Origin: Thermodesulfovibrio aggregans
GTDB lineage: Bacteria > Nitrospirota > Thermodesulfovibrionia > Thermodesulfovibrionales > Thermodesulfovibrionaceae
Length of the DNA stretch: 64,000 nucleotides
Direction: 5' to 3'
NCBI RefSeq assembly: GCF_001514535.1
Contig: NZ_BCNO01000001.1
Span: forward strand, 938,859 to 1,002,858
Numbering within the stretch: the first letter of the stretch is position 1; each line of letters opens with the position of its first letter. The translations under genes were made by a program, and so were the position numbers. Of this stretch, positions 1 to 64,000 are shown in pieces. Under the pieces are notes generated by a model. The model was not told the DNA's origin and ran no database searches. It worked only from the letters and a program-made list of their open reading frames with translations.

Positions 1-378
1 TATCTTAGAAAGAAAGATGAAAAGGAATGTCTTTTTGAAGCTAAGAAGATATATAGTGCAGAGAATTTAAAAGAGGCAAAGAGAAATTTTCAGTTATGGG
101 AGAGCAAGTGGGGCAGACTTTATCCTAAAGCAGCAGAGTGTATAAGGAAGAACTGGGAGCAATTGACAGCTTTTTACAAGACACCTAAGGCATTATGGAA
201 GAAGTTAAGGACAACAAACATAATAGAGAGGGCATTTAGGGAAGTAAGGCGAAGAACGAGAACTATGAGTTGTTTTAATAATGTTGAAAGTATTGAAAGA
301 ATAGTTTTTGCAGTGATAAGCCATTTAAACGAAAAATGGAGGAATACACCTATTTATGAATTTACACAAAGTTATTGA
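1..378 (+). CDS. IS256-family transposase, C-terminal part (cut by window edge)
   Basis: The frame is open from base 1 and gives about 125 residues of the C-terminal part of a Mutator/IS256 transposase. The recognisable signature is TNIIERAFREVRRRTRTM at about residues 67-84 of the visible part. This is the conserved region carrying the last acidic residue (Glu of TNxxER) of the DDE catalytic triad. It is followed by the family-typical region ending in SHLNEKWRNTPIYEFTQ. The catalytic Asp residues would lie upstream, outside the window. A TTG codon at 163 could start a shorter frame, but it falls inside conserved transposase sequence and is not the real start. Nothing in the visible part is frameshifted, so the enzyme could be intact. 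Confidence 0.85.
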   Translation, partial: YLRKKDEKECLFEAKKIYSAENLKEAKRNFQLWESKWGRLYPKAAECIRKNWEQLTAFYKTPKALWKKLRTTNIIERAFREVRRRTRTMSCFNNVESIERIVFAVISHLNEKWRNTPIYEFTQSY

Positions 379-387
379 CATTACCGG
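1..387 (+). mobile_element. Right end of an IS256 (Mutator)-type insertion sequence
   Basis: The sequence contains the end of a Mutator-type transposase, and the reading frame of a sugar phosphomutase resumes immediately after it. The transposase stop lies at 376-378. The AT-rich stretch around 361-387 (ttacacaaagttattgac, then attacc) has the look of an IS256-type terminal inverted repeat that overlaps the end of the transposase gene. The right boundary near 385-388 is inferred, because homology to phosphomutases starts again at about 388. The left end and the target duplication lie outside the window, so neither the element's completeness nor its exact ends can be verified here. Confidence 0.7.
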
Positions 388-1703
388 ATGTAGTTTATTT
401 AATTGGGAAAGCTTTTGTTTCTTTAACATCTAAAGTGCTTGGGAGAATGCCTGAGAAGTTTTCTATTGGAATGGATGCGAGAGAGTCATCAGAGCCTCTT
501 AAAAAATCATTAATCAGAGGGATTACAGAATGTGGCATAGATATTATTGATATAGGATTATGTCCAACTCCACTACAGTATTTTTCACTTTATAGACTTC
601 CCCTTGATGGTGGAATTATGATAACAGGCAGTCACAACCCTCCTGAGTTTAATGGAATGAAACTGAGTATAGGTAAGGAAACGATCTATGGAGAAAAAAT
701 TGAAGAACTGAAAAGAATTATTGATAAAAAGGATTTTGTCAATATTGGTACAGAAGGAAAAGTTGAATATTACAATATTATTGATGACTATGTTAACTAT
801 ATGACAGCTCAGTTTCCTTCCTTTGAAGGGATAAAAGTAGTTGTTGACTCAGGAAATGGCACAGCAGGATTAGTTGCACCGGTTATTTTAAAAAAGCTTG
901 GTGCTCAGGTTATAGAACTTTACAGTGAGCCCGATTGCAGATTTCCCAATCATCATCCCGATCCTGTGGTTATTGAAAATATTCAGGATTTGATAACAAC
1001 TGTTGTAGTTGAAAAGGCACATCTTGGAATAGGTTTTGATGGGGATGGTGACCGTATAGGAGTGGTTGATGAGAATGGTGATATTGTCTGGGGAGATAGA
1101 TTAATGATTATATTTGCAAGGGATATATTACAAAAATTACCAGGTGCAAAGATAATTGGCGAGGTTAAGTGTTCTAATGTGATGTATGAAGAGATTGAAA
1201 AGGCAGGTGGAAATCCAATTATGTGGAAAACAGGTCACTCTCTTATCAAGAAAAAGATGAGAGACGAAGGAGCAGTTCTTGCAGGTGAGATGAGTGGTCA
1301 TATATTTTTCAGTGATAAATACTTTGGATACGATGATGCCATATATGCATCACTTAGATTAATAGAAATAATAAAAAAATCAGGTGAACCTTACGGAGTA
1401 AGAAAACTTTTGAAAGGAGTTAAAACAATGCAAAACACACCGGAAATAAGAGTTGATTGTCCTGATGAAAAAAAGTTTATGGTTGTTGAGAAAATAAAAG
1501 ATAGTTTTGCCAAGTTCGAATGTAATTTTACTGATGGAGTAAGAGTAAACTTTCCTAAAGGATGGGCTTTAATAAGGGCTTCAAATACTCAACCAGCATT
1601 GGTTTTAAGATTTGAAGCTGAAACAGAAGATGACCTTGAGAATATTAAAACAATTGTTCATCAGAAACTTTTTGAGGTGTTTCAATTTTTCAAGATATTA
1701 TGA
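375..1703 (+). CDS. Phosphomannomutase/phosphoglucomutase, 5' end removed by IS insertion
   Basis: Alpha-D-phosphohexomutase (AlgC/ManB type) that interconverts hexose 1- and 6-phosphates for sugar-nucleotide and envelope glycan synthesis. Counting from the TTG at 375, visible motifs are the phosphoserine loop TGSHNP (Ser about 86), the metal loop DGDGDR (about 222-227), the sugar-binding GEMSGH loop and the phosphate-binding RASNTQP loop near residue 401. The first conserved block of the family, a Phe-Arg-x-Tyr-Asp-Ile-Arg-Gly type sequence, is absent. Homology begins at PDVVYLIGKAF, exactly where the IS ends, so about 20 N-terminal residues have been lost. The TTG at 375 overlaps the transposase stop and has no Shine-Dalgarno. 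The next in-frame ATG is at 447. Either the product is made from an improvised start or this is a pseudogene. It lies 31 bp upstream of bamA. Confidence 0.8.
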   Translation: MTLPDVVYLIGKAFVSLTSKVLGRMPEKFSIGMDARESSEPLKKSLIRGITECGIDIIDIGLCPTPLQYFSLYRLPLDGGIMITGSHNPPEFNGMKLSIGKETIYGEKIEELKRIIDKKDFVNIGTEGKVEYYNIIDDYVNYMTAQFPSFEGIKVVVDSGNGTAGLVAPVILKKLGAQVIELYSEPDCRFPNHHPDPVVIENIQDLITTVVVEKAHLGIGFDGDGDRIGVVDENGDIVWGDRLMIIFARDILQKLPGAKIIGEVKCSNVMYEEIEKAGGNPIMWKTGHSLIKKKMRDEGAVLAGEMSGHIFFSDKYFGYDDAIYASLRLIEIIKKSGEPYGVRKLLKGVKTMQNTPEIRVDCPDEKKFMVVEKIKDSFAKFECNFTDGVRVNFPKGWALIRASNTQPALVLRFEAETEDDLENIKTIVHQKLFEVFQFFKIL

Positions 1704-1734
1704 TATACTTAAAAACTTTTGTAGCGAGGTTGCT

Positions 1735-3981
1735 ATGAAACGAATTATGATAGTTGTTATTTTTTTTGCCTTTCTTTTTAGCTTAAACTCTTATGCCCAG
1801 GAACTTCCAGTAGTAACAGCCATTGAAATAAAAGGACTCAAAAGAATTGAAGAAGCTGCAGTAAAAAATAAAATCTCTCTTAAACTTGGAGAGGTTATTT
1901 CTCAAGAGAAAATCTCTGAGGATATAAAATCAATCTATAAAATGGGTTATTTTGAAGATGTAAAGGTTGACATTGAACCTTTTGAAGGTGGAGTAAAGGT
2001 AATCTATACTGTTAAAGAAAAACCAACGATTGTAAAGGTAAGCTTTGAAGGAAATAAAGAGTATGATGAGGATAAACTTAAAGAAGTTGTTACAATTACA
2101 GCAGGAGCTATTTCAGATGTAACTCTTATAAACGATAATGCTTTGAGACTCAAGGCATTTTATGAGTCAGAAGGTTATTATTTTGCTAAAATTGTTCCTG
2201 TTATTAAGAAAAAAACAGAACAAGAAGTTGAACTTACCTATGTTATAGAGGAAGGCAACAGAGTAAAAATAAAAGAAATAAAATTTGAAGGTAATAAGGC
2301 AATATCATCAAGAAAGATTAAAAAAGTTATGGCAACATCTGAGAGGAAATTTTATTCTTTCATTACTGGAAGCGGATTTTATAAAAAATACGAAATGATG
2401 CAGGATTTAGAAAAAATAAAAGACCTTTACTACGACAATGGTTATCTTAAAGTGTCTGTTGGAGAGCCAAAGATAGAATTTTCTCAGGACAAAAAATGGA
2501 TGACTATAACAATTCCTATTTCTGAAGGACCTCAATTTAAAGTAGCTTCTGTAAAACTGTCAGGTTACAACGACAAAAAGGAAGAGTCAGAACTTAAAGA
2601 ACTTATAAAGCTTAAAGCAGGTGAAATCTTCAGCAAAGCTAAAATGCGTAAGGATGTTGAAGCAATAACACACTTCTATTCTGACCGTGGATATGCACTT
2701 GCGAGTGTCTCACCTGATGTTCTTCCAAATGAAGAAAAATTAACAGTTGATGTGACTTACAATATAAAACCAGGGGACAAGTTTACAATTGGAAGAATAA
2801 ATATCTCTGGCAATGTTAAAACAGTTGACAAAGTAATAAGAAGAGAGGTCAGGGTAGATGAAGGTGATGAGTATTCGGCATCAAAGATTCAGAAAAGCAA
2901 GAAAAGACTTGAAGACCTTCAGTATTTTGAAACTGTTGATATAAATCAGAAACCTGATCCTGATAAAAAAACAGTTGATCTTGATGTGAATGTGAAAGAA
3001 AAACCTACTGGATTTTTAACAATAGGTGGTGGATACAGTTCAATTGACAATCTTATTGGTATGGTTGATGTTACCCAGAACAATCTTTTTGGTAGAGGTT
3101 ATTCTTTGACTTTGAGAGGTGAGCTTGGAGGAAGAAGTTCTTACTATACCATAGCTTTTAGAGATCCCTGGTTTCTGGATAAACCTTTGCTTTTTGGATT
3201 CAATGTTTACAGACAGAAAAGAGAATATGTTAACTATACACGAGACGCAACGGGATTGTCTCTTACTTTTGGCAAAAGATACGGAGAAGACTGGTCTGCT
3301 TCAATAACTTATGATATTGAAAGATCCCGAGTTACGGATGTGGCAGAAGATGCTGATACTGTAATTAAGGATATGGAAGGAAGACTTCTTACAAGTGCTG
3401 TTACATTTCAAATTATAAATGATACTCGTGACAGCTACATTGATCCCAGTACAGGAAGAAGACACTCTTTAAGCGTGACTTTAGCAGGTCTTGGAGGAGA
3501 CACAGGTTTCTGGAAAAGCTTGCTTGATCTTGGATGGTACTTCCCCATATTTGAAGAATCAACATTACATTTAAGGGGAAGACTTGGCATGTCTGATGCT
3601 CTCTTTGGTAAAAAATTTCCGCTTTATGAAAGATTTTATGTAGGTGGACTTGATACAATAAGAGGTTTGGGTTATGGTGAAGCAGGTCCAAAGGACAGCA
3701 AAAATGAACCAATTGGAGCAAAGAAAGCATTGATATTCAATATTGAGTATCTTTTCCCGATAGTAGCTGAAATGAAACTGAAAGGACTTATATTTGTCGA
3801 TATTGGTAGAGGATACAATGAAGGTGAAAAATTCGGCTCTGAATTAAAGTATACATCAGGATTTGGTTTTAGATGGTTTTCACCACTTGGTCCGGTAAAA
3901 ATAGACTATGGAATAAATCTTAATAGAAAAGAAGGAGAGTCAAAGTCAAAAATTGAATTTGGATTTGGTTCATTCTTCTAA
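1735..3981 (+). CDS. bamA: Outer membrane protein assembly factor BamA
   Basis: Omp85-family core of the beta-barrel assembly machinery; inserts proteins into the outer membrane. A signal peptide (about residues 1-21, ending SYA before QE) is followed by five POTRA repeats, beginning at about VTAIEIKGLK, TIVKVSFEGN, KIKEIKFEGN, KVASVKLSGY and TIGRINISGN. A C-terminal 16-strand-type barrel starts near residue 420. The barrel contains the conserved loop-6 motif as IRGLGYGEAGP, and the protein ends in Phe as expected of a barrel protein. I chose the ATG at 1735 because the signal peptide begins there and GAGG precedes it. An in-frame start at 1612 would lie inside the phosphomutase gene. Length 748 aa is normal. 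It opens an envelope operon with skp and the lpx genes. Confidence 0.95.
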   Translation: MKRIMIVVIFFAFLFSLNSYAQELPVVTAIEIKGLKRIEEAAVKNKISLKLGEVISQEKISEDIKSIYKMGYFEDVKVDIEPFEGGVKVIYTVKEKPTIVKVSFEGNKEYDEDKLKEVVTITAGAISDVTLINDNALRLKAFYESEGYYFAKIVPVIKKKTEQEVELTYVIEEGNRVKIKEIKFEGNKAISSRKIKKVMATSERKFYSFITGSGFYKKYEMMQDLEKIKDLYYDNGYLKVSVGEPKIEFSQDKKWMTITIPISEGPQFKVASVKLSGYNDKKEESELKELIKLKAGEIFSKAKMRKDVEAITHFYSDRGYALASVSPDVLPNEEKLTVDVTYNIKPGDKFTIGRINISGNVKTVDKVIRREVRVDEGDEYSASKIQKSKKRLEDLQYFETVDINQKPDPDKKTVDLDVNVKEKPTGFLTIGGGYSSIDNLIGMVDVTQNNLFGRGYSLTLRGELGGRSSYYTIAFRDPWFLDKPLLFGFNVYRQKREYVNYTRDATGLSLTFGKRYGEDWSASITYDIERSRVTDVAEDADTVIKDMEGRLLTSAVTFQIINDTRDSYIDPSTGRRHSLSVTLAGLGGDTGFWKSLLDLGWYFPIFEESTLHLRGRLGMSDALFGKKFPLYERFYVGGLDTIRGLGYGEAGPKDSKNEPIGAKKALIFNIEYLFPIVAEMKLKGLIFVDIGRGYNEGEKFGSELKYTSGFGFRWFSPLGPVKIDYGINLNRKEGESKSKIEFGFGSFF

Positions 3982-4034
3982 TGAGAAAGTTTTAATTTTG
4001 CAGTGATATAATAAATATTTCAGGAGGAAGTGAA

Positions 4035-4571
4035 ATGAAGAAGTTTTTATTTGTTGTGTTTGCCTTTGTTTTAACATTGTCGATTGCTTCAGTTGCCTGT
4101 GCGGAATTAAAGATTGGCGTAGTTGATATCATAAGGGTTTTGAATGAATCAGAAGAAGGTAAAAAAGCTGTAGCCCAACTTCAGAGTATGCTTGAAGAAA
4201 GGCAGAAAACTCTTGAAGAGAAACAGAAAAAACTGCAGGAGCTTAAGGAAGAGTTTGAAAAAAAACGCTCTGTTTTAAGTGAAGATGCAAGAAAGGCAAA
4301 AGAAGAAGAAATTGAACGCCTTAGCAGAGAACTTCAAAGAACAGCAGCAGATTATCAGGTAGAACTGCAAAAAAAACAGAATGAGTTTACACAAAGCATG
4401 TTTAAGGAAATAAGACAGCTAATTAATGAGTATGCTCAAAAGGAAGGTTATAGTCTTATACTTGAAAAAGCTGATCAGATAATTCTTTTTACAACTCCTG
4501 AAGTGGATATTACTGATAAGATAATATCAATTTATAATCAAAAAATGTCTCAGCAAAAAGGGAAAAAATGA
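4035..4571 (+). CDS. skp: OmpH/Skp-family periplasmic chaperone
   Basis: Periplasmic chaperone that holds unfolded outer-membrane proteins on their way to BamA. The sequence has a Sec signal peptide (about residues 1-23, ending in VACA before ELKIG). The family core starts at [16 protein letters not shown], and a long charged coiled coil (about residues 45-125), rich in Glu, Lys and Gln, forms the tentacle. Length 178 aa fits Skp. A strong AGGAGG lies 5-10 nt before the ATG. Position between bamA and lpxD matches the common bacterial order. The stop overlaps the lpxD start by 4 bp, so translation is probably coupled. A TATAAT-like hexamer at about 4010 upstream could provide extra transcription, but no good -35 is visible. 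Confidence 0.9.
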
Positions 4572-5584
4572 AGCTTTCTGAGATAGCAAAAATTTTTAAT
4601 GGAAAAATTGAAGGTGATGGAGATGTCGAAATATCAGGAGTAAAAGGAGTTGAAGACTGCGAAGAAGGTGATATTACATACATAGCAAGTTCAAAATATG
4701 CTGAATTTGCCAAAAAAAGTAAAGCTTCTGCAATTATCTTAAAAGAAAAAATTGAAGGATTGGATAAACCTCAACTTATTGTTGAAAATCCTCAATTTGT
4801 TTTTGCCAAGCTTCTTGAACTTTTTTATGTAAAACCCCATCCCTTTGAAGGAATTAGCCAGTTAGCATCTATATCCGAGTCAGCAAAACTGGGCAGAAAT
4901 GTTACAATCTATCCCTTTGTCTGGATTGATGAAAATGTTATCATTGGAGAAAATACTGTAATTTATCCTTTTACTTTTATTGGAAAAGATACATTAATTG
5001 GCTCTGATTGTGTGATTTATTCTAATGTTACAATCCGAGAAAAAGTTAAAATTGGCTCAAGAGTAGTAATTCATTCTGGAAGCGTCATTGGTTCTGATGG
5101 ATTTGGCTATATCTTCCATGAGGGAAAACATCATAAAATTCCTCAGGTTGGTGGAGTAATTATTGAAGATGATGTAGAGATTGGTGCTTGTGTTACAATA
5201 GACCGGGCTACAACAGGAAATACTGTAATTGGGCAGGGAACCAAAATTGATAATTTAGTTCAGATTGCTCATAATGTAAAAATCGGTAAAAATTGTATAG
5301 TCGTAGCACAGGTAGGAATTGCAGGGAGTTCTAAAATTGGTGATGGATGCATACTTGCAGGACAGGTTGGCATTTCAGATCATGTAGAGATAGAGTCTGG
5401 AACAATAATAACAGCACAGGCAGGAGTTATGCCGGGAAAGGTTCAGAAAGGTGTGTTTTCTGGTTCACCTATCATGCCTCACAGAGAATGGTTAAAGGCA
5501 AATGCAATTTTTCAAAAACTTCCTGAACTTTACAAAAAAATAAAAGAACTGGAAGAAAAAATTAAACAACTTGAACAACATTGA
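4568..5584 (+). CDS. lpxD: UDP-3-O-(3-hydroxyacyl)glucosamine N-acyltransferase LpxD
   Basis: Third committed step of lipid A synthesis: transfers a 3-hydroxyacyl chain from ACP to the 2-amino group of UDP-3-O-acyl-glucosamine, in the cytoplasm. The N-terminal uridine-binding LpxD domain (about residues 1-95) is followed by a left-handed beta helix of hexapeptide repeats (about 100-300, many I-G-x-x-x-x-I steps). The catalytic His is probably in QIAHNVKIG (about residue 235). A C-terminal helix rich in Lys and Glu follows. Length 338 aa is typical. The start is the ATG overlapping the skp stop. It is followed after 16 bp by fabZ. Confidence 0.95.
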
Positions 5585-5600
5585 CATAAGGAGGCTCAGA

Positions 5601-6023
5601 ATGATTGATATTAAAGAAATCATGAATATTCTTCCCCACAGATATCCATTTCTTTTAGTTGACAGAGTATTAGAGATTGTTCCTAATGAAAAGGCTGTCG
5701 GAATAAAGAATGTTACAATTAATGAGCCATTTTTTCAGGGGCATTTTCCCGGAAATCCTGTAATGCCAGGAGTACTTATAGTTGAGGCAATGGCTCAGGT
5801 AGCAGGTGTTCTTGCCTTTAAATCAGGTATTGATGGCACAGGAGTTTTATTTTTGAGTATAGAAAAAGCAAAGTTCCGTAAGCCCATTGTTCCAGGAGAC
5901 CAGATTATCTTTGAAGTTAATGTTATTCACAGGCGTGGAGGAGTATGGAAATTTGCAGGTGTCGCGAAAGTTGATGGAAAAGTAGCAACAGAAGCTGAAT
6001 TTACAGCAATGGTTACAAAGTGA
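5601..6023 (+). CDS. fabZ: 3-hydroxyacyl-ACP dehydratase FabZ
   Basis: Dehydrates 3-hydroxyacyl-ACP in fatty acid elongation and so competes with LpxA/LpxD for the same hydroxyacyl-ACP pool, which explains its common place between the two genes. It is a single hotdog domain of 140 aa. The motif [20 protein letters not shown] holds the catalytic His and Glu, and the N-terminal [14 protein letters not shown] is classic FabZ. An earlier in-frame ATG at 5571 overlaps lpxD. I prefer 5601 because AAGGAGG lies 6 nt upstream of it and the protein then starts as the family does ([16 protein letters not shown]). lpxA follows after 10 bp. Confidence 0.95.
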
Positions 6024-6033
6024 GGGAGTCAAT

Positions 6034-6810
6034 ATGAGCCAGATACATAAAACAGCAATTGTTAGTTCAAAAGCAGAAATTGATGAAGGTGCAGTAATTG
6101 GTCCTTACTGTATAATTGGAGATGATGTTAAAATAGGCAAAGGCACAAGACTTATGAGTCATGTTCAAATTGAAGGAATAACCGAGATAGGTGAAAACTG
6201 TACAATATTTCCATTTACAACAATTGGATTTCCTCCTCAAGATTTAAAATACAGAGGAGAAAAAACAGGTGTAAAAATTGGTAATAACAATATTATACGA
6301 GAATATGTAACAATTCACAGGGCAAGTGTTTCTGGAGATGGCTGGACGGTAATCGGAGACAATAATTTTATAATGGCTTATGTGCATATTGCCCATGATT
6401 GCAAAATTGGAAATTCAGTAATTTTGGCAAATCTTGCAACGCTGGCAGGTCATGTAGAGGTTGAGGATTTTGTATTTATTGGAGGTTTGGTAGCAGTACA
6501 TCAGTTTACACGAATAGGTGCTCATGCAATGATAGGAGGATTCAGTGGAGTGGGACAGGATGTTCCTCCCTTTACAATGGCTTCTGGTCCGAGAGCTAAA
6601 CTTTATGGATTAAATACTGTAGGACTTAAAAGAAGAGGATTCAACGATGAAACAATCAATATATTAAAAAAAGCTTATAAAATTTTATTCAGAGATAAAC
6701 TTCAACTAAAAGAAGCAATTGAAAAAGTCAAAAACGAACTTCCACAGATAGCTGAAATTAAGCACTTAATAGAATTCATAGAAGCAAATAAAAGAGGAAT
6801 ATGCAGATAG
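6034..6810 (+). CDS. lpxA: Acyl-ACP--UDP-N-acetylglucosamine O-acyltransferase LpxA
   Basis: First enzyme of lipid A synthesis: attaches a 3-hydroxyacyl chain to the 3-OH of UDP-GlcNAc. The sequence is a left-handed beta helix of hexapeptide repeats (about residues 5-185). It includes the catalytic His region YVHIAHDCKIG and the conserved GFPPQDLKYRGE loop. A C-terminal helical domain begins near GLNTVGLKRRGF. Length 258 aa is typical. The ATG at 6034 is preceded by GAGGGAG. The gene overlaps lpxI by 10 bp. The order lpxD-fabZ-lpxA-lpxI is a complete early lipid A cassette. Confidence 0.95.
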   Translation: MSQIHKTAIVSSKAEIDEGAVIGPYCIIGDDVKIGKGTRLMSHVQIEGITEIGENCTIFPFTTIGFPPQDLKYRGEKTGVKIGNNNIIREYVTIHRASVSGDGWTVIGDNNFIMAYVHIAHDCKIGNSVILANLATLAGHVEVEDFVFIGGLVAVHQFTRIGAHAMIGGFSGVGQDVPPFTMASGPRAKLYGLNTVGLKRRGFNDETINILKKAYKILFRDKLQLKEAIEKVKNELPQIAEIKHLIEFIEANKRGICR

Positions 6811-7607
6811 GAATAATTGCTGCTCATGGTTTCCTTCCTCTTTTAGTGACAAAGGAACTTAAAAAAAAAGGTTATACAGTTATAACAGTCGCCTTACAGG
6901 GCTTTGCTGATAATGAGTTGAGTATTTATAGCGATCAAATCAAATGGATTAATATAGGTAAAGCTGGAGAGATTATAGATTTCCTTAAAAAAAATAAAGT
7001 TAAAAATCTAATCTTAACAGGTAAAGTCCCGAAAAAAATTATTTTTGAAAGAGAGAAAATAAAGCCTGACCTTCGAGCATTAAAAATGCTTTTTTCAGCT
7101 AAACTAAGAGGAGACAATGAAATTCTTAGTATAATTGAAAAAGAGTTTTCTAAGGAAGGTATAGAAATTATTGATTTGTCTGAAATACTTCCAGAGTTGC
7201 TTACACCACAAGGAATTCTTACAAAGAGAAAACCTACAAAAGAAGAGTGGAAAGACATTGAATATGGATTTATAGTTGCAAAAAAAATTGGTGAACTTGA
7301 TATAGGGCAAACAGTTGTTGTAAAAGAAAGATCTGTAATTACTGTAGAAGCCATTGAGGGAACCGATGAAACAATCCTAAGAGCAGGAGAATTTGTCAAA
7401 GACTCTGTTGTAGTAAAAGTCAGTAAGCCTCAGCAGGCTTTGAAACTTGACCCACCTACTGTAGGAATGGATACAATAATAACGATGGAAAAAGCTAAGG
7501 CAAGGGTTTTAGCCATTGAAGCTGGGAAAACTTTTATAGTAGAAAAGGATAAAATGATAAAAAAAGCAAATGAATTTAATATAACAGTGGTGGGTATAAA
7601 GCCTTGA
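6801..7607 (+). CDS. lpxI: UDP-2,3-diacylglucosamine pyrophosphatase LpxI
   Basis: Hydrolyses UDP-2,3-diacylglucosamine to lipid X and UMP, replacing LpxH in bacteria that lack it. The 268-aa protein has the two-domain LpxI (former DUF1009) layout. An N-terminal Rossmann-like domain begins IGIIAAHGFLPLLV and contains LILTGKVPKK. The C-terminal domain contains QTVVVKERSVITVEAIEGTDE, with the conserved acidic residues, and ends in TFIVEKDKMIKKANE. The start ATG overlaps the lpxA stop by 10 bp. The stop overlaps the TTG start of the next gene by 4 bp. Directly after lpxA is the usual place for lpxI. Confidence 0.92.
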   Translation: MQIGIIAAHGFLPLLVTKELKKKGYTVITVALQGFADNELSIYSDQIKWINIGKAGEIIDFLKKNKVKNLILTGKVPKKIIFEREKIKPDLRALKMLFSAKLRGDNEILSIIEKEFSKEGIEIIDLSEILPELLTPQGILTKRKPTKEEWKDIEYGFIVAKKIGELDIGQTVVVKERSVITVEAIEGTDETILRAGEFVKDSVVVKVSKPQQALKLDPPTVGMDTIITMEKAKARVLAIEAGKTFIVEKDKMIKKANEFNITVVGIKP

Positions 7608-8587
7608 ACTTTTTTACCTGTATAAATGATGCTTTAAAAACAGTTCATAAAAACTTTCAGTTACCTTTGATACATTTTGCCTATTTATTTATTAGCTTTT
7701 TCGGACTATTTTTTATTCTCAGCATTCCCCTTGGAATTCTTTTCGTAATTTTCGGAATTGACCTTACAGATATATTGAAAGGCAGTTTCATTGAAATATT
7801 TTTGTCTTCTGTGCATCTCATGAAAAAATTTCTAATTTTTGTAATTATTTTTATAGTCACTCTATTGGTCTATGTCCTATTAATTGTCAGTCTCTGGATT
7901 TATATTTTTGGAGGTACAATAGGCATAATGTATCAGTTTTTAAAGGAAAATGTAACATTTAATTTTAAAGATTTCCATCAATATGGAAAAAAATACTTCT
8001 GGAAAGTTGCCTTTTTTGCAACTTTTTCGTTTTTAATTTTTATCTGTCTTACGTTAATTTTTGGATTTGTGAGTGAAATCAACTCCAAAATTGTAAACTT
8101 TTTAAGCTCTTTCAGTCACTCTGTATCAGTATTTTTTAACATTTTTATTTATTTAAGTGCATTGCTTGTTGGTATTTTAGCGTTTTTAATATGGATAACA
8201 TTTACGCTTTTTGGATTTTTTGGGATTTTCGTTAAAAATTTCACAGTAAAAGATACGATAAAAGAGACAAAAAAATTAATAGTACTCTATCCTCAATCAA
8301 TTGGAAGAGCAGCACTTTTATTTTTAACATATATTTTAGCAGGAGGAGTTATTCTATCACTTAGTTCATTACTTGCAATAATTCCTCATCTGGGTCCTAT
8401 ACTGGTAGCGGTATATCAATTTATTACTCAATTTGCTAACATCTATATCAGCATGATAGTATTTGCTGCATTTCTGTCTTACTATATACGGCTTGTTTCT
8501 CATAAAGATTCTGAGCAAGAGCAAGCTCCTCCTTCTGAAGAGGTTCAACAACAACATCAAAACCTTCCTCCTTCAGAGCTCTCTTGA
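7604..8587 (+). CDS. Uncharacterised multi-pass membrane protein
   Basis: I do not recognise a named family with confidence. The 327-aa product is very hydrophobic, with about six to eight predicted membrane segments (roughly residues 20-50, 74-110, 131-155, 172-208 and 234-296, some long enough to span twice). It ends in a hydrophilic Gln/Glu/Pro-rich tail of about 28 residues. The TTG start overlaps the lpxI stop (TTGA), which suggests translational coupling and an envelope role. The last 140 bp run antisense into the 3' end of the lipoyl-transferase gene. The low-complexity tail is encoded by exactly this overlap, so the stop may have been extended by loss of an earlier one. Confidence 0.7.
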   Translation: MNFFTCINDALKTVHKNFQLPLIHFAYLFISFFGLFFILSIPLGILFVIFGIDLTDILKGSFIEIFLSSVHLMKKFLIFVIIFIVTLLVYVLLIVSLWIYIFGGTIGIMYQFLKENVTFNFKDFHQYGKKYFWKVAFFATFSFLIFICLTLIFGFVSEINSKIVNFLSSFSHSVSVFFNIFIYLSALLVGILAFLIWITFTLFGFFGIFVKNFTVKDTIKETKKLIVLYPQSIGRAALLFLTYILAGGVILSLSSLLAIIPHLGPILVAVYQFITQFANIYISMIVFAAFLSYYIRLVSHKDSEQEQAPPSEEVQQQHQNLPPSELS

Positions 8588-9227
8588 TATTTTCTTGAAA
8601 AATATTTCTGTCAAAATCATTAACTAATTCTTTAATTCCCAAAATTAGGTCAACTTCTTCTGAGTTGCATATAAAGACTTTCTTTAGAAGTTCTCTGTCT
8701 ACTGTAACAGGAATTGTTCCCTGTTGCAGAAATCCATCAATCCATCTTTTCTGAGCAGAACCCAGAATTTTTACATTTTTAAAACAAATTTCTCCAAAAC
8801 ATGAGCGGGCAAAACAAAGAGAACTTCTATTAATAAATCTTTTCTCTCTTTTTATTTCCGCATTAATTCCTGTTAAGTTAAAAGCTCTAACAAATATTTG
8901 ACTCAAAATTTCATAAGTTTGAAATAGATTCCCTTTAAATTTTCCATCTTTTCTACAGGAGAAACTGTAAGTAATGTCATCGTAATGCAAAATTCCTTTG
9001 CCTCCAGTAGGTCTTTTTACGATTGGTATTTGATTGACGATACAGAATTTTTGATTAATTTCTTCAATTTTTTGAAATTCACCTATCGTTACAGCTACTT
9101 TATTCCATCCATACAACCTGAAAGTTGGCAAAATCTTCCCTTTACGAACAAGCAAACTAATTGCTTCATCAACTGCCATGTTGAAATATGGATCATGTTC
9201 CTCAAATTCAATGAAGCGAATAAGCAT
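8448..9227 (-). CDS. Lipoate/octanoate protein transferase family (LipM-like)
   Basis: Member of the BPL/LplA/LipB fold that attaches octanoyl or lipoyl groups to E2 or GcvH proteins. Visible motifs are KRPTGGKGILHYDDITYSF (about residues 71-89, the RRxTGGGxVxH acyl-adenylate/lipoyl pocket) and SSLCFARSCFGEICFK with ILGSAQKR (about residues 135-161). Lys153 lies in the position of the conserved substrate-contacting lysine. Cys138 matches the position expected of the LipM acyl-enzyme cysteine, so octanoyltransferase activity is more likely than an ATP-dependent ligase, though this is inference. Length is 259 aa. It is the last gene of a DUF3842-cooT-lipM run (13 bp after cooT), and its 3' end overlaps the convergent membrane protein gene. 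No clear Shine-Dalgarno is visible. Confidence 0.82.
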   Translation of the reverse strand: MLIRFIEFEEHDPYFNMAVDEAISLLVRKGKILPTFRLYGWNKVAVTIGEFQKIEEINQKFCIVNQIPIVKRPTGGKGILHYDDITYSFSCRKDGKFKGNLFQTYEILSQIFVRAFNLTGINAEIKREKRFINRSSLCFARSCFGEICFKNVKILGSAQKRWIDGFLQQGTIPVTVDRELLKKVFICNSEEVDLILGIKELVNDFDRNIFQENIKRALKEEGFDVVVEPLQKEELALAQNLYEKQAVYSKTEMQQILSC

Positions 9228-9240
9228 TAGAATCTATAGT

Positions 9241-9432
9241 TTATTTTTCTTCCTCAAGAATAATCTTATGATTCAGCAAGGACATCTCTTTAATCTTGCC
9301 TTTAAAAACTTTTTGCTCACCGAAGATATTACGAAGATATATCTGATTGCCTTCAGGTTTTAGTATATCAACAGACTCTAAATAAATTTCCTCCTTCCCA
9401 TCTTTAATAACATATGCATTTGCTTCACACAT
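9241..9432 (-). CDS. cooT: CooT-family nickel-binding small protein
   Basis: A 63-residue protein with the whole CooT family pattern: an MCEA start (the cysteine at position 2 is the known nickel ligand in characterised CooT), then a beta-rich domain with YLESVDILKPEG, LRNIFGEQKVFKGKI and a final IILEEE. CooT proteins bind nickel as dimers and were first seen with carbon monoxide dehydrogenase genes. No CODH gene is in this window, so a client for this copy cannot be named. The [NiFe] hydrogenase operon at 33.9-43.4 kb is one candidate. It overlaps DUF3842 upstream by 8 bp. The cysteine and fold pattern are seen; the metal role is by family. Confidence 0.8.
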   Translation of the reverse strand: MCEANAYVIKDGKEEIYLESVDILKPEGNQIYLRNIFGEQKVFKGKIKEMSLLNHKIILEEEK

Positions 9433-9841
9433 TGAACTCCTCCTTTATATGAAGGATTAATTTTTCCACAAGATGTGGAAGAGGTTCTTTTACAACACTT
9501 ATAATTTCAATTCCTTCCTGATTTATTGGTAATAAAAATTTTTTTGCCGGACTGTTCCCTACTGCCTCTGCCATTTTTGAAGTTAACTCTCCCATCATAG
9601 CATTTGCCACAAGAATGCTTAAAGGACCTATTATGAGATCAACTTTGCTAGCATTCCATACGATAGCATTTTCTCCAGAAGCTCCTTTGTTGGCTTTACT
9701 TTTCATCATATTAGCCGTAGCTGCTGCATTTGTGCCAAGTGCTATTATTTCTATTTTGTCTCCAAATGATTCTCTTAAAGATTTAATTATAAAACTTCCA
9801 ATTCCTCCACCCTGTCCATCAATCACGGCAATTTTAATCAT
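9425..9841 (-). CDS. DUF3842 family protein
   Basis: A 138-aa protein of the DUF3842 type, with no known function. The N-terminus IAVIDGQGGGIGSFIIKSL is a Rossmann-like glycine-rich loop. It is followed by EIIALGTNAAATANMMKSKAN and by a hydrophobic IIGPLSILVANAMMGELT block. The C-terminal part (NQEGIEIISVVKEPLPHLVE) is also family-like. It is the first gene of a short run with cooT (8-bp overlap), and this pairing suggests a shared, possibly metal-related, context. It is divergent from ppsA with 104 bp between. No membrane segment is strong enough to call. Confidence 0.8.
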   Translation of the reverse strand: MIKIAVIDGQGGGIGSFIIKSLRESFGDKIEIIALGTNAAATANMMKSKANKGASGENAIVWNASKVDLIIGPLSILVANAMMGELTSKMAEAVGNSPAKKFLLPINQEGIEIISVVKEPLPHLVEKLILHIKEEFNV

Positions 9842-9884
9842 ATTGTAAATACTACAAAGTTCTGAAAGAAAATGTCAAACTCTA

Positions 9885-9913
9885 TTGTCATAAATAAAAT
9901 TTTTTGATATACT
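9885..9913 (+). promoter_or_regulatory. Predicted housekeeping promoter of ppsA
   Basis: TTGTCA (9885-9890) and TATACT (9908-9913) are separated by exactly 17 bp, in the 104-bp divergent gap upstream of ppsA. Transcription would begin near 9920. This leaves a leader of about 25 nt that holds the strong AAAGGGGG ribosome site before the ATG at 9946. Confidence 0.6.
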
Positions 9914-9945
9914 TATAAAAAATTTCAACAAAAGGGGGTAAAAAC

Positions 9946-12360
9946 ATGTCTTTAATTTTATGGTTTAACCAAATAGGCATAAAGGATATTCCAATCGTAG
10001 GTGGTAAAAATGCATCCTTAGGTGAGATGTTGAGAAATCTTACACCAAAAGGCATTAATATTCCCGATGGATTTGCAGTTACAGCAGAGGCTTATAAATA
10101 TTTTATAAAATCAAACAATCTTGATGAACCTCTGAGGAAAATACTTTCCACCATTGATAAATCAAATGTTGAAGACCTCAAAAATAAGGGTAAAAAAATA
10201 AGAAAGCTTATGCTTCAGGCTAAAATGCCCGAAGATTTAAAGCAGGCAATCATTAAAGCCTATCAGGAAATGGAGGAAAAATATGGCAAAGATGTAGATG
10301 TTGCAGTTCGTTCAAGTGCAACAGCTGAAGACCTTCCCGATGCATCTTTTGCTGGACAACAGGAAACTTATCTAAATATTACAGGAGCTCAGAGAGTTGT
10401 AGAAGCAGTACAGAAGTGTTTTGCCTCACTCTTTACAGATAGGGCAATTTCTTATAGAATTGACAAAGGCTTTGATCACTTCTCAGTATACCTTTCTGCA
10501 GCTGTTCAGAAAATGGTTCGCTCTGATAAAGCCTCCTCTGGAGTAATGTTTACTCTTGATACAGAATCAGGATTTAGAGATGTGGTTTACATTACAGGTT
10601 CATGGGGATTGGGTGAGTATGTTGTGCAAGGCACAGTAAATCCCGATGAGTTTTATGTTTTTAAACCAACATTAAAGCAGGGTTATAGAGCAATAATTTC
10701 AAAAAAGCTTGGAGCAAAACAGCAAAAACTAATATATGGAAACTCTAAAACTCCTACAATAGGAGTTAAGACAACCTTACAGGAAAGACAGAACTTTGTT
10801 TTGAATGATGAGGAAATTTTAACCCTCGCCAGATGGGCAATTGAAATAGAGGATCATTATGGAAAACCAATGGATATTGAATGGGCAAAAGATGGTGATG
10901 GAACTACAACAGGAACAGGTAAGCTTTTTATTGTTCAAGCAAGACCTGAGACAGTTCACTCTTTAAAGAGAGAAAACTTTTATGAGGTATATAAACTTAA
11001 AGGAAAGGGTGAGGTTATCTGCACTGGTCTTGCAATAGGAAGCAAGATCGGGCAGGGAAATTCCTGTATAATAAAAGAACCTTCTGAAATTCATCTTTTT
11101 AAACCAGGACAGGTACTTGTTACAGATATGACAGATCCTGACTGGGAACCAATAATGAAAATTGCTGGAGCAATTGTTACAAATCGTGGAGGAAGAACAT
11201 GTCATGCTGCAATAGTATCCCGTGAACTTGGTATCCCGTGTGTTGTAGGTGCAGGAAATGCTACAGAAGTTATAAAAAATGATGAACCAATCACTGTCGA
11301 CTGCTCTAAAGGTGAGGAGGGAAGAGTTCTTAAGGGAATTATTCCCTATGAAGTAAAAAGAATTGACCTCACAAGCTTGCCAAACACTAAAACAAAGATC
11401 ATGATGAATGTAGGAATTCCTGAACAGGCTTTTATTCAGGGTCAGATTCCTTCTGATGGTGTAGGACTTGCAAGAATTGAATTCATAATCAGTTCTCACA
11501 TTGGAGTTCATCCTCTGGCATTGATTGAATATCCAAAACTAAAACAGCAGGCTCAAAATAATTCAAAAATAGCAAGAATAGTTAAAGAAATAGAAAAAAG
11601 AACACCAATGTATGAATACAAGCCAGATTTTTATGTTGACAAACTCGCTCAGGGAGTAGCAATGATTGGTGCAGCTTTTTATCCAAAGGATGTTATTGTA
11701 AGATTTTCAGATTTTAAAACAAATGAATATGCAGGTCTAATTGGTGGATGGCTCTATGAACCAGTTGAGTCAAATCCTATGATTGGATGGCGTGGAGCAA
11801 GTAGATACTATGATCCAAAGTTTGAGCCAGCCTTTGCTCTTGAATGTCTTGCAATTAAAAAAGTCAGGGATGAAATGGGTCTTAAAAATATTAAAGTTAT
11901 GATTCCTTTCTGTAGAACAATTGAAGAAGGAATTAAAGTAATTGAAGTAATGAAAAAATACGGACTTAAGCAAGGTGAAGACGGACTGGAAGTATATGTT
12001 ATGTGTGAGATCCCAAGCAATGTAATTTTAGCTGAAGAATTCGCAAAAATTTTTGATGGTTTCTCAATTGGTTCAAATGATTTAACGCAGCTTACACTCG
12101 GACTTGACAGAGACAGTGCACTGGTATCTCACATTTATGATGAAAGAAATGAAGCTGTAAAAAGACTTGTGAGACAGGTAATTGAAACTGCTAAAAAATT
12201 CGGAAGAAAAATTGGAATATGCGGACAGGCACCAAGTGATTTTCCAGAGTTTGCCGAATTTTTAGTTGAATGTGGAATAGACTCTATAAGTCTTATTCCT
12301 GACACAGTTCTTAAAACAAGGCTTCTCGTGGCAGAGAAAGAAAAGGAGCTAAAAAATTAA
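9946..12360 (+). CDS. ppsA: Phosphoenolpyruvate synthase (pyruvate, water dikinase)
   Basis: Converts pyruvate, ATP and water to phosphoenolpyruvate, AMP and phosphate; in an anaerobe it feeds gluconeogenesis from acetyl-CoA or pyruvate. The 804-aa chain has the ATP-grasp nucleotide domain (about 10-345, GGKNASLGEMLRNL and VAVRSSATAEDLPDASFAGQ). The phosphohistidine swivel domain contains GGRTCHAAIVSRELG, with His420 the phosphorylated residue. The C-terminal PEP/pyruvate TIM-barrel has GLARIEFI, SIGSNDLTQLTLGLDRD and GICGQAPSD, with Cys759 the catalytic acid. Length and residue numbers match characterised PpsA closely, and the absence of a longer insert argues against pyruvate phosphate dikinase. 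It has its own promoter and sits 132 bp before rho, whose promoter is separate. Confidence 0.95.
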   Translation: MSLILWFNQIGIKDIPIVGGKNASLGEMLRNLTPKGINIPDGFAVTAEAYKYFIKSNNLDEPLRKILSTIDKSNVEDLKNKGKKIRKLMLQAKMPEDLKQAIIKAYQEMEEKYGKDVDVAVRSSATAEDLPDASFAGQQETYLNITGAQRVVEAVQKCFASLFTDRAISYRIDKGFDHFSVYLSAAVQKMVRSDKASSGVMFTLDTESGFRDVVYITGSWGLGEYVVQGTVNPDEFYVFKPTLKQGYRAIISKKLGAKQQKLIYGNSKTPTIGVKTTLQERQNFVLNDEEILTLARWAIEIEDHYGKPMDIEWAKDGDGTTTGTGKLFIVQARPETVHSLKRENFYEVYKLKGKGEVICTGLAIGSKIGQGNSCIIKEPSEIHLFKPGQVLVTDMTDPDWEPIMKIAGAIVTNRGGRTCHAAIVSRELGIPCVVGAGNATEVIKNDEPITVDCSKGEEGRVLKGIIPYEVKRIDLTSLPNTKTKIMMNVGIPEQAFIQGQIPSDGVGLARIEFIISSHIGVHPLALIEYPKLKQQAQNNSKIARIVKEIEKRTPMYEYKPDFYVDKLAQGVAMIGAAFYPKDVIVRFSDFKTNEYAGLIGGWLYEPVESNPMIGWRGASRYYDPKFEPAFALECLAIKKVRDEMGLKNIKVMIPFCRTIEEGIKVIEVMKKYGLKQGEDGLEVYVMCEIPSNVILAEEFAKIFDGFSIGSNDLTQLTLGLDRDSALVSHIYDERNEAVKRLVRQVIETAKKFGRKIGICGQAPSDFPEFAEFLVECGIDSISLIPDTVLKTRLLVAEKEKELKN

Positions 12361-12379
12361 AAGGTTGAATAAATAGATA

Positions 12380-12440
12380 TTGACAAATTTTTTTAGATTT
12401 TGTATGCTTAATTTATCAATGGTTACCCTCCAAGAAGGGT
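12380..12440 (+). promoter_or_regulatory. rho promoter and leader hairpin
   Basis: TTGACA (12380-12385) and TATGCT (12403-12408) stand 17 bp apart in the 132-bp gap before rho, so this is a strong candidate housekeeping promoter. The leader then contains a small GC-rich stem, ACCCT paired with AGGGT around a six-base loop at about 12424-12439. rho is autoregulated by attenuation in some bacteria. Whether this hairpin serves such control is inference. Confidence 0.6.
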
Positions 12441-12492
12441 TAAATTTTTATAAAATGTAAAAATCCTGAAAAATCCATATTGAGGTAACATA

Positions 12493-13764
12493 ATGGAAAA
12501 CAATACTATTCCAATTTCTATTTCTGAACTTAAACAGAAAAAAGTTTCAGAACTCATGGATATGGCAAATGCTTTAAACATTGAAAATGCCACATCAATG
12601 AAAAAACAGGACCTGATCTTCGCAATACTTCAAAACCAGATTGAAAAGATAGGCACTGTATATGGTTCAGGTGTTCTTGAAATTCTTCCAGAAGGATTTG
12701 GATTTTTAAGAAGCCCTGATTACAGCTATCTACCAAGTCCTGATGACATTTATGTTTCTCCATCGCAGATTAGAAAGTTTGGCTTAAGAACTGGAGACCT
12801 TATTACAGGTCAGATAAGACCTCCAAAGGAAAATGAAAGATATTTTGCCCTTTTAAAAGTTGAAACAATTAATGGTAAACAAGTTGAAGAAAGCATCTCG
12901 AGACCTCTTTTTGATAACTTAACTCCTTATTATCCTACTGAAAAAATCAATCTTGAATATGACCCTGCAGACTACTCTACAAGAGTAATGGATTTGCTCA
13001 CTCCTGTTGGAAAGGGGCAGCGTGGTTTAATTGTTGCTGCTCCAAGAACAGGTAAAACAATGCTTCTTCAGTCAATTGCAAAGGCAATAAAGAAGAATCA
13101 TCCAGAGATTTATTTAATTATTCTTCTAATTGATGAAAGACCAGAAGAGGTTACTGACTGGAAAAGGCAGGTCAGTGGTGCAGAAATAATTAGCTCTACT
13201 TTTGATGAGCCTGCTCAGAGACACTGTCAGGTTTCAGAGATGGTTATTGAAAGAGCAAAAAGACTGGTAGAAGAAGGAAAAGATGTGGTAATATTACTTG
13301 ACAGTTTGACAAGACTTGCAAGGGCATACAATGCTATTACACCATCCTCGGGTAAAGTGCTCTCCGGTGGACTGGAAGCTACGGCGTTACAGAAACCGAA
13401 AAGATTTTTTGGAACAGCAAGAAATATTGAGGAAGGGGGTTCTTTAACAGTAATTGCAACCGCGCTCATTGAAACGGGAAGCAGAATGGATGATGTTATT
13501 TTTGAAGAGTTTAAAGGAACCGGTAACATGGAAGTTCATCTTGATAGAAAACTTGCTGACAAGAGAATTTTCCCAAGTATTGATATTGCAGCTTCCGGAA
13601 CCAGAAAGGAAGAACTACTTGTACCACCTGAGGTTTTAAATAAAGTCTGGATTTTAAGAAAAGTCTTAAGTACTTTGAGCCCTATTGAGGCAATGGAGTT
13701 TTTACTCAGTAAACTTAAAGGTACAAAATCTAATAAAGAGTTTTTAGAGATGATGAACAAATGA
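12493..13764 (+). CDS. rho: Transcription termination factor Rho
   Basis: Hexameric RNA-dependent ATPase that ends transcription. The 423-aa protein has the N-terminal helix bundle ([18 protein letters not shown]), then the cold-shock-like RNA-binding domain with [20 protein letters not shown]. The RecA-like motor follows, with Walker A APRTGKT at residues 183-189, [13 protein letters not shown] and the Q/R-loop segments near [21 protein letters not shown]. The GAGG-like site before ATG 12493 is modest. The gene overlaps the next, a hotdog thioesterase, by 4 bp. Length is the compact Rho type without the large N-terminal insertions seen in some phyla. Confidence 0.96.
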
Positions 13765-14159
13765 TGAAAACAGAGGATTACTGTTTTGTCTGTGGAAAAC
13801 AAAATCCTAAAGGTTTAAGAGCTGTTTTTAATCATGGCAGTGGAAAGTCTTGTGCAGAGATTACTCTTGAGCCTGAGTATCAGGGATATAGTGGAATAGT
13901 TCATGGTGGAATAATTGCAGCACTTCTTGATGAAGCCTGTGTTTATGCCGCAAATTCCTTGGGATTCAATACAGTCACAGCAGAGTTAAAAATAAGATTT
14001 AAAAATCCTGTAGCACCAAAAGAAAAAATAGTTGTTGAAGCAGAGGCAAATCATATAAAATCAAAGCTAATTGAGGCAAAAGCCTGGATAAAAGACAAAG
14101 AAAACAAAGTTGTAGCAGAGGCAGAAGGAAAGTTAATAATAAAGGAAAAAACAAAGTGA
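13761..14159 (+). CDS. PaaI-type hotdog thioesterase
   Basis: A 132-aa single-hotdog-fold acyl-CoA thioesterase of the PaaI/4HBT group. The motif [20 protein letters not shown] (about residues 45-64) contains the HGG turn and the acidic residue of the active site. The C-terminal strands ([18 protein letters not shown]) are typical. An N-terminal CxxC ([12 protein letters not shown], about residues 8-19) is common in this subfamily and may bind a metal or be structural. The substrate cannot be read from sequence. It overlaps rho by 4 bp upstream and purL by 4 bp downstream, so all three are probably co-transcribed. Confidence 0.85.
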
Positions 14160-17100
14160 TCATAAGATTTTACAGAAAACCTGCTTTATCGGATTATAAA
14201 ACAAGACAGCTTCTTCTTCGCATTCAGTCAGAGATTTCAGAGGAGATTAAAAATCTTGAAACAGAGTTTTGCTACAACATTTTATTAACTGAAACACTTT
14301 CAAAGAACGAACTGAATATTCTCAGTTGGCTCCTTTCTGAGACCTTTGACCCAGAGAATTTTTCAAACAAAAGCTTTTTGAGTGCATCTAAGGGAATGAT
14401 ATTTGAAGTAGGTCCTCGCCTTAATTTTTCAACTGCCTGGTCAACCTGTGCTGTCTCCGTGTGTCACAGCATTGGTTTAAAAAAAATTCAAAGGATAGAA
14501 CGTTCCCGAAGATATAAGCTGAGCCCTGAAATTGACAACTTTCCGAAAGATAAATTTTTAGAGATGATTCATGATAGAATGGTTGAGTGTCCATATCCAG
14601 AGCCTTTAAAGGATTTTTCTCATGGAATAACTCCAAAACCTGTAAGAGTTGTGCCTGTTTTGGAAGAAGGTAGAACAGCTCTTGAAAAAATAAATGAAGA
14701 ACTTGGTCTTGGCTGGGATGAGTGGGACATTGAGTTTTATCTAAAACTTTTCAGGAATAAGCTAAAGAGAAATCCAACTGATGTGGAATGCTTTGATCTT
14801 GCCCAGTCAAATAGTGAGCACAGCAGACACTGGTTTTTTAGAGGAAATCTTATAGTTGATGGAAAACCTTTAGAGCGTACACTTTTTGACATAGTTAAAG
14901 AGCCTTTAAAGAAAAACCCGAAAAACTCTGTAATAGCCTTCAAAGACAACTCAAGTGCTATCTTTGGAGCAAAGATAAATTATCTTAAACCTGAAAAACA
15001 TGGAAAACCATCAAAATTCAAAATAGAGAAAAATTTATACCACTTAATTTTTACTGCAGAAACACATAATTTTCCAACAGGTGTAGCTCCATTTCCTGGT
15101 GCTGAAACAGGAACAGGTGGCAGAATCCGTGATGTTCATGCCACAGGTAAAGGAGCTCTGCCAATAGCAGGTACTGCTGCTTACTGTGTTGGAAATCTTC
15201 TAATTCCAGAATATGAACTTCCATGGGAAGATAAATCCTTCAGGTATCCAGAGAATCTTGCAAAACCGCTTCAAATAGAGATTGAGGCAAGCAATGGTGC
15301 CTCTGACTACGGAAACAAATTTGGTGAACCTGTTATTGCAGGATTTACACGCTCCTTTGGAATGAGACTTAACGACGGAGAAAGAATTGAATGGGTAAAG
15401 CCAATAATGTTTACAGGTGGAATTGGACAGATAATGGATATTCATAAGGAGAAAGAACCGCCTCAAAAAGGTATGTTTGTTGTAAAAATTGGTGGTCCTG
15501 CTTACAGAATTGGAATGGGTGGCGGTGCAGCATCAAGCGTTGTATCCGGAGAGCTAAGTGAAGCTCTTGACTTCAATGCTGTTCAGCGTGGAGACGCTGA
15601 GATGGAAAACAAACTTAATAGAGTTGTTCGTGCCTGTGTTGAGCTTGGAGACAAAAATCCCATTGTAAGCATTCATGATCAGGGTGCGGGTGGAAACTGC
15701 AATGTTGTTAAAGAGCTTGTATATCCTGAGGGAGCAAAGATTGATATAAGAAAAGTAATACTCGGAGATGAAACCCTCTCAGTTCTTGAGATATGGGGAG
15801 CTGAGTATCAGGAAAACGATGCGATTTTGATAAGAAAAGAAAGTGTCTCACTTTTTAAAAGGCTCTGTGAAAGAGAAAGACTTCCATGGTCAATTATTGG
15901 AGAAGTAACAGGAGATGGGAAACTAATTGTTTATGACAGTAAAGATGGTCAGATTGCAGTAAACTTTGATTTAAAAGATGTGTTGGGAGAGATTCCGAAG
16001 AAAGAGTTTAAACTTATCAAAGTTGAAAGGAAGTTAGAGCCACTCCGACTGCCTGATAATTTAACAATTCATGAAGCACTGGGAAGAGTGTTAAAACTTC
16101 TTTCAGTTGGTTCAAAGAGATTTCTTACAAACAAGGTTGACCGCTCAGTTACAGGACTTATTGTAAGACAGCAGTGTGCCGGTCCGGTTCAGCTTACTGT
16201 TTCAGATGTGTGCGTTGTTGCACAAAGTTATTTTGACAGAACAGGAATAGCCCATGCAATTGGAGAACAACCTATAAAAGGAATTATAAATCCTGAAGCA
16301 ATGGCAAGACTTTCAGTAACAGAAGCACTTACGAACATTGTTTGGGCAAAGATCACGTGTCTTGAAGATATAAAATGTTCTGCTAACTGGATGTGGGCAG
16401 CAAAACTTCCTGGAGAAGGTGTGAGACTCTATAGAGCTGCTCAGGCAATGGCGGATTTTATGATTAAGCTTGGTATTGCCATTGATGGAGGTAAAGACTC
16501 TCTCTCAATGGCTGCAAAGGTAAAGACAAAAGAAGGAGTTGAAGTTGTAAAGTCCCCAGGAACTCTTGTTATTTCAGCCTATGCCCCATGTCCAGATATC
16601 AATAAAGTAATTACACCGGATATAAAAAATCCTGGAAAAAGCGTAATTCTCTTTATTGATCTAGGCAATGGTAAAAAAAGACTTGGCGGAACTGCTCTTG
16701 CTCAATGTTTTGGTCAGCTTGGAGATGAAACTCCTGATATGGAAGATCCCGAACTTTTAAAGAGAGCTTTTAATGCTGTGCAAGAGTTAATTGATAAAAA
16801 TTTGATACTTTCAGGACATGACCGCTCAGATGGAGGTTTGATTGTAACTTTACTTGAAATGGCTTTTTCAGGCAGTGCAGGGTTATCAATAGAGTATAAT
16901 GAATCTGCACAGGATTGGCTCATTTCAGAGTTTTTCAATGAAGAACCAGGGCTTGCAATAGAGGTTGATATTGGAAAATTAAATAAAGTGAAGAATATAC
17001 TTACAGATTACAGCCTTCCCTATATAGAGATTGCAAAAACTTTAAAAGAAGACAGAGTTACTATTAAACAGGGCAAGAAAGTTGTCTTTGATGAGCCTAT

Positions 17101-18067
17101 GACAAAACTGAGAGATCTATGGGAGGAGACAAGTTATAGAATTGATATGCTTCAGGCAAATCCTGAGTGCGTAAAAGAGGAAAAGAGATTAATTTACAAT
17201 AGAACTTCACCAAAGTATACGCTCACTTTTAAACCAGAAAAGACTCCTGTTGTGATACTTAAAAAGAAAGCAAAACCTCGCATTGCCATAATTCGTGAAG
17301 AAGGAAGTAATGGAGACAGAGAGATGGCAGCAGCTTTCTGGATGGCGGGATTTGAGCCGTGGGATATATGCATGCAGGATCTTTTAGATAAAAAAATATC
17401 TCTCAAACAGTTTAAAGGTATTGCCTTTGTTGGAGGATTCAGCTTTGCCGATGTTTTAGATTCTGCTAAAGGATGGGCAGGTTGTATAAGATTCTCTCAT
17501 CTTAGAGCAGAGTTTGAAGAGTTCTACATGCGTTCTGATACTTTCAGTTTAGGAGTTTGCAATGGATGTCAGCTTATGGCACTTCTTGGATGGATTCCAT
17601 GGTATGGAATTGAACAAACCAAACAACCCCGCTTTATATGGAATAAATCAGGAAGATTTGAATCCCGATGGGCAACAGTAAAGATTTTGCCCTCTCCATC
17701 AATTATGCTAAAAGGAATGGAAGGTTCTATCTTAGGAGTATGGATAGCTCATGGAGAAGGGAGAGCTTACTTCCCTGATAAAAAGATTTTAGATAAAGTA
17801 TTTGAAAAAAATCTTGCACCAATCCGATATGTTGATGATGAAGGAAATATTACAGAAGCCTATCCTTTTAATCCAAATGGTTCACCTTTTGGAATAACTG
17901 CACTGTGCTCAGAGGATGGAAGGCATCTTGCAATGATGCCTCATCCTGAAAGAGCTTTTCTGCTCTGGCAATGGCCCTGGATGCCTAAGGATTGGAAAAA
18001 ATTAAAAGCTTCTCCATGGTTAAAAATCTTTCAAAATGCAAAGGTGTGGTGTGATGGGAATGCATAG
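14156..18067 (+). CDS. purL: Phosphoribosylformylglycinamidine synthase, long form (PurL with PurQ domain)
   Basis: Fourth step of purine synthesis: FGAR plus glutamine and ATP gives FGAM. The 1303-aa chain is the single-polypeptide type. It has an N-terminal PurS-like domain (about 1-150), two AIR-synthase-like halves (NSEHSRHWFF near 220, and ETHNFPTGVAPFPGAETGTG near 303-322), and a C-terminal class I glutamine amidotransferase. That last domain has its nucleophile Cys in GVCNGCQLMALLGW and the His-Glu pair in MMPHPERAFL. Length matches the roughly 1295-aa proteobacterial enzyme rather than the separate PurS/PurQ/PurL of many other bacteria. The start is a GTG at 14156 overlapping the thioesterase stop (GTGA). 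The last codons overlap argS. No other purine genes are nearby. Confidence 0.95.
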   Translation: MIIRFYRKPALSDYKTRQLLLRIQSEISEEIKNLETEFCYNILLTETLSKNELNILSWLLSETFDPENFSNKSFLSASKGMIFEVGPRLNFSTAWSTCAVSVCHSIGLKKIQRIERSRRYKLSPEIDNFPKDKFLEMIHDRMVECPYPEPLKDFSHGITPKPVRVVPVLEEGRTALEKINEELGLGWDEWDIEFYLKLFRNKLKRNPTDVECFDLAQSNSEHSRHWFFRGNLIVDGKPLERTLFDIVKEPLKKNPKNSVIAFKDNSSAIFGAKINYLKPEKHGKPSKFKIEKNLYHLIFTAETHNFPTGVAPFPGAETGTGGRIRDVHATGKGALPIAGTAAYCVGNLLIPEYELPWEDKSFRYPENLAKPLQIEIEASNGASDYGNKFGEPVIAGFTRSFGMRLNDGERIEWVKPIMFTGGIGQIMDIHKEKEPPQKGMFVVKIGGPAYRIGMGGGAASSVVSGELSEALDFNAVQRGDAEMENKLNRVVRACVELGDKNPIVSIHDQGAGGNCNVVKELVYPEGAKIDIRKVILGDETLSVLEIWGAEYQENDAILIRKESVSLFKRLCERERLPWSIIGEVTGDGKLIVYDSKDGQIAVNFDLKDVLGEIPKKEFKLIKVERKLEPLRLPDNLTIHEALGRVLKLLSVGSKRFLTNKVDRSVTGLIVRQQCAGPVQLTVSDVCVVAQSYFDRTGIAHAIGEQPIKGIINPEAMARLSVTEALTNIVWAKITCLEDIKCSANWMWAAKLPGEGVRLYRAAQAMADFMIKLGIAIDGGKDSLSMAAKVKTKEGVEVVKSPGTLVISAYAPCPDINKVITPDIKNPGKSVILFIDLGNGKKRLGGTALAQCFGQLGDETPDMEDPELLKRAFNAVQELIDKNLILSGHDRSDGGLIVTLLEMAFSGSAGLSIEYNESAQDWLISEFFNEEPGLAIEVDIGKLNKVKNILTDYSLPYIEIAKTLKEDRVTIKQGKKVVFDEPMTKLRDLWEETSYRIDMLQANPECVKEEKRLIYNRTSPKYTLTFKPEKTPVVILKKKAKPRIAIIREEGSNGDREMAAAFWMAGFEPWDICMQDLLDKKISLKQFKGIAFVGGFSFADVLDSAKGWAGCIRFSHLRAEFEEFYMRSDTFSLGVCNGCQLMALLGWIPWYGIEQTKQPRFIWNKSGRFESRWATVKILPSPSIMLKGMEGSILGVWIAHGEGRAYFPDKKILDKVFEKNLAPIRYVDDEGNITEAYPFNPNGSPFGITALCSEDGRHLAMMPHPERAFLLWQWPWMPKDWKKLKASPWLKIFQNAKVWCDGNA

Positions 18068-19676
18068 AATTCTTAAAATCAAAATCAGTGAAGCAATAAA
18101 TAAACTTGGTTTAACAGATATTGATCCTGAGGTAGAAATTCCTAAAAACGAAAACTTTGGTGATCTAAGCAGTCCGGTGGCAATGGAGCTTGCAAAACAG
18201 TTGAAAAAATCTCCAAGACAAATAGCTGAAGAAATAGTCTCTTGTATGGATAAAACTTTATTTGAAAATGTTGAAATAGCAGGAGCGGGATTTATAAATT
18301 TCAAATTTAAAAAAGATTTTATTTTCTCTCAGTTTGAAAATCTTTTGAGAGAAGGTGAGAAATTTTTAATTCATAATATAGGAAATGGTGAGAAAGTTCA
18401 GATAGAGTTTGTAAGTGCAAATCCAACAGGTCCACTTCATCTCGGTCATGGAAGAGGTGCAGCTCTGGGAGCAGCGCTGTCAAATATTCTCAGAGAAGCT
18501 GGATATGATGTGTCAACTGAATACTACATCAATGACGCAGGGAAACAGATAGAACTTCTCGGTTTGAGTGTTTACATCGCTTTACAAAGCTTTTTTGGAA
18601 AAAATATAGCCATGCCTGAAGAATGCTACAAAGGTGAATATATTTATGAAATCGCAAAGGAGATTTATGAGTCATATGGAGAAGAACTGAAAGATAAAAG
18701 CTTTGATGAAGTCGGTGCTCTTTTAATTGATTTTTCTTACAAAAAAATACTCAATGAAATTAAGAAAGACCTTGAGGACTTTGGAGTTGTTTTTGACAGC
18801 TGGGTTAGTGAAAGAAAACTTTATCACACAGGAGAAGTTCAGAGAGCAATTCTTAAACTAAAAGAGCTCGGATTTATCTATGAAAAAGATGGAGCTCTGT
18901 GGTTTCGCTCAACTGCTTTTGGGGATGACAAAGACAGAGTTGTTGTTAAAAGTGATGGAACTTATACATACTTTGCCTCTGATATCGCATATCATAAGAA
19001 TAAGATTGAAAGAGGATTCAGTGAACTTATAAATATCTGGGGAGCTGATCATCATGGATATATCCCAAGAGTAAAAGCTGCTGTGCAGGCACTGGGAATG
19101 AAAGCCTCTCAAATTAAGATAATTCTTGTTCAGATGGTAAACTTACTGAGGCAGGGAAAGCCTGTTCAGATGTCAAAAAGAGCGGGCACATTTATTACTT
19201 TAAGAGAGGTTATGGATGAAATAGGTTCTGACACTACAAAATTTATATTTCTTACCCGTAAATCTGACAGTCACCTGGAGTTTGATATTGAAGTAGCGAA
19301 AAAACAATCTCAGGAAAATCCTGTTTACTATGTCCAGTATGCCCATGCAAGGATTAACAGTATTTTTGAGAAAGCTCAGATACAACCTGAGAATTTTTAT
19401 CCAGACCTTTTTAATGAAGAGGAGCTAAAGCTTATAAAAAAGTTGCTTATTTATCCAATGATTTTTGAAATGAGTGCGAAAATGAGAGAACCCCACAGAA
19501 TAACATTTTACTTACAGGAACTGGCTGGATTGTTTCACAGTTATTATCATAAGTACAGAGTTATTTCTGAAGATGAAAAATTGACAGCAACAAGATTAAC
19601 TCTTTGTAAGGCTGTAATGGTTGTTTTAAAACATGGACTCAGAATGCTTGGAGTAAAAGCTCCTGAAAAGATGTAG
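18054..19676 (+). CDS. argS: Arginyl-tRNA synthetase
   Basis: Class I synthetase charging tRNA-Arg. It has the N-terminal Add-1 domain (about 1-110, with NENFGDLSSPVAMELAKQL). The HIGH motif appears as HLGHGRG in SANPTGPLHLGHGRGAALG, the KMSK-like motif as QMSKRAGTF, and a C-terminal DALR anticodon domain carries YVQYAHARI at its boundary. Possible starts are ATG at 18036, 18054 and 18060, all inside the purL end. I chose 18054, giving 540 aa, as the best compromise between an upstream AAAGG and family length, but this is not certain. The 3' end stops 2 bp short of convergent folP, with no obvious terminator hairpin. Confidence 0.93.
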   Translation: MGMHRILKIKISEAINKLGLTDIDPEVEIPKNENFGDLSSPVAMELAKQLKKSPRQIAEEIVSCMDKTLFENVEIAGAGFINFKFKKDFIFSQFENLLREGEKFLIHNIGNGEKVQIEFVSANPTGPLHLGHGRGAALGAALSNILREAGYDVSTEYYINDAGKQIELLGLSVYIALQSFFGKNIAMPEECYKGEYIYEIAKEIYESYGEELKDKSFDEVGALLIDFSYKKILNEIKKDLEDFGVVFDSWVSERKLYHTGEVQRAILKLKELGFIYEKDGALWFRSTAFGDDKDRVVVKSDGTYTYFASDIAYHKNKIERGFSELINIWGADHHGYIPRVKAAVQALGMKASQIKIILVQMVNLLRQGKPVQMSKRAGTFITLREVMDEIGSDTTKFIFLTRKSDSHLEFDIEVAKKQSQENPVYYVQYAHARINSIFEKAQIQPENFYPDLFNEEELKLIKKLLIYPMIFEMSAKMREPHRITFYLQELAGLFHSYYHKYRVISEDEKLTATRLTLCKAVMVVLKHGLRMLGVKAPEKM

Positions 19677-19678
19677 AA

Positions 19679-20515
19679 CTAGCTAAATTTAACAGCATCA
19701 GCTACTTTTACAACCTTAGCCATAAATCCAACATCATGAACCCTTACAATATTAGCTCCATTTAATACAGAAGCAGCCACTGCTGCAGCGGTACCCTCAA
19801 GACGCTCATCAGGAGGAGCATCATTGAGGATCTTTCCAATAAAACTTTTTCTTGATACTCCAATAAGTATTGGTTTGCCTAAATTTGAGAACTCTCTAAG
19901 ATTTTTTATTATTTGAAGATTGTGTTCCGGTAATTTACCAAATCCGATACCAGGGTCAATGATTATCATATTTTCATCAACCCCTGCTTGTTTTGCTATA
20001 ACAATGGATTTTCTCAAGTATTCTATAATTTCAGGAATAAGAGCTTCATAGTGAGGATTCTTTTGCATGTCTTTGGGTGTTCCTTTTATATGCATTATAA
20101 CTACAGGAACACGGTATTTACTAACAACTGATGGCATTTCAGGATCAAATCTTAATCCACTTATATCGTTTACAATGGTTGCTCCTGCCTGAATTGCCTC
20201 CTCTGCAACACGGGCTTTGTATGTATCAATAGAAATAGGGATAGAAATTCTTTTTGTAAGAGCCTCTATTACTGGTATAACCCTTCTCAGTTCCTCATCA
20301 ATGCTTACTGGTTCAGCTCCTGGACGGGTTGACTCTCCACCAATATCAAGTATGTCTGCCCCTTCATCAATTAATCGAAAAGCATGATCTACTGCCTTCT
20401 GCAAATTGAAATACCTACCACCATCAAAAAAAGAATCGGGAGTGACATTTAAAATTCCCATTATATAGGTTTTTTTGAGAAAGTTAAACTCAAAGTTATG
20501 GAACTTAAGTTTCAT
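19679..20515 (-). CDS. folP: Dihydropteroate synthase
   Basis: Condenses p-aminobenzoate with 7,8-dihydropterin pyrophosphate in folate synthesis. The 278-aa TIM barrel shows [16 protein letters not shown] (pterin/phosphate site, about residues 18-33), [19 protein letters not shown] (pABA loop), [50 protein letters not shown] and a final VRVHDVGF. All catalytic motifs are intact. Its ATG overlaps the ftsH stop by 4 bp. ftsH-folP is a frequent bacterial gene order, often continued by dacA/cdaA, which is not the case here because argS converges. Confidence 0.95.
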
Positions 20516-22314
20516 GCAGCTTTTGAAATTATTTCATCTATTTGTGGAGCTTCGAGAGTTTCCCTTTCAAGTAAAGCTTTAGCAATTGCATCTAGAAGAT
20601 TTCTGTTTTTTTCAAGTAGTTGTCTTGTTTCACTATAAGCCTCTGTCACAATTCTTTTAGTTTCCTCATCTATCTCCTCTGCAGTTTTGTCAGAATAATC
20701 TCTATGTTTTGCAATTTCTCTTCCAAGAAATACATGCTCTTCTCTTTTGCCAAATGTAAGAGGTCCCATTCTATCACTCATTCCCCACTCAGTAACCATC
20801 TTACGGGCAAGTTCTGTCGCTCTTTCAAGGTCATTTCCAGCTCCTGTTGTCATTGTTCCAAGAGCTATTTCCTCTGCAACTCTACCTCCAAGAAGAACTT
20901 TAAGTGTTCCATATAAATACTCTTTTGAATAGGTGTAACGGTCATCAAGAGGAAGTTGCTGAGTTACACCAAGAGCCCTTCCTCTTGGAATTATGCTAAC
21001 TTTATGAATTGGGTCAGTTTGAGGAGTAAGTTTTGCCACAAGTGCATGTCCTGCCTCATGGTAGGCTGTGATTGTCCTTTCTTCTTCTGAAAGAACCATA
21101 CTTTTTCTCTCAACACCCATTAAGACTTTATCTTTTGCAGCTTCAAAATCACTCATAGTCACAGTATCACTATTTTTTCTCGCAGCAATTAAGGCAGCTT
21201 CATTAACTAAATTTGCCAGATCTGCTCCTGAAAATCCAGGAGTTCCTCTTGCAATCTTTTCCAGATCCACATCACTGTGAAGGGGAATCTTTCTTGTATG
21301 AACTTTAAGTATTTCAAGCCTTCCCTTTACATCTGGCAGAGGAACAACAATCTGACGATCAAATCTTCCAGGTCTTAATAGAGCTGGATCTAAAACATCA
21401 GGTCTGTTTGTGGCTGCGAGTACAATTATTCCTTCATTGCTTTCAAATCCGTCCATCTCAACAAGAAGCTGGTTCAATGTCTGCTCTCTCTCATCATGTC
21501 CACCACCAAGTCCTGCTCCACGCTGTCTTCCAACAGCATCTATCTCATCAATGAAAACAATGCATGGTGAGTTTTTCTTTGCCTGATCAAATAAATCACG
21601 AACTCTGCTTGCACCGACTCCAACAAACATTTCAACAAAATCTGACCCCGAGATTGAGAAGAATGGTACACCTGCCTCTCCTGCAATTGCTTTTGCTAAA
21701 AGAGTTTTTCCTGTTCCAGGAGATCCTACAAGAAGGATTCCTTTTGGAATTTTTGCTCCAAGTTTTATATACTTTTGAGGATTTGTAAGAAAATCCACAA
21801 TTTCTTTTACTTCTTCTTTAACTTCTTCAATTCCTGCCACATCTGAAAAAGTTACCTTAACTGATTTGTTTGAGATCATCTTTGCTCTTGCCTTACCAAA
21901 GGACATGGCACGACTGCTTCCAGCCTGCATCTGCTTCATAAACATAATCCATAAGAATATAAGAAAAATCACAGGACCCCATGATATAAGAAAATTAATA
22001 TACCATGGTGTCTGCTCTGGAGGCTTGACTGAGATTTTTACTCCGTGAGAAGAGAGTTCTTTTATTAGATCCGGATAATTTATATAGTAAGTTTTAAAGA
22101 GTGAGCCATCTTTCAACTTTCCTGTTATGGCGTTCTCTTTGATTAAAACTTCATCTACCTCTGAATTTTGCACTTTTATGAGAAATTCGGAAAATATTAT
22201 CTCTTTTTCATTTTTTTGTGGCATACTAAAAAAGTTAAAGAGAGCAATTATAGAAATTCCTATGATTAACCAGATCAGAAATGTTTTTAATGAACCTTTT
22301 GCCTGTCCATTCAT
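20512..22314 (-). CDS. ftsH: ATP-dependent zinc metalloprotease FtsH
   Basis: Membrane-anchored AAA+ protease for membrane protein quality control and regulated proteolysis. The 600-aa protein has a first membrane helix (about 11-29), a small periplasmic domain and a second helix (about 105-126). The AAA module has Walker A GSPGTGKT (197-204), Walker [13 protein letters not shown] and the second region of homology [20 protein letters not shown]. The zinc site is HEAGH (419-423), with a third ligand in [13 protein letters not shown]. No Shine-Dalgarno is evident before the ATG at 22314. folP follows with a 4-bp overlap. The 84-bp gap upstream is shared with a divergent flavin reductase gene. 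Confidence 0.96.
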
Positions 22315-22398
22315 AAATTAATTTTAACTTAAAATAAGTATAAAAGTAAAAATTTAATGGTAAAATTATAGCAATAACAACATAAAAAGGAGGAGAAA

Positions 22399-22932
22399 AT
22401 GTTAGCATTGAAAGAGAATTTTTACAGGCTTTTACATCCGAAGATAGTTTTTTTGCTTACTTCTGTAGGCAAAGATGGACGGGACAATGTTATGTCCTGT
22501 GCATGGTCAACTCCTGCAAGTGAAGAACCTCCAAAAGTTATTGTATGTGTTTCAAAAGAGCATTATACTGCAGAACTGATTCTTCAAACAGGAGAGTTTG
22601 CAATTAATATTCCCACAAAGGATATGGTAAAAGCTATATGGATATGTGGAAGTAAATCTGGTAGAAATGTTGATAAATTTAAGGAAGCAAACTTAAAAAA
22701 GATTAAAGCATCTAAAATTTCAGCACCTCTTATAGAAGGATGTGCAGGTTTTATTGAATGTAAGGTCAGTGAAACAGTTGATGCTGGTGAATGCTATGCT
22801 TTTTTAGCAGATGTTCTGACAGCAAGGGCTGATGAAAAATATTTCAAAAAATCGGTCTGGATTCCTCATACTATTCCAATGCATCTTGGAGGAAGAAAAG
22901 TTGTTTATTTTGAAGATGAAAAAATAAGCTAA
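22399..22932 (+). CDS. Flavin reductase-like (FMN-binding split barrel) protein
   Basis: A 177-aa protein of the flavin reductase/ferric reductase-like split-barrel fold, which usually binds FMN and reduces it with NAD(P)H or passes electrons. The N-terminal LLHPKIVFLLTSVGKDGRDNVMS (about 13-35) and the central block CAWSTPASEEPPKVIVCVSK are typical. So is the EFAINIPTKDMVKAIWICG stretch. Anaerobes often carry such proteins in oxygen or peroxide defence, but the exact role is open. The start ATG has a strong AAGGAGGAG. aroC follows after 13 bp without an obvious ribosome site. Confidence 0.8.
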   Translation: MLALKENFYRLLHPKIVFLLTSVGKDGRDNVMSCAWSTPASEEPPKVIVCVSKEHYTAELILQTGEFAINIPTKDMVKAIWICGSKSGRNVDKFKEANLKKIKASKISAPLIEGCAGFIECKVSETVDAGECYAFLADVLTARADEKYFKKSVWIPHTIPMHLGGRKVVYFEDEKIS

Positions 22933-22945
22933 GATTTTTTAAAAT

Positions 22946-24124
22946 ATGCCTATGCTTAGATTTCTTACAGCAGGAGAATCCCACGGTAAAGGGCTTATAG
23001 CTATCATAGAAGGAATGCCTGCCGGAGTCCCTATTTTAAAAGAAGAAATTGATAGGGAACTTAAACGAAGACAGCAGGGTTATGGCAGGGGTGGAAGAAT
23101 GAAGATTGAGTCTGATGAGGTTGAGATACTTTCCGGTGTAAGATGGGGAAAAACTCTCGGCTCTCCGATTTCATTTTTCATAAAGAATCGTGATTGGGAA
23201 AACTGGAAAGAGGCAATGAGTCCTGACAAAGCCTTTGAGTCATGTCCTACTGTAACAAGACCAAGACCAGGGCATGCTGATCTGGCAGGATTCCTTAAAT
23301 ATCAACATACTGATATACGGAATGTTCTTGAACGTTCCTCTGCAAGAGAAACTGCTGCAAGAGTAACAGTTGGTGCAGTAGCAAAGCAGTTTTTAAAGAT
23401 TTTTGACATAAAAATAGGAAGTTTTGTAACAAGAATTGGCTCTGCAGAAAAAAAGATTGAAGCAGCAAATTTAAATGAAAAGGAGTTATTGGAGCTTGCT
23501 CAAATGGCAGAGTCTTCATCTGTCAGATGTCCATGGAAGGAAACAGAGGCAGAATTTATAGAAGTTATTAAACAGGCAATAAAAAATGGAGACAGCGTAG
23601 GTGGTTGCTTTGTAGTTTTTGCTACAGGGGTTCCGGTAGGCCTTGGAAGTTATGTTCACTGGGATAGAAAACTTGACTCGAAAATAGCAAGTGGTATTAT
23701 GAGCATTCAAGCAATAAAAGCAGTTGAAATTGGTGATGGAGTTACACTTGGTGGAAAATTCGGCTCTGAGGTTATGGATGAAATTTTTTACGATAAGTTT
23801 TTCTATCGGAAAACAAATCATATGGGTGGGATAGAAGGTGGAGTTTCAAATGGAATGCCAATAGTTGTCAAAGCTACTATGAAGCCCATACCCACACTAA
23901 GAAAGCCTTTAAAATCAGTAGATGTCTTTACTAAAGAGGCTACTGCAGCATCCTATGAAAGAAGTGATGTATGTGCTGTGCCTGCTGCGTCTGTTATTGG
24001 AGAAGCAGTGCTGGCGTGGCATATAGCAGAGGCTTTCTTAGAAAAATTTGGTGGAGACAGCTTAAAAGAAGTTGAGAGTAATTTTTACTCCTATCAAAAA
24101 CAGATAATGGAAGATAAATTATGA
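22946..24124 (+). CDS. aroC: Chorismate synthase
   Basis: Last step of the shikimate pathway: anti-elimination of phosphate from EPSP with reduced FMN. The 392-aa sequence has MLRFLTAGESHGKGL with the conserved His, then RRQQGYGRGGRMKIE, VTRPRPGHADLAGFLKY and RSSARETAARVTVGAVAK. Further on are HMGGIEGGVSNGMPIVV and a C-terminal ERSDVCAVPAASVIGEAV. The gene could start at 22946 or at the second ATG (22952); the family usually begins at the latter, MLRF. Neither has a Shine-Dalgarno, so translation may depend on re-initiation after the flavin reductase gene, which could also supply reduced flavin (inference). It overlaps the slt gene by 4 bp. Confidence 0.95.
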   Translation: MPMLRFLTAGESHGKGLIAIIEGMPAGVPILKEEIDRELKRRQQGYGRGGRMKIESDEVEILSGVRWGKTLGSPISFFIKNRDWENWKEAMSPDKAFESCPTVTRPRPGHADLAGFLKYQHTDIRNVLERSSARETAARVTVGAVAKQFLKIFDIKIGSFVTRIGSAEKKIEAANLNEKELLELAQMAESSSVRCPWKETEAEFIEVIKQAIKNGDSVGGCFVVFATGVPVGLGSYVHWDRKLDSKIASGIMSIQAIKAVEIGDGVTLGGKFGSEVMDEIFYDKFFYRKTNHMGGIEGGVSNGMPIVVKATMKPIPTLRKPLKSVDVFTKEATAASYERSDVCAVPAASVIGEAVLAWHIAEAFLEKFGGDSLKEVESNFYSYQKQIMEDKL

Positions 24125-26028
24125 AACAGTTAGGTCTATTAATAGCTTTGATCTTATTCTTTTTTCTTCCATCTTCTACATTATCGCAGTTTTCTTCTAT
24201 AGATTACTTAATTGAAGGCAAAAAATCTTTACAGTCGGGGAATTTTCAACGAGCAGAAGAATATCTTACAAAGGCTTTAAATGAGTTCAAAGAAATTGGT
24301 GATTATATTTTACTGTGGCGAGCAAAGGCTTATAAAGAGATGAATAAATATGAAGAAGCATTAAAAGATATAAGGGAACTAAAACAAAATTATCCAAAAT
24401 CACCAATTCTCAAAGATGCAAGAAAGGAAGAGATCGAAATTGCAAAATTGCTTAATTTACCTGAACTTGAAGAGTTTTATAAATCCTTTATCAATGAATA
24501 TCCAGAAGAAATAAGAATAAAATATGAATATGCCCTTTATCTCAAAAAACAGGAAAAAATTGAAAAAGCAAGGAAAATATTTAAAGAAATCTTTGTAACT
24601 GCTTCACCCTATGCTGATCAGGCAGAAAAGGAGCTTTCTTCAGAAGATATAACCACAAATGATTTGATTAAAAAAGCTAAGGCGTTGAATAGTTCATATC
24701 AGTTTAAAAAGGCAGAAAAATATCTTAAAGAAGCCCTCAACATGAAAGATTCTCAAAAAACAGAGATTCTTTCTTTGCTCGGGTATTCTCTCTTTATGCA
24801 AAAAAGATACTCTGAAGCAGCAGATATTTTTAAAAACACAGGTGAGCATTACTGGAGAGCGAGATCTCTGCTAAGAGCAAAAGAATACGAGATTTTTAAG
24901 AAGGAACTTCCAGAATACATCAAATCAGCTGATCAGAGAATTTCAGAAGTTCTAATAAACTATGCAAATATTAAGAGAAGAGCAGGTGAATATGATTATG
25001 CAATAAAAATTCTTAAGATGGTTGTTGATAAATATCCAGCTCAAAAAGAAAATGCAATGTGGTATTTAGCATGGAATTACTATCTAATGGAAGATTATGA
25101 TAAAGCAGAAAAAATCCTTCAGCAGCTTTACTTATCTTACGGTAAGATTAAATATCTCTACTGGCTTGAAAAGATAAATGAAACAAAAGGAGTTGTTCCT
25201 GTAAAACAATACTCTATTGCCTTTCAGCAGGGAGATATTTATTCATATTTATTTTATATGAAAGGGAAAATATCTAATGTTCCAGAGCCAGCCATAGTTA
25301 ATTATCAGATGACTCTTCCAAAGAGAGTTGAAATACTTATCAGAGCTTCTTTTAGAGATGAAGCAATAAAAGAGATAAAAGCTTTGTTAAAAGACAACAG
25401 AAACCCTGAGAATATTCCTGCCTTTTGTAAAATTCTTAATGAACTTGGAGATTACTCTACAACAGTAAGGCTTATATCAAAAATTCCCAATAAATTCAGC
25501 TTTTCCGAACTTCTATATCCTCAAGCTTATAAAGATGTTGTTTTAAATGCCTCTAGGAAAATCAATATCAATCCATACCTTGTTTTCGCTATTATAAGAG
25601 AAGAATCAAGGTTTGATCGTTTTGCTTACTCACCTGCTGGAGCTCTGGGTTTAATGCAACTTATGCCTGAGACTGCAAAAAGAGAAGGTAAAAAAATAGG
25701 TATCAGATTTAAAAAAGACTCAGAAATTTTTGAAGCAGAAAAAAATATCCTGATTGGAAGCTATTACTTAAAAAATTTAATTGAAGAATTTGGCAGTATA
25801 GTGCCTGCTATTGCAGCTTATAATGCAGGCGAAAAGGCTGTTCAATCTTGGCTTAGAGAGAACTTTTATAGAGATATTGATGAATTTATGGAAGATATTC
25901 CATATGCTGAGACAAAAGCTTATGTGCAGAGAGTGCTCGTTTCTTATTTTGAGTATTTACGTATTAATAGGGCTCTAACTCAGGAAGCAATCTCAAAAAT
26001 AATAAAAGTCAAGGGAGGGAATCAATGA
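24121..26028 (+). CDS. Soluble lytic murein transglycosylase (Slt-type) with TPR helices
   Basis: Periplasmic enzyme that cleaves the MurNAc-GlcNAc bond, forming 1,6-anhydro-MurNAc. A signal peptide (about 1-22) is followed by a long alpha-helical superhelix with TPR-like repeats (about 28-440, for example AEEYLTKALNEFKEIGDY and YDKAEKILQQLYLSYGK). The C-terminal SLT domain (about 470-625) has the catalytic Glu in IIREESRFDRFAYS, then AGALGLMQLMPETAK, IGSYYLKNLIEEFG and PAIAAYNAGEKAV. Length 635 aa matches the Slt70 layout. The ATG overlaps the aroC stop. Downstream it overlaps a ZapB-like gene, linking it to cell division. Confidence 0.92.
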   Translation: MKQLGLLIALILFFFLPSSTLSQFSSIDYLIEGKKSLQSGNFQRAEEYLTKALNEFKEIGDYILLWRAKAYKEMNKYEEALKDIRELKQNYPKSPILKDARKEEIEIAKLLNLPELEEFYKSFINEYPEEIRIKYEYALYLKKQEKIEKARKIFKEIFVTASPYADQAEKELSSEDITTNDLIKKAKALNSSYQFKKAEKYLKEALNMKDSQKTEILSLLGYSLFMQKRYSEAADIFKNTGEHYWRARSLLRAKEYEIFKKELPEYIKSADQRISEVLINYANIKRRAGEYDYAIKILKMVVDKYPAQKENAMWYLAWNYYLMEDYDKAEKILQQLYLSYGKIKYLYWLEKINETKGVVPVKQYSIAFQQGDIYSYLFYMKGKISNVPEPAIVNYQMTLPKRVEILIRASFRDEAIKEIKALLKDNRNPENIPAFCKILNELGDYSTTVRLISKIPNKFSFSELLYPQAYKDVVLNASRKININPYLVFAIIREESRFDRFAYSPAGALGLMQLMPETAKREGKKIGIRFKKDSEIFEAEKNILIGSYYLKNLIEEFGSIVPAIAAYNAGEKAVQSWLRENFYRDIDEFMEDIPYAETKAYVQRVLVSYFEYLRINRALTQEAISKIIKVKGGNQ

Positions 26029-26231
26029 TTGAAGAAAAAATTGCATCAGCACTTGAAAAGATTAAGATTCTTAAACAGGAAAAGGAAGAATTACAAAGAA
26101 AAGTTAATACCCTTGAAGAAGTTTTAAAAGCAAAAAATCAAGAGATTGAAAATTTAGTGTCTGAAAGAGAAGCAATAAAAAGACAGATAGAAGAGCTTCT
26201 CAGAGAACTTGATTTAGAAACAAATGTATAA
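26025..26231 (+). CDS. Small coiled-coil protein, ZapB-like
   Basis: A 68-residue, highly charged, almost entirely helical protein. Leucine/isoleucine heptads run through EKIKILKQEKEELQRKV and EEVLKAKNQEIENLV, so a parallel coiled coil is expected. It has no signal peptide. It begins in the slt stop codon region (4-bp overlap, good AGGGAGG site) and overlaps zapA by 8 bp. ZapB in characterised bacteria is a similar-sized coiled coil that binds ZapA at the division ring, so the location makes a ZapB-like role attractive. Coiled coils are easily confused on sequence alone, and no gene symbol is given. Confidence 0.65.
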   Translation: MIEEKIASALEKIKILKQEKEELQRKVNTLEEVLKAKNQEIENLVSEREAIKRQIEELLRELDLETNV

Positions 26232-26499
26232 AACAGAAGTCTATATTTTAGGACAAAAATATACCATAAAGGGAGAAAAATCACCAGAATATATACAAAG
26301 GTTGGCTGCCTATGTTGATGAGAAGTTAAGAAAAGTATATGAACAAAACTCTGCAATGCCTCCTCTGAGGGCAGCCATCCTTACCTGTCTATATATTGCC
26401 GATGAACTTTATGAGACAAAAAAAGAGTTTGAAGAAACAAAACAGCAGTTAAAAAAACTTGAAGAAAAGACAAATGAACTGCTTTTACTTCTTGAGTAG
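26224..26499 (+). CDS. zapA: Cell division protein ZapA
   Basis: A 91-residue FtsZ-associated protein that bundles Z-ring filaments. The N-terminal globular part, VYILGQKYTIKGEKSPEYIQ followed by RLAAYVDEKLRKVYEQ, is the ZapA signature. The C-terminal half is a coiled coil (YETKKEFEETKQQLKKL). Length fits. It overlaps the preceding coiled-coil gene by 8 bp and is the last gene of the aroC-slt run. The stop is 2 bp from the convergent GGDEF gene, with no terminator hairpin visible between them. Confidence 0.88.
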   Translation: MYKTEVYILGQKYTIKGEKSPEYIQRLAAYVDEKLRKVYEQNSAMPPLRAAILTCLYIADELYETKKEFEETKQQLKKLEEKTNELLLLLE

Positions 26500-26501
26500 A
26501 T

Positions 26502-27425
26502 TTATTTTCTTCTTCTGTCAATTGCGTATCTTTTTTCTTTTTGTTTCTTGGCAACAGATTTCATCATAGAAGCAACCTCAGCCATTTCACTGAAATGCTT
26601 AAAAGTTCTAAATTGATTGGAGGTTATTCCAACAGATACTGTCATTATGGGATAAAGATGAGTTTTACCTTCTCTGTCTACTGATTCTATGTAACCTTTT
26701 CTTATGTCTTCTTCGTCATAGAAGTTTATCACAAGATTATCAAATATATTTATTATTTTTTGCGTTGTTTCTTCAATCTTTTCAGGACTCATTATATAGA
26801 CAAAGTCATCACCACCTATGTGTCCTACAAAACTTCCATTTGGCTGTTCACTTCTAATAATATTGAGAATAAGTCTTCCAAGCATCTTTATGACTTGATC
26901 ACCTCTTGAAAATCCGTATTTATCATTGAATGGCTTAAAGTTGTCTAAATCTGCGTATGCCAGAGCAAAAACATCTCCTCTTTGAAGTCTTTTCTGAATT
27001 TCTCTCTGTATAACAAGATTGCCTGGAAGCTTTGTCAGGGGACTTGTTGCTATTACTCTTTCCAGTCTCTCAAAACATAGATTTATTCTCATTGGTAAGT
27101 CTATCTGTAGCTCATTAACTCTCACATAGTCATCAACAATAAAATTCTGCCAGTCTTCAGTGTAAAAATCAGGAGAAACTATTGCTAACACATTCATTGA
27201 CACGAAAAGTGGATCACTTTTTAAATCATTAATAATTGAAACTTCAACAAAAGGATTATTTACTGCCTCTATAAGAACTAAATCGGGAACTTCATCATAT
27301 ATGATATCAAGAGCTTCTCTAATCTCTTCAAAATAGTAAATTTCATAAGAAGAGTCAAGAAGAATTTTCTTTATGACCTTTTTTATTTCGGGACTTTTAA
27401 CAATAACGATAATTTTTTTAGTCAT
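26502..27425 (-). CDS. GGDEF-domain protein with receiver-like N-terminus (GGDDF motif)
   Basis: The N-terminal 120 residues fold-pattern like a CheY receiver (KIIVIVKSPEIKKVIKKIL, then PDLVLIEAV). The acidic residues at the start of a true receiver are missing, so it is probably a pseudo-receiver. The C-terminal part (about 130-300) is a diguanylate cyclase domain: SPLTKLPGN, FALAYADLDNFKPFNDKYGF, and the signature HIGGDDFVYI, with Asp in place of the usual Glu. No RxxD inhibitory site precedes it. Whether it still makes cyclic di-GMP cannot be decided by eye. It is 8 bp overlapped with the HDOD gene, so a shared signalling unit is likely. Confidence 0.85.
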   Translation of the reverse strand: MTKKIIVIVKSPEIKKVIKKILLDSSYEIYYFEEIREALDIIYDEVPDLVLIEAVNNPFVEVSIINDLKSDPLFVSMNVLAIVSPDFYTEDWQNFIVDDYVRVNELQIDLPMRINLCFERLERVIATSPLTKLPGNLVIQREIQKRLQRGDVFALAYADLDNFKPFNDKYGFSRGDQVIKMLGRLILNIIRSEQPNGSFVGHIGGDDFVYIMSPEKIEETTQKIINIFDNLVINFYDEEDIRKGYIESVDREGKTHLYPIMTVSVGITSNQFRTFKHFSEMAEVASMMKSVAKKQKEKRYAIDRRRK

Positions 27426-28254
27426 CAGAAAAGAAAATTTCTCCTGAGGTAGTTATAGGTTCTTCTGCTTCTTTGAATATTTCTGAGATTTCGTCTCCTT
27501 TAAGATTTAAAATTTCCCAGGCAGAAGAATGAACTGAAGGAACAAAAATTTCGCCTGAATATCCAACTCCTCTTGCCAGTGTAAGTATATTTGATAAGTG
27601 GACAACTGCAGTTTCTTTCTGATACTTTTCAGCCAGTTGAGGTCTATGATGATACATTATTGGTTCAACAAGTTTTAAAGGAAAATTCCATTTTTTTGCA
27701 ATAATTCCTCCAACTTCTGCATGAGTTATTCCAAAATGTTGTCTCTCAATTTCATAAAGAAAGCTTTCTTTTTCTTCAACTGAGTTTATTAATTTGAGAT
27801 AATCATCTTTGAATGCCATTATTAAAATTACTTTTCCAATATCATGCAAAAGTCCTGCAATGGATATTTCCTCAGGAGACGGTAACTCTTTTTTAATCGC
27901 CATAATTCTTGCAAATATGGCTGTTGAAAGAGAATGTTCCCACAGTCCTATCATACTTTTTTGCATTATTTCAAAAACTGAAACACCAAGAAGAAGTCCT
28001 TTAACAGCATTCAATCCAAGAATTACCATTGCATGGCTTACAGAGGAGATTCTTCCAGGGAATCCGTAAACAGGAGAGTTAACCATTTTAAGTATTCTTG
28101 CAGTAAGCGTAGGATCAGAGGATACAAAATCAGTTATTTTTTGTAAAGATACTCTGGGGTCTTCTATAACTGATAAAATTTTTTTCAAGATTGGAGGAAT
28201 TGTCGGAAGACTTTCTATTTTTTCAATTCTTCCAAGTACTTCCTGAGCATTCAT
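27418..28254 (-). CDS. HDOD-domain signalling protein
   Basis: A 278-aa protein with an HDOD domain (HD-related output domain). The pattern is ESLPTIPPILKKILSVIEDP (about 13-32) followed by SDPTLTARILKMVNSPVYGF (about 44-63). Then come the central ISSVSHAMVILGLNAVKGLLL and an HD-like GLLHDIGKVILIMAF. The later LVEPIMYHHRPQLAEK segment resembles HD-domain sequences. HDOD proteins act in signal transduction, often with cyclic di-GMP or chemotaxis components, usually without catalysis. Flanking genes overlap (4 bp and 8 bp), and both neighbours are signalling-type proteins. Confidence 0.85.
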   Translation of the reverse strand: MNAQEVLGRIEKIESLPTIPPILKKILSVIEDPRVSLQKITDFVSSDPTLTARILKMVNSPVYGFPGRISSVSHAMVILGLNAVKGLLLGVSVFEIMQKSMIGLWEHSLSTAIFARIMAIKKELPSPEEISIAGLLHDIGKVILIMAFKDDYLKLINSVEEKESFLYEIERQHFGITHAEVGGIIAKKWNFPLKLVEPIMYHHRPQLAEKYQKETAVVHLSNILTLARGVGYSGEIFVPSVHSSAWEILNLKGDEISEIFKEAEEPITTSGEIFFSDD

Positions 28255-28541
28255 TTATAAAGTTCCTCAATGTGACTTTTCAAAATCGTTTTTATTAGCA
28301 GGGTATGTGAGTCAGTAATTTTTTTAAACCTTTTTTCAATTTCCTCCAAGATCTCTTCCTTTGGTCGCATCTCTTTCTGTCCTTCTACATATAAAAAATC
28401 TATGTTCATCATCAAAAGTTTATCTATTAGAGAATCTGTTAGTTCCTTGCCTGCTGGAACAACAACCATACCTGATTCATTAACTATATCTTTCAAAATT
28501 TTCATCCCTGGTTTTGCCTTATCAACTGGAATTTTTATCAT
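28251..28541 (-). CDS. Small protein resembling the N-terminal domain of HD-GYP proteins
   Basis: A 96-aa protein beginning IKIPVDKAKPGMKILKDIV, then VVVPAGKELTDSLIDKLLMM and IDFLYVEGQ. This closely follows the pattern of the domain often found before HD-GYP phosphodiesterases (a V/L-x-P-G-M-x-L-x-x-D, then a P-A-G-x-x-L-T stretch). Here it stands alone, without the HD-GYP domain. The C-terminal third is a charged helix. It is the first of three overlapping genes with HDOD and GGDEF products and lies 17 bp after aspS. A regulatory or adaptor role is inferred from context only. Confidence 0.65.
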   Translation of the reverse strand: MIKIPVDKAKPGMKILKDIVNESGMVVVPAGKELTDSLIDKLLMMNIDFLYVEGQKEMRPKEEILEEIEKRFKKITDSHTLLIKTILKSHIEELYK

Positions 28542-28558
28542 CTTGTTTAAATTATACC

Positions 28559-30343
28559 TTAAATATCAAGTTTTATGTGTAATTCCTTCAACTGCTTTAA
28601 ATCAACCTCTGAAGGAGCTTCACTCAATGGACAGAATGCTTTTTGCGTTTTTGGAAATGCTATAACATCTCTTAGAGAATTCGCTCCTGTCATTAGCATA
28701 ACAAGTCTATCAAGACCTAAAGCTATTCCTCCATGAGGAGGAGCTCCATAACAGAGAGCTTCCACAAAAAATCCGAATCTTTTTTTGACTTCTTCTTCTG
28801 AAATACCAAGTATTTTAAATATTTGTTCCTGAAGCTCTGACCTGTGAATTCTAATACTTCCTCCACCAAGCTCATAACCATTAAGAACAATATCATAAGC
28901 CTTTGCTTTTATATTCTGCACAGGGCTTTGAGGATCTCTGAAAGCCTCTTCGGGCATTCCCAGTAGTTTCTCTATATCCTCATCCTTAGGAGATGTAAAA
29001 GGATGATGCATGCTTACAAATCTTTTTTCTTCTTCATCCCATTCAAATAAAGGAAAATCAGTAATCCATACAAAACTAAAACCTTCTCTTTTTATTCCTG
29101 CCTTTTCAGCAATTTCAAGTCTCAGTCTTCCAAGAACTTCATTGGCTACAGATTTTTTATCGGCGACAAAAAGAAGCATGTCTCCATCTTCAGCTTCTGT
29201 TATCTTAGCAATCTCTTTAATAACTTGTTCCGGGAAAAATTTTACAATTGGAGATTCAAATCCATTTTTAACTTTTATCCATGCAAGTCCCTTTGCACCA
29301 AAAGATTGAGCTAAAGCTACGAGTTTGTCTATCTCGCTCCGTGTAAGTGATGCAAAACCTTTACCACATATAGTTTTTACAACGCCACCCTTTTCAATTG
29401 TGTCAAGAAAGACTTTGAATTGACTGTTTTTAACAATTTCAGTAACATCATGAATCTCGAGTCCAAATCTTAAATCAGGTTTATCTGAGCCATATTTATT
29501 CATTGCTTCTTCATAAGTAAGTCTCTTGAATGGTATCTCAATATCAATGGAAAGAACCTCATTGAAACACTTAAAAAGCATTTCTTCAACAAGGGTTAAA
29601 ATATCTTCTATTGTAACAAAGGACATCTCAAGGTCAATCTGAGTAAACTCTGGCTGACGATCTGCTCTTAAGTCTTCATCTCTAAAGCAACGGACAATCT
29701 GAAAGTATCTATCAAATCCTGACATCATAAGAATCTGTTTGAATAGCTGAGGAGACTGAGGAAGAGCATAAAATGTTCCTGGATTGAGTCTGCTTGGAAC
29801 AAGAAAATCCCTCGCACCCTCTGGTGTAGATTTTGTAAGCATAGGAGTTTCTATTTCAAGAAATCCTTTTGAATCAAGAAAATTTCTTACTGACATAGTT
29901 ACTCTATGTCTTATAAAGAAGTTTCGCTGCATTTCTGCTCTTCGAAGGTCAAGATAACGATATTTTAATCTTAATAACTCAGCAGTCTCATCAGCCTCAT
30001 CAAGTTGAAATGGTAAAGACTTTGAAGTAGATAAAATTTCAAGTTCTGATACCCAGAGTTCTACATTACCTGTAATAAGTGCTGGATTTTCAGTACCTTC
30101 AGGTCTTCTTTTAAGAATCCCTTTTACAGAGATTACATATTCTGTTCTTAAACTGTGAGCTTTTTTATGGATTTCTGTTGACATTTCAGGAGTAAAAACT
30201 ATTTGAATAATTCCTGTTCTGTCTCTTAGATCAACAAAAATTAGACCTCCATGGTCTCTTCTACGAAAAACCCATCCGCAGAGTCTTAACTCTTTACCAA
30301 TTTCTTCTTCTTTAACTTCTGCACAATATTTATCTCTAAACAT
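28559..30343 (-). CDS. aspS: Aspartyl-tRNA synthetase (aspartate/asparagine type probable)
   Basis: Class II synthetase charging tRNA-Asp, and tRNA-Asn as well in non-discriminating forms. The 594-aa protein has the N-terminal OB domain ([27 protein letters not shown]), then motif 1 near [20 protein letters not shown] and motif 2 near [20 protein letters not shown]. The bacterial GAD insertion domain (about 290-420) follows, and motif 3 is in [14 protein letters not shown] chose ATG 30343 because AGGAGG lies 4 nt upstream and the protein then begins [10 protein letters not shown] longer reading to 30397 would add 18 non-conserved residues. A signalling cassette follows after 17 bp. Confidence 0.95.
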
Positions 30344-30376
30344 TTTTCCTCCTGCTAATAGATTTAACAAATTTTT

Positions 30377-30405
30377 ATTATAGCAGAATAAATTCATCCA
30401 GTGAA
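30377..30405 (-). promoter_or_regulatory. Predicted aspS promoter
   Basis: On the minus strand a -35 TTCACT (30400-30405) and a perfect -10 TATAAT (30377-30382) are 17 bp apart, upstream of the aspS ATG at 30343. The predicted transcript begins near 30370, giving a leader of about 27 nt with the AGGAGG site. Confidence 0.6.
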
Positions 30406-30458
30406 AATAGTAGTCTCGTTTAAAAGCCCTTAAAAAATTAGTAGCTCTTGAAATACAC

Positions 30459-30464
30459 TATAAC
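30459..30464 (+). promoter_or_regulatory. Possible -10 element of the reverse gyrase gene
   Basis: TATAAC lies 22 bp before the ATG at 30487, in the 143-bp divergent gap with aspS. No convincing -35 is present. If it is used, transcription begins near 30471, downstream of the alternative TTG start at 30448, which favours the ATG start. Confidence 0.35.
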
Positions 30465-30486
30465 AAGAGGCGATAATAAGAACTAT

Positions 30487-33400
30487 ATGATTTTAAGTCT
30501 ATTTAAAGGCTTATGCCCTAACTGTGGTGGAGAGATAGCTTCTCAAAGACTGGATAAAGGACTTCCCTGTGAAAAGTGCCTTCCAAATGAAGAAGATGAC
30601 CCCTGTAGTTTTATAAAATCTGGAAATTATAAAGAAGTTTGCCTTGTTAAAGAATATGTCCAAAAATGGGAAAAAAATTTTGAAAAATACGTAAAATCAA
30701 AACCATGGAGTCTTCAAAAAACTTGGGCAAAAAGAGTTTTTTCTGGCGTTTCCTTTGCTTTGTTAGCTCCCACAGGAGTTGGTAAGACCTCGTTTGGAAT
30801 CTCTATGGCATCATATCTTGCAAAATTGAATAAAAAATCATACATTATTGTGCCTACAAAACTTTTAGTTGAACAGGTTTCAGAGCGTTTAAAAAATTTT
30901 GGACTTAAAGATGAAATTCTTGGTTTTGTCGAAACTAATGAAAAGCTTAAGGAAAGATTGAAAAAAGGAGATTTTCAAGTTCTTGTTACAACCTCAATGT
31001 TTCTTTACAAAAATCAGGAAATAATTCCACCAGACTTTAGTTTTATTTTTGTTGATGATGTGGATTCCTTTTTAAAAACAGCAAAAAATGTTGACAAAGT
31101 TTTGTATTTACTTGGATTTTCTTCATCTGAAATTAAAAAAGCTCTTGAAGTTATTGCTCTTAAGGCAAAGGTAAAGAAAACTGATGCTGATTGGGAAAAA
31201 ATAAATGAAATTCAAAAGGAACTATATAGTTTAAGAAATACCAAAAAAGGCGTGCTTGTAGTATCTTCTGCTACAAGTCAACCCCGTTCAAACAGAATAA
31301 AAATTTTTCGTGAATTGTTAGGATTTGAAGTAGGAACTCCAACATTTTATTTAAGAAATGTGATTGATACTTTTACTGAAAAAGGTTCATTAGTGGGGTG
31401 GATTAAAAGACTTGGTAAAGGAGGTTTAATTTTTATCTCGTCAGATAAAGGAAAAGAAAAAATAGATGAAATCATAAAAGAACTCAAGAAAAACGGAATA
31501 GAAGCAGTATCATATGAAAATTTAAATGATAGAGCAATATCTAATTTTGAAAAAGGTAGGATAGATGTTTTAGTAGGGATAGCCTCCTATAAAAATCCTT
31601 TAGCTCGTGGATTTGACATGCCTCAAGTTGTAAGATATGCAATCTTTTATGGAGTTCCAAAAATTGTTATTTCTTTAAAATTTGAGTCAAACTTGAGTCA
31701 TCTTCTTTGGGCAGTTTCTTCAATTCGTTCTTTTATCGTTAAAAAAATGCCAAAGTACACACAAAAAATAAATAGTTGGATTAATCAATTAAGAAAATTT
31801 CAGTATTTAGCAGAAGATTTTATAAATTTAAAACCCTCTCTCAAGCAGACAATAGACAATTTAAGAGAACAAATAGGTGATTTTTTCTCATCAAAAGAAG
31901 TTCTGGATTTATTGAATTCTTCTGATGAAATAACTTTAAGATTTACAGAAGAAGGCTATATGATGGTGGTATCGGATGCTACAGGGTATCTTCAGGCAAG
32001 TGGAAGAGTTTCAAGGATGTACGCTGGTGGAATAACAAAGGGGCTTTCTTTAGTTTTAGTGGATGATACAGCTACATTTAAGCATCTTCTACGAAAGGTA
32101 AAATGGTTCAGCGATGAAATAAAGTTTTTGCCTGTAGAAGAGATTGATCTGAGCAGTGTTTTAAAAGAAATAGATGAAGATAGAGCAAAAATTAAAGAAT
32201 TTTTAATGACAAGAAAGCCTCAGGATAGTAAAGATCCCCTGAAACCGGTGTTAGTTATTGTAGAGTCTCCGAATAAAGCAAAAACTATTGCAAACTTTTT
32301 TGGAAAGCCTGTAAGAAGGAAAATTTTTGACCACGATCTTTTTGAAACCTCAATTGAAGATAGATACATAATAATAACATCCTCTTATGGACACATCCTT
32401 GATTTAGTAAAGAATGAAGCTTTTTATGGAGTAGTAGTTAATGAAAGCATTATACCTATATATAAAAGCATTGAAGGTAAAGAATCAATAATCGAAAGCT
32501 TAAGAAAGGTTTCTTTAGAGGCAGAACAGGTTCTTATTGCTACAGATCCAGATACAGAAGGAGAGAAAATCGGCTGGGATATTAATGAGATTTTAAAACC
32601 TTATGTTAAAGATATAAAAAGGATGGAATTTCACGAAGTTACTAAAAAAGCAGTAATTAAAGCATTAAAAGAGCCAAGAGATTTTGATTTTAATCTTATT
32701 AGAGCACAGATTGTAAGAAGAATTGCTGACAGATGGGTTGGTTTTGAGTTTTCTCAGTTACTTCAAAAAAATTTTGGCAAACAGACTCTTTCAGCTGGAA
32801 GAGTTCAGACTCCTGTTTTAGGCTGGATAATTGAAAGACAAAAAGAACACACGCAAAAAATTTACAAAGTTTCATTTTTCATAGAAGAGAATAACAAAAA
32901 ATTGCGATTAAATTTTGAATTCGAAGACAAACAGGAAGCTATGAAATTTTTTACTGATTTAAAAGAAGTTCAGCTTGAAGTTATTTCAACCTCAGAAAAG
33001 ATAGAAATGCCTCCACCTCCTTATAGGACTGATACAATGCTTAAAGATGCTGGAGATTTTTACAGATTTTCTTTACCAAAAACAATGGAGCTTGCTCAAA
33101 CTCTTTTTGAACTCGGATTCATAACTTATCATAGAACTGATTCCCAAAGAGTTTCCGATGCTGGAATTAATGTGGCAAGAGATTTTATAAAAGAGGAGTT
33201 TGGTCTGGAATACTTTTCCCCACGAATTTGGTCTGAAGGAGGTGCCCATGAGTGCATAAGACCTACAAAAGCAATTGAACCAGAAGAATTAAACTCTATG
33301 CTTATAACTGGCCAGATTGAAGGATTAAGTAAAGAGCATCTCCTTCTTTATGAAATGATTTTTAGAAGATTTATCGCAAGTCAGATGAAACCAGTTAAAA

Positions 33401-33891
33401 CTAAAAATGTTGAGATAGTTATTAAAGCATTAAATAGAGAACAGAAGATAAATTTGCGGACAGAGATATTTGAAGAAGGTTGGAACAAGATATTAAATAT
33501 TGAAACTTATCCAGAACTGCAGGGCATTTTTGATGTATCAAAAACAAAACAGTTCAGGCAGCAACCAAAGGTTTATCTTTATACTCATAGTGAGCTTGTT
33601 GCAAAAATGAAGGAAAAGGGAATTGGAAGACCTTCAACCTATGCCAGCATTGTTGAAAAACTTCTTGAGAGAAAATATATCATTGAATCAAAAGGTTTTT
33701 TAATTCCAACAGAACTTGGTAAAGCTGTATATTTCTATTTAAGTAACAGAGAAGAGATAAAAAACTTTCTTTCAGAAGAGTTTACAGAACAACTTGAATT
33801 ATTTATGGATAAAATTGAAGAAGGTGTTCTTGATTATGAAAAAGTGCTTTTTGATTTGTATGAGGAAATTTTAAAAACGAGAAAGCAGTAA
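30487..33891 (+). CDS. rgy: Reverse gyrase
   Basis: Introduces positive supercoils into DNA; a hallmark of thermophiles. The 1134-aa chain starts with a zinc finger (Cys10, Cys13, Cys28, Cys31). Next is a helicase-like domain: Walker A APTGVGKT at 94-101, the reverse-gyrase variant of Walker B VDDVDSFL, and an arginine-finger region ending in QASGRVSRM. A topoisomerase IA module follows, with TOPRIM VIVESPNKAK (Glu593), DPDTEGEK (687-694), SAGRVQTPVLGWI and catalytic Tyr881 in ITYHRTDSQRVS. The second zinc finger usual between the TOPRIM start and DPDTEGEK is missing: that stretch contains no cysteine. The start at 30487 fits the family; a TTG at 30448 would add 13 residues. The 3' end overlaps the convergent hydrogenase protease gene by 21 bp. 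Confidence 0.95.
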   Translation: MILSLFKGLCPNCGGEIASQRLDKGLPCEKCLPNEEDDPCSFIKSGNYKEVCLVKEYVQKWEKNFEKYVKSKPWSLQKTWAKRVFSGVSFALLAPTGVGKTSFGISMASYLAKLNKKSYIIVPTKLLVEQVSERLKNFGLKDEILGFVETNEKLKERLKKGDFQVLVTTSMFLYKNQEIIPPDFSFIFVDDVDSFLKTAKNVDKVLYLLGFSSSEIKKALEVIALKAKVKKTDADWEKINEIQKELYSLRNTKKGVLVVSSATSQPRSNRIKIFRELLGFEVGTPTFYLRNVIDTFTEKGSLVGWIKRLGKGGLIFISSDKGKEKIDEIIKELKKNGIEAVSYENLNDRAISNFEKGRIDVLVGIASYKNPLARGFDMPQVVRYAIFYGVPKIVISLKFESNLSHLLWAVSSIRSFIVKKMPKYTQKINSWINQLRKFQYLAEDFINLKPSLKQTIDNLREQIGDFFSSKEVLDLLNSSDEITLRFTEEGYMMVVSDATGYLQASGRVSRMYAGGITKGLSLVLVDDTATFKHLLRKVKWFSDEIKFLPVEEIDLSSVLKEIDEDRAKIKEFLMTRKPQDSKDPLKPVLVIVESPNKAKTIANFFGKPVRRKIFDHDLFETSIEDRYIIITSSYGHILDLVKNEAFYGVVVNESIIPIYKSIEGKESIIESLRKVSLEAEQVLIATDPDTEGEKIGWDINEILKPYVKDIKRMEFHEVTKKAVIKALKEPRDFDFNLIRAQIVRRIADRWVGFEFSQLLQKNFGKQTLSAGRVQTPVLGWIIERQKEHTQKIYKVSFFIEENNKKLRLNFEFEDKQEAMKFFTDLKEVQLEVISTSEKIEMPPPPYRTDTMLKDAGDFYRFSLPKTMELAQTLFELGFITYHRTDSQRVSDAGINVARDFIKEEFGLEYFSPRIWSEGGAHECIRPTKAIEPEELNSMLITGQIEGLSKEHLLLYEMIFRRFIASQMKPVKTKNVEIVIKALNREQKINLRTEIFEEGWNKILNIETYPELQGIFDVSKTKQFRQQPKVYLYTHSELVAKMKEKGIGRPSTYASIVEKLLERKYIIESKGFLIPTELGKAVYFYLSNREEIKNFLSEEFTEQLELFMDKIEEGVLDYEKVLFDLYEEILKTRKQ

Positions 33892-34359
33892 AGCTTTAAT
33901 CAGAATATTTTTTAAAGTTTCTGCAACATCTAAAATTTTTTCACTCATCCTATTTCCAAAATCTGTGTTTTCAGGCTGAATACCAATTATTAAGATTTCA
34001 GTTTTAATTCTTGATTTTATATAATCAATGCACATTTTAAGATTTGTCTGGTGGGTTGATATTCCTGTATGATACAAATCTTTCTTTTCTAAAAAAACTA
34101 CAGACCCTGGCTCATGATTCATATGTAAAGCATCAATAAAAATAACAGTATCTGGTTTATGATGAACTATTTTTTCAATAAATCTTTCAGGTTGATCTTC
34201 GCAGTCAACTAAAATTGCATCTATTTTTTCATTGCTTAATTTTTTTACAATGTATGAACCGACAGCATCGTCTGCTCTCAAGGAATTTCCTATTCCTGCT
34301 ATTAAAACTCTTCCCTTAATTTTACTTAAAAATTCATTCAACTCCAATTTGTTCTGCAA
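33871..34359 (-). CDS. [NiFe] hydrogenase maturation protease (HycI/HybD family)
   Basis: Endopeptidase that removes the C-terminal tail of the large subunit after nickel is inserted. The 162-aa protein shows VLIAGIGNSLRADDAVGSYI with the metal-ligand acidic residue, FIDALHMNHEPG with the second Asp, and ISTHQTNLKM with the ligand His. These are the three nickel-sensing positions of the family. It is the last gene of the hydrogenase operon and overlaps the small-subunit gene by 26 bp. The large subunit encoded at the operon start does carry a removable tail of 22 residues, so substrate and enzyme match. Confidence 0.9.
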   Translation of the reverse strand: MQNKLELNEFLSKIKGRVLIAGIGNSLRADDAVGSYIVKKLSNEKIDAILVDCEDQPERFIEKIVHHKPDTVIFIDALHMNHEPGSVVFLEKKDLYHTGISTHQTNLKMCIDYIKSRIKTEILIIGIQPENTDFGNRMSEKILDVAETLKNILIKALLLSRF

Positions 34360-34804
34360 TAAGGGGTTTTATTTTCTTTTTAGATATTCCGAGAGCTTGA
34401 GCAATTCCGAAGAGAATTGCTTCTGGACGAGGTGGGCATCCTGGTATGTATAAGTTAACGGGTATTATTTTATCAACTCCACCAACTACATTGTAGCTGT
34501 CAAACCATATACCACCTGCTGTGGCACAGGAGCCAAGAGCAATAACAATTTTTGGTTCTGGAGTTGCTTCATAAACTGATTTGACAAACTCTACAGTAGG
34601 TCTTGTTACAGGTCCTGAGATAACAAGTGCATCTGCATGACGGGGAGAGCTTACTGCCTTCATACCGAATCTTTCAATATCATAGTAAGGAGTAAGAACA
34701 TCAAGAAGTTCTATATCACAGCCATTACATGCTCCTGTATTAACATGAAATATCCATATTGATTTTTTTAGAGCCTTTTGTGCGAGTTTTTTAAGTAAAG
34801 ACAT
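34334..34804 (-). CDS. Group 4 hydrogenase small subunit (NuoB/HyfI-like)
   Basis: Peripheral electron-transfer subunit that carries the proximal [4Fe-4S] cluster next to the NiFe site. Of its 156 aa, the four expected cluster cysteines are visible in NTGACNGCDIELLDVL, IALGSCATAGGIW and YIPGCPPRPEAILFGI. The N-terminal helix is NuoB-like. The longer reading to 34858 is rejected because AAGGAGG stands 8 nt upstream of ATG 34804. The gene lies 13 bp after the HyfF-like gene and overlaps the maturation protease gene. No long N-terminal Tat signal is present, so this is the cytoplasm-facing group 4 type, not a periplasmic uptake enzyme. Confidence 0.92.
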   Translation of the reverse strand: MSLLKKLAQKALKKSIWIFHVNTGACNGCDIELLDVLTPYYDIERFGMKAVSSPRHADALVISGPVTRPTVEFVKSVYEATPEPKIVIALGSCATAGGIWFDSYNVVGGVDKIIPVNLYIPGCPPRPEAILFGIAQALGISKKKIKPLIAEQIGVE

Positions 34805-34817
34805 CTGAACAACCTCC

Positions 34818-36269
34818 TTATCCTGCTGTTTTAATAATTCCTTTTGTTGCCATGTCAATCATTGGATAAATAATTTCTGGATATATTCCAAAAACTATTA
34901 ATAAGATAACTAAAACTCCTGTACAAAATATGATTGAAAAAGGAACAGAACTTTTGAAAACTTCCATTTTTTCATTTTTCTGCCAGAATATTGATATTGC
35001 AGTCCTTAAAAGAGCAATGGCACAGACAAATTCCGATAATATTAAAACTACTGATGCCCACAGGAAGCCTTCATTTGTCAGGGCAATAAATATCGTAATT
35101 GAACTCAAAAAGCTTGCTGTAAGAGGCATTCCTCCTACTGCCAGCGAACCAATGAAAAAGAATATTGTAACAGTTGGCATTTTCCCTATTGATTCCTTTA
35201 TTTCCTCAACTATTCTGCTTCCACAGGCATAAATTATTGCGCCTGTAGCAAAGAATAAGACTCCTTTCATAATTGTATGATTGATAATATGGAAAATGCC
35301 TCCAAATAAACCTTCATAGTTTTTTAAAGCCAAGGCTGATGCTATAAATCCCATTTCACTGATACTAATACAGGCAATCAACTTCTTGATATCCCTTTGA
35401 TTGAATGCAATAACAGCACCTATAAGCATGCTTAATGATGAAAGAATTATAATCAGAACTTTTATCTCTTCATAGTTAAAAGAAAATAGTGTAACTGTTC
35501 TGGCTATTCCATAAAATCCGAGTTTTGTTACTGCTCCAGCTAAAAATACTGTTATAGCTGATGGAGACTCTGCATATGAGTCAGGCAACCAAAGATGGAA
35601 TGGAACTAATCCTGCCTTTGTGAAAAATCCAACAATAAATAAAAATGCAGAAAGAAGAGCAATATTTCTTGGTAAAGTTTTAATTATTTCACCAATATTG
35701 CTTATCATTACAGTTTTTCCAGCCATATAGAAAAGAAGAATAATCCCGAGTAAACTAAAAAGAATTCCCACATTGACTAAAATCAGATATTTGAATCCAG
35801 CCTTTAATGATGTCTTGTTTAAGTTAAAAACTATGAGATAAACTGAGACAATACTGCTTAGTTCAAGTGCTATATAGATCCAGAAAAGATTATTCAAAAT
35901 AAAGGCAAGATTCATAAATGCTAATGCAATAAGTATGACACTATAATAGATATGAAAGCTTTCTTTTCTATGGCTATAAACTTTGCCAATATATTTTGGT
36001 GAATATAAAATTACCATTAAAGCAACAAACTCAACCATTAACTGCATTAGCAGGCTTAATCCATCAATGTAAAACACTTGTCCATAAAATAGTGTTTTTT
36101 CATCAGATGAAAACAGTGTATTCCACGAAAGCACAGTACCAACAATTGCCAGAACTATTGATACAATGGAAATAAAATCTCTTATTAAAGCTCTTTTACC
36201 AAAAAGAAGAATTAGTAAAGAGCCTAATGCTGGAGAGATAAAACTCAGAGTGAGCATAATAAAACTCAT
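34818..36269 (-). CDS. Antiporter-like membrane subunit, HyfF/NuoN-like
   Basis: Proton-conducting membrane transporter family subunit of the hydrogenase membrane arm. The 483-aa protein has about 14 predicted helices. The conserved Glu lies in WIYIALELSSIVSVYL (TM5 type). The conserved Lys is in FFTKAGLVPFHLWLPDSYAESPSA (TM7 and broken helix) and further charged residues are in IIYACGSRIVEEIKES. The order and length resemble HyfF of the formate hydrogenlyase-2 type. It overlaps the HyfE-like gene by 4 bp. It is one of three antiporter-like subunits in this operon. Confidence 0.9.
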   Translation of the reverse strand: MSFIMLTLSFISPALGSLLILLFGKRALIRDFISIVSIVLAIVGTVLSWNTLFSSDEKTLFYGQVFYIDGLSLLMQLMVEFVALMVILYSPKYIGKVYSHRKESFHIYYSVILIALAFMNLAFILNNLFWIYIALELSSIVSVYLIVFNLNKTSLKAGFKYLILVNVGILFSLLGIILLFYMAGKTVMISNIGEIIKTLPRNIALLSAFLFIVGFFTKAGLVPFHLWLPDSYAESPSAITVFLAGAVTKLGFYGIARTVTLFSFNYEEIKVLIIILSSLSMLIGAVIAFNQRDIKKLIACISISEMGFIASALALKNYEGLFGGIFHIINHTIMKGVLFFATGAIIYACGSRIVEEIKESIGKMPTVTIFFFIGSLAVGGMPLTASFLSSITIFIALTNEGFLWASVVLILSEFVCAIALLRTAISIFWQKNEKMEVFKSSVPFSIIFCTGVLVILLIVFGIYPEIIYPMIDMATKGIIKTAG

Positions 36270-36910
36270 TGTTCACTCCCTTGAGAATTTATTTCTTTGA
36301 ATTTTTTAATTTCCTCTCTGAAAAATACTTCATTCAGTCTTATAGTAAGATAAACAAAAAATAGCACTGCCACAACAAAATTAAAAGTTAATGAAATTTC
36401 AATAAGCTTTGGCATATGAGGAATCATGCTTATTATCAGGAAGTGAATTCCGTTTTCAATAATAAAAAAGCTTATTATCATTTTTATCATGTCCTTTTTT
36501 GATATGAATAGATACAATCCATAGATAACAAGGGTTAATCCGCAGGAAAAACCTGAAAGCACCTGAGGCAGTTGATAGACTGTGAATATCTTAACAAAGT
36601 GATAACCAACAGAAAGAACAACTATTGATAGGGCTATGGAAAGAGGATGAGAAATTGAAGGTTTTTCCTCTGTTTCAACTCTATTTTTTAAACACTTAAG
36701 CAAGAATAAAGGCATTAGAATGGCTCTTACAACCAGATCAACTACTCCTATCAAATAGAGAGAGGATATTTCGTAGATATAACCTATGGTAAAGACTGCA
36801 ACAACAATTAAAAGACTATGAGGAACAAGACTTAAAGTTGAAAACTTTAAGCTTTTAGCTTCTCCTGCAAGAAAAGTAAAGAATAAAATTGCAATAAATA
36901 TTATCTCCAT
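36266..36910 (-). CDS. Hydrogenase membrane subunit HyfE-like
   Basis: A 214-aa integral membrane protein with about six to seven helices and a C-terminal charged end. The stretch MIKMIISFFIIENGIHFLII matches the HyfE subunit, a distant relative of NuoK, where a buried Glu lies in the IENG motif. It has no motif for cofactors. It overlaps the HyfF-like gene by 4 bp and is 1 bp from the HyfC-like gene. In known complexes this subunit bridges the antiporter modules, but that role here is by analogy. Confidence 0.82.
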   Translation of the reverse strand: MEIIFIAILFFTFLAGEAKSLKFSTLSLVPHSLLIVVAVFTIGYIYEISSLYLIGVVDLVVRAILMPLFLLKCLKNRVETEEKPSISHPLSIALSIVVLSVGYHFVKIFTVYQLPQVLSGFSCGLTLVIYGLYLFISKKDMIKMIISFFIIENGIHFLIISMIPHMPKLIEISLTFNFVVAVLFFVYLTIRLNEVFFREEIKKFKEINSQGSEQ

Positions 36911-36911
36911 A

Positions 36912-37826
36912 CTAAACTCCTAAAAGAGCTAAAAATATTGATGTTAGTGAAAAAAGAGCAAGAGTTAGATTATATTTCAAAGCCTGATCAATTCTGAGTC
37001 TTGGATTTAGAGCTTCAATAAGGGTGCTTATAAAGATAATTGCCGTTACTTTTATTAAGGCTATCAATATGTTTAACAGAGAGTTTTCTGAAAAAGTCCA
37101 TGGAATAAAAATCTGTGTAAAAACAAGACAGAAAAGAACCTGCCTTGACATATTTGCCCATTTAACACAGGCATATTTAGGACCGCTTAATTCAATAAGT
37201 ACACCTTCTGCAATCTCCTGTTCAGCTTCAGATATGTCAAATGGAATTTTACCAATCAAAGCCTGAAGTGATAGAAACACACAGACTGTTGCAAGAAGCA
37301 TGGAGACATTTGGTCCGTTTGAATAATACCATGTAACAATATCACCAATTTTAAAAGAGCCAGCATTTATAGCACCTGTTATAAGTGCAATTGCAAGAAT
37401 TGGCTCAACTGAAAGATGAAGCATCATTTTACGGGATGCACCAATAAAGGCAAAAGGATTTTCAGAGGCTGAAGCAGTAATAATTATTGCAATTCCAACA
37501 ACTGTAATTATATAGATGAAGAGAAATATATCTCCCCAGAAATTTAGCGGAGGAATCAATCCAGTAATAGGTATTAAAAGAGATGCCATACCAATGCTTA
37601 CAACTGAAAGATATGGTGAGAGTCTGAAAAGGGGATTTATAGTTGATTTTAAGTCTTCCTTCCCCATTAACTTGATAATGTCATAGTATGACTGAAGAGG
37701 TGGAGGTCCTACTCTGCTTTGAATCAATGCTCTTACCTTTCTTGTAAATCCATCAAAAAAAGGAGAAAGAAGCAAAACAACAAACAGGTTTACAATGGTT
37801 GAATATATGAGAAATTCAGGATTCAT
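36912..37826 (-). CDS. Hydrogenase membrane subunit HyfC/NuoH-like
   Basis: The subunit that anchors the peripheral arm to the membrane. The 304-aa protein has about eight helices. NuoH signatures are visible: ALIQSRVGPPPLQSYYDIIKLMGKED, a loop near the quinone-side cavity in complex I; IPFDISEAEQEIAEGVLIE, with its cluster of acidic residues; and the C-terminal LNPRLRIDQALKYN. It overlaps the HyfB-like gene by 4 bp. Confidence 0.92.
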   Translation of the reverse strand: MNPEFLIYSTIVNLFVVLLLSPFFDGFTRKVRALIQSRVGPPPLQSYYDIIKLMGKEDLKSTINPLFRLSPYLSVVSIGMASLLIPITGLIPPLNFWGDIFLFIYIITVVGIAIIITASASENPFAFIGASRKMMLHLSVEPILAIALITGAINAGSFKIGDIVTWYYSNGPNVSMLLATVCVFLSLQALIGKIPFDISEAEQEIAEGVLIELSGPKYACVKWANMSRQVLFCLVFTQIFIPWTFSENSLLNILIALIKVTAIIFISTLIEALNPRLRIDQALKYNLTLALFSLTSIFLALLGV

Positions 37827-39886
37827 AAGCTTCCTCCTGAAAAATAAAACAGTAAAATCAAGATAAAAATACTACCAACTATGAGCCATGCAATATATTT
37901 TTTTGTCGTCGAGTTATGTAATTTCTCAGCTGATTCAAATAGTTTTGTCAATCTGTTTGCAACTGGATAATAAAGCCATTCATCGGGATGAAGAATTTTT
38001 AAAAATTTTTCTGGCACTGAAACTTTTATTGATGGAGTTGTAACAGGATAAAATCCTTTAAATTGAATCTTTCCAATTCTGAAACTTACAAGGTCTTTAA
38101 AGGGCTGATAAAAGCTATGTCCTCTATACGCTACTTCTTCAGGAGTATGTTCTTTTCCACCATACCATGTTTCTACTTCTCTCTTTGGAGTTCCAGCATA
38201 CTTTTCAAAGGAAAATATAAGAATACTGAGAATTATCAAAGGAATCATAACGAAAACAGGAAACCATGCCCCCTGAGAATAATTTTTAATAAAGTTTATA
38301 TCAACTCCTGCAAAATTAACTGTGAAAACTGAGGAAAAATCCGGTAAAAAGTTGTATGAAGCCAAAGTGGCAGCATAAATAATTTTTAAAGAAATCATTG
38401 GAAATAATCCTGTTAAAATACACAATCCTGCAAGTATAAGCTGTGGCAGAACCATGCTCCAGGGTAAGTCTCTTTTTTCATCAAATGTGCCTTCAAGCTT
38501 TCCCATAAAAGCAGAGTTTACAAACTTAAGAAAAGATGCCAGAGTTACTGCAGAGATAAAAACAGAGATTATTCCAAAAACTATGAAAGTTCCCCTGGTC
38601 AGTAAGAATACTTCTGACTGTTTTGCTGACCAGATGGAGGACTCAAAAATGAGAAGTTTTGAAATAAAACCATTAAAAGGTGGAACTCCGGCTATTGATA
38701 AAGAGCCAATTAGAGCAGTTATTGCTGTAAGTGGCATTACTTTCATCAATCCTGAAACCCTGTTAAGATCAGTTGTTCCTGTTTTATAAAAGATAGAGCC
38801 GGCATTTAAAAATAAAAGGCTTTTATAAATGGAGTTATTGAAAACATGAAATAATCCTCCAACCAGTGCAACAGCAGCGACAAAAGGATTAATTTTTATA
38901 AAATAGAGTCCCACACCAATGCCAAGAAGCATATATCCAACCTGTCCAATTGCATGAAAGGACATGAGTCTTTTAGCTTCATCCTGTGTTAATGCAGCAA
39001 TTGTTCCAACAAATATTGAAAAAACTCCCGAAACTGCGATTATAAACCCCCATACTTGAGTATAAAAAGAAACAGGAAACACTGAGCAGAAAAATCTGAG
39101 GAGTGCATAAACTGCAAGCTTTGACATTACTCCACCAAAGAAAGAAGAAGCAGATGAAGGAGGTTGCGGGTATGTATTTGGTAACCAGAAACCAAAAGGT
39201 AGAACACCTGCCTTTGTTACAAAGGCAATAAAAATAGAGAACAATATAAAATGGGCAATTGCTGGATGATTATTGATGATAAACTCAAAACTTTTGTTTA
39301 TTGCTTTAAAAGAGAAATCATTGCTGTATGAATAAATAATTACAGAGGCAAGAATTAAAAATGCTGTTGTTACATGGGTTGCGATAAAGTACTGAAGTCC
39401 TCCCTTAATTGCTGATTTTTTTTCTCTTTCAAAAACAACAAGAAACCATGAACTGAGAGTCATAAACTCCCAGAAAACTATGAAAAACAGAATGTCTTTT
39501 ACACAGACAACTCCTGAAGAAGACATAAAAAGCAACATTAAAAATGGATAAAAACTAACAGGTGAATTTTCTTTATAGGCATTAAGATACTTCCATGAAA
39601 ACATGGAAACACAGAAAGAAATAATAGAGATTATTAAAAGAAAAAGAGCAGATAGAGAATCAATGCTTAAAAGAAGTGAAGAATTCAGAATTCCCTTAAA
39701 TGAAAACACTTCATATTCAATAACTTTATTTTCTGATATCACATCTATTGAAACAGAGAAGAGACAGAGTGAAGAAATAAGCGTTAAAGTGGTAGCTAAA
39801 AATCCTGAAATAGTTTTATTTTTGATGAATGATGTCAGTATGGCACCACAAATCAGGGCTAAAAATGAAACATAGAGATATTGCAT
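37823..39886 (-). CDS. Antiporter-like membrane subunit, HyfB-like
   Basis: The largest membrane subunit (687 aa) and the second of three antiporter-like proteins. Around residues 100-450 it has the proton-conducting core: Glu in FIVFWEFMTLSSWFLVVFE, and Lys in VTKAGVLPFGFWLPNTYPQP. A further charged Lys/His pathway lies in VGGLFHVFNNSIYKSLLFLN. The long C-terminal region (about 540-660) is hydrophilic, and a final membrane helix LIVGSIFILILLFYFSG closes it, as in HyfB/HycC. It overlaps hyfC and hyfD neighbours by 4 bp and 1 bp. Confidence 0.9.
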   Translation of the reverse strand: MQYLYVSFLALICGAILTSFIKNKTISGFLATTLTLISSLCLFSVSIDVISENKVIEYEVFSFKGILNSSLLLSIDSLSALFLLIISIISFCVSMFSWKYLNAYKENSPVSFYPFLMLLFMSSSGVVCVKDILFFIVFWEFMTLSSWFLVVFEREKKSAIKGGLQYFIATHVTTAFLILASVIIYSYSNDFSFKAINKSFEFIINNHPAIAHFILFSIFIAFVTKAGVLPFGFWLPNTYPQPPSSASSFFGGVMSKLAVYALLRFFCSVFPVSFYTQVWGFIIAVSGVFSIFVGTIAALTQDEAKRLMSFHAIGQVGYMLLGIGVGLYFIKINPFVAAVALVGGLFHVFNNSIYKSLLFLNAGSIFYKTGTTDLNRVSGLMKVMPLTAITALIGSLSIAGVPPFNGFISKLLIFESSIWSAKQSEVFLLTRGTFIVFGIISVFISAVTLASFLKFVNSAFMGKLEGTFDEKRDLPWSMVLPQLILAGLCILTGLFPMISLKIIYAATLASYNFLPDFSSVFTVNFAGVDINFIKNYSQGAWFPVFVMIPLIILSILIFSFEKYAGTPKREVETWYGGKEHTPEEVAYRGHSFYQPFKDLVSFRIGKIQFKGFYPVTTPSIKVSVPEKFLKILHPDEWLYYPVANRLTKLFESAEKLHNSTTKKYIAWLIVGSIFILILLFYFSGGSL

Positions 39887-41331
39887 TACTGCCCTCCTGA
39901 TAAAGCTTCAATAAAGTAATAACCAATGAGAGGAGAAAGCAGACTCAAAATCAGTAGTATTATCAAGCTAAACTTCATTGACAAAGGTATTGTACAGTTA
40001 GCATTCGATACTTTATGTGATGCTTGGCCAAAAAAGACTCTGTGTCCAACAAAAATATACCAGCAAAAAGCAAGGATGCTCTCAAAAATTGCAATTATAC
40101 CGAAAATATTGGCAGTTGTATTTTTAATCTCAAAGGCTCCTGTAAAAATCATGAATTTACTCCAGAACCCTGAAAAAGGTGGCACTCCTATTATTGCAAA
40201 CATTCCTGTAAGAAAGCAGGCTGTAATAAGAGGAAATTTCTTTGAAACTCCCTGAAGTTCTCTTATACTTTTTGAACCTGTCGCATAGGCAATTGCACCA
40301 ACTGAAAGAAAAAGCAGCCCCTTTGCAAATCCGTGGTTAATTATGTGAAAGACTCCACCCATTCCTCCTGTTTTTGAACCATAAATTCCTAAAGATACAC
40401 CAAAGAGAATGTATCCAAGATGTCCTATTGTTGAGTAGGCAAGCAGTTTTTTTAGATCATCCTGAAAATAGTATAAAATTACAGAAAGCATCATTGTTGA
40501 GACAGCGATAATGCCTGTAACAAGAGCTTCATTTTCTGTTAAAGAATAATTGGAAAGATAAATCCTTGCCATCAGATAAACACCTGCTTTAACCATTGCG
40601 GCTGCATGAAGATAGGCACTAACAGGTGTTGGAGCAACCATTGCATCAGGCAACCATGTAAAAAGAGGTATTTGAGCTGACTTTGCAGATGCTGCAAAAA
40701 ACAGAAGTGCAAAAATAACGAACTTGTAGGAAACAAAATCAATTACTGAAAAATCAAAGGATTTTGCCTGATAATACATTAATCCAAGAGCAATTAAAAA
40801 GCCCAATCCACCGATATGGGTCATTATGAATGCCTTTAATCCAGAAAACAAAGCCTTTTTTTCTTTTGTGTATGAAATCAGTGCCCATGAACATAGAGTT
40901 GTGATTTCCCAGAAGAAAAATAACTGTAAAAAGTTGGCTGCTGTAGCAACTCCAACCATTGCACCAATAAAAAGAAGCATAAGGAAATAATAACTCCCAT
41001 ATGGTTTATAAAATGGATGGTCAGCATTTTGAGGAGACATGTATCCACAGGAGTATAAAATTACAAAAAAGCCAATTACAGTGATTAGAATAAGCAGAAT
41101 TGATGTTAAAGGATCGCAAATAAGTCCAAAATTAGCATTCAACCACTTAAATAGTGAAAAACTGTAGTAGATTTTAACTTTTGAGAGAGAGGTTTCAAAA
41201 ATGCTGAGCAGACTGAATAAAAGAGTGAGCAGAGAAAATAAAGAGGCGATAACTGCAGCTTTATTTTTAAATGTATAAGATAGCAAAGCTCCGATAAAAG
41301 GTGTTATTAATGTTAAAAGAAGAAAATCCAT
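39886..41331 (-). CDS. Antiporter-like membrane subunit, HyfD/NuoL-like
   Basis: The third antiporter-like subunit (481 aa, about 14 helices). Typical motifs are FFFWEITTLCSWALISYT (Glu of TM5), SAKSAQIPLFTWLPDAMVAP (Lys of TM7 and the broken helix), and AYLHAAAMVKAGVYLMARI. The pair FHIINHGFAKGLLFLSVGA carries the central Lys/His path. The presence of HyfD in addition to HyfB and HyfF is the E. coli hydrogenase-4 (Hyf) set, larger than the hydrogenase-3 (Hyc) set. It begins 9 bp after the ferredoxin gene. Confidence 0.9.
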   Translation of the reverse strand: MDFLLLTLITPFIGALLSYTFKNKAAVIASLFSLLTLLFSLLSIFETSLSKVKIYYSFSLFKWLNANFGLICDPLTSILLILITVIGFFVILYSCGYMSPQNADHPFYKPYGSYYFLMLLFIGAMVGVATAANFLQLFFFWEITTLCSWALISYTKEKKALFSGLKAFIMTHIGGLGFLIALGLMYYQAKSFDFSVIDFVSYKFVIFALLFFAASAKSAQIPLFTWLPDAMVAPTPVSAYLHAAAMVKAGVYLMARIYLSNYSLTENEALVTGIIAVSTMMLSVILYYFQDDLKKLLAYSTIGHLGYILFGVSLGIYGSKTGGMGGVFHIINHGFAKGLLFLSVGAIAYATGSKSIRELQGVSKKFPLITACFLTGMFAIIGVPPFSGFWSKFMIFTGAFEIKNTTANIFGIIAIFESILAFCWYIFVGHRVFFGQASHKVSNANCTIPLSMKFSLIILLILSLLSPLIGYYFIEALSGGQ

Positions 41332-41340
41332 GGACGCTCC

Positions 41341-41829
41341 TCATGAAGTTGCTTTTCTTTTACATTCAGCACATATTTTAAGTTTGTTAATCTGCTCTTC
41401 ACTTTTGTCCTGAAGTCTTTCAATTTGTTTGTTTAACATATTCCATGAAGTAAAAGGCTTCCCACAAACAATACACCTTACCATTTTTATTTTAATTACA
41501 ATCTCAAGGTCCTTTTTGTTGTCCGTGGCAAGTTCATACTCATGAGTTATGCGGATTGCTTTTTCCGGACAGGCAGCAGCACATCTTCCACAGTAGATAC
41601 ATCTACCCGATGAAAACATCACTATTTTCTCATCTTCGTGAGTTTCAATAGATATTAACCTTGAAGGGCAGGTTCTTACACAGTTTCCACATCCTATACA
41701 TTTGTTTGGGTCAACCTCAAGTCTTCCCCTCAGATTTTCAGGTGGAGTTACAGGAACAAAAGGATAGGGTCTTGTTATTTTTTTATGTCTTGATGAAAGT
41801 AAAAGTGCTTTTATTTTACTTTTAAACAT
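41341..41829 (-). CDS. Ferredoxin-type hydrogenase subunit (HyfH/HycF-like)
   Basis: A 162-aa iron-sulphur protein that passes electrons to the small subunit. Two [4Fe-4S] motifs are seen: CIGCGNCVRTCP (about 44-55) and CIYCGRCAAACP (about 77-88). A C-terminal CIVCGKPF and a later ICAECKRK make a CxxC...CxxC pair. The same pair exists in HycF/HyfH proteins and is probably a zinc or extra cluster site. The N-terminal stretch with YPFVPVTPPENLRGR is typical of the HyfH group. It overlaps the large-subunit gene by 8 bp. Confidence 0.92.
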   Translation of the reverse strand: MFKSKIKALLLSSRHKKITRPYPFVPVTPPENLRGRLEVDPNKCIGCGNCVRTCPSRLISIETHEDEKIVMFSSGRCIYCGRCAAACPEKAIRITHEYELATDNKKDLEIVIKIKMVRCIVCGKPFTSWNMLNKQIERLQDKSEEQINKLKICAECKRKATS

Positions 41830-43441
41830 TTTTTAGTTCCTCTGGTGTATAAACTTTCACAGAGTTTTTCTTTAAATCAATAACCTCATATCTTTCAGTG
41901 CATGAAAAACATGGATCAATGCTTCCTATAATCAAAGGAGCATCGGCTATTGAAGATCCTTTAAGCATAACAGAAAGAGCCTGATAATTCTGGTATGACG
42001 GAGCTCTAACACTCCATCTATAAGGTCTTCCATCAGGACCTGTCATAACATAGTGAAAGAGTTGTCCTCTTGGTGCTTCAATATAGGATATAGCCTCTTT
42101 CCATGGCTCAATTTTTGAGACTTTTACTGATGTTTGACCCTCTGGCATATTTTCAATAATCTGTCTGAGAATATTAATTGAAACTAAAATTTCATCCAGC
42201 CTAACAAGAGTTCTTGCCCATACATCACCTGTTTTATTTAATGGGACTCTCAGATTTAGCATAGAATAGGCAGCATAGGGAAAATTAACTCTCATATCAA
42301 TATTTATTCCTGAAGCTCTTGCAACAGGTCCACATACAAAGTATTTTTTAGCATCATCATGTTTAAGAATTCCAACATTTTTAAATCTAAGCTGTATTAC
42401 TTCATCATCAAGAATAATTTCTCTGAGTTCTATTACCTCTTTTTCTATTTCACCTATTATTTTTTCTATGTCTTTTAAATGCTCGGGTTGAACATCAATG
42501 GTTACTCCTCCGACAATATTTATTCCATAGGTTTTTCTATTTCCTGTTATAATCTCGCATATATACATAACAGGCTCACGAATTCTCCACGCCTGCATGA
42601 AAAGTGTATCAAAACCAACTATATGAGCTGCAAGCCCAACCCATAAAAGATGGCTGTGAAGCCTTTCAAGTTCAAGAAACATGCTGCGAATGAATTTAGC
42701 TCTTAGAGGAATTTCAATATTTGCAGCTTTTTCAACTGCCTGACAGTATGCACAGGAATGTACAAATCCGCAGATGCCACATATTCTTTCTGCAAGAAAT
42801 GGAATCTGTTGATAATTTAGAGCACTCTCAGCAAGCTTTTCAATCCCTCTGTGAACATAAAAACCTCTGTAGTCAAAATCAACAATCTCTTCTCCTTCTA
42901 CAATCAGCCTGAAATATGCAGGCTCTTCAAGAGATGGATAAAAAGGACCAATTGGGATAACTGTTTTCCCTTCCTCTGGTTTTTTAAGAGGTGGAGGTTG
43001 TTTTGTTTCAGGCGGTTTGGTATTGTAGGAAAAACTTTTTCTTAATGGATGAACTCCTTCGGGCCAGTTATCAGGAAGAACAAGTCTTCTTGGATCAGGA
43101 TGTCCTTCAAATTTTATTCCGAATAGATCATTACACTCTCTTTCAGCCCATATTACAGCCGGAATTACTTCAGAAATTGAAGATATTGAGAGTTCTGACT
43201 GCTCTAAGGGTGTTTTTACAATCACATTCATTCCATCTTTTATAAGTGAAAAGAAGTAGTTGAGTTCAATCTGATTTCTCTGATTGATAAAGTCAATGGC
43301 TGTAAGATGAACAAATCTTGCTCCTTGCATTATAAGAATTTTTGCAATTTCTTTTATTTGAGAAGGATTTGCGTGAATAACAAGATTTTCCTCGGTTGTT
43401 TCGATTTTTTCAGCGACATTTGCTATGAGATTTTTTTCCAT
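41822..43441 (-). CDS. Group 4 [NiFe] hydrogenase large subunit (NuoC-NuoD fusion, HyfG/HycE-like)
   Basis: The catalytic subunit that evolves or oxidises hydrogen. In the 539-aa protein, residues 1-135 form a NuoC-like domain (AERECNDLFGIKFEGHPDPRRL). The remainder is NuoD-like: the N-terminal nickel site is ERICGICGFVH (Cys221, Cys224) and the C-terminal one is DPCFSCTER (Cys511, Cys514), so all four nickel ligands are intact. A 22-residue tail beyond Arg517 is the expected cleavage product of the maturation protease encoded last in the operon. The intact cysteines separate it from hydrogenase-like Ehr or complex I proteins. It is the first gene of the operon. No Shine-Dalgarno is visible, and GATAAT lies about 10 bp before the ATG. 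Confidence 0.94.
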   Translation of the reverse strand: MEKNLIANVAEKIETTEENLVIHANPSQIKEIAKILIMQGARFVHLTAIDFINQRNQIELNYFFSLIKDGMNVIVKTPLEQSELSISSISEVIPAVIWAERECNDLFGIKFEGHPDPRRLVLPDNWPEGVHPLRKSFSYNTKPPETKQPPPLKKPEEGKTVIPIGPFYPSLEEPAYFRLIVEGEEIVDFDYRGFYVHRGIEKLAESALNYQQIPFLAERICGICGFVHSCAYCQAVEKAANIEIPLRAKFIRSMFLELERLHSHLLWVGLAAHIVGFDTLFMQAWRIREPVMYICEIITGNRKTYGINIVGGVTIDVQPEHLKDIEKIIGEIEKEVIELREIILDDEVIQLRFKNVGILKHDDAKKYFVCGPVARASGINIDMRVNFPYAAYSMLNLRVPLNKTGDVWARTLVRLDEILVSINILRQIIENMPEGQTSVKVSKIEPWKEAISYIEAPRGQLFHYVMTGPDGRPYRWSVRAPSYQNYQALSVMLKGSSIADAPLIIGSIDPCFSCTERYEVIDLKKNSVKVYTPEELKNV

Positions 43442-43450
43442 AATTATTAA

Positions 43451-43456
43451 ATTATC
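43451..43456 (-). promoter_or_regulatory. Possible -10 element of the hydrogenase operon
   Basis: On the minus strand GATAAT ends 9 nt before the ATG of the large-subunit gene. With the usual 7-nt spacing to the start of transcription, the leader would be about 3 nt. The best -35 candidates are poor (AATTAT at 17 bp, TTGCAA at 21 bp), so an activator or another sigma factor may be needed. This is a weak call. Confidence 0.35.
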
Positions 43457-43548
43457 CTATCCCAAAAGATTACATAATTGCAAATAATAATTATTAATAT
43501 CGTGATTTGGTATAATTTAAATGACATAAAAAATTTCAGGAGGCAAGC

Positions 43549-44154
43549 ATGAAAATTTTGATTGTTTATTACAGCACCTTTGGCAATACCTATAAAATGG
43601 CAAAATTGATAGCAGAAGGAGTTAAAGAAGCAGGTGGAGAGCCAGTAATAAGAAAATGTCCTGAACTTATTCCAGAACAGGTTATTGCTTCAAGACAGGA
43701 TATGCAGGCTGGCAAAGAAATGCAAAAAGAAGTCCCTGTAGTCACTCTTGAAGATTTTAAAAATGTTGATGGATATGCCTTTGGAACTCCTACAAGATTT
43801 GGTAATGTCTCTGCTCAGCTTAAGAATGTTATTGACCAACTTGGTCCCTTATGGATGCAAAGAGTTTTTGAAGGCAAACCTGCTGGTGTTTTTGTTTCAA
43901 CAGGAACATTACATGGTGGTCAGGAAACTACAATTCTAACATTTATGAGTGTTTTATTACATCTTGGATTTGTTATTGTAGGAGTGCCATATTCAATACC
44001 TGATTTATATCTTACAAAAGGTGGAGGTTCTCCTTATGGACCCGGACATGTAGCAGAGGCGGAGAATAAAAGAGAGATTGATGAGAATGAAGCAAATATA
44101 TGTAGAGCATTTGGTAAAAGACTTACAGAAATAGCTAAAAAACTTAAAAGTTGA
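43549..44154 (+). CDS. wrbA: WrbA-family NAD(P)H:quinone oxidoreductase
   Basis: Flavodoxin-like FMN protein (201 aa) that reduces quinones by two electrons. The FMN phosphate loop is YYSTFGNTYKMAKLIAEGV (about 7-25). The WrbA-specific GTPTRFGNVSAQLKNVIDQ and GTLHGGQETTILTFMSVL stretches are complete, as is PYGPGHVAEAENKREIDENE near the end. The ATG has AGGAGG, and a TATAAT (about 43510) lies upstream in the 107-bp gap shared with the divergent hydrogenase operon, though a matching -35 is unclear. A weak 5-bp hairpin (ACAGA/TCTGT, about 44205-44217) follows the stop. Confidence 0.92.
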   Translation: MKILIVYYSTFGNTYKMAKLIAEGVKEAGGEPVIRKCPELIPEQVIASRQDMQAGKEMQKEVPVVTLEDFKNVDGYAFGTPTRFGNVSAQLKNVIDQLGPLWMQRVFEGKPAGVFVSTGTLHGGQETTILTFMSVLLHLGFVIVGVPYSIPDLYLTKGGGSPYGPGHVAEAENKREIDENEANICRAFGKRLTEIAKKLKS

Positions 44155-44220
44155 AAAACTTACGAAGATATTACCAGAACTCAATTGAAGACTAAAAAAG
44201 CGTTACAGAAGTTCTGTTTG

Positions 44221-44877
44221 TTAATTATTATTGCGTGATTCAATAAACTCAATAACTGAGTTTCTGTATTTTAATGGTACCTTTTGTTTTTGAACTTTTA
44301 GATTCATTCTTTCTTTTATTGATATTTTATCAAAATATTGAAGCCATAATTTTGAGAAAATTTTTTCATTTTGAGTTATTGAGGGTATTTTGCTCTCTAT
44401 TTTTGCTGGATAGACTCTTCCATTATAACAAAAAACCAGAATATTTCTTTTCAGGTCATGAATTAGAACCTTCTCCTTTTTAAGACGATTTGAGAAGTGA
44501 TTTGCAACAGGTAAAATTATGTTATTTTCAGGACAGAACTGGGCATAGAGGTAACCACCTTCAATCTCTCTAAATCTTAAAAGCCCTTTCATTCTATGAA
44601 TTTCTCTCCTTACTCTTTTAGCTTTGTTATGAATTTTCTGGATTATCGGATCAAAGTAGTTTTCTAAACTGTTGCCTCTAAAAGTATCTAAAAAGTATGA
44701 AAGATCCGAGAATAAATCCTTATCTTCGCTCATGATAAATAGATAAATAGTTTTTAAAGTAGCACTGTCTAATCTTTTTATCTTTTCAACATAGTCCTCT
44801 GTGTCATAAGAAAAAATCGTCATCTGATTAAGTTTAAAAGTTGTTTTTATGTTCTCTATTAATTCAAGTTCCTTCAT
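44221..44877 (-). CDS. DUF4130 (TIGR03915-type) partner of a radical SAM protein
   Basis: A 218-aa protein of unknown function with the family features AKRVRREIHRMKGLLRFREIE (about 87-107), YAQFCPENNIILPVANHFSNR and KEKVLIHDLKRNILVF. This family is encoded almost always beside a radical SAM protein called a putative DNA modification or repair protein, as here, with a 4-bp overlap. The protein has no membrane segments and no obvious catalytic motif of its own. A role in DNA repair or tRNA/DNA modification is a proposal from the literature name of the partner, not from the sequence. Confidence 0.82.
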   Translation of the reverse strand: MKELELIENIKTTFKLNQMTIFSYDTEDYVEKIKRLDSATLKTIYLFIMSEDKDLFSDLSYFLDTFRGNSLENYFDPIIQKIHNKAKRVRREIHRMKGLLRFREIEGGYLYAQFCPENNIILPVANHFSNRLKKEKVLIHDLKRNILVFCYNGRVYPAKIESKIPSITQNEKIFSKLWLQYFDKISIKERMNLKVQKQKVPLKYRNSVIEFIESRNNN

Positions 44878-46115
44878 AGTGATAATTGATATTGAGTAAG
44901 TTTTTGTTGATTAAATAGTTTTTTCATCTGTTCTGGTCTATCGTACAAAGCCTTTCCTGCTAAAAATTTTCCTTTTATTGTTATAAAGTATTTTGCCCGA
45001 TTTGTAACAACTCCTATTTTTTTCAAAGAATTCAGGTCAAGATTGATAAATCTTCTTAGTTGTATAATTTTTCTTGCACTGATTGGACCTATTCCAGGAA
45101 CTCTAAGTAATGACTCAAGAGAAGCTTTATAAATCTCAACAGGGAAAAACTCTAAATTTTCTAATGCCCAGGAGAGTTTTGGATCAGTAGTTTCATCAAG
45201 GAAAGGTTTTTTTTCTGAGACAATTTCATTAACTGAAAAACCATAGAATCTTATCAACCAATCAGCTTGATATAATCTATGTTCTCTAAGTAATGGCGGT
45301 TTTGTAGATGGTAATCTTGAGTCATCATTAACAGGAATATAGGCAGAGTAGTAAACTCTTTTTAATTTATTCTTTTTATACAACTCTGAAGTGAGTTTCA
45401 GAATATCAAAATCGCTATCAGGTGTTGCTCCAACTATTAGTTGTGTGCTTTGTCCACCTCTTGAGTTATAAAGAGTTTTATTCTGTTGGAGACTATCAAT
45501 GGTTTTTGTAATAAAATCCATTGTATTAAGGATGTTATCCATTTTTTTATCTGGAGCAAGGTATTCTAAAGATTTCCTGTTTGGTAACTCAAGATTAATA
45601 CTTACCCTGTCTGCCCATTTTATAGCCTCAGTTATTGTTGCTTCTGAAGTATTGGGGATTATTTTTAGATGAATATAGCCATTAAAATGGTATTTTAATC
45701 TCAGAATGGATACTGTTTTAATCATCATCTCCATCGTCTTTTCAGGACTACCAACAATGCCAGAGCTCAAGAAAAGTCCTTCAATATAGTTTCTTCTGTA
45801 AAATTCGTAGGTTATCTTTGCTAATTCATCCGGCATGAGAAGTGTTCTATTGATGTCATTCTTTTTACGATTTATGCAGTAAGCACAGTCGTTTATACAA
45901 AAATTTGTAAGCAATATCTTTAGAAGAGAGATACATCTTCCATCTGAACTCCAGCTGTGGCAGATTCCAAATCTTGAAGTCGAGCCCAGTTGATTTTTAG
46001 CGCTTTTTCTACTTACTCCACTTGAAGCACAGGATACGTCAAATTTAGCTCCATTAGCTAATACAGAAAGTTTCTCATAGATATCTGATGATTTCTTTAC
46101 CAGCATCTTTACCAC
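44874..46115 (-). CDS. Radical SAM protein, putative DNA modification/repair type (TIGR03916)
   Basis: A 413-aa radical SAM enzyme. The [4Fe-4S] motif is NFCINDCAYCINRK (Cys73, Cys77, Cys80, spacing CxxxCxxC). Next come the ELPNRKSLEYLAPDK-type core and the GGQSTQLIVGATPDSDFDIL segment, which resembles the SAM-binding region of this subfamily. A helix-hairpin-helix of the DNA-binding kind, LLRVPGIGPISARKIIQL, lies at about 318-335. The N-terminal RFGICHSWSSDGRCISLLKILLT is a marker of the family. It overlaps DUF4130 downstream by 4 bp and the cupin gene upstream by 7 bp. The substrate is unknown. Confidence 0.85.
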   Translation of the reverse strand: MVKMLVKKSSDIYEKLSVLANGAKFDVSCASSGVSRKSAKNQLGSTSRFGICHSWSSDGRCISLLKILLTNFCINDCAYCINRKKNDINRTLLMPDELAKITYEFYRRNYIEGLFLSSGIVGSPEKTMEMMIKTVSILRLKYHFNGYIHLKIIPNTSEATITEAIKWADRVSINLELPNRKSLEYLAPDKKMDNILNTMDFITKTIDSLQQNKTLYNSRGGQSTQLIVGATPDSDFDILKLTSELYKKNKLKRVYYSAYIPVNDDSRLPSTKPPLLREHRLYQADWLIRFYGFSVNEIVSEKKPFLDETTDPKLSWALENLEFFPVEIYKASLESLLRVPGIGPISARKIIQLRRFINLDLNSLKKIGVVTNRAKYFITIKGKFLAGKALYDRPEQMKKLFNQQKLTQYQLSL

Positions 46116-46444
46116 AAAGCTGGAGCATGTATTACATATGATTTTAAATCAGTTTTCGCCTTTAGTCCGTGTAATTCTTTGCTTCCAATGACAATGATAT
46201 CACCTTTTCTTACTGGTTGCCATTCATTATTTAAGTACATTTCACCTTCGCCTTCAATTATAAGGATGCTGTCTATTTCTTTTTCATGAGTATGTAAGGG
46301 AATTTCTACTCCTCTGGCAAGCTCAAGTATTATAATACTTAGCTCAGGATGTCTGTCTTTTGTAACAACATATCCTACATTTACTCCGTTAAATTTGGGA
46401 TGTGGTTGCATCTTAACTTCATTTAAATTGATTTTTAATGCCAT
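46109..46444 (-). CDS. Small cupin-domain protein
   Basis: A 111-aa single cupin. The metal site motifs are ARGVEIPLHTHEKEIDSILII (His-x-His with a later Glu, about 44-64) and a second strand pair ending in GSKELHGLK (His about 91), which would complete the metal ligands. Such proteins act as small dioxygenases, isomerases or regulators, and no substrate can be read. The ATG has a good GGGAGG upstream. It lies 14 bp after rlmD and overlaps the radical SAM gene by 7 bp, so it travels with both. Confidence 0.82.
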   Translation of the reverse strand: MALKINLNEVKMQPHPKFNGVNVGYVVTKDRHPELSIIILELARGVEIPLHTHEKEIDSILIIEGEGEMYLNNEWQPVRKGDIIVIGSKELHGLKAKTDLKSYVIHAPALW

Positions 46445-46458
46445 AGCTGATTCCTCCC

Positions 46459-47628
46459 TTATTCAATTTTCATTAAAGCTATATTTTCAATGTGATAGGT
46501 CTGCGGAAACATATCTACCGGTTGAACTTCTATTAATTTATATCCCTTTTCTCTAAAAATTTTCAAATCTCTTGCAAGCGTTGAAGGTTCACAGGAAACA
46601 TAGATAACCTTACTTATTCTTTTTTCTGCAATAGCTTCTATGACTTCTTTTGTACATCCAATCCTTGGTGGATCAAGTACTATAGCATCTGCATCAATAC
46701 TATGTTTATGTAGAGCTTCCTCAGTCTTCTCACAGAGGTAAGATATGTTATCAAAGCCTTTAATGTTTATCTGAGCATCTTTGTATGAAGAGCGAGACTC
46801 TTCAATGGCAATTACCCTGTTTACTTTTTCTGCTATGTACACTGTAAATGTTCCAACACCTGCATAGGCATCTATAACTACTCTGTCTTCCTCTGTTATG
46901 TAATTTAAAACTGCTTTAATAAGTTTTTCTGCCTGATAGGTGTTAACCTGAAAGAATGAGGGTGCTGAGATCAAAAATTCGCGTTCAAGAATCTTTTCCG
47001 TATAAAACTTCTGACCTGTTTCAATCTCTTCAACTTCCATCTCCGGTTGGATTAGCCATTTTCCTGTGTTTACTCCATATCGTATGGTAACATTGTGAGT
47101 CTTTCTCTTCGGTGTTTTTCCCTGTAAGATATTGAGAAGTTCATTTATTTTATGATGCATTATATGGCAGTACTCAACATGGATAAATCTGTGACTGCCC
47201 CGCATTCTAAACCCAAGAAGTCTCTGTCTATTTATTGAAAAATCAGCTCTGTTACGGTAATTATAGGGATTTTCAGCTTTTATGGTAAGATTTGTAAAGT
47301 CTTCAGGATTTTCAAATCCTCCTATTCTTTTAAGCTGTTCCATCACAACGATTTCTTTTAACTTAACCTGATAGCTATATGCAACATGCTGGAAACTACA
47401 GCCACCACATATTCCAAAGATTTTGCAGGGTGGATTTTCCCTGAAAAACGAGGGTTTAACTATATCAACTATCTCTCCTCTTAAATAGTCTCCTTCATCT
47501 TTAATTATCCTGACTTTTACTGTTTCTCCTGGTATTCCGTAGGGAACAAATATTACCTTACCATCATGTTTGCCAATGGCTTCACCGAGATGGGCAATAC
47601 CTGTGAGCTCTATCTCTATCTCATTCAT
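46459..47628 (-). CDS. rlmD: 23S rRNA (uracil-5-)-methyltransferase, RlmD/TrmA family
   Basis: SAM-dependent enzyme making 5-methyluridine in rRNA or tRNA. The 389-aa protein has an N-terminal TRAM domain (IELTGIAHLGEAIGKHDGKVIFV, about 5-27). An iron-sulphur cysteine set in CKIFGICGGCSFQHV follows. The Rossmann SAM motif is VVIDAYAGVGTFTVYIAEKV, then LDPPRIGC with the catalytic region, and YVSCEPSTLARDL contains the nucleophile Cys. The cluster cysteines fit RlmD/RumA-type proteins. Choice between rRNA and tRNA as substrate is uncertain. It overlaps the FmdE-like gene by 4 bp. Confidence 0.88.
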   Translation of the reverse strand: MNEIEIELTGIAHLGEAIGKHDGKVIFVPYGIPGETVKVRIIKDEGDYLRGEIVDIVKPSFFRENPPCKIFGICGGCSFQHVAYSYQVKLKEIVVMEQLKRIGGFENPEDFTNLTIKAENPYNYRNRADFSINRQRLLGFRMRGSHRFIHVEYCHIMHHKINELLNILQGKTPKRKTHNVTIRYGVNTGKWLIQPEMEVEEIETGQKFYTEKILEREFLISAPSFFQVNTYQAEKLIKAVLNYITEEDRVVIDAYAGVGTFTVYIAEKVNRVIAIEESRSSYKDAQINIKGFDNISYLCEKTEEALHKHSIDADAIVLDPPRIGCTKEVIEAIAEKRISKVIYVSCEPSTLARDLKIFREKGYKLIEVQPVDMFPQTYHIENIALMKIE

Positions 47629-48209
47629 AGAGATTCCTCAAAACATGGAATGCAAAGGATTTTTCCATCAAGAATTCTTGCTCTTACTTCAGCAACCTTT
47701 TCTCCACATATTTCACATCTTAAGCTTTTGAAAACTCTAGCTTCTTTTGGAGTTTTAATCTGAGGATAGGTTATTTTGAGAATTTCCTCTTTTTTAGCAT
47801 TAAGTATCTTGTTTATTTTTTCTGCCTTTCTTTTTTTTACGAACTCTAAAACTTCCGGTGATCTATCCCCCTCCATAAATCTCTGCCAGAGTTTTTTTTC
47901 CTCTTCTGTTTCCTTGGATTCAAAGTCAACCGAAATTCTTACTGCCCTGCCAGTTTTTCTGTTAAAGAATGTATAAACCTGTTTTCCATAATCCCTGAAT
48001 ATCAAATTTCCTTTACCAAATGTGCATCCCACCATGACCTGAATTGCATCAACTGCGCAGGAGTCATTTTCTACAATGCATACTATTTCTTCATCTTGAC
48101 TTCGGTCTTTGATGCCAAGTTCTTCCAATGCAGCTTTAGCTACTACATAACCCATTGCAAGTCCAGGACAGCTATGACCATGAAACTTTATTACATCTTC
48201 AAATTTCAT
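47625..48209 (-). CDS. FmdE-family protein with C-terminal zinc ribbon
   Basis: A 194-aa protein of the FmdE/GSU family. The N-terminal FHGHSCPGLAMGYVVAKAA (about 9-27) has the typical His/Cys metal site, and ENDSCAVDAIQVMVGCTFGKGNL (about 47-69) is the second conserved block. The C-terminus has a CEICG...CIPC zinc-ribbon pair. Despite the name, most members are not part of formylmethanofuran dehydrogenase; their role in bacteria is unknown, and molybdenum/tungsten-associated functions have been suggested. It overlaps rlpA upstream by 11 bp and rlmD downstream by 4 bp. Confidence 0.82.
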   Translation of the reverse strand: MKFEDVIKFHGHSCPGLAMGYVVAKAALEELGIKDRSQDEEIVCIVENDSCAVDAIQVMVGCTFGKGNLIFRDYGKQVYTFFNRKTGRAVRISVDFESKETEEEKKLWQRFMEGDRSPEVLEFVKKRKAEKINKILNAKKEEILKITYPQIKTPKEARVFKSLRCEICGEKVAEVRARILDGKILCIPCFEESL

Positions 48210-48909
48210 CTTTACCTCCTACAAAACCAGTAATTATTACTTTATATCCTTCCTGACCCATCTGTTTTGCTAAATTGAATGCATCATCATAGTTTGAAAA
48301 CTTTCCTACTCTTACTCTGTAGAAAATTTGTCCTTTTACACTTGCTTTGTTTATATATACATTCTGATATTTAAAGCTCAGAGCTTGCTTTAGTCGCAAG
48401 GCATTTTCTATTTCACGGAAAGCTCCTACCTGTATGGTTAAAGGACCACCGATAGGTGTATACTTTACATATCTTACATAACTCATATCTCTTCCTACAG
48501 GTTCCATTAAAACTTCTGCTGTGCCAGGTCCTATAAGATCAATTTTTTTAGCTGATGCATATGATAAATCAAGGTCTCTTCCGGGTATGAATGGACCCCT
48601 GTCGTTTACTGTACACACTACATCTTTCCCGTTTTGAAGATTTACAACTCTCAATTTTGTTCCAAATGGATACTCTCTATGTGCACATGTGTAGTCATAC
48701 ATGTTGTATATCTCTCCTGAAGCTGTTGGTTTACCATGAAACTCTGCTCCATACCATGAGGCAACTCCTTTCCGTGCTCCCTGTGGGATATACTCTAATT
48801 CAGGAGATTTTTTAGGAGCGCATGAACACAGTATAACCACTATCGCTATTATTTTTAACTTTAAACCTATAAGCTTCAATCTATAGAATATATCTACTGA
48901 GGTCTTCAC
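48199..48909 (-). CDS. rlpA: RlpA-family lipoprotein with SPOR domain
   Basis: Outer-membrane-associated lytic transglycosylase that acts on denuded glycan at the septum. A lipobox (VVILCSC, Cys at about residue 30) suggests a lipoprotein. The double-psi beta-barrel RlpA domain contains [24 protein letters not shown]-like [14 protein letters not shown] and [13 protein letters not shown] with the catalytic Asp. The C-terminal SPOR domain (about 155-230) binds septal peptidoglycan. Length 236 aa is common. The GTG start at 48909 lies 29 bp inside hslU and has no Shine-Dalgarno. A TTG a few codons further on is an alternative, so the N-terminus is not certain. Confidence 0.85.
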
Positions 48910-50221
48910 TTTTGATTATTTCACTGAGTTTTTCTCTTACAAATTTTGCATCAATCACGATTTTCTGCCCTTTTAGTTCAGAGGCATTAAAAGATATGTC
49001 TTCAAGAAGCTTTTCCATTACAGTATGTAGTCTTCTTGCTCCGATGTTTTCAGTTTTTTCGTTTACCTGTTGAGCTATCTCTGCAATCTCTTCAATTCCG
49101 TCCTTTGTAAACTCAAGCTGAACATCTTCTGTTCCTAAAAGAGCAATGTATTGCTTGATAAGAGCATTGTCTGGTTCTGTAAGAATTCTTACAAATTCTT
49201 CCTTGCCAAGAGAACTGAGTTCAACTCTTATTGGAAATCTTCCCTGTAATTCCGGAATAAGGTCAGAGGGTTTTGATACATGAAAAGCACCAGCAGCTAT
49301 AAAAAGAATATGATCAGTTCTTACAGGTCCATATTTGGTTGTCACTGTACATCCCTCTACAATTGGAAGAAGATCTCTCTGAACTCCTTCACGAGATACA
49401 TCAGGACCATAGGTGCTTCCACGAGATGCAATTTTATCAATCTCATCAATAAAAACAATTCCAGTTTGTTCAACTCTCTCAATTGCTTCTTTTGTAACCT
49501 TTTCCATGTCAATAAGTTTATTTGCCTCTTCCTGAATAAATATCTGGAATGCTTCTGAGATTTTTACTTTTTTTCTCTTTACACGCTCTGGCAGAAAACT
49601 ACCAAGCATTTCTTTTAGATTTATCTCAATTTCTTCCATGGCTACATTTGATATAATTCCAAAAGGCACGATTTTCTCTTTCAAATCAATCTCAATGTAA
49701 CGATCATTGAGAAATCCCTGTCTTAGCTGATTTCTGAGTTTTTCCCTTGTTTCTTTGTATCTTGTTTTCTCTTCTGCTGCTTCATTCATCTCCCTTGAAT
49801 ATCTTGGTTGAGGTAAAAGTATATCAAGAATTCTTTCCTCTGCCATCTGTTTCGCCTTTTCCTGAACTCTTTGAGTATGTTCCTGTTTAACCATATTCAT
49901 GGCAACTTCTGTAAGGTCTCTTATTATTGACTCAACATCTCTTCCAACATATCCTACTTCTGTAAATTTTGATGCTTCTACCTTTACAAATGGAGCATTT
50001 ACAAGTCGTGCAAGTCTTCTTGCAATCTCTGTTTTTCCAACACCTGTTGGACCTATCATCAATATATTCTTCGGTAAAATTTCATCTCTTAACTCCTTTG
50101 GAAGCATCTGTCTCCGAAACCTGTTTCTTAGTGCTATGGCAACTGCTTTTTTTGCCTGCTCCTGACCAATGATAAATTTATCAAGCTCTTCAACTATTTT
50201 TTTTGGCGTAAGATTTTCCAT
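48881..50221 (-). CDS. hslU: ATP-dependent protease ATPase subunit HslU
   Basis: AAA+ unfoldase that feeds proteins to HslV. The 446-aa protein has [20 protein letters not shown] near the start, Walker [16 protein letters not shown] (about 58-72), Walker B with [12 protein letters not shown], and the HslU intermediate domain (about 110-230). Sensor 2 lies in [16 protein letters not shown]. The C-terminal end RYIL resembles the tail that inserts into HslV pockets. It overlaps hslV by 1 bp and rlpA by 29 bp. The order xerC-hslV-hslU is the classical bacterial arrangement. Confidence 0.96.
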
Positions 50222-50754
50222 TAGCTTAACTCCTCCAGAATGATTTGGTTATTTGTGTAAATACAGATTTTTGAGGCAATTTCCATTGCTTTTGAGGCAA
50301 TTTCCATTGCTGTTAGCTCAGTATTTTCGTAGAGTGCCTTTGCTGCAGCAAAGGCATAGGGACCTCCAGAACCAATTGCTGCAACAGGATCCTCTGGTTC
50401 AATCACATCACCATTTCCGGAAATAATTAAAATATGCTCTCTGTCAGCAACAATAAGTAATGCCTCAAGCCTTCTTAAGATTTTGTCTGTTCTCCAGTCC
50501 TTTGCAAGTTCAACAGCAGCTCTTAAAAGATTCCCCTTGTAACTTTCAAGCTTTCCTTCAAATCTCTCAAAAAGTGTAAAAGCATCTGCAGTAGAGCCTG
50601 CAAAGCCTGTAAGAACTTTACCATTGTAAAGTTTTCTTATTTTTTTGGCATTATGTTTTAATACAGTATTCCCCATTGTAACCTGTCCGTCAGATGCCAT
50701 AACCACAGAATCGCCCCTCTTTACGCATAATACGGTGGTTCCATGTAGTTCCAT
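50221..50754 (-). CDS. hslV: ATP-dependent protease proteolytic subunit HslV
   Basis: Proteasome-like peptidase that forms a double hexamer with HslU. The 177-aa protein begins [20 protein letters not shown]. The first of the two Thr after His-Gly is the catalytic residue once the N-terminus is trimmed. [20 protein letters not shown] and [20 protein letters not shown] are the other family marks. The helix near the C-terminus contains a near-exact repeat, [14 protein letters not shown], whose DNA repeats over 18 bp. It is a local heptad and aligns with normal HslV, so it is not an insertion. The gene has a good AGGAGG and follows xerC with no gap. Confidence 0.96.
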
Positions 50755-51663
50755 CTATTTTTCCTCCTCCTTTGAAAGTGGATGAGCTTTATCGTACACA
50801 TCCATTAAATGTTTTATATCAACATGAGTATAAATCTGAGTTGTTGAAAGAGATGCGTGTCCGAGAAGTTCCTGAATTACTCTTAAATCAGCACCTTCCA
50901 TCAAAAGATGAGTTGCAAAACTGTGTCTTAATGTATGTGGTCCAATTTTTTCAATAATTCCGATGGCTTTTGCGTATTTTTCAACAATTCTTCGTACCTG
51001 TCTGTCAGAAATTCTTTTACCGCGGTTATTTATGAAAAGTGGAGATTCTTCTGCTACAAAATTTTTTTTAATGAAGCGAATATGCCTTACTGCCATATAC
51101 TTTTTCAATGCTTCCTTTGCTTTTTGCCCTATCGGAACAATTCTCTCTTTTTTACCTTTTCCTCTTACTTTTATTAGTCCTTCTTTTAAATCTATGTCAT
51201 CTATATTTAAACCACAGAGCTCACTTACTCTTATTCCACTACTATAGAAAAGTTCAAGAATTGCTTTGTCTCTTTGCTCTGTGAACTTGTCCTCCTTTAC
51301 TGTATCAATAAGCTTGAAAGCATCATCAATAGTAAGAAATTTTGGAAGAATTCTTTTTGTTTTAACTGAGGTGATTACTCTTGCAGGATTAACTTTTATA
51401 ACTCCCTCTGAGTAAAGATAAGAAAAAAAAGATCTCAGCGTGGAAAGCTTTCTAGCTACAGTTGTTTTTGATTTACCTTTTAGTATCTGTTCTGAAATAA
51501 AACCTCTAATCGTGGTAGGTTCAACCTCTGCAGGATGTACGCAGGCGAAATTAAAAAACTCTTCCAGATCCTTTTTGTAAGCTCTTATGGTATGTACAGA
51601 ATCTCCTCTCTGGAGTTTCAAGTAATTTAAGAAATTATGTATTAATAATTCATGATTGTTCAT
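50755..51663 (-). CDS. xerC: Tyrosine recombinase XerC/XerD type
   Basis: Resolves chromosome dimers at dif during division. The 302-aa protein has the N-terminal SAM-like core-binding domain (about 5-90). The catalytic domain has Arg in SSGIRVSELCGL, Lys in the beta-hairpin near VRGKGKKERIVPIG, HxxR in GPHTLRHSFATHLL, and His plus Tyr in LLGHASLSTTQIYTHV. Its place before hslVU favours XerC, though XerD cannot be excluded because no second copy is in view. The ATG lies only 11 nt from a -10 element, and no Shine-Dalgarno is seen. Confidence 0.92.
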   Translation of the reverse strand: MNNHELLIHNFLNYLKLQRGDSVHTIRAYKKDLEEFFNFACVHPAEVEPTTIRGFISEQILKGKSKTTVARKLSTLRSFFSYLYSEGVIKVNPARVITSVKTKRILPKFLTIDDAFKLIDTVKEDKFTEQRDKAILELFYSSGIRVSELCGLNIDDIDLKEGLIKVRGKGKKERIVPIGQKAKEALKKYMAVRHIRFIKKNFVAEESPLFINNRGKRISDRQVRRIVEKYAKAIGIIEKIGPHTLRHSFATHLLMEGADLRVIQELLGHASLSTTQIYTHVDIKHLMDVYDKAHPLSKEEEK

Positions 51664-51674
51664 GTTTAAAAAAT

Positions 51675-51704
51675 ATTGTAAAATCCTATGGTAAATTAAA
51701 TCAA
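51675..51704 (-). promoter_or_regulatory. Predicted xerC-hslVU promoter, near-leaderless
   Basis: On the minus strand TTGATT (51699-51704) and TACAAT (51675-51680) are 18 bp apart. The -10 ends 11 nt before the xerC ATG (51663). With usual spacing the mRNA would begin about 5 nt before the start codon, and no ribosome site is visible. Confidence 0.5.
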
Positions 51705-51715
51705 TAGCGTTGAGC

Positions 51716-51744
51716 TTGACATAAAGGCATTTGTTAGTTTATAA
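51716..51744 (+). promoter_or_regulatory. Predicted ino1 promoter
   Basis: TTGACA (51716-51721) and TTATAA (51739-51744) are separated by 17 bp in the gap divergent from xerC. Transcription would begin near 51751. The ATG at 51791 has GAGGAG about 6 nt upstream. A second TTGACA at about 51755 lacks a well-spaced -10. Confidence 0.55.
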
Positions 51745-51790
51745 AAATTTGTTATTGACATTTTTAAGATAATAAAATGAGGAGCATGGA

Positions 51791-52888
51791 ATGGATAAAA
51801 TAAAGATTGCTATTGTAGGAGTCGGAAACTGTGCAAGTGCTCTTATTCAGGGAATTGAGTATTATAAAAAATACAATACTACACAACAGGTTCCAGGACT
51901 TATGCATTTCAATCTGGGGGGCTATGTTCCAGGAGACATAGAGATTGTAGCAGCCTTTGATATAGATGAAAGGAAAGTGAATAAGCCTCTCAAAGAAGCT
52001 GTTTTTGCCAAGCCAAATTGTACCAAAATATTTTATCCAGATTTACCAGACTATCCTGTAAAAGTGTCTATGGGACCAGTGCTTGATGGTGTGGCTGAAC
52101 ACATGAAAAATTACCCTCCAGACAAAAGATTTATTCCAGCCAATGCAGAGCCTGAAGATGTCGTTCAGGTTCTTAAAGAATCTGGTGCTGAGATAATGAT
52201 CAGTTATTTACCTGTTGGTTCAGAACAGGCGACACGCTTTTATGCACAGGCTGCTTTAGATGCAGGAGTGGCTTTCATAAATTGTGTTCCTGTTTTTATC
52301 GCCTCTGATGATGAATGGATTAAAAAATTTGAAAGCAAAAATTTGCCAATAATAGGAGATGATATTAAAAGTCAGATAGGTGCCACAATTGTTCATAGAG
52401 TTCTTACAAAACTTTGTATGGACAGAGGAGTAAAAATAACGAATACTTATCAGCTTAATGTGGGCGGCAATACTGACTTTCTTAATATGCTTAATCGTGA
52501 TAGACTTACATCAAAAAAGATTTCAAAAACAGAGGCTGTAACAAGTCAAATCTCCCATGAAATTACATCTGAACATGTTCATATTGGGCCTTCTGATTAT
52601 ATTCCTTGGTTAAATGACAACAAAATATGTTTTTTAAGAATTGAAGGTGAGATTTTTGGAAATGTGCCGATAAACCTTGAACTCAGACTCTCCGTAGAGG
52701 ATTCTCCAAATAGTGCTGGTGTTGTAATTGATGCTATAAGATGCTGTAAGTTAGCGCTTGACAGAAAGATTGGAGGATTGCTCATATCAGCATCTGCTTA
52801 TTTTATGAAGCATCCAAGAATTCAGTATCCCGATGAAGTAGCAAGAACTATGGTGGAGGAGTTTATAGAAGGAAAGAGGGAAAGATAA
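51791..52888 (+). CDS. ino1: myo-Inositol-1-phosphate synthase
   Basis: Converts glucose 6-phosphate to 1L-myo-inositol 1-phosphate with NAD. The 365-aa protein begins [20 protein letters not shown] (Rossmann NAD loop, about 6-25). Then come [41 protein letters not shown] and [14 protein letters not shown]. The catalytic lysine segment [20 protein letters not shown] and the [12 protein letters not shown] motif are both present. The shorter bacterial/archaeal type (about 365 aa) matches. A CDP-alcohol phosphatidyltransferase follows after 1 bp, so the product is likely to feed an inositol phospholipid or a related solute. Confidence 0.92.
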
Positions 52889-52889
52889 C

Positions 52890-53462
52890 TTGCTCAGTGA
52901 GAAATTTAGTCATTTTTTAGATAGACCATTAGCCCCTTTAGCAAGAGCCTTACCAATTAATCCAAACATTATTACTTTCATAGGAATGCTTATCACCTCA
53001 TCATCAGGATTTGTAATTCCATTTAATCTCTTTCTTGGTGGAATTTTTATTCTTGCAGGAGGAGCCTTTGATCTAATTGATGGAATAGTTGCAAGGGTTA
53101 ATGGAAGAGTAACAAGATTTGGTGCTCTTCTTGATTCCACTCTTGACAGAATTGCCGATGGATTCATTTTTCTGGGAATTGCATGGTATTTTTTCAGATT
53201 TAATCATGAGGTTGCTTTGCTTATTACTATTTTATGTATGATTGCTTCCTATTTAATCTCTTATGTGAGAGCAAGGGCTGAAGGTATAGGAGTATCCTGT
53301 AATGTGGGGATAATAGAAAGACCTGAAAGGCTTATTTTTCTTGCCTTTGGTTGTTTAACAAACTTAATTTATCCTGTACTAATAGTTCTTACAACTTTGA
53401 GTTGGATCACAGTAATTCAGAGAATTCTTCATGCCAGAAAACAGATTAAATATTTGCCTTAA
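52890..53462 (+). CDS. CDP-alcohol phosphatidyltransferase (probable phosphatidylinositol phosphate synthase)
   Basis: Membrane enzyme of the CDP-alcohol family (190 aa, about six helices). The signature DLIDGIVARVNGRVTRFGA plus the following LLDSTLD matches D-x2-D-G-x2-A-R-x8-G-x3-D-x3-D exactly. The substrate is not readable from this motif. Because ino1 lies 1 bp upstream, inositol phosphate plus CDP-diacylglycerol is the best guess. The protein lacks the N-terminal nucleotidyltransferase domain found in the bifunctional enzyme of di-myo-inositol phosphate synthesis, which argues for a lipid product. The start is a TTG with GAGGG upstream. The DUF948 gene follows after 42 bp. Confidence 0.85.
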   Translation: MLSEKFSHFLDRPLAPLARALPINPNIITFIGMLITSSSGFVIPFNLFLGGIFILAGGAFDLIDGIVARVNGRVTRFGALLDSTLDRIADGFIFLGIAWYFFRFNHEVALLITILCMIASYLISYVRARAEGIGVSCNVGIIERPERLIFLAFGCLTNLIYPVLIVLTTLSWITVIQRILHARKQIKYLP

Positions 53463-53504
53463 TGTTGTTTAAAATGGTATCCTTTTTAAAAAGAGGAGGA
53501 AAAA

Positions 53505-53912
53505 ATGACTGATACTTTAATAGTTTTGCTCAGTATTGGATATTTCCTTGCCACTGTAAGTCTTATAGCTGCTCTTATTTTTCTAATTGTTGTTGCAGTT
53601 GAACTAAGAAGAGGCATTAACGCATTCAAAGAATTCATTAATACAACAAAATCAAAATTAGAACCTACTATTTTTGAAACAGAAAGGGTTATTCAAGGTG
53701 TTAGAGCATCAGTTGATGATGTAAACGAAGTAACACGTAAAGTTAAAGAACTATCTGAAACAGTTGAAAAATTAACCTTAATTGTCTCTGAAATTATAAG
53801 CTCAGTTTATAGAATAAGAAACTCTGTATCATTAAAAAGCAGTGCCTTGAAGACAGCATTAAGTGTAGCAACAAATGTTTTTTTAGAAAATTTAAAGAAA
53901 GGAGGTAAATAA
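53505..53912 (+). CDS. DUF948-type membrane-anchored coiled-coil protein
   Basis: A 135-aa protein with one N-terminal membrane helix (about 4-31, LIVLLSIGYFLATVSLIAALIF in part) and a helical, coiled-coil body containing VIQGVRASVDDVNEVTRKVKEL. This matches the DUF948 pattern, a family of unknown function often next to YtxH-domain genes, which is the case here (2 bp later). AGAGGAGG precedes the ATG. Envelope stress or cell-surface organisation has been suggested for such pairs, without proof. Confidence 0.78.
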   Translation: MTDTLIVLLSIGYFLATVSLIAALIFLIVVAVELRRGINAFKEFINTTKSKLEPTIFETERVIQGVRASVDDVNEVTRKVKELSETVEKLTLIVSEIISSVYRIRNSVSLKSSALKTALSVATNVFLENLKKGGK

Positions 53913-53914
53913 AG

Positions 53915-54232
53915 ATGGATGAGGAAAGAGGTTTTTCTGCAAAGTCAGTATTTTTATCCTTTTTACTTGGTGGTATTGTAGGAGCTGGACTGGCTTTACT
54001 TTTAGCTCCTCAGTCGGGTAGAGAAACAAGAGCAAAAATTAAAGAAACAGCAGAGGATGTAAAAGAAAAGGCTGAAACTTATTTAAAAGAGGCAAAAGAA
54101 AAGATATCTGCTACCCTTGATAAAGCTAAAGAAACTCTTGAAGAGAAAAAGACTGCCATAACAAAAGCTGTAGAAGCAGGAAAAGAAGCTTACGAAAAGG
54201 AGGTCTCTAAAGAGAAGGAGCAAGAAAGCTGA
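53915..54232 (+). CDS. YtxH-domain protein
   Basis: A 105-aa protein with the YtxH pattern: a glycine-rich membrane segment FLLGGIVGAGLALLLAPQSG (about 16-35, with the characteristic LLAPxSGxETR) and a long Lys/Glu/Ala-rich helix (about 40-105). YtxH is a general-stress protein in Bacillus; the biochemical role is unknown. It sits 2 bp after the DUF948 gene and shares one base with hypA. The link to hydrogenase maturation is probably only operon sharing. Confidence 0.8.
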   Translation: MDEERGFSAKSVFLSFLLGGIVGAGLALLLAPQSGRETRAKIKETAEDVKEKAETYLKEAKEKISATLDKAKETLEEKKTAITKAVEAGKEAYEKEVSKEKEQES

Positions 54233-54579
54233 TGCACGAAGCATCAATTGCTTATGAATTGCTCAATATCGCAGTAAATGAATGTCACAAAAATGGATAC
54301 AAAAGTATAGATTCAATAAAAGTTGTAGTAGGCAGAGCAACAGGTGTAATGACTGATGCTCTGCTTTTTGCCTTTAATGTTTTAAAAAAAGACACCATTG
54401 CTAAAAATGCAAAGTTGATAATTGAGGAACTTCCAGTTAGAGGAGTTTGTAAGGACTGCGGAAAAGAGTTTGAAAGTAATGAAAATTATATTATTTTTGA
54501 ATGCCCCAATTGTGGAAGTTTTTCAGTAAATTTGCTTTCAGGTAAAGAACTTAACATAACTGAAATGGAGGTTAGCTGA
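54232..54579 (+). CDS. hypA: Hydrogenase nickel metallochaperone HypA
   Basis: Delivers nickel to the large subunit of [NiFe] hydrogenases together with HypB. The 115-aa protein begins MHEASIAYELLN, with His2 as the nickel ligand. Then comes VVVGRATGVMTDALLFAFNVLK, and the structural zinc site is GVCKDCGKEFE plus FECPNCGS. Length is typical. It overlaps YtxH and hypB by 1 bp on each side. The structural hydrogenase operon lies about 11 kb upstream on the other strand, and hypC, D, E and F are not in this window. Confidence 0.92.
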   Translation: MHEASIAYELLNIAVNECHKNGYKSIDSIKVVVGRATGVMTDALLFAFNVLKKDTIAKNAKLIIEELPVRGVCKDCGKEFESNENYIIFECPNCGSFSVNLLSGKELNITEMEVS

Positions 54580-55223
54580 TGAAAGTAAAGTTAACAACAA
54601 AAATTCTAGATGCAAATGACAGAATTGCAGAAGAAAACAAAAGAATGTTTAAAGATGCAGGAGTTTATGTAATAAACCTTATGAGTTCTCCAGGCGCAGG
54701 AAAAACTTCTTTACTTGAGAAAACTATTTCAGCAATAAAGGATAAAGTTAAAGTTGGAGTTATTGAGGGTGATATTACTGGCACTAATGATGCAGAGAGA
54801 ATAGAAAGACTTGGTGTTCCTGTTGTTCAAATTAATACTGAAGGAGCATGCCATCTTGATGCAAACATGATAGCTGAAGCAGCCCGAGAACTACCACTTA
54901 AAGATTTAGATGTTCTTTTTATTGAGAATGTTGGTAATCTTGTATGTCCTGCAGAGTTTAAGGTTGGAGAAGATATGAAAGTAATGATTTTGAGCATTAC
55001 TGAAGGTGATGACAAACCACTTAAGTATCCTCTCATGTTTCAGGAATCCTCTGTTTTGCTTATAAATAAAATTGATCTCAAAGATTTACTTGATGTAAAC
55101 ATTGAAAAGATTAAAAAGGACGCTCAATTTTTAAATCCTAAAATCAAAATATTTGAGATATCCTGTAAGACAGGGCAGGGAATTAATGAGTGGACCAGCT
55201 GGCTTCTGACGAATATTTCATGA
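54579..55223 (+). CDS. hypB: Hydrogenase nickel incorporation GTPase HypB
   Basis: Energises nickel insertion. The 214-aa GTPase has the P-loop SSPGAGKT at 36-43, VGVIEGDITGTNDAERIE as the switch region, and TEGACHLDANMIAEA with its Cys-His metal site. NVGNLVCPAEFKVGEDMKV follows, and the NKxD motif appears as LLINKIDL. There is no His-rich N-terminus of the storage type and no N-terminal CxxCGC motif. It shares 1 bp with hypA and overlaps tadA by 34 bp. Confidence 0.93.
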   Translation: MKVKLTTKILDANDRIAEENKRMFKDAGVYVINLMSSPGAGKTSLLEKTISAIKDKVKVGVIEGDITGTNDAERIERLGVPVVQINTEGACHLDANMIAEAARELPLKDLDVLFIENVGNLVCPAEFKVGEDMKVMILSITEGDDKPLKYPLMFQESSVLLINKIDLKDLLDVNIEKIKKDAQFLNPKIKIFEISCKTGQGINEWTSWLLTNIS

Positions 55224-55654
55224 AAGAAGCATTAGAGGAAGCTCAAAAGGCATATGAATTGGGGGAAGTCCCTGTTGGTGCTGTTATAGTTGTTGATGGA
55301 GAAATTATTGCAAGAGCTTACAATATAAAAGAAACAACCAATGATCCTACTGCACATGCAGAAATAGTTGCAATTAGGCAGGCGGCAAATGCTCTTGGTG
55401 CATGGAGACTTACAGATGCGACTCTTTATATAACAAAAGAGCCCTGTGTGATGTGTTGTGGCGCAATAATTAATGCAAGAATAAAAAGAGTTGTATATGG
55501 TTGCAATGATTCAAAAGGTGGTGGAGCTCTAAGTCTTTATAGAATTCTTCAAGATCCAAGACTTAATCATCAGGTTGAGATAAAACACGGCATTCTTGAG
55601 AAAGAATGCCGTGAAATTTTACAGAGATTTTTTAGAGAGTTGAGAAATCAATAA
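55190..55654 (+). CDS. tadA: tRNA-specific adenosine deaminase
   Basis: Makes inosine at the wobble position of tRNA-Arg(ACG). The 154-aa zinc deaminase has [16 protein letters not shown] (His56 ligand, Glu58 proton shuttle) and [22 protein letters not shown] (Cys86 and Cys89 ligands). The start at GTG 55190 overlaps hypB by 34 bp. An ATG at 55220 would cut residues DEYF that are conserved in relatives, so I prefer the GTG. The 3' part (55586-55613) contains a perfect 12-bp inverted repeat, and the last 7 bp overlap the convergent glyA end. Confidence 0.9.
55586..55613 (-). terminator. Likely intrinsic terminator of glyA, embedded in tadA
   Basis: Two perfect 12-base arms (CACGGCATTCTT and AAGAATGCCGTG) with a four-base loop GAGA lie 35 bp beyond the glyA stop. 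Read on the minus strand, the hairpin is followed by TTTTATC, the start of a U-tract. On the plus strand it is followed by AAATTTTAC, less like a terminator. It is inside the coding sequence of tadA. Confidence 0.6.
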
Positions 55655-56886
55655 ACAGGGAATCTCTTACAAAGAGATTGAACCTTTTTTCGCATATCTT
55701 TTATAACTGATTCATTAGATATATTCTTTATAACTTTTTCAATAATTTCAGCAATTTCTTCCATTTCCTGTTCTCCCATTCCTCTTGTTGTCACGCACGG
55801 AGTTCCTATTCTTATACCAGAGGTGATTGTAGGAGGTTTTGTATCAAAGGGAATTGTATTTTTATTTACCGTTATTCCTGCTTTATCAAGAGCTTCTTCA
55901 GCTTCTTTACCAGTAATGTTAAAATTGGTAAGGTCAACAAGCATGAGATGATTGTCTGTTCCATCAGAGACTAATTTAAAACCTCTTCTTTTTAGTGATT
56001 CAGCAAGAGTTTTTGCATTTTTTACAACTTTCTTTTGATACTCTTTAAATTCCTCTGTCAGTGCTTCTTTGAAAGCAACAGCTTTGGCAGCAATTACATG
56101 AACAAGAGGTCCACCTTGAATTCCTGGAAATACAGATTTATCAATAGCTTTTGCATATTCTGCTTTACACATTATAACTCCGCCTCTCGGGCCTCTGAGA
56201 GTTTTATGAGTTGTTGTTGTGATAAAATCAGCATAAGGAACAGGAGAGGGGTGAATTCCAGCAGCAATCAATCCAGCGATATGGGCAATGTCTGCCATTA
56301 AGTAAGCACCGACTTCTTTTGCTATTTCAGCAAAAAGCTTGAAATCAATGGTTCTTGGATAAGCACTTGCACCTGTGATAATTATTTTTGGTTTGTATTC
56401 ATGAGCAAGCCTGCGAACTTCATCCATGTCAATGTATCCGGTATCTTTGTTCACACCGTAAAATACTGTTTTATAAAACTTACCTGTAAAGTTTACAGGA
56501 GAGCCATGAGAAAGATGCCCTCCATGAGGAAGGCTCATTCCCATTATTGTATCGCCAGGATTTAATACAGCAAAATAGACTGCCATGTTTGCCTGCGAGC
56601 CTGAGTGAGGTTGAACATTTACATGGTCAACATTAAAAAGTTGCTTACACCTTTCTTGAGCAAGTCTTTCAACTTCATCAGCATATTCACAGCCTCCATA
56701 GTATCTTCTACCAGGGTATCCTTCAGCATATTTATTTGTAAAAAGCGAACCTTGAGCTTCCATAACTGCTTTGCTTGCATAGTTTTCTGAGGCAATCATA
56801 AGGATTTTGTTGCTCTCTCTTTTTTTCTCTTGAAGTATCAATGAATAAATCTCAGGATCAACTTCTTTTAATGCTTTTGTTTTCAT
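55648..56886 (-). CDS. glyA: Serine hydroxymethyltransferase
   Basis: PLP enzyme that interconverts serine and glycine with tetrahydrofolate. The 412-aa protein has [35 protein letters not shown] and [18 protein letters not shown]. The PLP-lysine segment is [15 protein letters not shown], and [20 protein letters not shown] lies near the end. All are standard. It overlaps rpiB upstream by 4 bp and is the last gene of a minus-strand run. The end overlaps tadA by 7 bp. Confidence 0.96.
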
Positions 56887-57335
56887 TTATCATTAACCTT
56901 CCTTTCTATTAGATTTATTTTTTCAAGTCTTCTTAAATGTCTTCCACCTTCAAAAGATGTGTTGAACCAGATATTTACTATCTCAATAGCAAGATCTTTT
57001 CCTACTACTCTTCCACCAATGCATAGAATATTAGCATCATTGTGAAGTCTTGACATCTTTGCTGTAAAAAGATCATTACAGAGAGCTGCTCTTACATTTT
57101 TAAATTTATTTGCAACGATTGACATTCCTATACCGGTGCCGCAAATCAAAATTCCTCTTTCAACAGAGCCATCAGATACAGCTTTTGAGACTGCCTCTGC
57201 ATAGTCAGGATAATCAACAGAACATGAGGACTCTGTCCCCATATCAATAACTTCATATCCCTTATTTTTTAACATCTGGGATATAATTTGTTTTAGTTCA
57301 AACCCTGCGTGATCAGAAGCAATAGCAACCTTCAT
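56883..57335 (-). CDS. rpiB: Ribose-5-phosphate isomerase B
   Basis: Interconverts ribose 5-phosphate and ribulose 5-phosphate. The 150-aa protein is a compact Rossmann-like type: [16 protein letters not shown] (about 3-18), [18 protein letters not shown] with the catalytic Cys and anion hole, and [18 protein letters not shown] with the His. Length is typical of RpiB. There is a 41-bp gap after the arginase-like gene. A perfect TATAAT ends 7 nt before the ATG and no ribosome site is visible, so an internal, leaderless transcript is possible. It overlaps glyA by 4 bp. Confidence 0.93.
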
Positions 57336-57342
57336 TTTGAGT

Positions 57343-57371
57343 ATTATATATGATTAAATCAGTTTTAGTAA
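57343..57371 (-). promoter_or_regulatory. Predicted leaderless promoter of rpiB-glyA
   Basis: On the minus strand TATAAT (57343-57348) is preceded at 17 bp by TTACTA (57366-57371), a poor -35. The -10 ends 7 nt before the rpiB ATG at 57335, so transcription would start at, or within a base or two of, the start codon. Confidence 0.45.
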
Positions 57372-57376
57372 ATTAA

Positions 57377-58033
57377 TTATGCAGATTTTTTTATTCCAAC
57401 TGACTTTAAAATTCTAATAATTGACAGATTAATAGTCTCGCTTTTTCTTAATTCTTCCATATCAAGTTCAGGTTCTCCGCATATATCTACTCCAATTATT
57501 CTGGTATTTGAATTAATCTTTGAAATAAAATTAAAAAGTTGTTCCGGTGATATTTTCCCCTGTGTCCATCTTGTTTTTAAATACTTCCTATCTATCACAT
57601 CTTTGTCTATACTTAGATATACGGGAAGCATAAAAGAAGGATTTGTTTCAATATTTGAAGAGTTTATATAAAAAATTTGTTTGAGATTTTTTATAAAACC
57701 TGCTCTATAAGCCCACGAATCACATCTTATAAAGTTTCCATCAGAAGCTTTCATATCAAGATGATTGTCAATGATTACAAGGGCAAATGGCTCTTTAATT
57801 CTTTTAAGAAAAAGAAAAGATATATAATGATATTCTCCCTTGCCTATAAAGCTTATCAGGGATTGAACAGGAGGAATTCTTTTTTCTATAAATTTTAGTT
57901 GATGTTCTGAACACATAAATTTAGTTTCTCTAAGGAATCGCAGGTCAATTTCTGCAAAAGAGTTTTTCCTTAAGTTGCTCTGATAAAAGTATGTATCATC
58001 AAAATGCAGTATCAATACATGATACATACTCAC
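57377..58033 (-). CDS. Diverged arginase/ureohydrolase-fold protein
   Basis: A 218-aa protein that is not an ordinary arginase, agmatinase or formiminoglutamase by length (about 300 aa). The metal-site pattern is nevertheless intact: His69 in GKGEYHY, Asp89, His91 and Asp93 in [10 protein letters not shown], then Asp143 and Asp145 in LSIDKDVID. This gives all six ligands of the binuclear manganese site. The late [11 protein letters not shown] corresponds to the family's GVDVVE-type strand. The substrate-recognition loops differ and the N-terminus is short, so a guanidino substrate is not certain. It overlaps rph by 4 bp and sits in a run of housekeeping genes. Confidence 0.72.
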
Positions 58034-58740
58034 TCAATACTGTTTACAACCCTTATTATCTCCCTTATACCTTTTTCTGCCAGAGATATGAGATGAAGTA
58101 GATTCTCTTTAGAAAAAGGTGTTAATTCTGCTGTTCCTTGAATTTCTACAAACTTCCCTCCACCTGTCATAACTATATTCATATCAACCTCAGCCTGCGA
58201 GTCTTCCTGATAGCAAAGATCAAGACGAGGCTCACCGGCTACTATACCTACGCTTATAGCAGCAATGCTATCTTTAATTGGATTTTCAGTAATCATTCCA
58301 GCATTCATTGCCTTTTTAATTGCATCTCTTAAAGCTAAATAACCGCCAGTTATTGATGCTGTTCTGGTTCCTCCATCAGCTTCAATTACATCGCAGTCAA
58401 TCCATATTGTTCTTTCTCCAAGTTTTTCAAGATCAACCACTGCTCTCAGAGATCTCCCAATAAGTCGTTGAATTTCGTGAGTCCTTCCTCCAACTCTTCC
58501 TGCTGTAGACTCCCTCAACATTCTAACTGGTGTTGATCTTGGAAGCATTCCATATTCTGCTGTAATCCATCCTTTTTTCTGGTCCTTTAGAAAAGGTGGA
58601 ACTTTATTATCTATTGATGCCGTACATATTACTCTTGTGTTACCAAGTTCAATCAAAACAGAACCATCAGCGTTTTTTATAAAGTTTTTTTCAATTTTTA
58701 AACTTCTCAGTTCGTCATTTTTTCGTCCATCAGGTCTCAT
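58030..58740 (-). CDS. rph: Ribonuclease PH
   Basis: 3' to 5' phosphorolytic exoribonuclease that trims tRNA precursors. The 236-aa protein starts [20 protein letters not shown], followed by [76 protein letters not shown] and [20 protein letters not shown]. All phosphate and RNA contact motifs are present, and length is typical. It sits directly after murI without a gap and overlaps the arginase-like gene. Confidence 0.96.
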
Positions 58741-59547
58741 TTATTTTTCCTCCTCAAGAGATACGTTAAAAATGTTTTTAATTTCATAATTTAAAAATAT
58801 TTCACCGATTTTTTTAAATCTCTCAGGTGAATCTGTTACATAAAAAGTTTTTGCCCCAACCTTTGAATTTTTATTTATAAGTTTTTGCAGAAAAAGTAAA
58901 TCTTTTACTTCTTGAGCTATTTCTTGAGCAGAATCAACAAGCTTAATTCCTCCCATATATTGTTGAATAGTTTTTTTTAATAAGGGATAATGGGTACAAC
59001 CGAGTACCAATGTATCAATCCCGCTGTTTTTTAATTCTTTTAGATATCTTTCAACTACCAGTTCCGCAATTTTTCCTTCTAATATTCCCTCTTCAACAAG
59101 GGGAACAAATAGTGGACATGCTTTTGAGACAACTTCTATATCTGGATTGATTGATTTAATTTTTTTAGGATAGGCTTCACTCTGAATAGTAGCTTCTGTT
59201 CCGATTATGCCAATTTTTCCATTCTTTGTAACTTTTAATGCTGCTTTTACACCAGGTTCAATAACGCCAATGACGGGTATGGGCAGTTTTTTTTTCAGAA
59301 TTTCAAGACTCAAAGAAGAAGATGTATTACAGGCAACAACGAGCATTTTGATTTCTTTTCTAAAGAGAAAGAAAGCACATTCAAGAGAATATTTAATAAC
59401 AGTTTCAGCAGAACGGATTCCATAGGGCACTCTTGCTGTATCTCCAAGATATATCAAATTCTCATTTGGGAGCAACTTTGCAATTTCTTTTAAAACTGTT
59501 AATCCTCCGATTCCAGAATCAAAAATTCCTATTGGTTTTTCTTGCAT
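58741..59547 (-). CDS. murI: Glutamate racemase
   Basis: Makes D-glutamate for peptidoglycan. The 268-aa protein shows PIGIFDSGIGGLTVLKEIAK (about 5-24), YLGDTARVPYGIRS, the first catalytic Cys in VVACNTSSSLSLEIL and the second in LVLGCTHYPLLKKTIQ. Length and spacing of the two cysteines are standard. It shares one base with the GerMN gene upstream, and rph follows immediately. In this run it sits with an amidase, which suggests a cell-wall group. Confidence 0.95.
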   Translation of the reverse strand: MQEKPIGIFDSGIGGLTVLKEIAKLLPNENLIYLGDTARVPYGIRSAETVIKYSLECAFFLFRKEIKMLVVACNTSSSLSLEILKKKLPIPVIGVIEPGVKAALKVTKNGKIGIIGTEATIQSEAYPKKIKSINPDIEVVSKACPLFVPLVEEGILEGKIAELVVERYLKELKNSGIDTLVLGCTHYPLLKKTIQQYMGGIKLVDSAQEIAQEVKDLLFLQKLINKNSKVGAKTFYVTDSPERFKKIGEIFLNYEIKNIFNVSLEEEK

Positions 59548-60059
59548 TAATTTTCCTCCACTGCTTCTTTTAAAGATGATGTAATTGAGATATGACCTGA
59601 TATGCTTTCAATTTCTTTACCTTCTACTAATATTTTAATATCTTTTATCCAGGAAAAGTTTTCTTTCAATGTCTTGTAAAAAGATTTAAGTAAAAAGTAT
59701 TCTTCCTGCAGGGTTTGAGGTATGGCAAAATTTTTTGATAAATCTATGTAAACAATATCTTCCTTATCCCTATATATTCCGAGGATTTTCGTTTCTTTTA
59801 GAGGTGATGGTAATTCTGACAAAAAGTTTTCAAGAGTTTTTTCAATGTTTTTTATTTCAGAGCTTTCTTTCTGCAGATATATTTCCTTGGTTAGTAGAGA
59901 ATTTGAAGAGGGTAAATATATTTTCAAGTTTACCGTTGGTTGCTCTATTTTAGATTTTTCAATAGTTTTTTCACCATATCTAAATAGAGTGAAATAAACT
60001 ATTGCCACTGTTGTTCCAATTAATGCTAAAGCTAAAAAGATGATAAGTTTTTTACTCAT
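59547..60059 (-). CDS. GerMN-domain protein, membrane anchored
   Basis: A 170-aa protein with one N-terminal membrane helix (about 4-27) and a GerMN domain: VNLKIYLPSSNSLLTKEI, a central NIEKTLENFLSEL, and the hallmark ILGIYRDKEDIVYIDLSKNFA. The domain was named from the Bacillus GerM germination/sporulation protein. Nothing here indicates spores; in non-sporulating bacteria the domain is often found near amidases and other wall enzymes. It overlaps the amidase gene by 8 bp and murI by 1 bp, so a wall role is the best inference. Confidence 0.83.
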   Translation of the reverse strand: MSKKLIIFLALALIGTTVAIVYFTLFRYGEKTIEKSKIEQPTVNLKIYLPSSNSLLTKEIYLQKESSEIKNIEKTLENFLSELPSPLKETKILGIYRDKEDIVYIDLSKNFAIPQTLQEEYFLLKSFYKTLKENFSWIKDIKILVEGKEIESISGHISITSSLKEAVEEN

Positions 60060-61011
60060 AGTTAGTTTTCTCTGTTTTTACTTTAAAATGTTCCATAATT
60101 CCATTCACAAATGTATCTATAATTTTGTCTAAATATTTTTTGTCGGAAAATAAACTCCTTTTAGGAATTTCAATCAATAAGGCAGGTGAAGAAGTTTCTA
60201 TGAGAAGAGTACCAGGCAGTTTTTCACTATAAACAGGTTCTGAAAAATTTTCTTTTATTTTTTTTATAAAAATTTTTACTAAGTTGTCTTCTTTCAGGAA
60301 TATTTTTGATGGATCATCTTTTGGTGTATTTTTTTTGATTTTAGACGTATATATAAAAAAGAAATCACCACTTGATAGATGAAGACTAAGAAACAAAGAG
60401 GGATTGAGAGTATTTTGAATTTTTAATCTTTTCTTAAGTGATAGTTCCTCATCACTTGCTCTTGTTAAAGCAACCTTTATACCTTTCTGAGCAAGCCTTG
60501 ATGCAATTTCCTTAGAAATATATAAAACTAAATTTTTTTCACTGTTTTCTTTTACATGTATTCCCAAATCCTGCCCACCATGTCCTGGATCAATTAATAT
60601 GGATGCTGATTTAATTTTTTCTTCCTGTTGTGCAAGCTCTTCAAAGAAAGCATCTATCACAAGTCTCGATGGAGATTCAAGTCTTGACACTTTTATTTTG
60701 GTTATATTAGAAGTTCCTATAATCAAGCTGTTTTCGTTTTTATAAATTTTCAAATCCCTTATTTTGTCATCTTGAGATATAATCCTTCCTTCAAATTCAA
60801 TTTCAAATGGAGAGGTAAATGTTAGCTTTATTTTTCCATTACTAAGTAAATTTACATTTATTGAATATGTAATTGCAGGTTTTTCGCAAATTAATACAAA
60901 TCTATAAAAATCCTGATGCTTACCGTACTTTAAGACGATCTTATTAACTTCATCCTGTGCTTTGGCATTAACTGAAAAGAGTAAAACTATTAAGATTAAT
61001 ATTTTTTTCAT
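60052..61011 (-). CDS. N-acetylmuramoyl-L-alanine amidase (Amidase_3)
   Basis: Periplasmic zinc amidase that cuts peptide stems from glycan. A signal peptide (about 1-18, ending AKA) is followed by an AMIN-like region (about 25-125). The Amidase_3 domain begins SILIDPGHGGQDLG (zinc His and the following acidic residues), continues with EKNLVLYISKEIASRLAQ (zinc Glu region) and then SLFLSLHLSSG with the second zinc His. The last catalytic Glu is probably in PALLIEIPKRSLFSDKKY, though the family's usual GFLSN sequence is altered there. It overlaps TauE by 4 bp. Confidence 0.88.
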   Translation of the reverse strand: MKKILILIVLLFSVNAKAQDEVNKIVLKYGKHQDFYRFVLICEKPAITYSINVNLLSNGKIKLTFTSPFEIEFEGRIISQDDKIRDLKIYKNENSLIIGTSNITKIKVSRLESPSRLVIDAFFEELAQQEEKIKSASILIDPGHGGQDLGIHVKENSEKNLVLYISKEIASRLAQKGIKVALTRASDEELSLKKRLKIQNTLNPSLFLSLHLSSGDFFFIYTSKIKKNTPKDDPSKIFLKEDNLVKIFIKKIKENFSEPVYSEKLPGTLLIETSSPALLIEIPKRSLFSDKKYLDKIIDTFVNGIMEHFKVKTEKTNYE

Positions 61012-61778
61012 TTAACAGCAGGTTTGGGTGTTTTTAAGAATTTTATTCCTGTCCAGATTATAATCAAAGCAAATATGACTCTTAGATAAGCGTCAGTAAG
61101 AGCATGGGCAATATTGGAACCAATATATGTACCTACAATGATTCCAACAATCAATCCTGGAAGAAGTTCTTTTAAAACATTACCAAGTTTTAAGTGGGTA
61201 TATGCACCAACTGCACCAGCAGGAACCATACACAAAAGAGATGTTCCCTGAGCTATGTGCTGGCCATAGTTCAATATTATAACAAGGGCAGGAACCATAA
61301 CAGTTCCTCCACCTATGCCCATCATTCCAGCAAGAAAACCTGCAAAGATTCCGACTATAAGAAGTGTAATAATTTTTGCAATACCTTGAATTTCAAAGTG
61401 ATATAACTCTGAAAGATAGGGTTTTACTATTAAAACTATAGCTGCAAAAATTAAAAAAGCTCCAAAGGCTCTTTTTAGTTTCCATTCAGGAAGGCTGTGT
61501 GCAAATTTTGCTCCCATTCTTGCAGTAAATATTGCTGTTACAGCAAGAATTAAAGAGGCAACAACATCAACTGAACCTTTCATTCCATAAGTGACTGCTC
61601 CTGTGATACCTGTAAATACAAGAGCAAATAGGCTTGTCCCGTGAGCTTTATGTTGGGTTATTTTAAGTACAGCTACCATAAGTGGAATCATCACCACACC
61701 ACCGCCAAGCCCAACAAGTCCACCGAAACAACCAGCGACAATTCCTATCCACAGCGAATGAAGAGTTCGCTTGTTCAT
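61008..61778 (-). CDS. TauE/SafE-family sulfite/organosulfonate exporter-like permease
   Basis: An integral membrane protein of about 256 residues with eight helices and two homologous halves. Each half carries the glycine-rich motif: VAGCFGGLVGLGGGVVMIPLM at about 12-32, and AGFLAGMMGIGGGTVMVPAL at about 147-166. This doubled GxGGG signature defines the TauE/SafE (DUF81) group, which exports sulfite or sulfonates in some characterised cases. I prefer ATG 61778 to the TTG at 61784, because the predicted promoter would start the mRNA between them. It overlaps the amidase gene by 4 bp. Confidence 0.86.
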   Translation of the reverse strand: MNKRTLHSLWIGIVAGCFGGLVGLGGGVVMIPLMVAVLKITQHKAHGTSLFALVFTGITGAVTYGMKGSVDVVASLILAVTAIFTARMGAKFAHSLPEWKLKRAFGAFLIFAAIVLIVKPYLSELYHFEIQGIAKIITLLIVGIFAGFLAGMMGIGGGTVMVPALVIILNYGQHIAQGTSLLCMVPAGAVGAYTHLKLGNVLKELLPGLIVGIIVGTYIGSNIAHALTDAYLRVIFALIIIWTGIKFLKTPKPAVK

Positions 61779-61787
61779 AATCAAAAA

Positions 61788-61816
61788 ATTTAATATTTAT
61801 CAGCTTAAAATGTCAA
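61788..61816 (-). promoter_or_regulatory. Predicted TauE-operon promoter, near-leaderless
   Basis: On the minus strand TTGACA (61811-61816) and TTAAAT (61788-61793) are 17 bp apart. The expected transcription start is about 61781, three bases before the ATG at 61778, and no Shine-Dalgarno is present. The eight-gene run down to glyA could begin here. Confidence 0.5.
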
Positions 61817-61818
61817 AT

Positions 61819-62166
61819 CTATTTCTTCTGTTGTAATTCAAAAACTTTTTTAGATGTTTCTGCTGCAGCTTGAGCTTTTCTTGCAGCATCTTGAGCTTGC
61901 ATCACTGCAGCTTGAGATTCTTTTAAAGCTTCTTCTGATTTTTTCAATGCTTCCTTTGCAGTCCACTGGACAGAATCTACTTTTGAATCAACAGCTTTGA
62001 TATCTGTTTTAATAGATGAAATCTCTTTGTTCATGTTTTCAAGTTGTTTTTCAATTCTTTCAAGTTTCTGATAAATTGGGTTAGTTTGCTCTTTTACATA
62101 TTCTTTTGTGGCACATCCGCTCAAAAAAATAAATGTTGCTCCTGCAATCATTAAAAATTTTTTCAT
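61819..62166 (-). CDS. Small coiled-coil lipoprotein
   Basis: A 115-aa lipoprotein with a signal sequence and lipobox (FLSGC, Cys18). The body is one long helix with repeated heptads (KLERIEKQLENMNKEISSIK, then KAVDSKVDSVQWTAKEALKK) and an Ala/Gln-rich end. It resembles Lpp-like or OmpH-like envelope spacers in form, but no specific family is claimed. The gene has a clear GGAGG 6 nt before ATG 62166 and is divergent from the DUF4390 gene (80 bp). Whether it binds peptidoglycan cannot be read: the C-terminal KK ending is like that of Lpp, but the match is short. Confidence 0.8.
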   Translation of the reverse strand: MKKFLMIAGATFIFLSGCATKEYVKEQTNPIYQKLERIEKQLENMNKEISSIKTDIKAVDSKVDSVQWTAKEALKKSEEALKESQAAVMQAQDAARKAQAAAETSKKVFELQQKK

Positions 62167-62233
62167 TTTTCACCTCCAAAAGTGTTTTAACTGTTTTTAT
62201 CACAAAAACTAAGAAAAAGTAAAGCAAAAATAA

Positions 62234-62239
62234 TATAAT
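62234..62239 (+). promoter_or_regulatory. Possible -10 element of DUF4390 gene, leaderless
   Basis: A perfect TATAAT lies 7 nt before the ATG at 62247, so a transcript would start at or next to the start codon. No -35 of quality is seen at 16-18 bp, and no Shine-Dalgarno is present. Confidence 0.4.
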
Positions 62240-62246
62240 AAAACTT

Positions 62247-62801
62247 ATGATAAAATCTATATTAAACATACTGATTATTGTTACATTTTTATTTTTGTCA
62301 GTACTTAATGCACATGCAATTGAAGATATTAATATGGAAATCCAAAAAAACAGTTCATCCTTAATAGTTAAGGCTCGCATTATTCCCTCTCAGGAATTTG
62401 TTGAGGATTTTAAAAATGGATTAAGTAAGAATATTTTAATAATGATAGAACTTTACAGAAAGTGGTCAATTATTCCAGATGAGTTCATAGTGGGGATTCA
62501 AATACAGAGAGTTTTGATCTCTGATCCAATAAAAGATGAATTTATTGTAAAAACTGTGCAAAGTGATGTTTTAACGGAAAAGAGATTTAAAAACTATCAG
62601 GAAGCTCTGGACTGGGCTTTAAATATAGAGCCTGTAAAGCTTGTGAACATAAATAGAGTTGAGAGAGGTAAATACTATATAAAAATTACTGTTGAATCAA
62701 ATATAAAAAGGCTCCCTTCAGTTCTGGAACACATTTTGTTCTTTATACCAACATATGAAAAAAAGATAACAAAGGAATCAGAGCACTTTAGATTACCATG
62801 A
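62247..62801 (+). CDS. DUF4390 protein, partner of sensor kinase
   Basis: A 184-aa protein with an N-terminal signal sequence or membrane helix (about 4-24). The body shows SLIVKARIIPSQEFVEDF, LIMIELYRKWSIIPDEFI and IKITVESNIKRLPSVLEHIL. This is the DUF4390 pattern, whose members are typically encoded just upstream of an NtrY-like kinase, as here (4-bp overlap). An outer-face or periplasmic sensory role is inferred from this link. Its function is unknown. Confidence 0.78.
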   Translation: MIKSILNILIIVTFLFLSVLNAHAIEDINMEIQKNSSSLIVKARIIPSQEFVEDFKNGLSKNILIMIELYRKWSIIPDEFIVGIQIQRVLISDPIKDEFIVKTVQSDVLTEKRFKNYQEALDWALNIEPVKLVNINRVERGKYYIKITVESNIKRLPSVLEHILFFIPTYEKKITKESEHFRLP

Positions 62802-64000
62802 AAAAGACAATGAAGAAATATTTTTTCCCGATTTTTTTAACAGGTTTACTGTTTTTAGTTCTTGGTTTTGAGATATATCTTTTAAGACTACCTCCTGAGC
62901 AGATTCCAACTAGATTCATAATTGTTTCACTTTTTGTAATAAACATAATTTCTATTTTAACGCTTGCATTTTTTGTTGTAAGAAGTGTTTTCAAGCTTTA
63001 TCTTGAAAAGCATAGAGAAGTTCCTGGTTATCGATTCAGAATAAAGATAGTAACAATATTCGTAGGTTTGGTTCTCATTCCATCAGCCCTTTTGTTTGTT
63101 GCTTTTAGTGGAGTTTTAGAAAGTTCTATAGAGAGAATTTTTTCAAAATCAAACAGAAAGGTCGTCTCAACAGCAGTTGATACGATTAAAGCTTTTTACG
63201 AATTTGAAAAGAAAAAATTGATGGAACTTGCTGAAGATATAAAAGATGGAAAAATAAAAAATATTCCAAGAGGTATTTCTGTTGAAAGACTTAATACTCC
63301 TCAGACTGAAATGGCAGAGGCTGTGAAAGATGCTTTTCAAGGGAAGAAATCATCTCAGGTTATTTCTACCTCGGAAGGAGATATAATCATTGCTGCATTG
63401 CCTGATAAAAAAGGTGTTTTGATTCTAAAAATGAAAATTCCTTCCGAAATAACGAGAAGAGTTGAAGAAGTAAAATTGTATCATGAAGAGTATCTACAGA
63501 TGGGCTCTATGAGAAAAGCTGTGAAATCCAACTATTTTATGTTTCTTGGATTTCTGAGCCTTATAATAGTTTTTTTAGCCTTATGGGCATCTTTAAAAAT
63601 TTCACAGGAAATAACAAATCCTATAAAAGAACTTGTAGAGGCAACTGAAAGGGTTTCAAAAGGCGACCTTAAGGTAAAAATTCTCACCAAAAGCTCAGAT
63701 GAAATAGGAGTGCTTGTTAACTCCTTCAATGAAATGATAGAAAAGCTTGATAAAGCCTATATTGATCTGTCAGAAAGAAATATTTTACTGGAACGAATGT
63801 TTTCCAATATTACCTCAGGAATTATTTTTATTGGAGAGGGTGGTAAAATTTCAAAGATAAATAAAGCAGGTGAAGAGATACTTCAGATTCCAAAAGATAA
63901 AATAGAAGGCAAACATTATACAGAAATTCTTGAATTTATTGAATCTGATGAGTTAAGGGATTTTATAAAAAAGCTTGCCGGAGAGCGAATTTATGAAATT
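62798..64000 (+). CDS. NtrY-like sensor histidine kinase, N-terminal part (cut by window edge)
   Basis: The frame is open from ATG 62798 to the last base (401 codons). It starts with two or three membrane helices (about 9-28, 42-62, 88-110), followed by a periplasmic or sensor region (about 112-240). Another membrane helix (about 248-268) precedes a HAMP domain (ITNPIKELVEATERVSKGDL). Next is a segment with DEIGVLVNSFNEMIEKL, and the beginning of a PAS domain (LERMFSNITSGIIFIGEGGKI). The histidine kinase core must be beyond the window, so catalysis is not seen. Overall layout matches NtrY, which senses nitrogen status or oxygen in some bacteria. Confidence 0.85.
   Translation, partial: MKKTMKKYFFPIFLTGLLFLVLGFEIYLLRLPPEQIPTRFIIVSLFVINIISILTLAFFVVRSVFKLYLEKHREVPGYRFRIKIVTIFVGLVLIPSALLFVAFSGVLESSIERIFSKSNRKVVSTAVDTIKAFYEFEKKKLMELAEDIKDGKIKNIPRGISVERLNTPQTEMAEAVKDAFQGKKSSQVISTSEGDIIIAALPDKKGVLILKMKIPSEITRRVEEVKLYHEEYLQMGSMRKAVKSNYFMFLGFLSLIIVFLALWASLKISQEITNPIKELVEATERVSKGDLKVKILTKSSDEIGVLVNSFNEMIEKLDKAYIDLSERNILLERMFSNITSGIIFIGEGGKISKINKAGEEILQIPKDKIEGKHYTEILEFIESDELRDFIKKLAGERIYEI

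Follow-up and report, generated by a model that had tools for sequence, protein, structure and literature searches.

The reverse gyrase (RG) gene of Thermodesulfovibrio aggregans, located on the plus strand at 30487..33891 of the window (the whole stretch of 64,000 nucleotides that was analysed), encodes from our point of view an intact and probably active enzyme of a large RG lineage without the second zinc finger (Zn2), a reading to which we assign a probability of roughly 0.85 on the basis of sequence and a predicted structure. We call the enzyme intact since the helicase-like domain, the latch, the TOPRIM domain, the Tyr-bearing topoisomerase gate and the N-terminal zinc finger (Zn1) are all present. 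The missing finger is ordinary and inherited, i.e., it is a trait common to a large RG branch and not peculiar to the window gene.

The reading frame is open through position 33891 from either an in-frame TTG at 30448 or the ATG at 30487 (plus strand), with no internal stops, and the ATG is the preferred start as most relatives begin aligning at about query residue 14 (TTG numbering). The original prediction that this frame encodes a reverse gyrase was borne out by the NCBIfam profile TIGR01054 (rgy), which the protein matches with 1334.3 bits (cut-off 471.7), and by the Pfam domains zf_Rg, DEAD, Toprim and Topoisom_bac, which occur in this order; the score to the topA profile is 360 bits and hence under its cut-off of 456.4. 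Pfam order, motifs and fold together show that an SF2 helicase-like domain is joined in one protein to a type IA topoisomerase in which TOPRIM and the Tyr are present. A promoter scan returned 12 promoter-like sites with 12.0 expected, which is chance level, and the terminator scan returned no terminator-like site.

The helicase-like domain H1/H2 (30634..32199, +) is delimited by Pfam, by its motifs and by a fold match to 3p4y/3oiy across residues 50-571; its motifs are the Walker A motif APTGVGKT at residue 94, DDVD at 190, SAT at 261 and QASGR at 503 (ATG numbering). The latch segment (31654..31974, +) comprises 107 residues and falls into the long class according to the length classes given in PMC10233626. 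The TOPRIM domain (32248..32637, +; Pfam Toprim, 76 bits) contains the metal-binding motif DPDTEGE (32545..32565, +), and an alignment of 29 rows shows no variation at D687, D689, E691 and Y881. Tyr881 (33127..33129, +), which lies within GFITYHRTDS, is presumably the catalytic Tyr, given the role of this residue in type IA topoisomerases. Y851 of the Thermotoga maritima RG is consistent with such a role (PMC10233626). An AlphaFold2 model of the window RG (mean pLDDT 84.8, pTM 0.79) has its best structural match in the T. maritima RG 4ddt, with Z 43.2 and 3.3 Å across 1000 residues, and Foldseek returned an E-value of 1.2e-86 for the same pair.

The cysteines of the protein are residues 10, 13, 28, 31, 40, 52 and 923 in ATG numbering (23, 26, 41, 44, 53, 65 and 936 in TTG numbering). 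The first four, which had been predicted to make the N-terminal finger, all lie inside the zf_Rg match (PF17915, 74 bits; 30514..30579, +), and this four-Cys finger is thus confirmed as Zn1. Further downstream, the stretch from VxVESP to DPDTEGEK measures 97 residues by the anchors chosen here and contains no cysteine, in agreement with the cysteine-free interval of about 94 residues between TOPRIM and DPDTEGEK noted earlier with other anchors. At exactly this place the RGs of T. maritima (4ddt) and Archaeoglobus fulgidus (1gl9) carry a CxxC...CxxC module. In the alignment to RGs of known structure that had been proposed as a check, the gap corresponds to 4ddt chain residues 620-639, and the approximately 20-25 residues that hold Zn2 in these two enzymes are missing from the window RG. 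The second finger is hence gone, as stated originally; that statement was too narrow only in that the entire module is missing and not its cysteines alone. The module is absent as a unit, with the remaining fold preserved: in a high-confidence region of the model, strand 655-661 passes via a four-residue turn into helix 666-676, and model secondary structure and alignments place this IEGK turn (residues 662-665; 32470..32481, +) at the site of Zn2 in other RGs. Zn2 is variable in the family and consequently not a defining feature, and the assignment of the window protein as RG stands, since only 62% of the RG sequences in a published set retain an intact Zn2 motif (Catchpole and Forterre, 2019; PMC6878951).

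It had been considered that a frameshift or assembly error around 32263-32545 might have removed the finger. Nothing in favour of such an error was found, and we regard this as practically negligible, as the frame is open and the same loop occurs in two RGs of the same genus (G047 and G075, 82% and 81% identical to the window RG) and across the whole clade described below.

A total of 185 RG matches were scored, from which two window copies and 25 fragments were excluded, and the remaining 158 together with the window RG were sorted, on the segment that separates the Tyr/Phe of the PxY strand from DPD, into the classes D (module absent), Z (four Cys in two CxxC) or X (module present, fewer than two CxxC). 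The 159 full-length RGs comprise 86 D, 51 Z and 22 X, counts that are not population frequencies, the loci being best-scoring plus hand-chosen regions weighted to Aquificota and Thermoproteota, with Thermotogota and Thermodesulfobacteriota left out of deliberate RG sampling. After dropping rows with more than 90% identity, 57 D, 46 Z and 20 X remained in this biased sample (n = 123). In a FastTree phylogeny of these 123 rows, calculated without the trait columns, all 57 D rows fall on one side of a single branch with a support of 99. The clade is likewise supported at 99 in a tree without Thermus and L045 (see below), and its support against Thermus drops to 82 in the 80-row tree (see below), to which one Thermus row was added. 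Members of this Zn2-less clade are Aquificaceae, Hydrogenothermaceae, Thermodesulfovibrio, one Omnitrophota MAG and, from the archaea, a small number of rows, namely Mnemosynella, two genomes of the phylum of a Thermoprotei MAG, and a Woesearchaeota MAG. Because the Zn2-less RGs form one clade, the trait is inherited together with the gene, and RG reached Thermodesulfovibrio within this clade. The original prediction had held that it would be refuted if the short loop turned out to be shared by many relatives. This is the case, 57 of 123 RGs being devoid of the module; the absence itself stands, whereas the idea that it is special to this gene does not. Zn1 with two CxxC is present in 55 of the 57 Zn2-less rows, and neither latch length nor Zn1 correlates clearly with the Zn2 state in our sample (median latch segments of 107, 116 and 105 residues for D, Z and X, respectively).

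Among Aquificota, an RG above the cut-off was found in 123 of 136 genomes. The ten Aquificota with two RG copies that were read each carry one D and one X copy, and as none of these 20 copies has a complete four-Cys Zn2, enzymes of such kind evidently serve thermophiles. In loci L073-L079, L084, L093, L107, L110, L112 and L116, one of the two Aquificota copies keeps the length of the Zn2 module with only two Cys; these copies share a conserved QHT and follow roughly the pattern C-x6-H-x9-C. Some Aquificota-type RGs further carry inserts within the DPDxEGE catalytic motif (L038, 851-5908; L041, 3935-8245; L039; L128). Pfam calls the insert an intein in L038, where there is a LAGLIDADG endonuclease match, and in L041, where it is shorter and the endonuclease match is absent; the junction in L039 and L128 is identical to that of the former two. 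RG was also found in 16 Thermus plasmid records (including L277 and L278), with a degenerate two-Cys Zn2 module in L278. Of twelve archaeal genomes in which two RGs were read, seven pair an X with a Z copy and five have two Z copies, which agrees with the published TopR1/TopR2 contrast (PMC6878951) and thereby provides a check on the classing method.

The original prediction further spoke of a loss of the finger, and here it went beyond what the trees settle, as the outgroup roots come out near equal. For rooting, 36 rows were picked by hand (9 Zn2-less, 7 bacterial with module, 13 archaeal and 7 bacterial DNA topoisomerase I, TopA); on this set all three roots differ by no more than 0.06 lnL, with p-AU values of 0.424 and 0.426 for the two alternative trees. 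A larger rooted set of 80 rows (at most 66% identical, intein-bearing rows excluded, one Thermus row added) yields an open fork of three deep RG branches. Archaeal type IA topoisomerases were excluded from the rooted trees; the loop motif was not found in most of them. Weak and shifting RG roots have been described before (PMC6878951). We see about an even chance that the RG ancestor possessed a four-Cys Zn2 which was removed by a single deletion at the base of the Zn2-less clade. Zn2-bearing and degenerate-Zn2 RGs on both other deep branches argue for such a secondary loss, as do the Thermus RG, whose module is degenerate and which joins the Zn2-less clade with a support of 95 in the 80-row tree, and the repeated decay of the cysteines elsewhere (class X, 20 of 123 rows). 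However, rooting on the Zn2-less branch is equally likely, and the residual loop matches that of TopA in length and GK signature: exactly 28 residues separate Y/F from DPD in 45 of 57 Zn2-less RGs and in 37 of 38 TopA, and GK occupies the same place of the loop in 37 of these 45 RGs and in 35 of 38 TopA, whereas all 66 rows of classes Z and X lack a G there.

This likeness speaks for the alternative that the TopA-like short loop is primitive and was kept by the Zn2-less clade, and that Zn2 is an insertion acquired by the ancestor of all remaining RGs, which we hold to be somewhat less probable than the deletion. The best 36-row tree does unite the Zn2-type RGs as one clade, but with a support of 9 and a lnL only 0.06 from either alternative root. 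Outside the loop, moreover, the Zn2-less RGs (0.348) lie no closer to TopA than do the module-bearing RGs of bacteria (0.351) and archaea (0.327), the Thermus RG is placed with the Zn2-less clade, and a four-residue turn may have recurred by convergence. That the short loop was brought in by recombination with TopA was also considered and rejected, as similarity to TopA is not locally raised outside the loop. If Zn2 was never gained in this lineage, helicase-topoisomerase coupling and positive supercoiling would have arisen without it, and the Zn2-less clade would be the sister of all other RGs, with a bearing on where RG arose.

RGs use the ATP cycle of their helicase-like domain, transmitted through the latch, to direct the strand passage of the topoisomerase toward positive supercoils. 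Following this usual scheme (cf. PMC10233626, PMC6878951), ATP-driven closure of the helicase domain of the window RG would be relayed through the latch and would bias strand passage through the Tyr-linked single-strand gate, so that positive supercoils result. Zn1 and the long latch of 107 residues would then presumably suffice to carry whatever DNA contacts Zn2 supplies elsewhere. Mutants link Zn2 with both DNA binding and positive supercoiling (Li, 2011 and Rudolph, 2013, as cited in PMC6878951), and from these effects a Zn2-less enzyme could supercoil less. It is plausible, by analogy with this cited work, that the absence of Zn2 bears on the coupling of strand passage to the helicase. One could go further and imagine that positive supercoiling was lost altogether and that the enzyme serves at about 60°C either to relax DNA as a topoisomerase or to protect it, and the patchy presence of RG across the genus would be in line with this. 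We consider it improbable, as helicase motifs, latch and Zn1 are conserved and the Zn2-less clade takes in lineages such as Thermocrinis and Hydrogenobacter, both of which grow at high temperatures.

The gene had also been taken as a sign of a thermophile; as far as the lineage is concerned this was right, the genus-mates being Thermodesulfovibrio. T. aggregans, which grows at 60°C, is already listed as having RG (PMC6878951). Its genome measures 2.0 Mb in three contigs, and in the window RG (30448-33891) is flanked by aspS and by hydrogenase-type genes on the minus strand (HycI, NuoB, NuoL-like and others; 33871-37826), with RG and hycI overlapping by 21 bases at their 3' ends. The site is common to G000, G047 and G075, where RG converges on the HycI-NuoB-NuoL hydrogenase cluster; aspS adjoins RG only in the window genome among those genomes in which both genes were located. 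On contig 72 of another genus-mate (G660), the NuoB gene and RG lie about 6.5 kb apart without adjacency. RG was found in 6 of 16 genomes of the genus; among the 11 with a completeness of at least 90%, 3 have it and 8 do without it, so that Thermodesulfovibrio can dispense with RG. In the same order, genome G154 (locus L045) carries an RG that is close to the one from A. fulgidus, scoring 1178 bits to 1gl9. Its Zn2 is complete, unlike the window type, which points to a separate transfer or an error in binning.

Taken alone, the gene is of little weight, being one more RG from a genus of moderate thermophiles already listed with RG, and incomplete Zn2 is already published (both PMC6878951). In a literature search that left most subscription journals outside, we recognised no discussion of the Zn2-less clade beyond that source. 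The sole points worth passing on are the tidy Zn2-less clade and its TopA-like loop. The natural, clade-wide absence of Zn2 offers enzymes in which the role of this finger can be tested without mutating the module away, and the indel together with its TopA-like GK loop could serve as a marker when the RG tree is rooted.

Compared with known systems, TopA resembles the window RG in the topoisomerase domain and in the equal-length GK loop at the Zn2 site, but it has neither the helicase-like domain nor Zn1. The T. maritima RG (4ddt, 7fsf, 8ofb) has the same fold (Z 43.2, 37% structural-alignment identity) and the same layout of helicase, latch and topoisomerase; it differs in possessing Zn2 (chain 620-639) and in its latch of 67 residues (PMC10233626), compared with the 107-residue segment of the window RG. 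The A. fulgidus RG (1gku, 1gl9) is likewise similar in overall fold (Z 39.3 for 1gku), and has Zn2 and another latch fold (PMC10233626). In crenarchaeal TopR1-like RGs finger 2 is incomplete as well (PMC6878951; class X copy in 7 of 12 archaeal pairs), but there the module is retained with its Cys replaced, whereas in the window RG the whole module is missing. Closest are the Zn2-less RGs of Aquificota (Hydrogenobacter, Thermocrinis, Sulfurihydrogenibium), which share the 28-residue loop, Zn1 and the long latch, are 60-63% identical to the window RG over nearly the full length, and differ from it only in host and sequence divergence.

Follow-up and report, generated by a model that had tools for sequence, protein, structure and literature searches.

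The hydrogenase operon

The window, a 64,000-nucleotide stretch of the Thermodesulfovibrio aggregans genome, contains a Hyf-like operon of nine genes, all on the minus strand and in the order G-H-D-B-C-E-F-I-protease (Table 1). Gaps between the genes are at most about 10 bases, and the genes otherwise overlap. The nine-gene group 4 operon proposed by a sequence-only reading of the window is intact at these positions, with every assignment backed by Pfam and NCBIfam profiles, and the three antiporter-like subunits of that proposal are confirmed by profile matches as HyfD-, HyfB- and HyfF-like proteins. Reverse gyrase (convergent) and WrbA (divergent) genes flank the operon.

Table 1 Genes of the Hyf-type operon, with positions in the window
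Product	Position	Strand	Support
Large (catalytic) subunit, HyfG/HycE-like	41822..43441	-	PF00329, PF00346, PF00374
HyfH/HycF-like 2x[4Fe-4S] subunit with C-terminal CxxC...CxxC metal site	41341..41829	-	Profiles and E. coli alignment
HyfD-like antiporter subunit	39886..41331	-	NCBIfam 'hydrogenase 4 subunit D', 553 bits
HyfB-like antiporter subunit	37823..39886	-	NCBIfam 'hydrogenase 4 subunit B', 376 bits
HyfC/HycD-like (NuoH-type) membrane subunit	36912..37826	-	PF00146, 197 bits; alignment
HyfE-like membrane subunit (NuoK-type C-terminal part)	36266..36910	-	NCBIfam hydrogenase 4 membrane subunit, 55 bits
HyfF-like antiporter subunit	34818..36269	-	PF00361, 200 bits
Small subunit, HyfI/HycG-like	34334..34858	-	PF01058, 114 bits; 48% identity to HycG
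Large-subunit maturation protease, HycI/HyfK-like	33871..34359	-	PF01750, 55 bits; TIGR00142 hycI, 111 bits

No electron-donor gene occurs within or beside the operon. The neighbouring genes confirm that neither a HyfA-type ferredoxin nor a regulator nor a formate dehydrogenase adjoins it, and neither an FhlA/HyfR regulator nor a FocB formate channel is encoded in this neighbourhood. A search for a sigma-54 promoter like that of E. coli hyf gave no match upstream of the operon and only chance-level matches elsewhere; a sigma-70 scan of the upstream region also gave no match.

Catalytic and antiporter-type residues

The operon subunits have a complete set of catalytic and cluster ligands. The large subunit, in which NuoC and NuoD domains are fused, has its nickel ligands in the motifs RICGIC (C221 and C224) and DPCFSC (C511 and C514) and ends in a cleavable C-terminal peptide; domain fusion, four nickel cysteines and cleavable C terminus are the features of a HycE/HyfG-type large subunit. 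Its best match in the PDB is formate hydrogenlyase (FHL; 7z0s_E, 428 bits). With the ligands, the processing peptide and a HycI-type protease all present, the sequence supports the initial prediction of a real Hyf-like [NiFe] hydrogenase. The small subunit has a single [4Fe-4S] site (C44, C47, C111 and C141) but not HycG's long C-terminal extension; judging by the alignment, its true ATG start probably lies near 34804, downstream of the annotated TTG (34858).

Two of the antiporter-like subunits retain all four key charged residues (Glu142, Lys217, Lys248 and Lys392 in the HyfD-like protein; Glu140, Lys225, Lys256 and Lys410 in the HyfB-like protein). The HyfF-like subunit retains Glu136, Lys218 and Lys249 and has Ser390 in place of the TM12 Lys/Glu, a position that is Ser or Ala in 8/8 loci of the genus.

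Most of the other full-length homologues that we sampled in the phylum (Nitrospirota) are without all four nickel ligands, which raises the question of whether the T. aggregans proteins, like these abundant homologues, form a hydrogenase-related complex without H2 chemistry. We find this scarcely credible, given the four ligands, the processing peptide and the dedicated protease, and because the nickel ligands are conserved throughout Thermodesulfovibrio.

Conservation and previous description

Thermodesulfovibrio is a genus of heat-loving sulfate reducers. The large subunit is encoded in all 11 of its genomes searched, and each congener examined whose contig was long enough keeps the operon, a conservation far beyond chance. 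The genes upstream vary among congeners (leucine-biosynthesis-like, CNNM/CorC, MutS, CoaE, riboflavin kinase or WrbA) and none is a redox partner, which rules out a conserved neighbour as the donor.

The sequence-only reading had presented the operon as a candidate for an incompletely described system, a view that finds no support. Frank et al. (2016) described a hydrogenase operon HyfGHDBCEFI (THER_0390-0379) in Thermodesulfovibrio sp. N1, proposed ferredoxin as its donor and reported that each of the four congeners compared has a group 4 hydrogenase (PMC5165239). The existence of the operon is therefore not new, and any surprise is limited by its having been in print since 2016. A formate-independent Hyf has also been well studied in Sulfurospirillum, with no formate genes in its cluster (PMC6242987). 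The N1 operon has the same gene order, with a large subunit that is 77-78% identical; its hyfD reads as two frames. In its passages on the operon, the N1 description gives eight genes, the protease not among them, and is silent on phylogenetic place and on the missing HycB, HycH and HycG-tail features (PMC5165239). New here are the placement outside the group 4a clade, the absence of HycB/HyfA, HycH/HyfJ and the HycG tail, and a genome-wide survey of possible partners.

Relationship to formate hydrogenlyase

Much is shared with E. coli Hyf (hydrogenase 4) and Hyc (hydrogenase 3). The large subunit is 39-41% identical to theirs and has the same NuoC-NuoD fusion, and the enzymes have in common the HycF tail Cys quartet, a HyfB/C/D/E/F-type membrane arm and a HycI/HyfK-type protease. 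Unlike its E. coli counterparts, the operon lacks HycB/HyfA, HycH/HyfJ, FdhF, FocB and FhlA/HyfR, its gene order is permuted and its small subunit is short. HycB/HyfA is found in the operon at 0/7 loci of the genus versus 64 of the 71 canonical loci, and HycH/HyfJ at 0/7 versus 70/71; the C-terminal tail of the small subunit measures 31-36 residues in the genus and 114-135 in canonical loci. Two HycB-like matches do occur near loci of the genus, on the opposite strand and adjoining an NrfD gene.

In a tree built without Sulfurospirillum, CooH, EhfE and MahB sequences and without references for groups 4b, 4f, 4g, 4h and 4i, E. coli HycE and HyfG belong to a group 4a clade from which the large subunit is excluded (support 100/100). 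A tree of the small subunit and HyfC agrees (support for the FHL clade, 100/99). Grouping Thermodesulfovibrio with FHL instead of with the closest relatives found outside the genus (clade X, below) gave p 0.10 in an AU test, and thus only its exclusion from within FHL is firm. On sequence grounds, we regard the enzyme as belonging to a side lineage, next to canonical group 4a, without the main parts by which FHL attaches its formate enzyme. In a search of a plasmid collection, the matches listed were all 4a or NuoD homologues.

Ech hydrogenases (group 4e) have six subunits, separate NuoC and NuoD proteins and one antiporter, as against the fused NuoC/NuoD and three antiporters here, and Ehr proteins have lost the nickel cysteines, all four of which are present. 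Group 4f is described in the literature as formate-coupled and hypothetical. Pyrococcus furiosus MBH (group 4d; PDB 6cfw), a ferredoxin-coupled, ion-pumping [NiFe] hydrogenase, is the likely model for how the enzyme works; its large subunit is a weaker match than that of FHL (249 versus 428 bits), and its separate NuoC-type subunit and Mrp-type antiporter module are both missing from the Thermodesulfovibrio operon.

Clade X takes in L070 together with about 40 genomes from a single other phylum, with 48-51% identity in the large subunit and 58-69% in the small subunit. Like Thermodesulfovibrio, its members lack HycB/HyfA and HycH and have a short small-subunit tail. Unlike those of Thermodesulfovibrio, their operons open with a formate-dehydrogenase-like protein whose catalytic residues are missing, a Fer4_22 protein and a FAD/NAD-binding protein, a combination reminiscent of NuoG and NuoF of complex I. 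This degenerate formate-dehydrogenase-like protein and flavin/NAD(P)H module suggest that electron-input modules may be exchangeable. We tentatively raise the possibility that Thermodesulfovibrio and clade X form an unrecognised group 4 subgroup, sister to FHL and without HycB and HycH; its input would be exchangeable, through the inactive relay and flavin/NAD(P)H module in clade X and direct to ferredoxin in Thermodesulfovibrio.

Candidate electron partners

We surveyed the genome for partners by targeted searches and by reading selected stretches. Its sole formate dehydrogenase has Sec186, its own FdhB and a Tat signal, and is therefore periplasmic; the remaining molybdoenzymes lack equivalents of FdhF His141 and Arg333. 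The presence of a Sec-containing FdhA, and the precedent of E. coli fdhF, which is likewise outside the hyf operon, could point to a formate hydrogenlyase with its dehydrogenase encoded elsewhere. We consider this very improbable, as the exported FdhA has a dedicated FdhB whereas the hydrogenase subunits face the cytoplasm, and the operon has neither HycB/HyfA nor HycH nor the HycG tail. No CO dehydrogenase partner, as expected for group 4c, was found in the genome: the single PF03063 match starts like a hybrid-cluster protein and is read as such. A HydB/HydG-type NAD(P)H module acting in trans was also rejected, the sole Fer4_22 protein being in a group 3b-type hydrogenase operon. The combination that the sequence-only reading named as speaking against it, a large subunit grouping clearly with a well-studied class and a partner encoded elsewhere, was not seen: the subunit lies outside the canonical 4a clade, and neither a cytoplasmic formate dehydrogenase nor a CO dehydrogenase partner emerged.

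In E. coli, the HycF Cys quartet touches HycB (PMC9474812). The matching quartet in the HyfH tail is kept in 7/7 loci of the genus, so that something other than free ferredoxin may still dock at this site. A check of the genome's Fer4_11 proteins turned up no orphan HycB-like protein of the cytoplasm: those that lack an export signal are all linked to other enzymes. Two of these, in a PsrAB-like context near the Nuo cluster and beside an aldehyde:ferredoxin oxidoreductase, suggest that either the PsrAB-like pair or that oxidoreductase with a small ferredoxin could dock on HyfH as a dedicated cytoplasmic electron source. Such an arrangement appears improbable: both candidates show tight linkage to other enzymes, a Nuo-like cluster adjoins the PsrAB pair here and in the account of strain N1 (PMC5165239), and neither has conserved gene linkage to hyf within the genus.

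The genome does encode several sources of reduced ferredoxin, namely PorGDAB, a KorAB-type enzyme and further POR-family genes (2-oxoacid:ferredoxin oxidoreductases). Soluble ferredoxin, the first of the donors proposed from sequence alone, is predicted to be the most likely one; the searches turned up neither a formate dehydrogenase in the cytoplasm nor a CO dehydrogenase as partner. Other ferredoxin routes may count against this: a POR-linked Nuo-like complex is an alternative outlet, and an Mvh-Hdr complex has been reported for the genus (PMC5165239).

Proposed function

The operon probably encodes a reversible, ion-translocating ferredoxin:H2 membrane [NiFe] hydrogenase of the Hyf type, without the HycB-FdhF input and beside the 4a clade. 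Sequence shows directly which subunits and ligands are present, that the antiporter residues are conserved, that a donor module and other plausible partners are missing, and where the enzyme lies in the phylogeny, and it is compatible with ferredoxin-driven H2 evolution coupled to ion transport; ferredoxin as donor, the direction, pumping and H+ instead of Na+ as the ion are what we infer. The peripheral arm would lie on the cytoplasmic side, where the two-cluster HyfH would exchange electrons directly with reduced ferredoxin, in either direction. From HyfH, electrons would reach the Ni-Fe site by way of the small subunit's single cluster and reduce protons to H2, and the free energy released would drive ion movement through the HyfB/D/F/C/E membrane arm. 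Ferredoxin electrons from the oxidation of pyruvate and other 2-oxoacids would probably be vented as H2 in this way when acceptors are short or a partner removes H2.

Sulfurospirillum multivorans Hyf, here compared by description only, resembles this scheme in that ferredoxin-driven H2 evolution has been proposed and partly supported (PMC6242987, PMC5357620), with H2 formed from pyruvate through PFOR and ferredoxin (PMC6242987). It comprises HyfABCEFGHI, with HyfA present and HyfD absent, the reverse of the Thermodesulfovibrio operon; because HyfA is kept, it is not an exact precedent (PMC5357620).

The same enzyme would probably also run backwards, from H2 to reduced ferredoxin, during growth on H2 plus acetate. 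That this is its main role, with H2 driving ferredoxin reduction at the expense of the ion gradient to make pyruvate from acetate and CO2, seems to us rather unlikely. In the published account, members of the genus need acetate for growth on H2 and lack an autotrophic C1 pathway (PMC5165239), so that pyruvate synthesis by POR, the genes for which are in the genome, requires low-potential ferredoxin. However, the Mvh-Hdr complex could yield reduced ferredoxin by bifurcation (PMC5165239), H2 evolution predominates among canonical group 4 relatives, and direction is not a property that can be read from sequence.

Implications

The usual label for a Hyf-type hydrogenase is formate hydrogenlyase, and automatic classification would therefore predict formate metabolism here. 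The ferredoxin:H2 hydrogenase that we favour for Thermodesulfovibrio belongs to a lineage without formate-docking parts, and thus offers a natural minimal Hyf for testing ferredoxin coupling and ion pumping by three antiporters. The occurrence of a Hyf core with an inactive formate-dehydrogenase-like subunit and a flavoprotein in its relatives bears on how complex I may have gained its NuoG-type input module.

Operon and subunits

The nine genes of the operon overlap or lie within about 10 bases of one another, in the order large subunit, HyfH-like iron–sulfur subunit, HyfD, HyfB, HyfC, HyfE, HyfF, small subunit and HycI-type protease, and are flanked by reverse gyrase and WrbA; the sequence-only reading had described genes, order and coordinates accurately. 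The large subunit is a NuoC–NuoD fusion with the motifs RICGIC and DPCFSC, and its C-terminal peptide aligns with the one cleaved from Escherichia coli HycE. Compared with solved structures, it matches E. coli formate hydrogenlyase best (428 bits, versus 249 for Pyrococcus MBH and 246 for complex I). All four cysteines for the single cluster are present in the small subunit.

Coordinates of the operon and of features observed alongside it
Feature	Sequence	Position	Strand	Remarks
Nine-gene hydrogenase operon	window	43441 to 33871	minus	
HyfF gene	window	34818-36269	minus	
Reverse gyrase gene	window	30445-33891		Complete, in a Nitrospirota genome; convergent with the protease gene, ends overlapping by about 20 bases
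hypA- and hypB-like genes (nickel insertion)	window	54211-55220	opposite to operon	About 11 kb from the operon
Large Hyf-type set of clade X	L070	2339-15992		Catalytically incomplete formate-dehydrogenase-like, Fer4_22 and FAD/NAD-binding proteins; also loci L168-L182
PsrB-like ferredoxin gene beside Nuo-like cluster	L046	13321-14161		Partly duplicated, adjoins a transposase fragment; also L186
hyfD of strain N1	L053	3142-4615		Two overlapping frames (also L064): frameshift or sequencing error in the published strain
Nuo-like cluster of Thermodesulfovibrio SKYB3	L065	3-7942		Divergent, directly upstream of the hyf operon

Distribution in the genus

The large subunit occurs in all 11 sampled Thermodesulfovibrio genomes, this one included, and the order G-H-D-B-C-E-F-I-protease is constant in full operons of the genus. 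Identity to named relatives, among them Thermodesulfovibrio MAGs and strain N1, is 72–86%. Frank et al. 2016 (PMC5165239) described the N1 operon as HyfGHDBCEFI, with ferredoxin as its proposed donor; they reported a group 4 hydrogenase for each of the five genomes that they compared, and listed a single periplasmic formate dehydrogenase along with two Nuo-like complexes that have no NADH module. A formate-independent Hyf has also been studied in Sulfurospirillum (PMC6242987, PMC5357620). Because these systems are already published, the earlier suggestion of a largely undescribed system was mistaken; its proposal of ferredoxin as a donor agrees with the literature.

Phylogeny and gene content

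Large-subunit trees, which the sequence-only reading had recommended, place Thermodesulfovibrio outside a clade (100/100) that unites HycE and HyfG of E. coli with every canonical locus included in the trees, that is, those of the group 4a formate hydrogenlyase (FHL) type. The FHL clade likewise excludes Thermodesulfovibrio in a separate tree of the small subunit and HyfC (100/99). Once more relatives were added, its sister in the large-subunit tree was ‘clade X’ (95/86), a set of Hyf-type hydrogenases encoded in roughly 40 of the 201 genomes from a different phylum. This union is weakly supported in the small subunit and HyfC tree (75/48), and the alternative in which Thermodesulfovibrio is sister to FHL was not rejected (p-AU 0.10). 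By the tests run, the hydrogenase lies outside the canonical group 4a clade although it is built from the same parts.

The gene content of the operons tracks the tree. HycB/HyfA is encoded in 64 of the 71 canonical loci (several of the remainder are short contigs) and HycH/HyfJ in 70; neither was found in the Thermodesulfovibrio operons or clade X loci compared. The small subunit extends past the PGCPP motif by 114–135 residues in canonical loci, 31–36 in Thermodesulfovibrio and 47–71 in clade X. Clade X operons usually start with a Fer4_22 protein (13/16 loci), an FAD/NAD-binding protein (14/16) and often a formate-dehydrogenase-like protein, input genes reminiscent of NuoG and NuoF of complex I. 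All nine alignable formate-dehydrogenase-like proteins lack the Sec/Cys, His and Arg of FdhF, and all but one retain the [4Fe–4S] cysteines; these residues make an electron relay more likely than a formate dehydrogenase. The Thermodesulfovibrio hydrogenase belongs with, or near, a broader HycB-less set with differing input modules; the rank of this set as a subgroup would depend on its placement relative to groups 4b, 4f and 4g and the Sulfurospirillum enzyme.

Most other full-length Nitrospirota homologues sampled have none of the nickel cysteines and are not hydrogenases. Such HycE-like proteins are common in other Nitrospirota (L016-L034, L061), where a hydrogenase annotation would therefore be wrong. 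Shorter group-4-like large subunits in the phylum of clade X (genomes G316, G344, G351, G363, G377, G433 and G471) have one in-frame TGA in the matched region and are possibly selenocysteine (NiFeSe) group 4 enzymes.

Electron donor

The genome search suggested earlier, for formate dehydrogenase or CO dehydrogenase, returned a single formate dehydrogenase among four molybdopterin-family proteins; it carries a Tat signal and has both a Sec186–His pair and the catalytic Arg. The other three, without the His and Arg, were rejected. A PF03063 match was rejected as CO dehydrogenase, as its start, MFCRQCEQT, points to a hybrid-cluster protein. Every Fer4_11 protein is Tat-exported or linked to other enzymes (FdhB, Psr/Tsr-type partners, an aldehyde:ferredoxin oxidoreductase neighbour), and the sole Fer4_22 protein was set aside, as its gene is part of an operon for a group 3b-type soluble hydrogenase. 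POR-domain matches number five; among them are PorGDAB, whose genes lie immediately upstream of a Nuo-like cluster, and a pair of KorAB type. By elimination, reduced ferredoxin alone is a clearly available low-potential cytoplasmic donor, and the donor of this hydrogenase is most likely ferredoxin.

Proposed mechanism

Electrons from ferredoxin would enter at HyfH and pass through the small-subunit cluster to the Ni–Fe site, with H2 produced on the cytoplasmic side. In the E. coli structure (PMC9474812) a C-terminal Cys quartet makes contact with HycB; HyfH retains this quartet, which is the chief indication that a partner may still bind at this site. Of the four charged residues that conduct protons in the antiporters of complex I, HyfD and HyfB retain all and HyfF three, with Ser390 at the place of the TM12 Lys/Glu. 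Each of the eight genus loci (L062-L069) has Ser or Ala at this position of HyfF, and Lys is kept in HyfB and HyfD; because of the replacement, the contribution of HyfF may be altered. The TM7 Lys is present in all three antiporter subunits, in contrast to E. coli HycC. As to direction, H2 evolution would fit fermentative or syntrophic growth, and ferredoxin reduction by H2 would fit growth on H2 plus acetate, which requires pyruvate synthesis.
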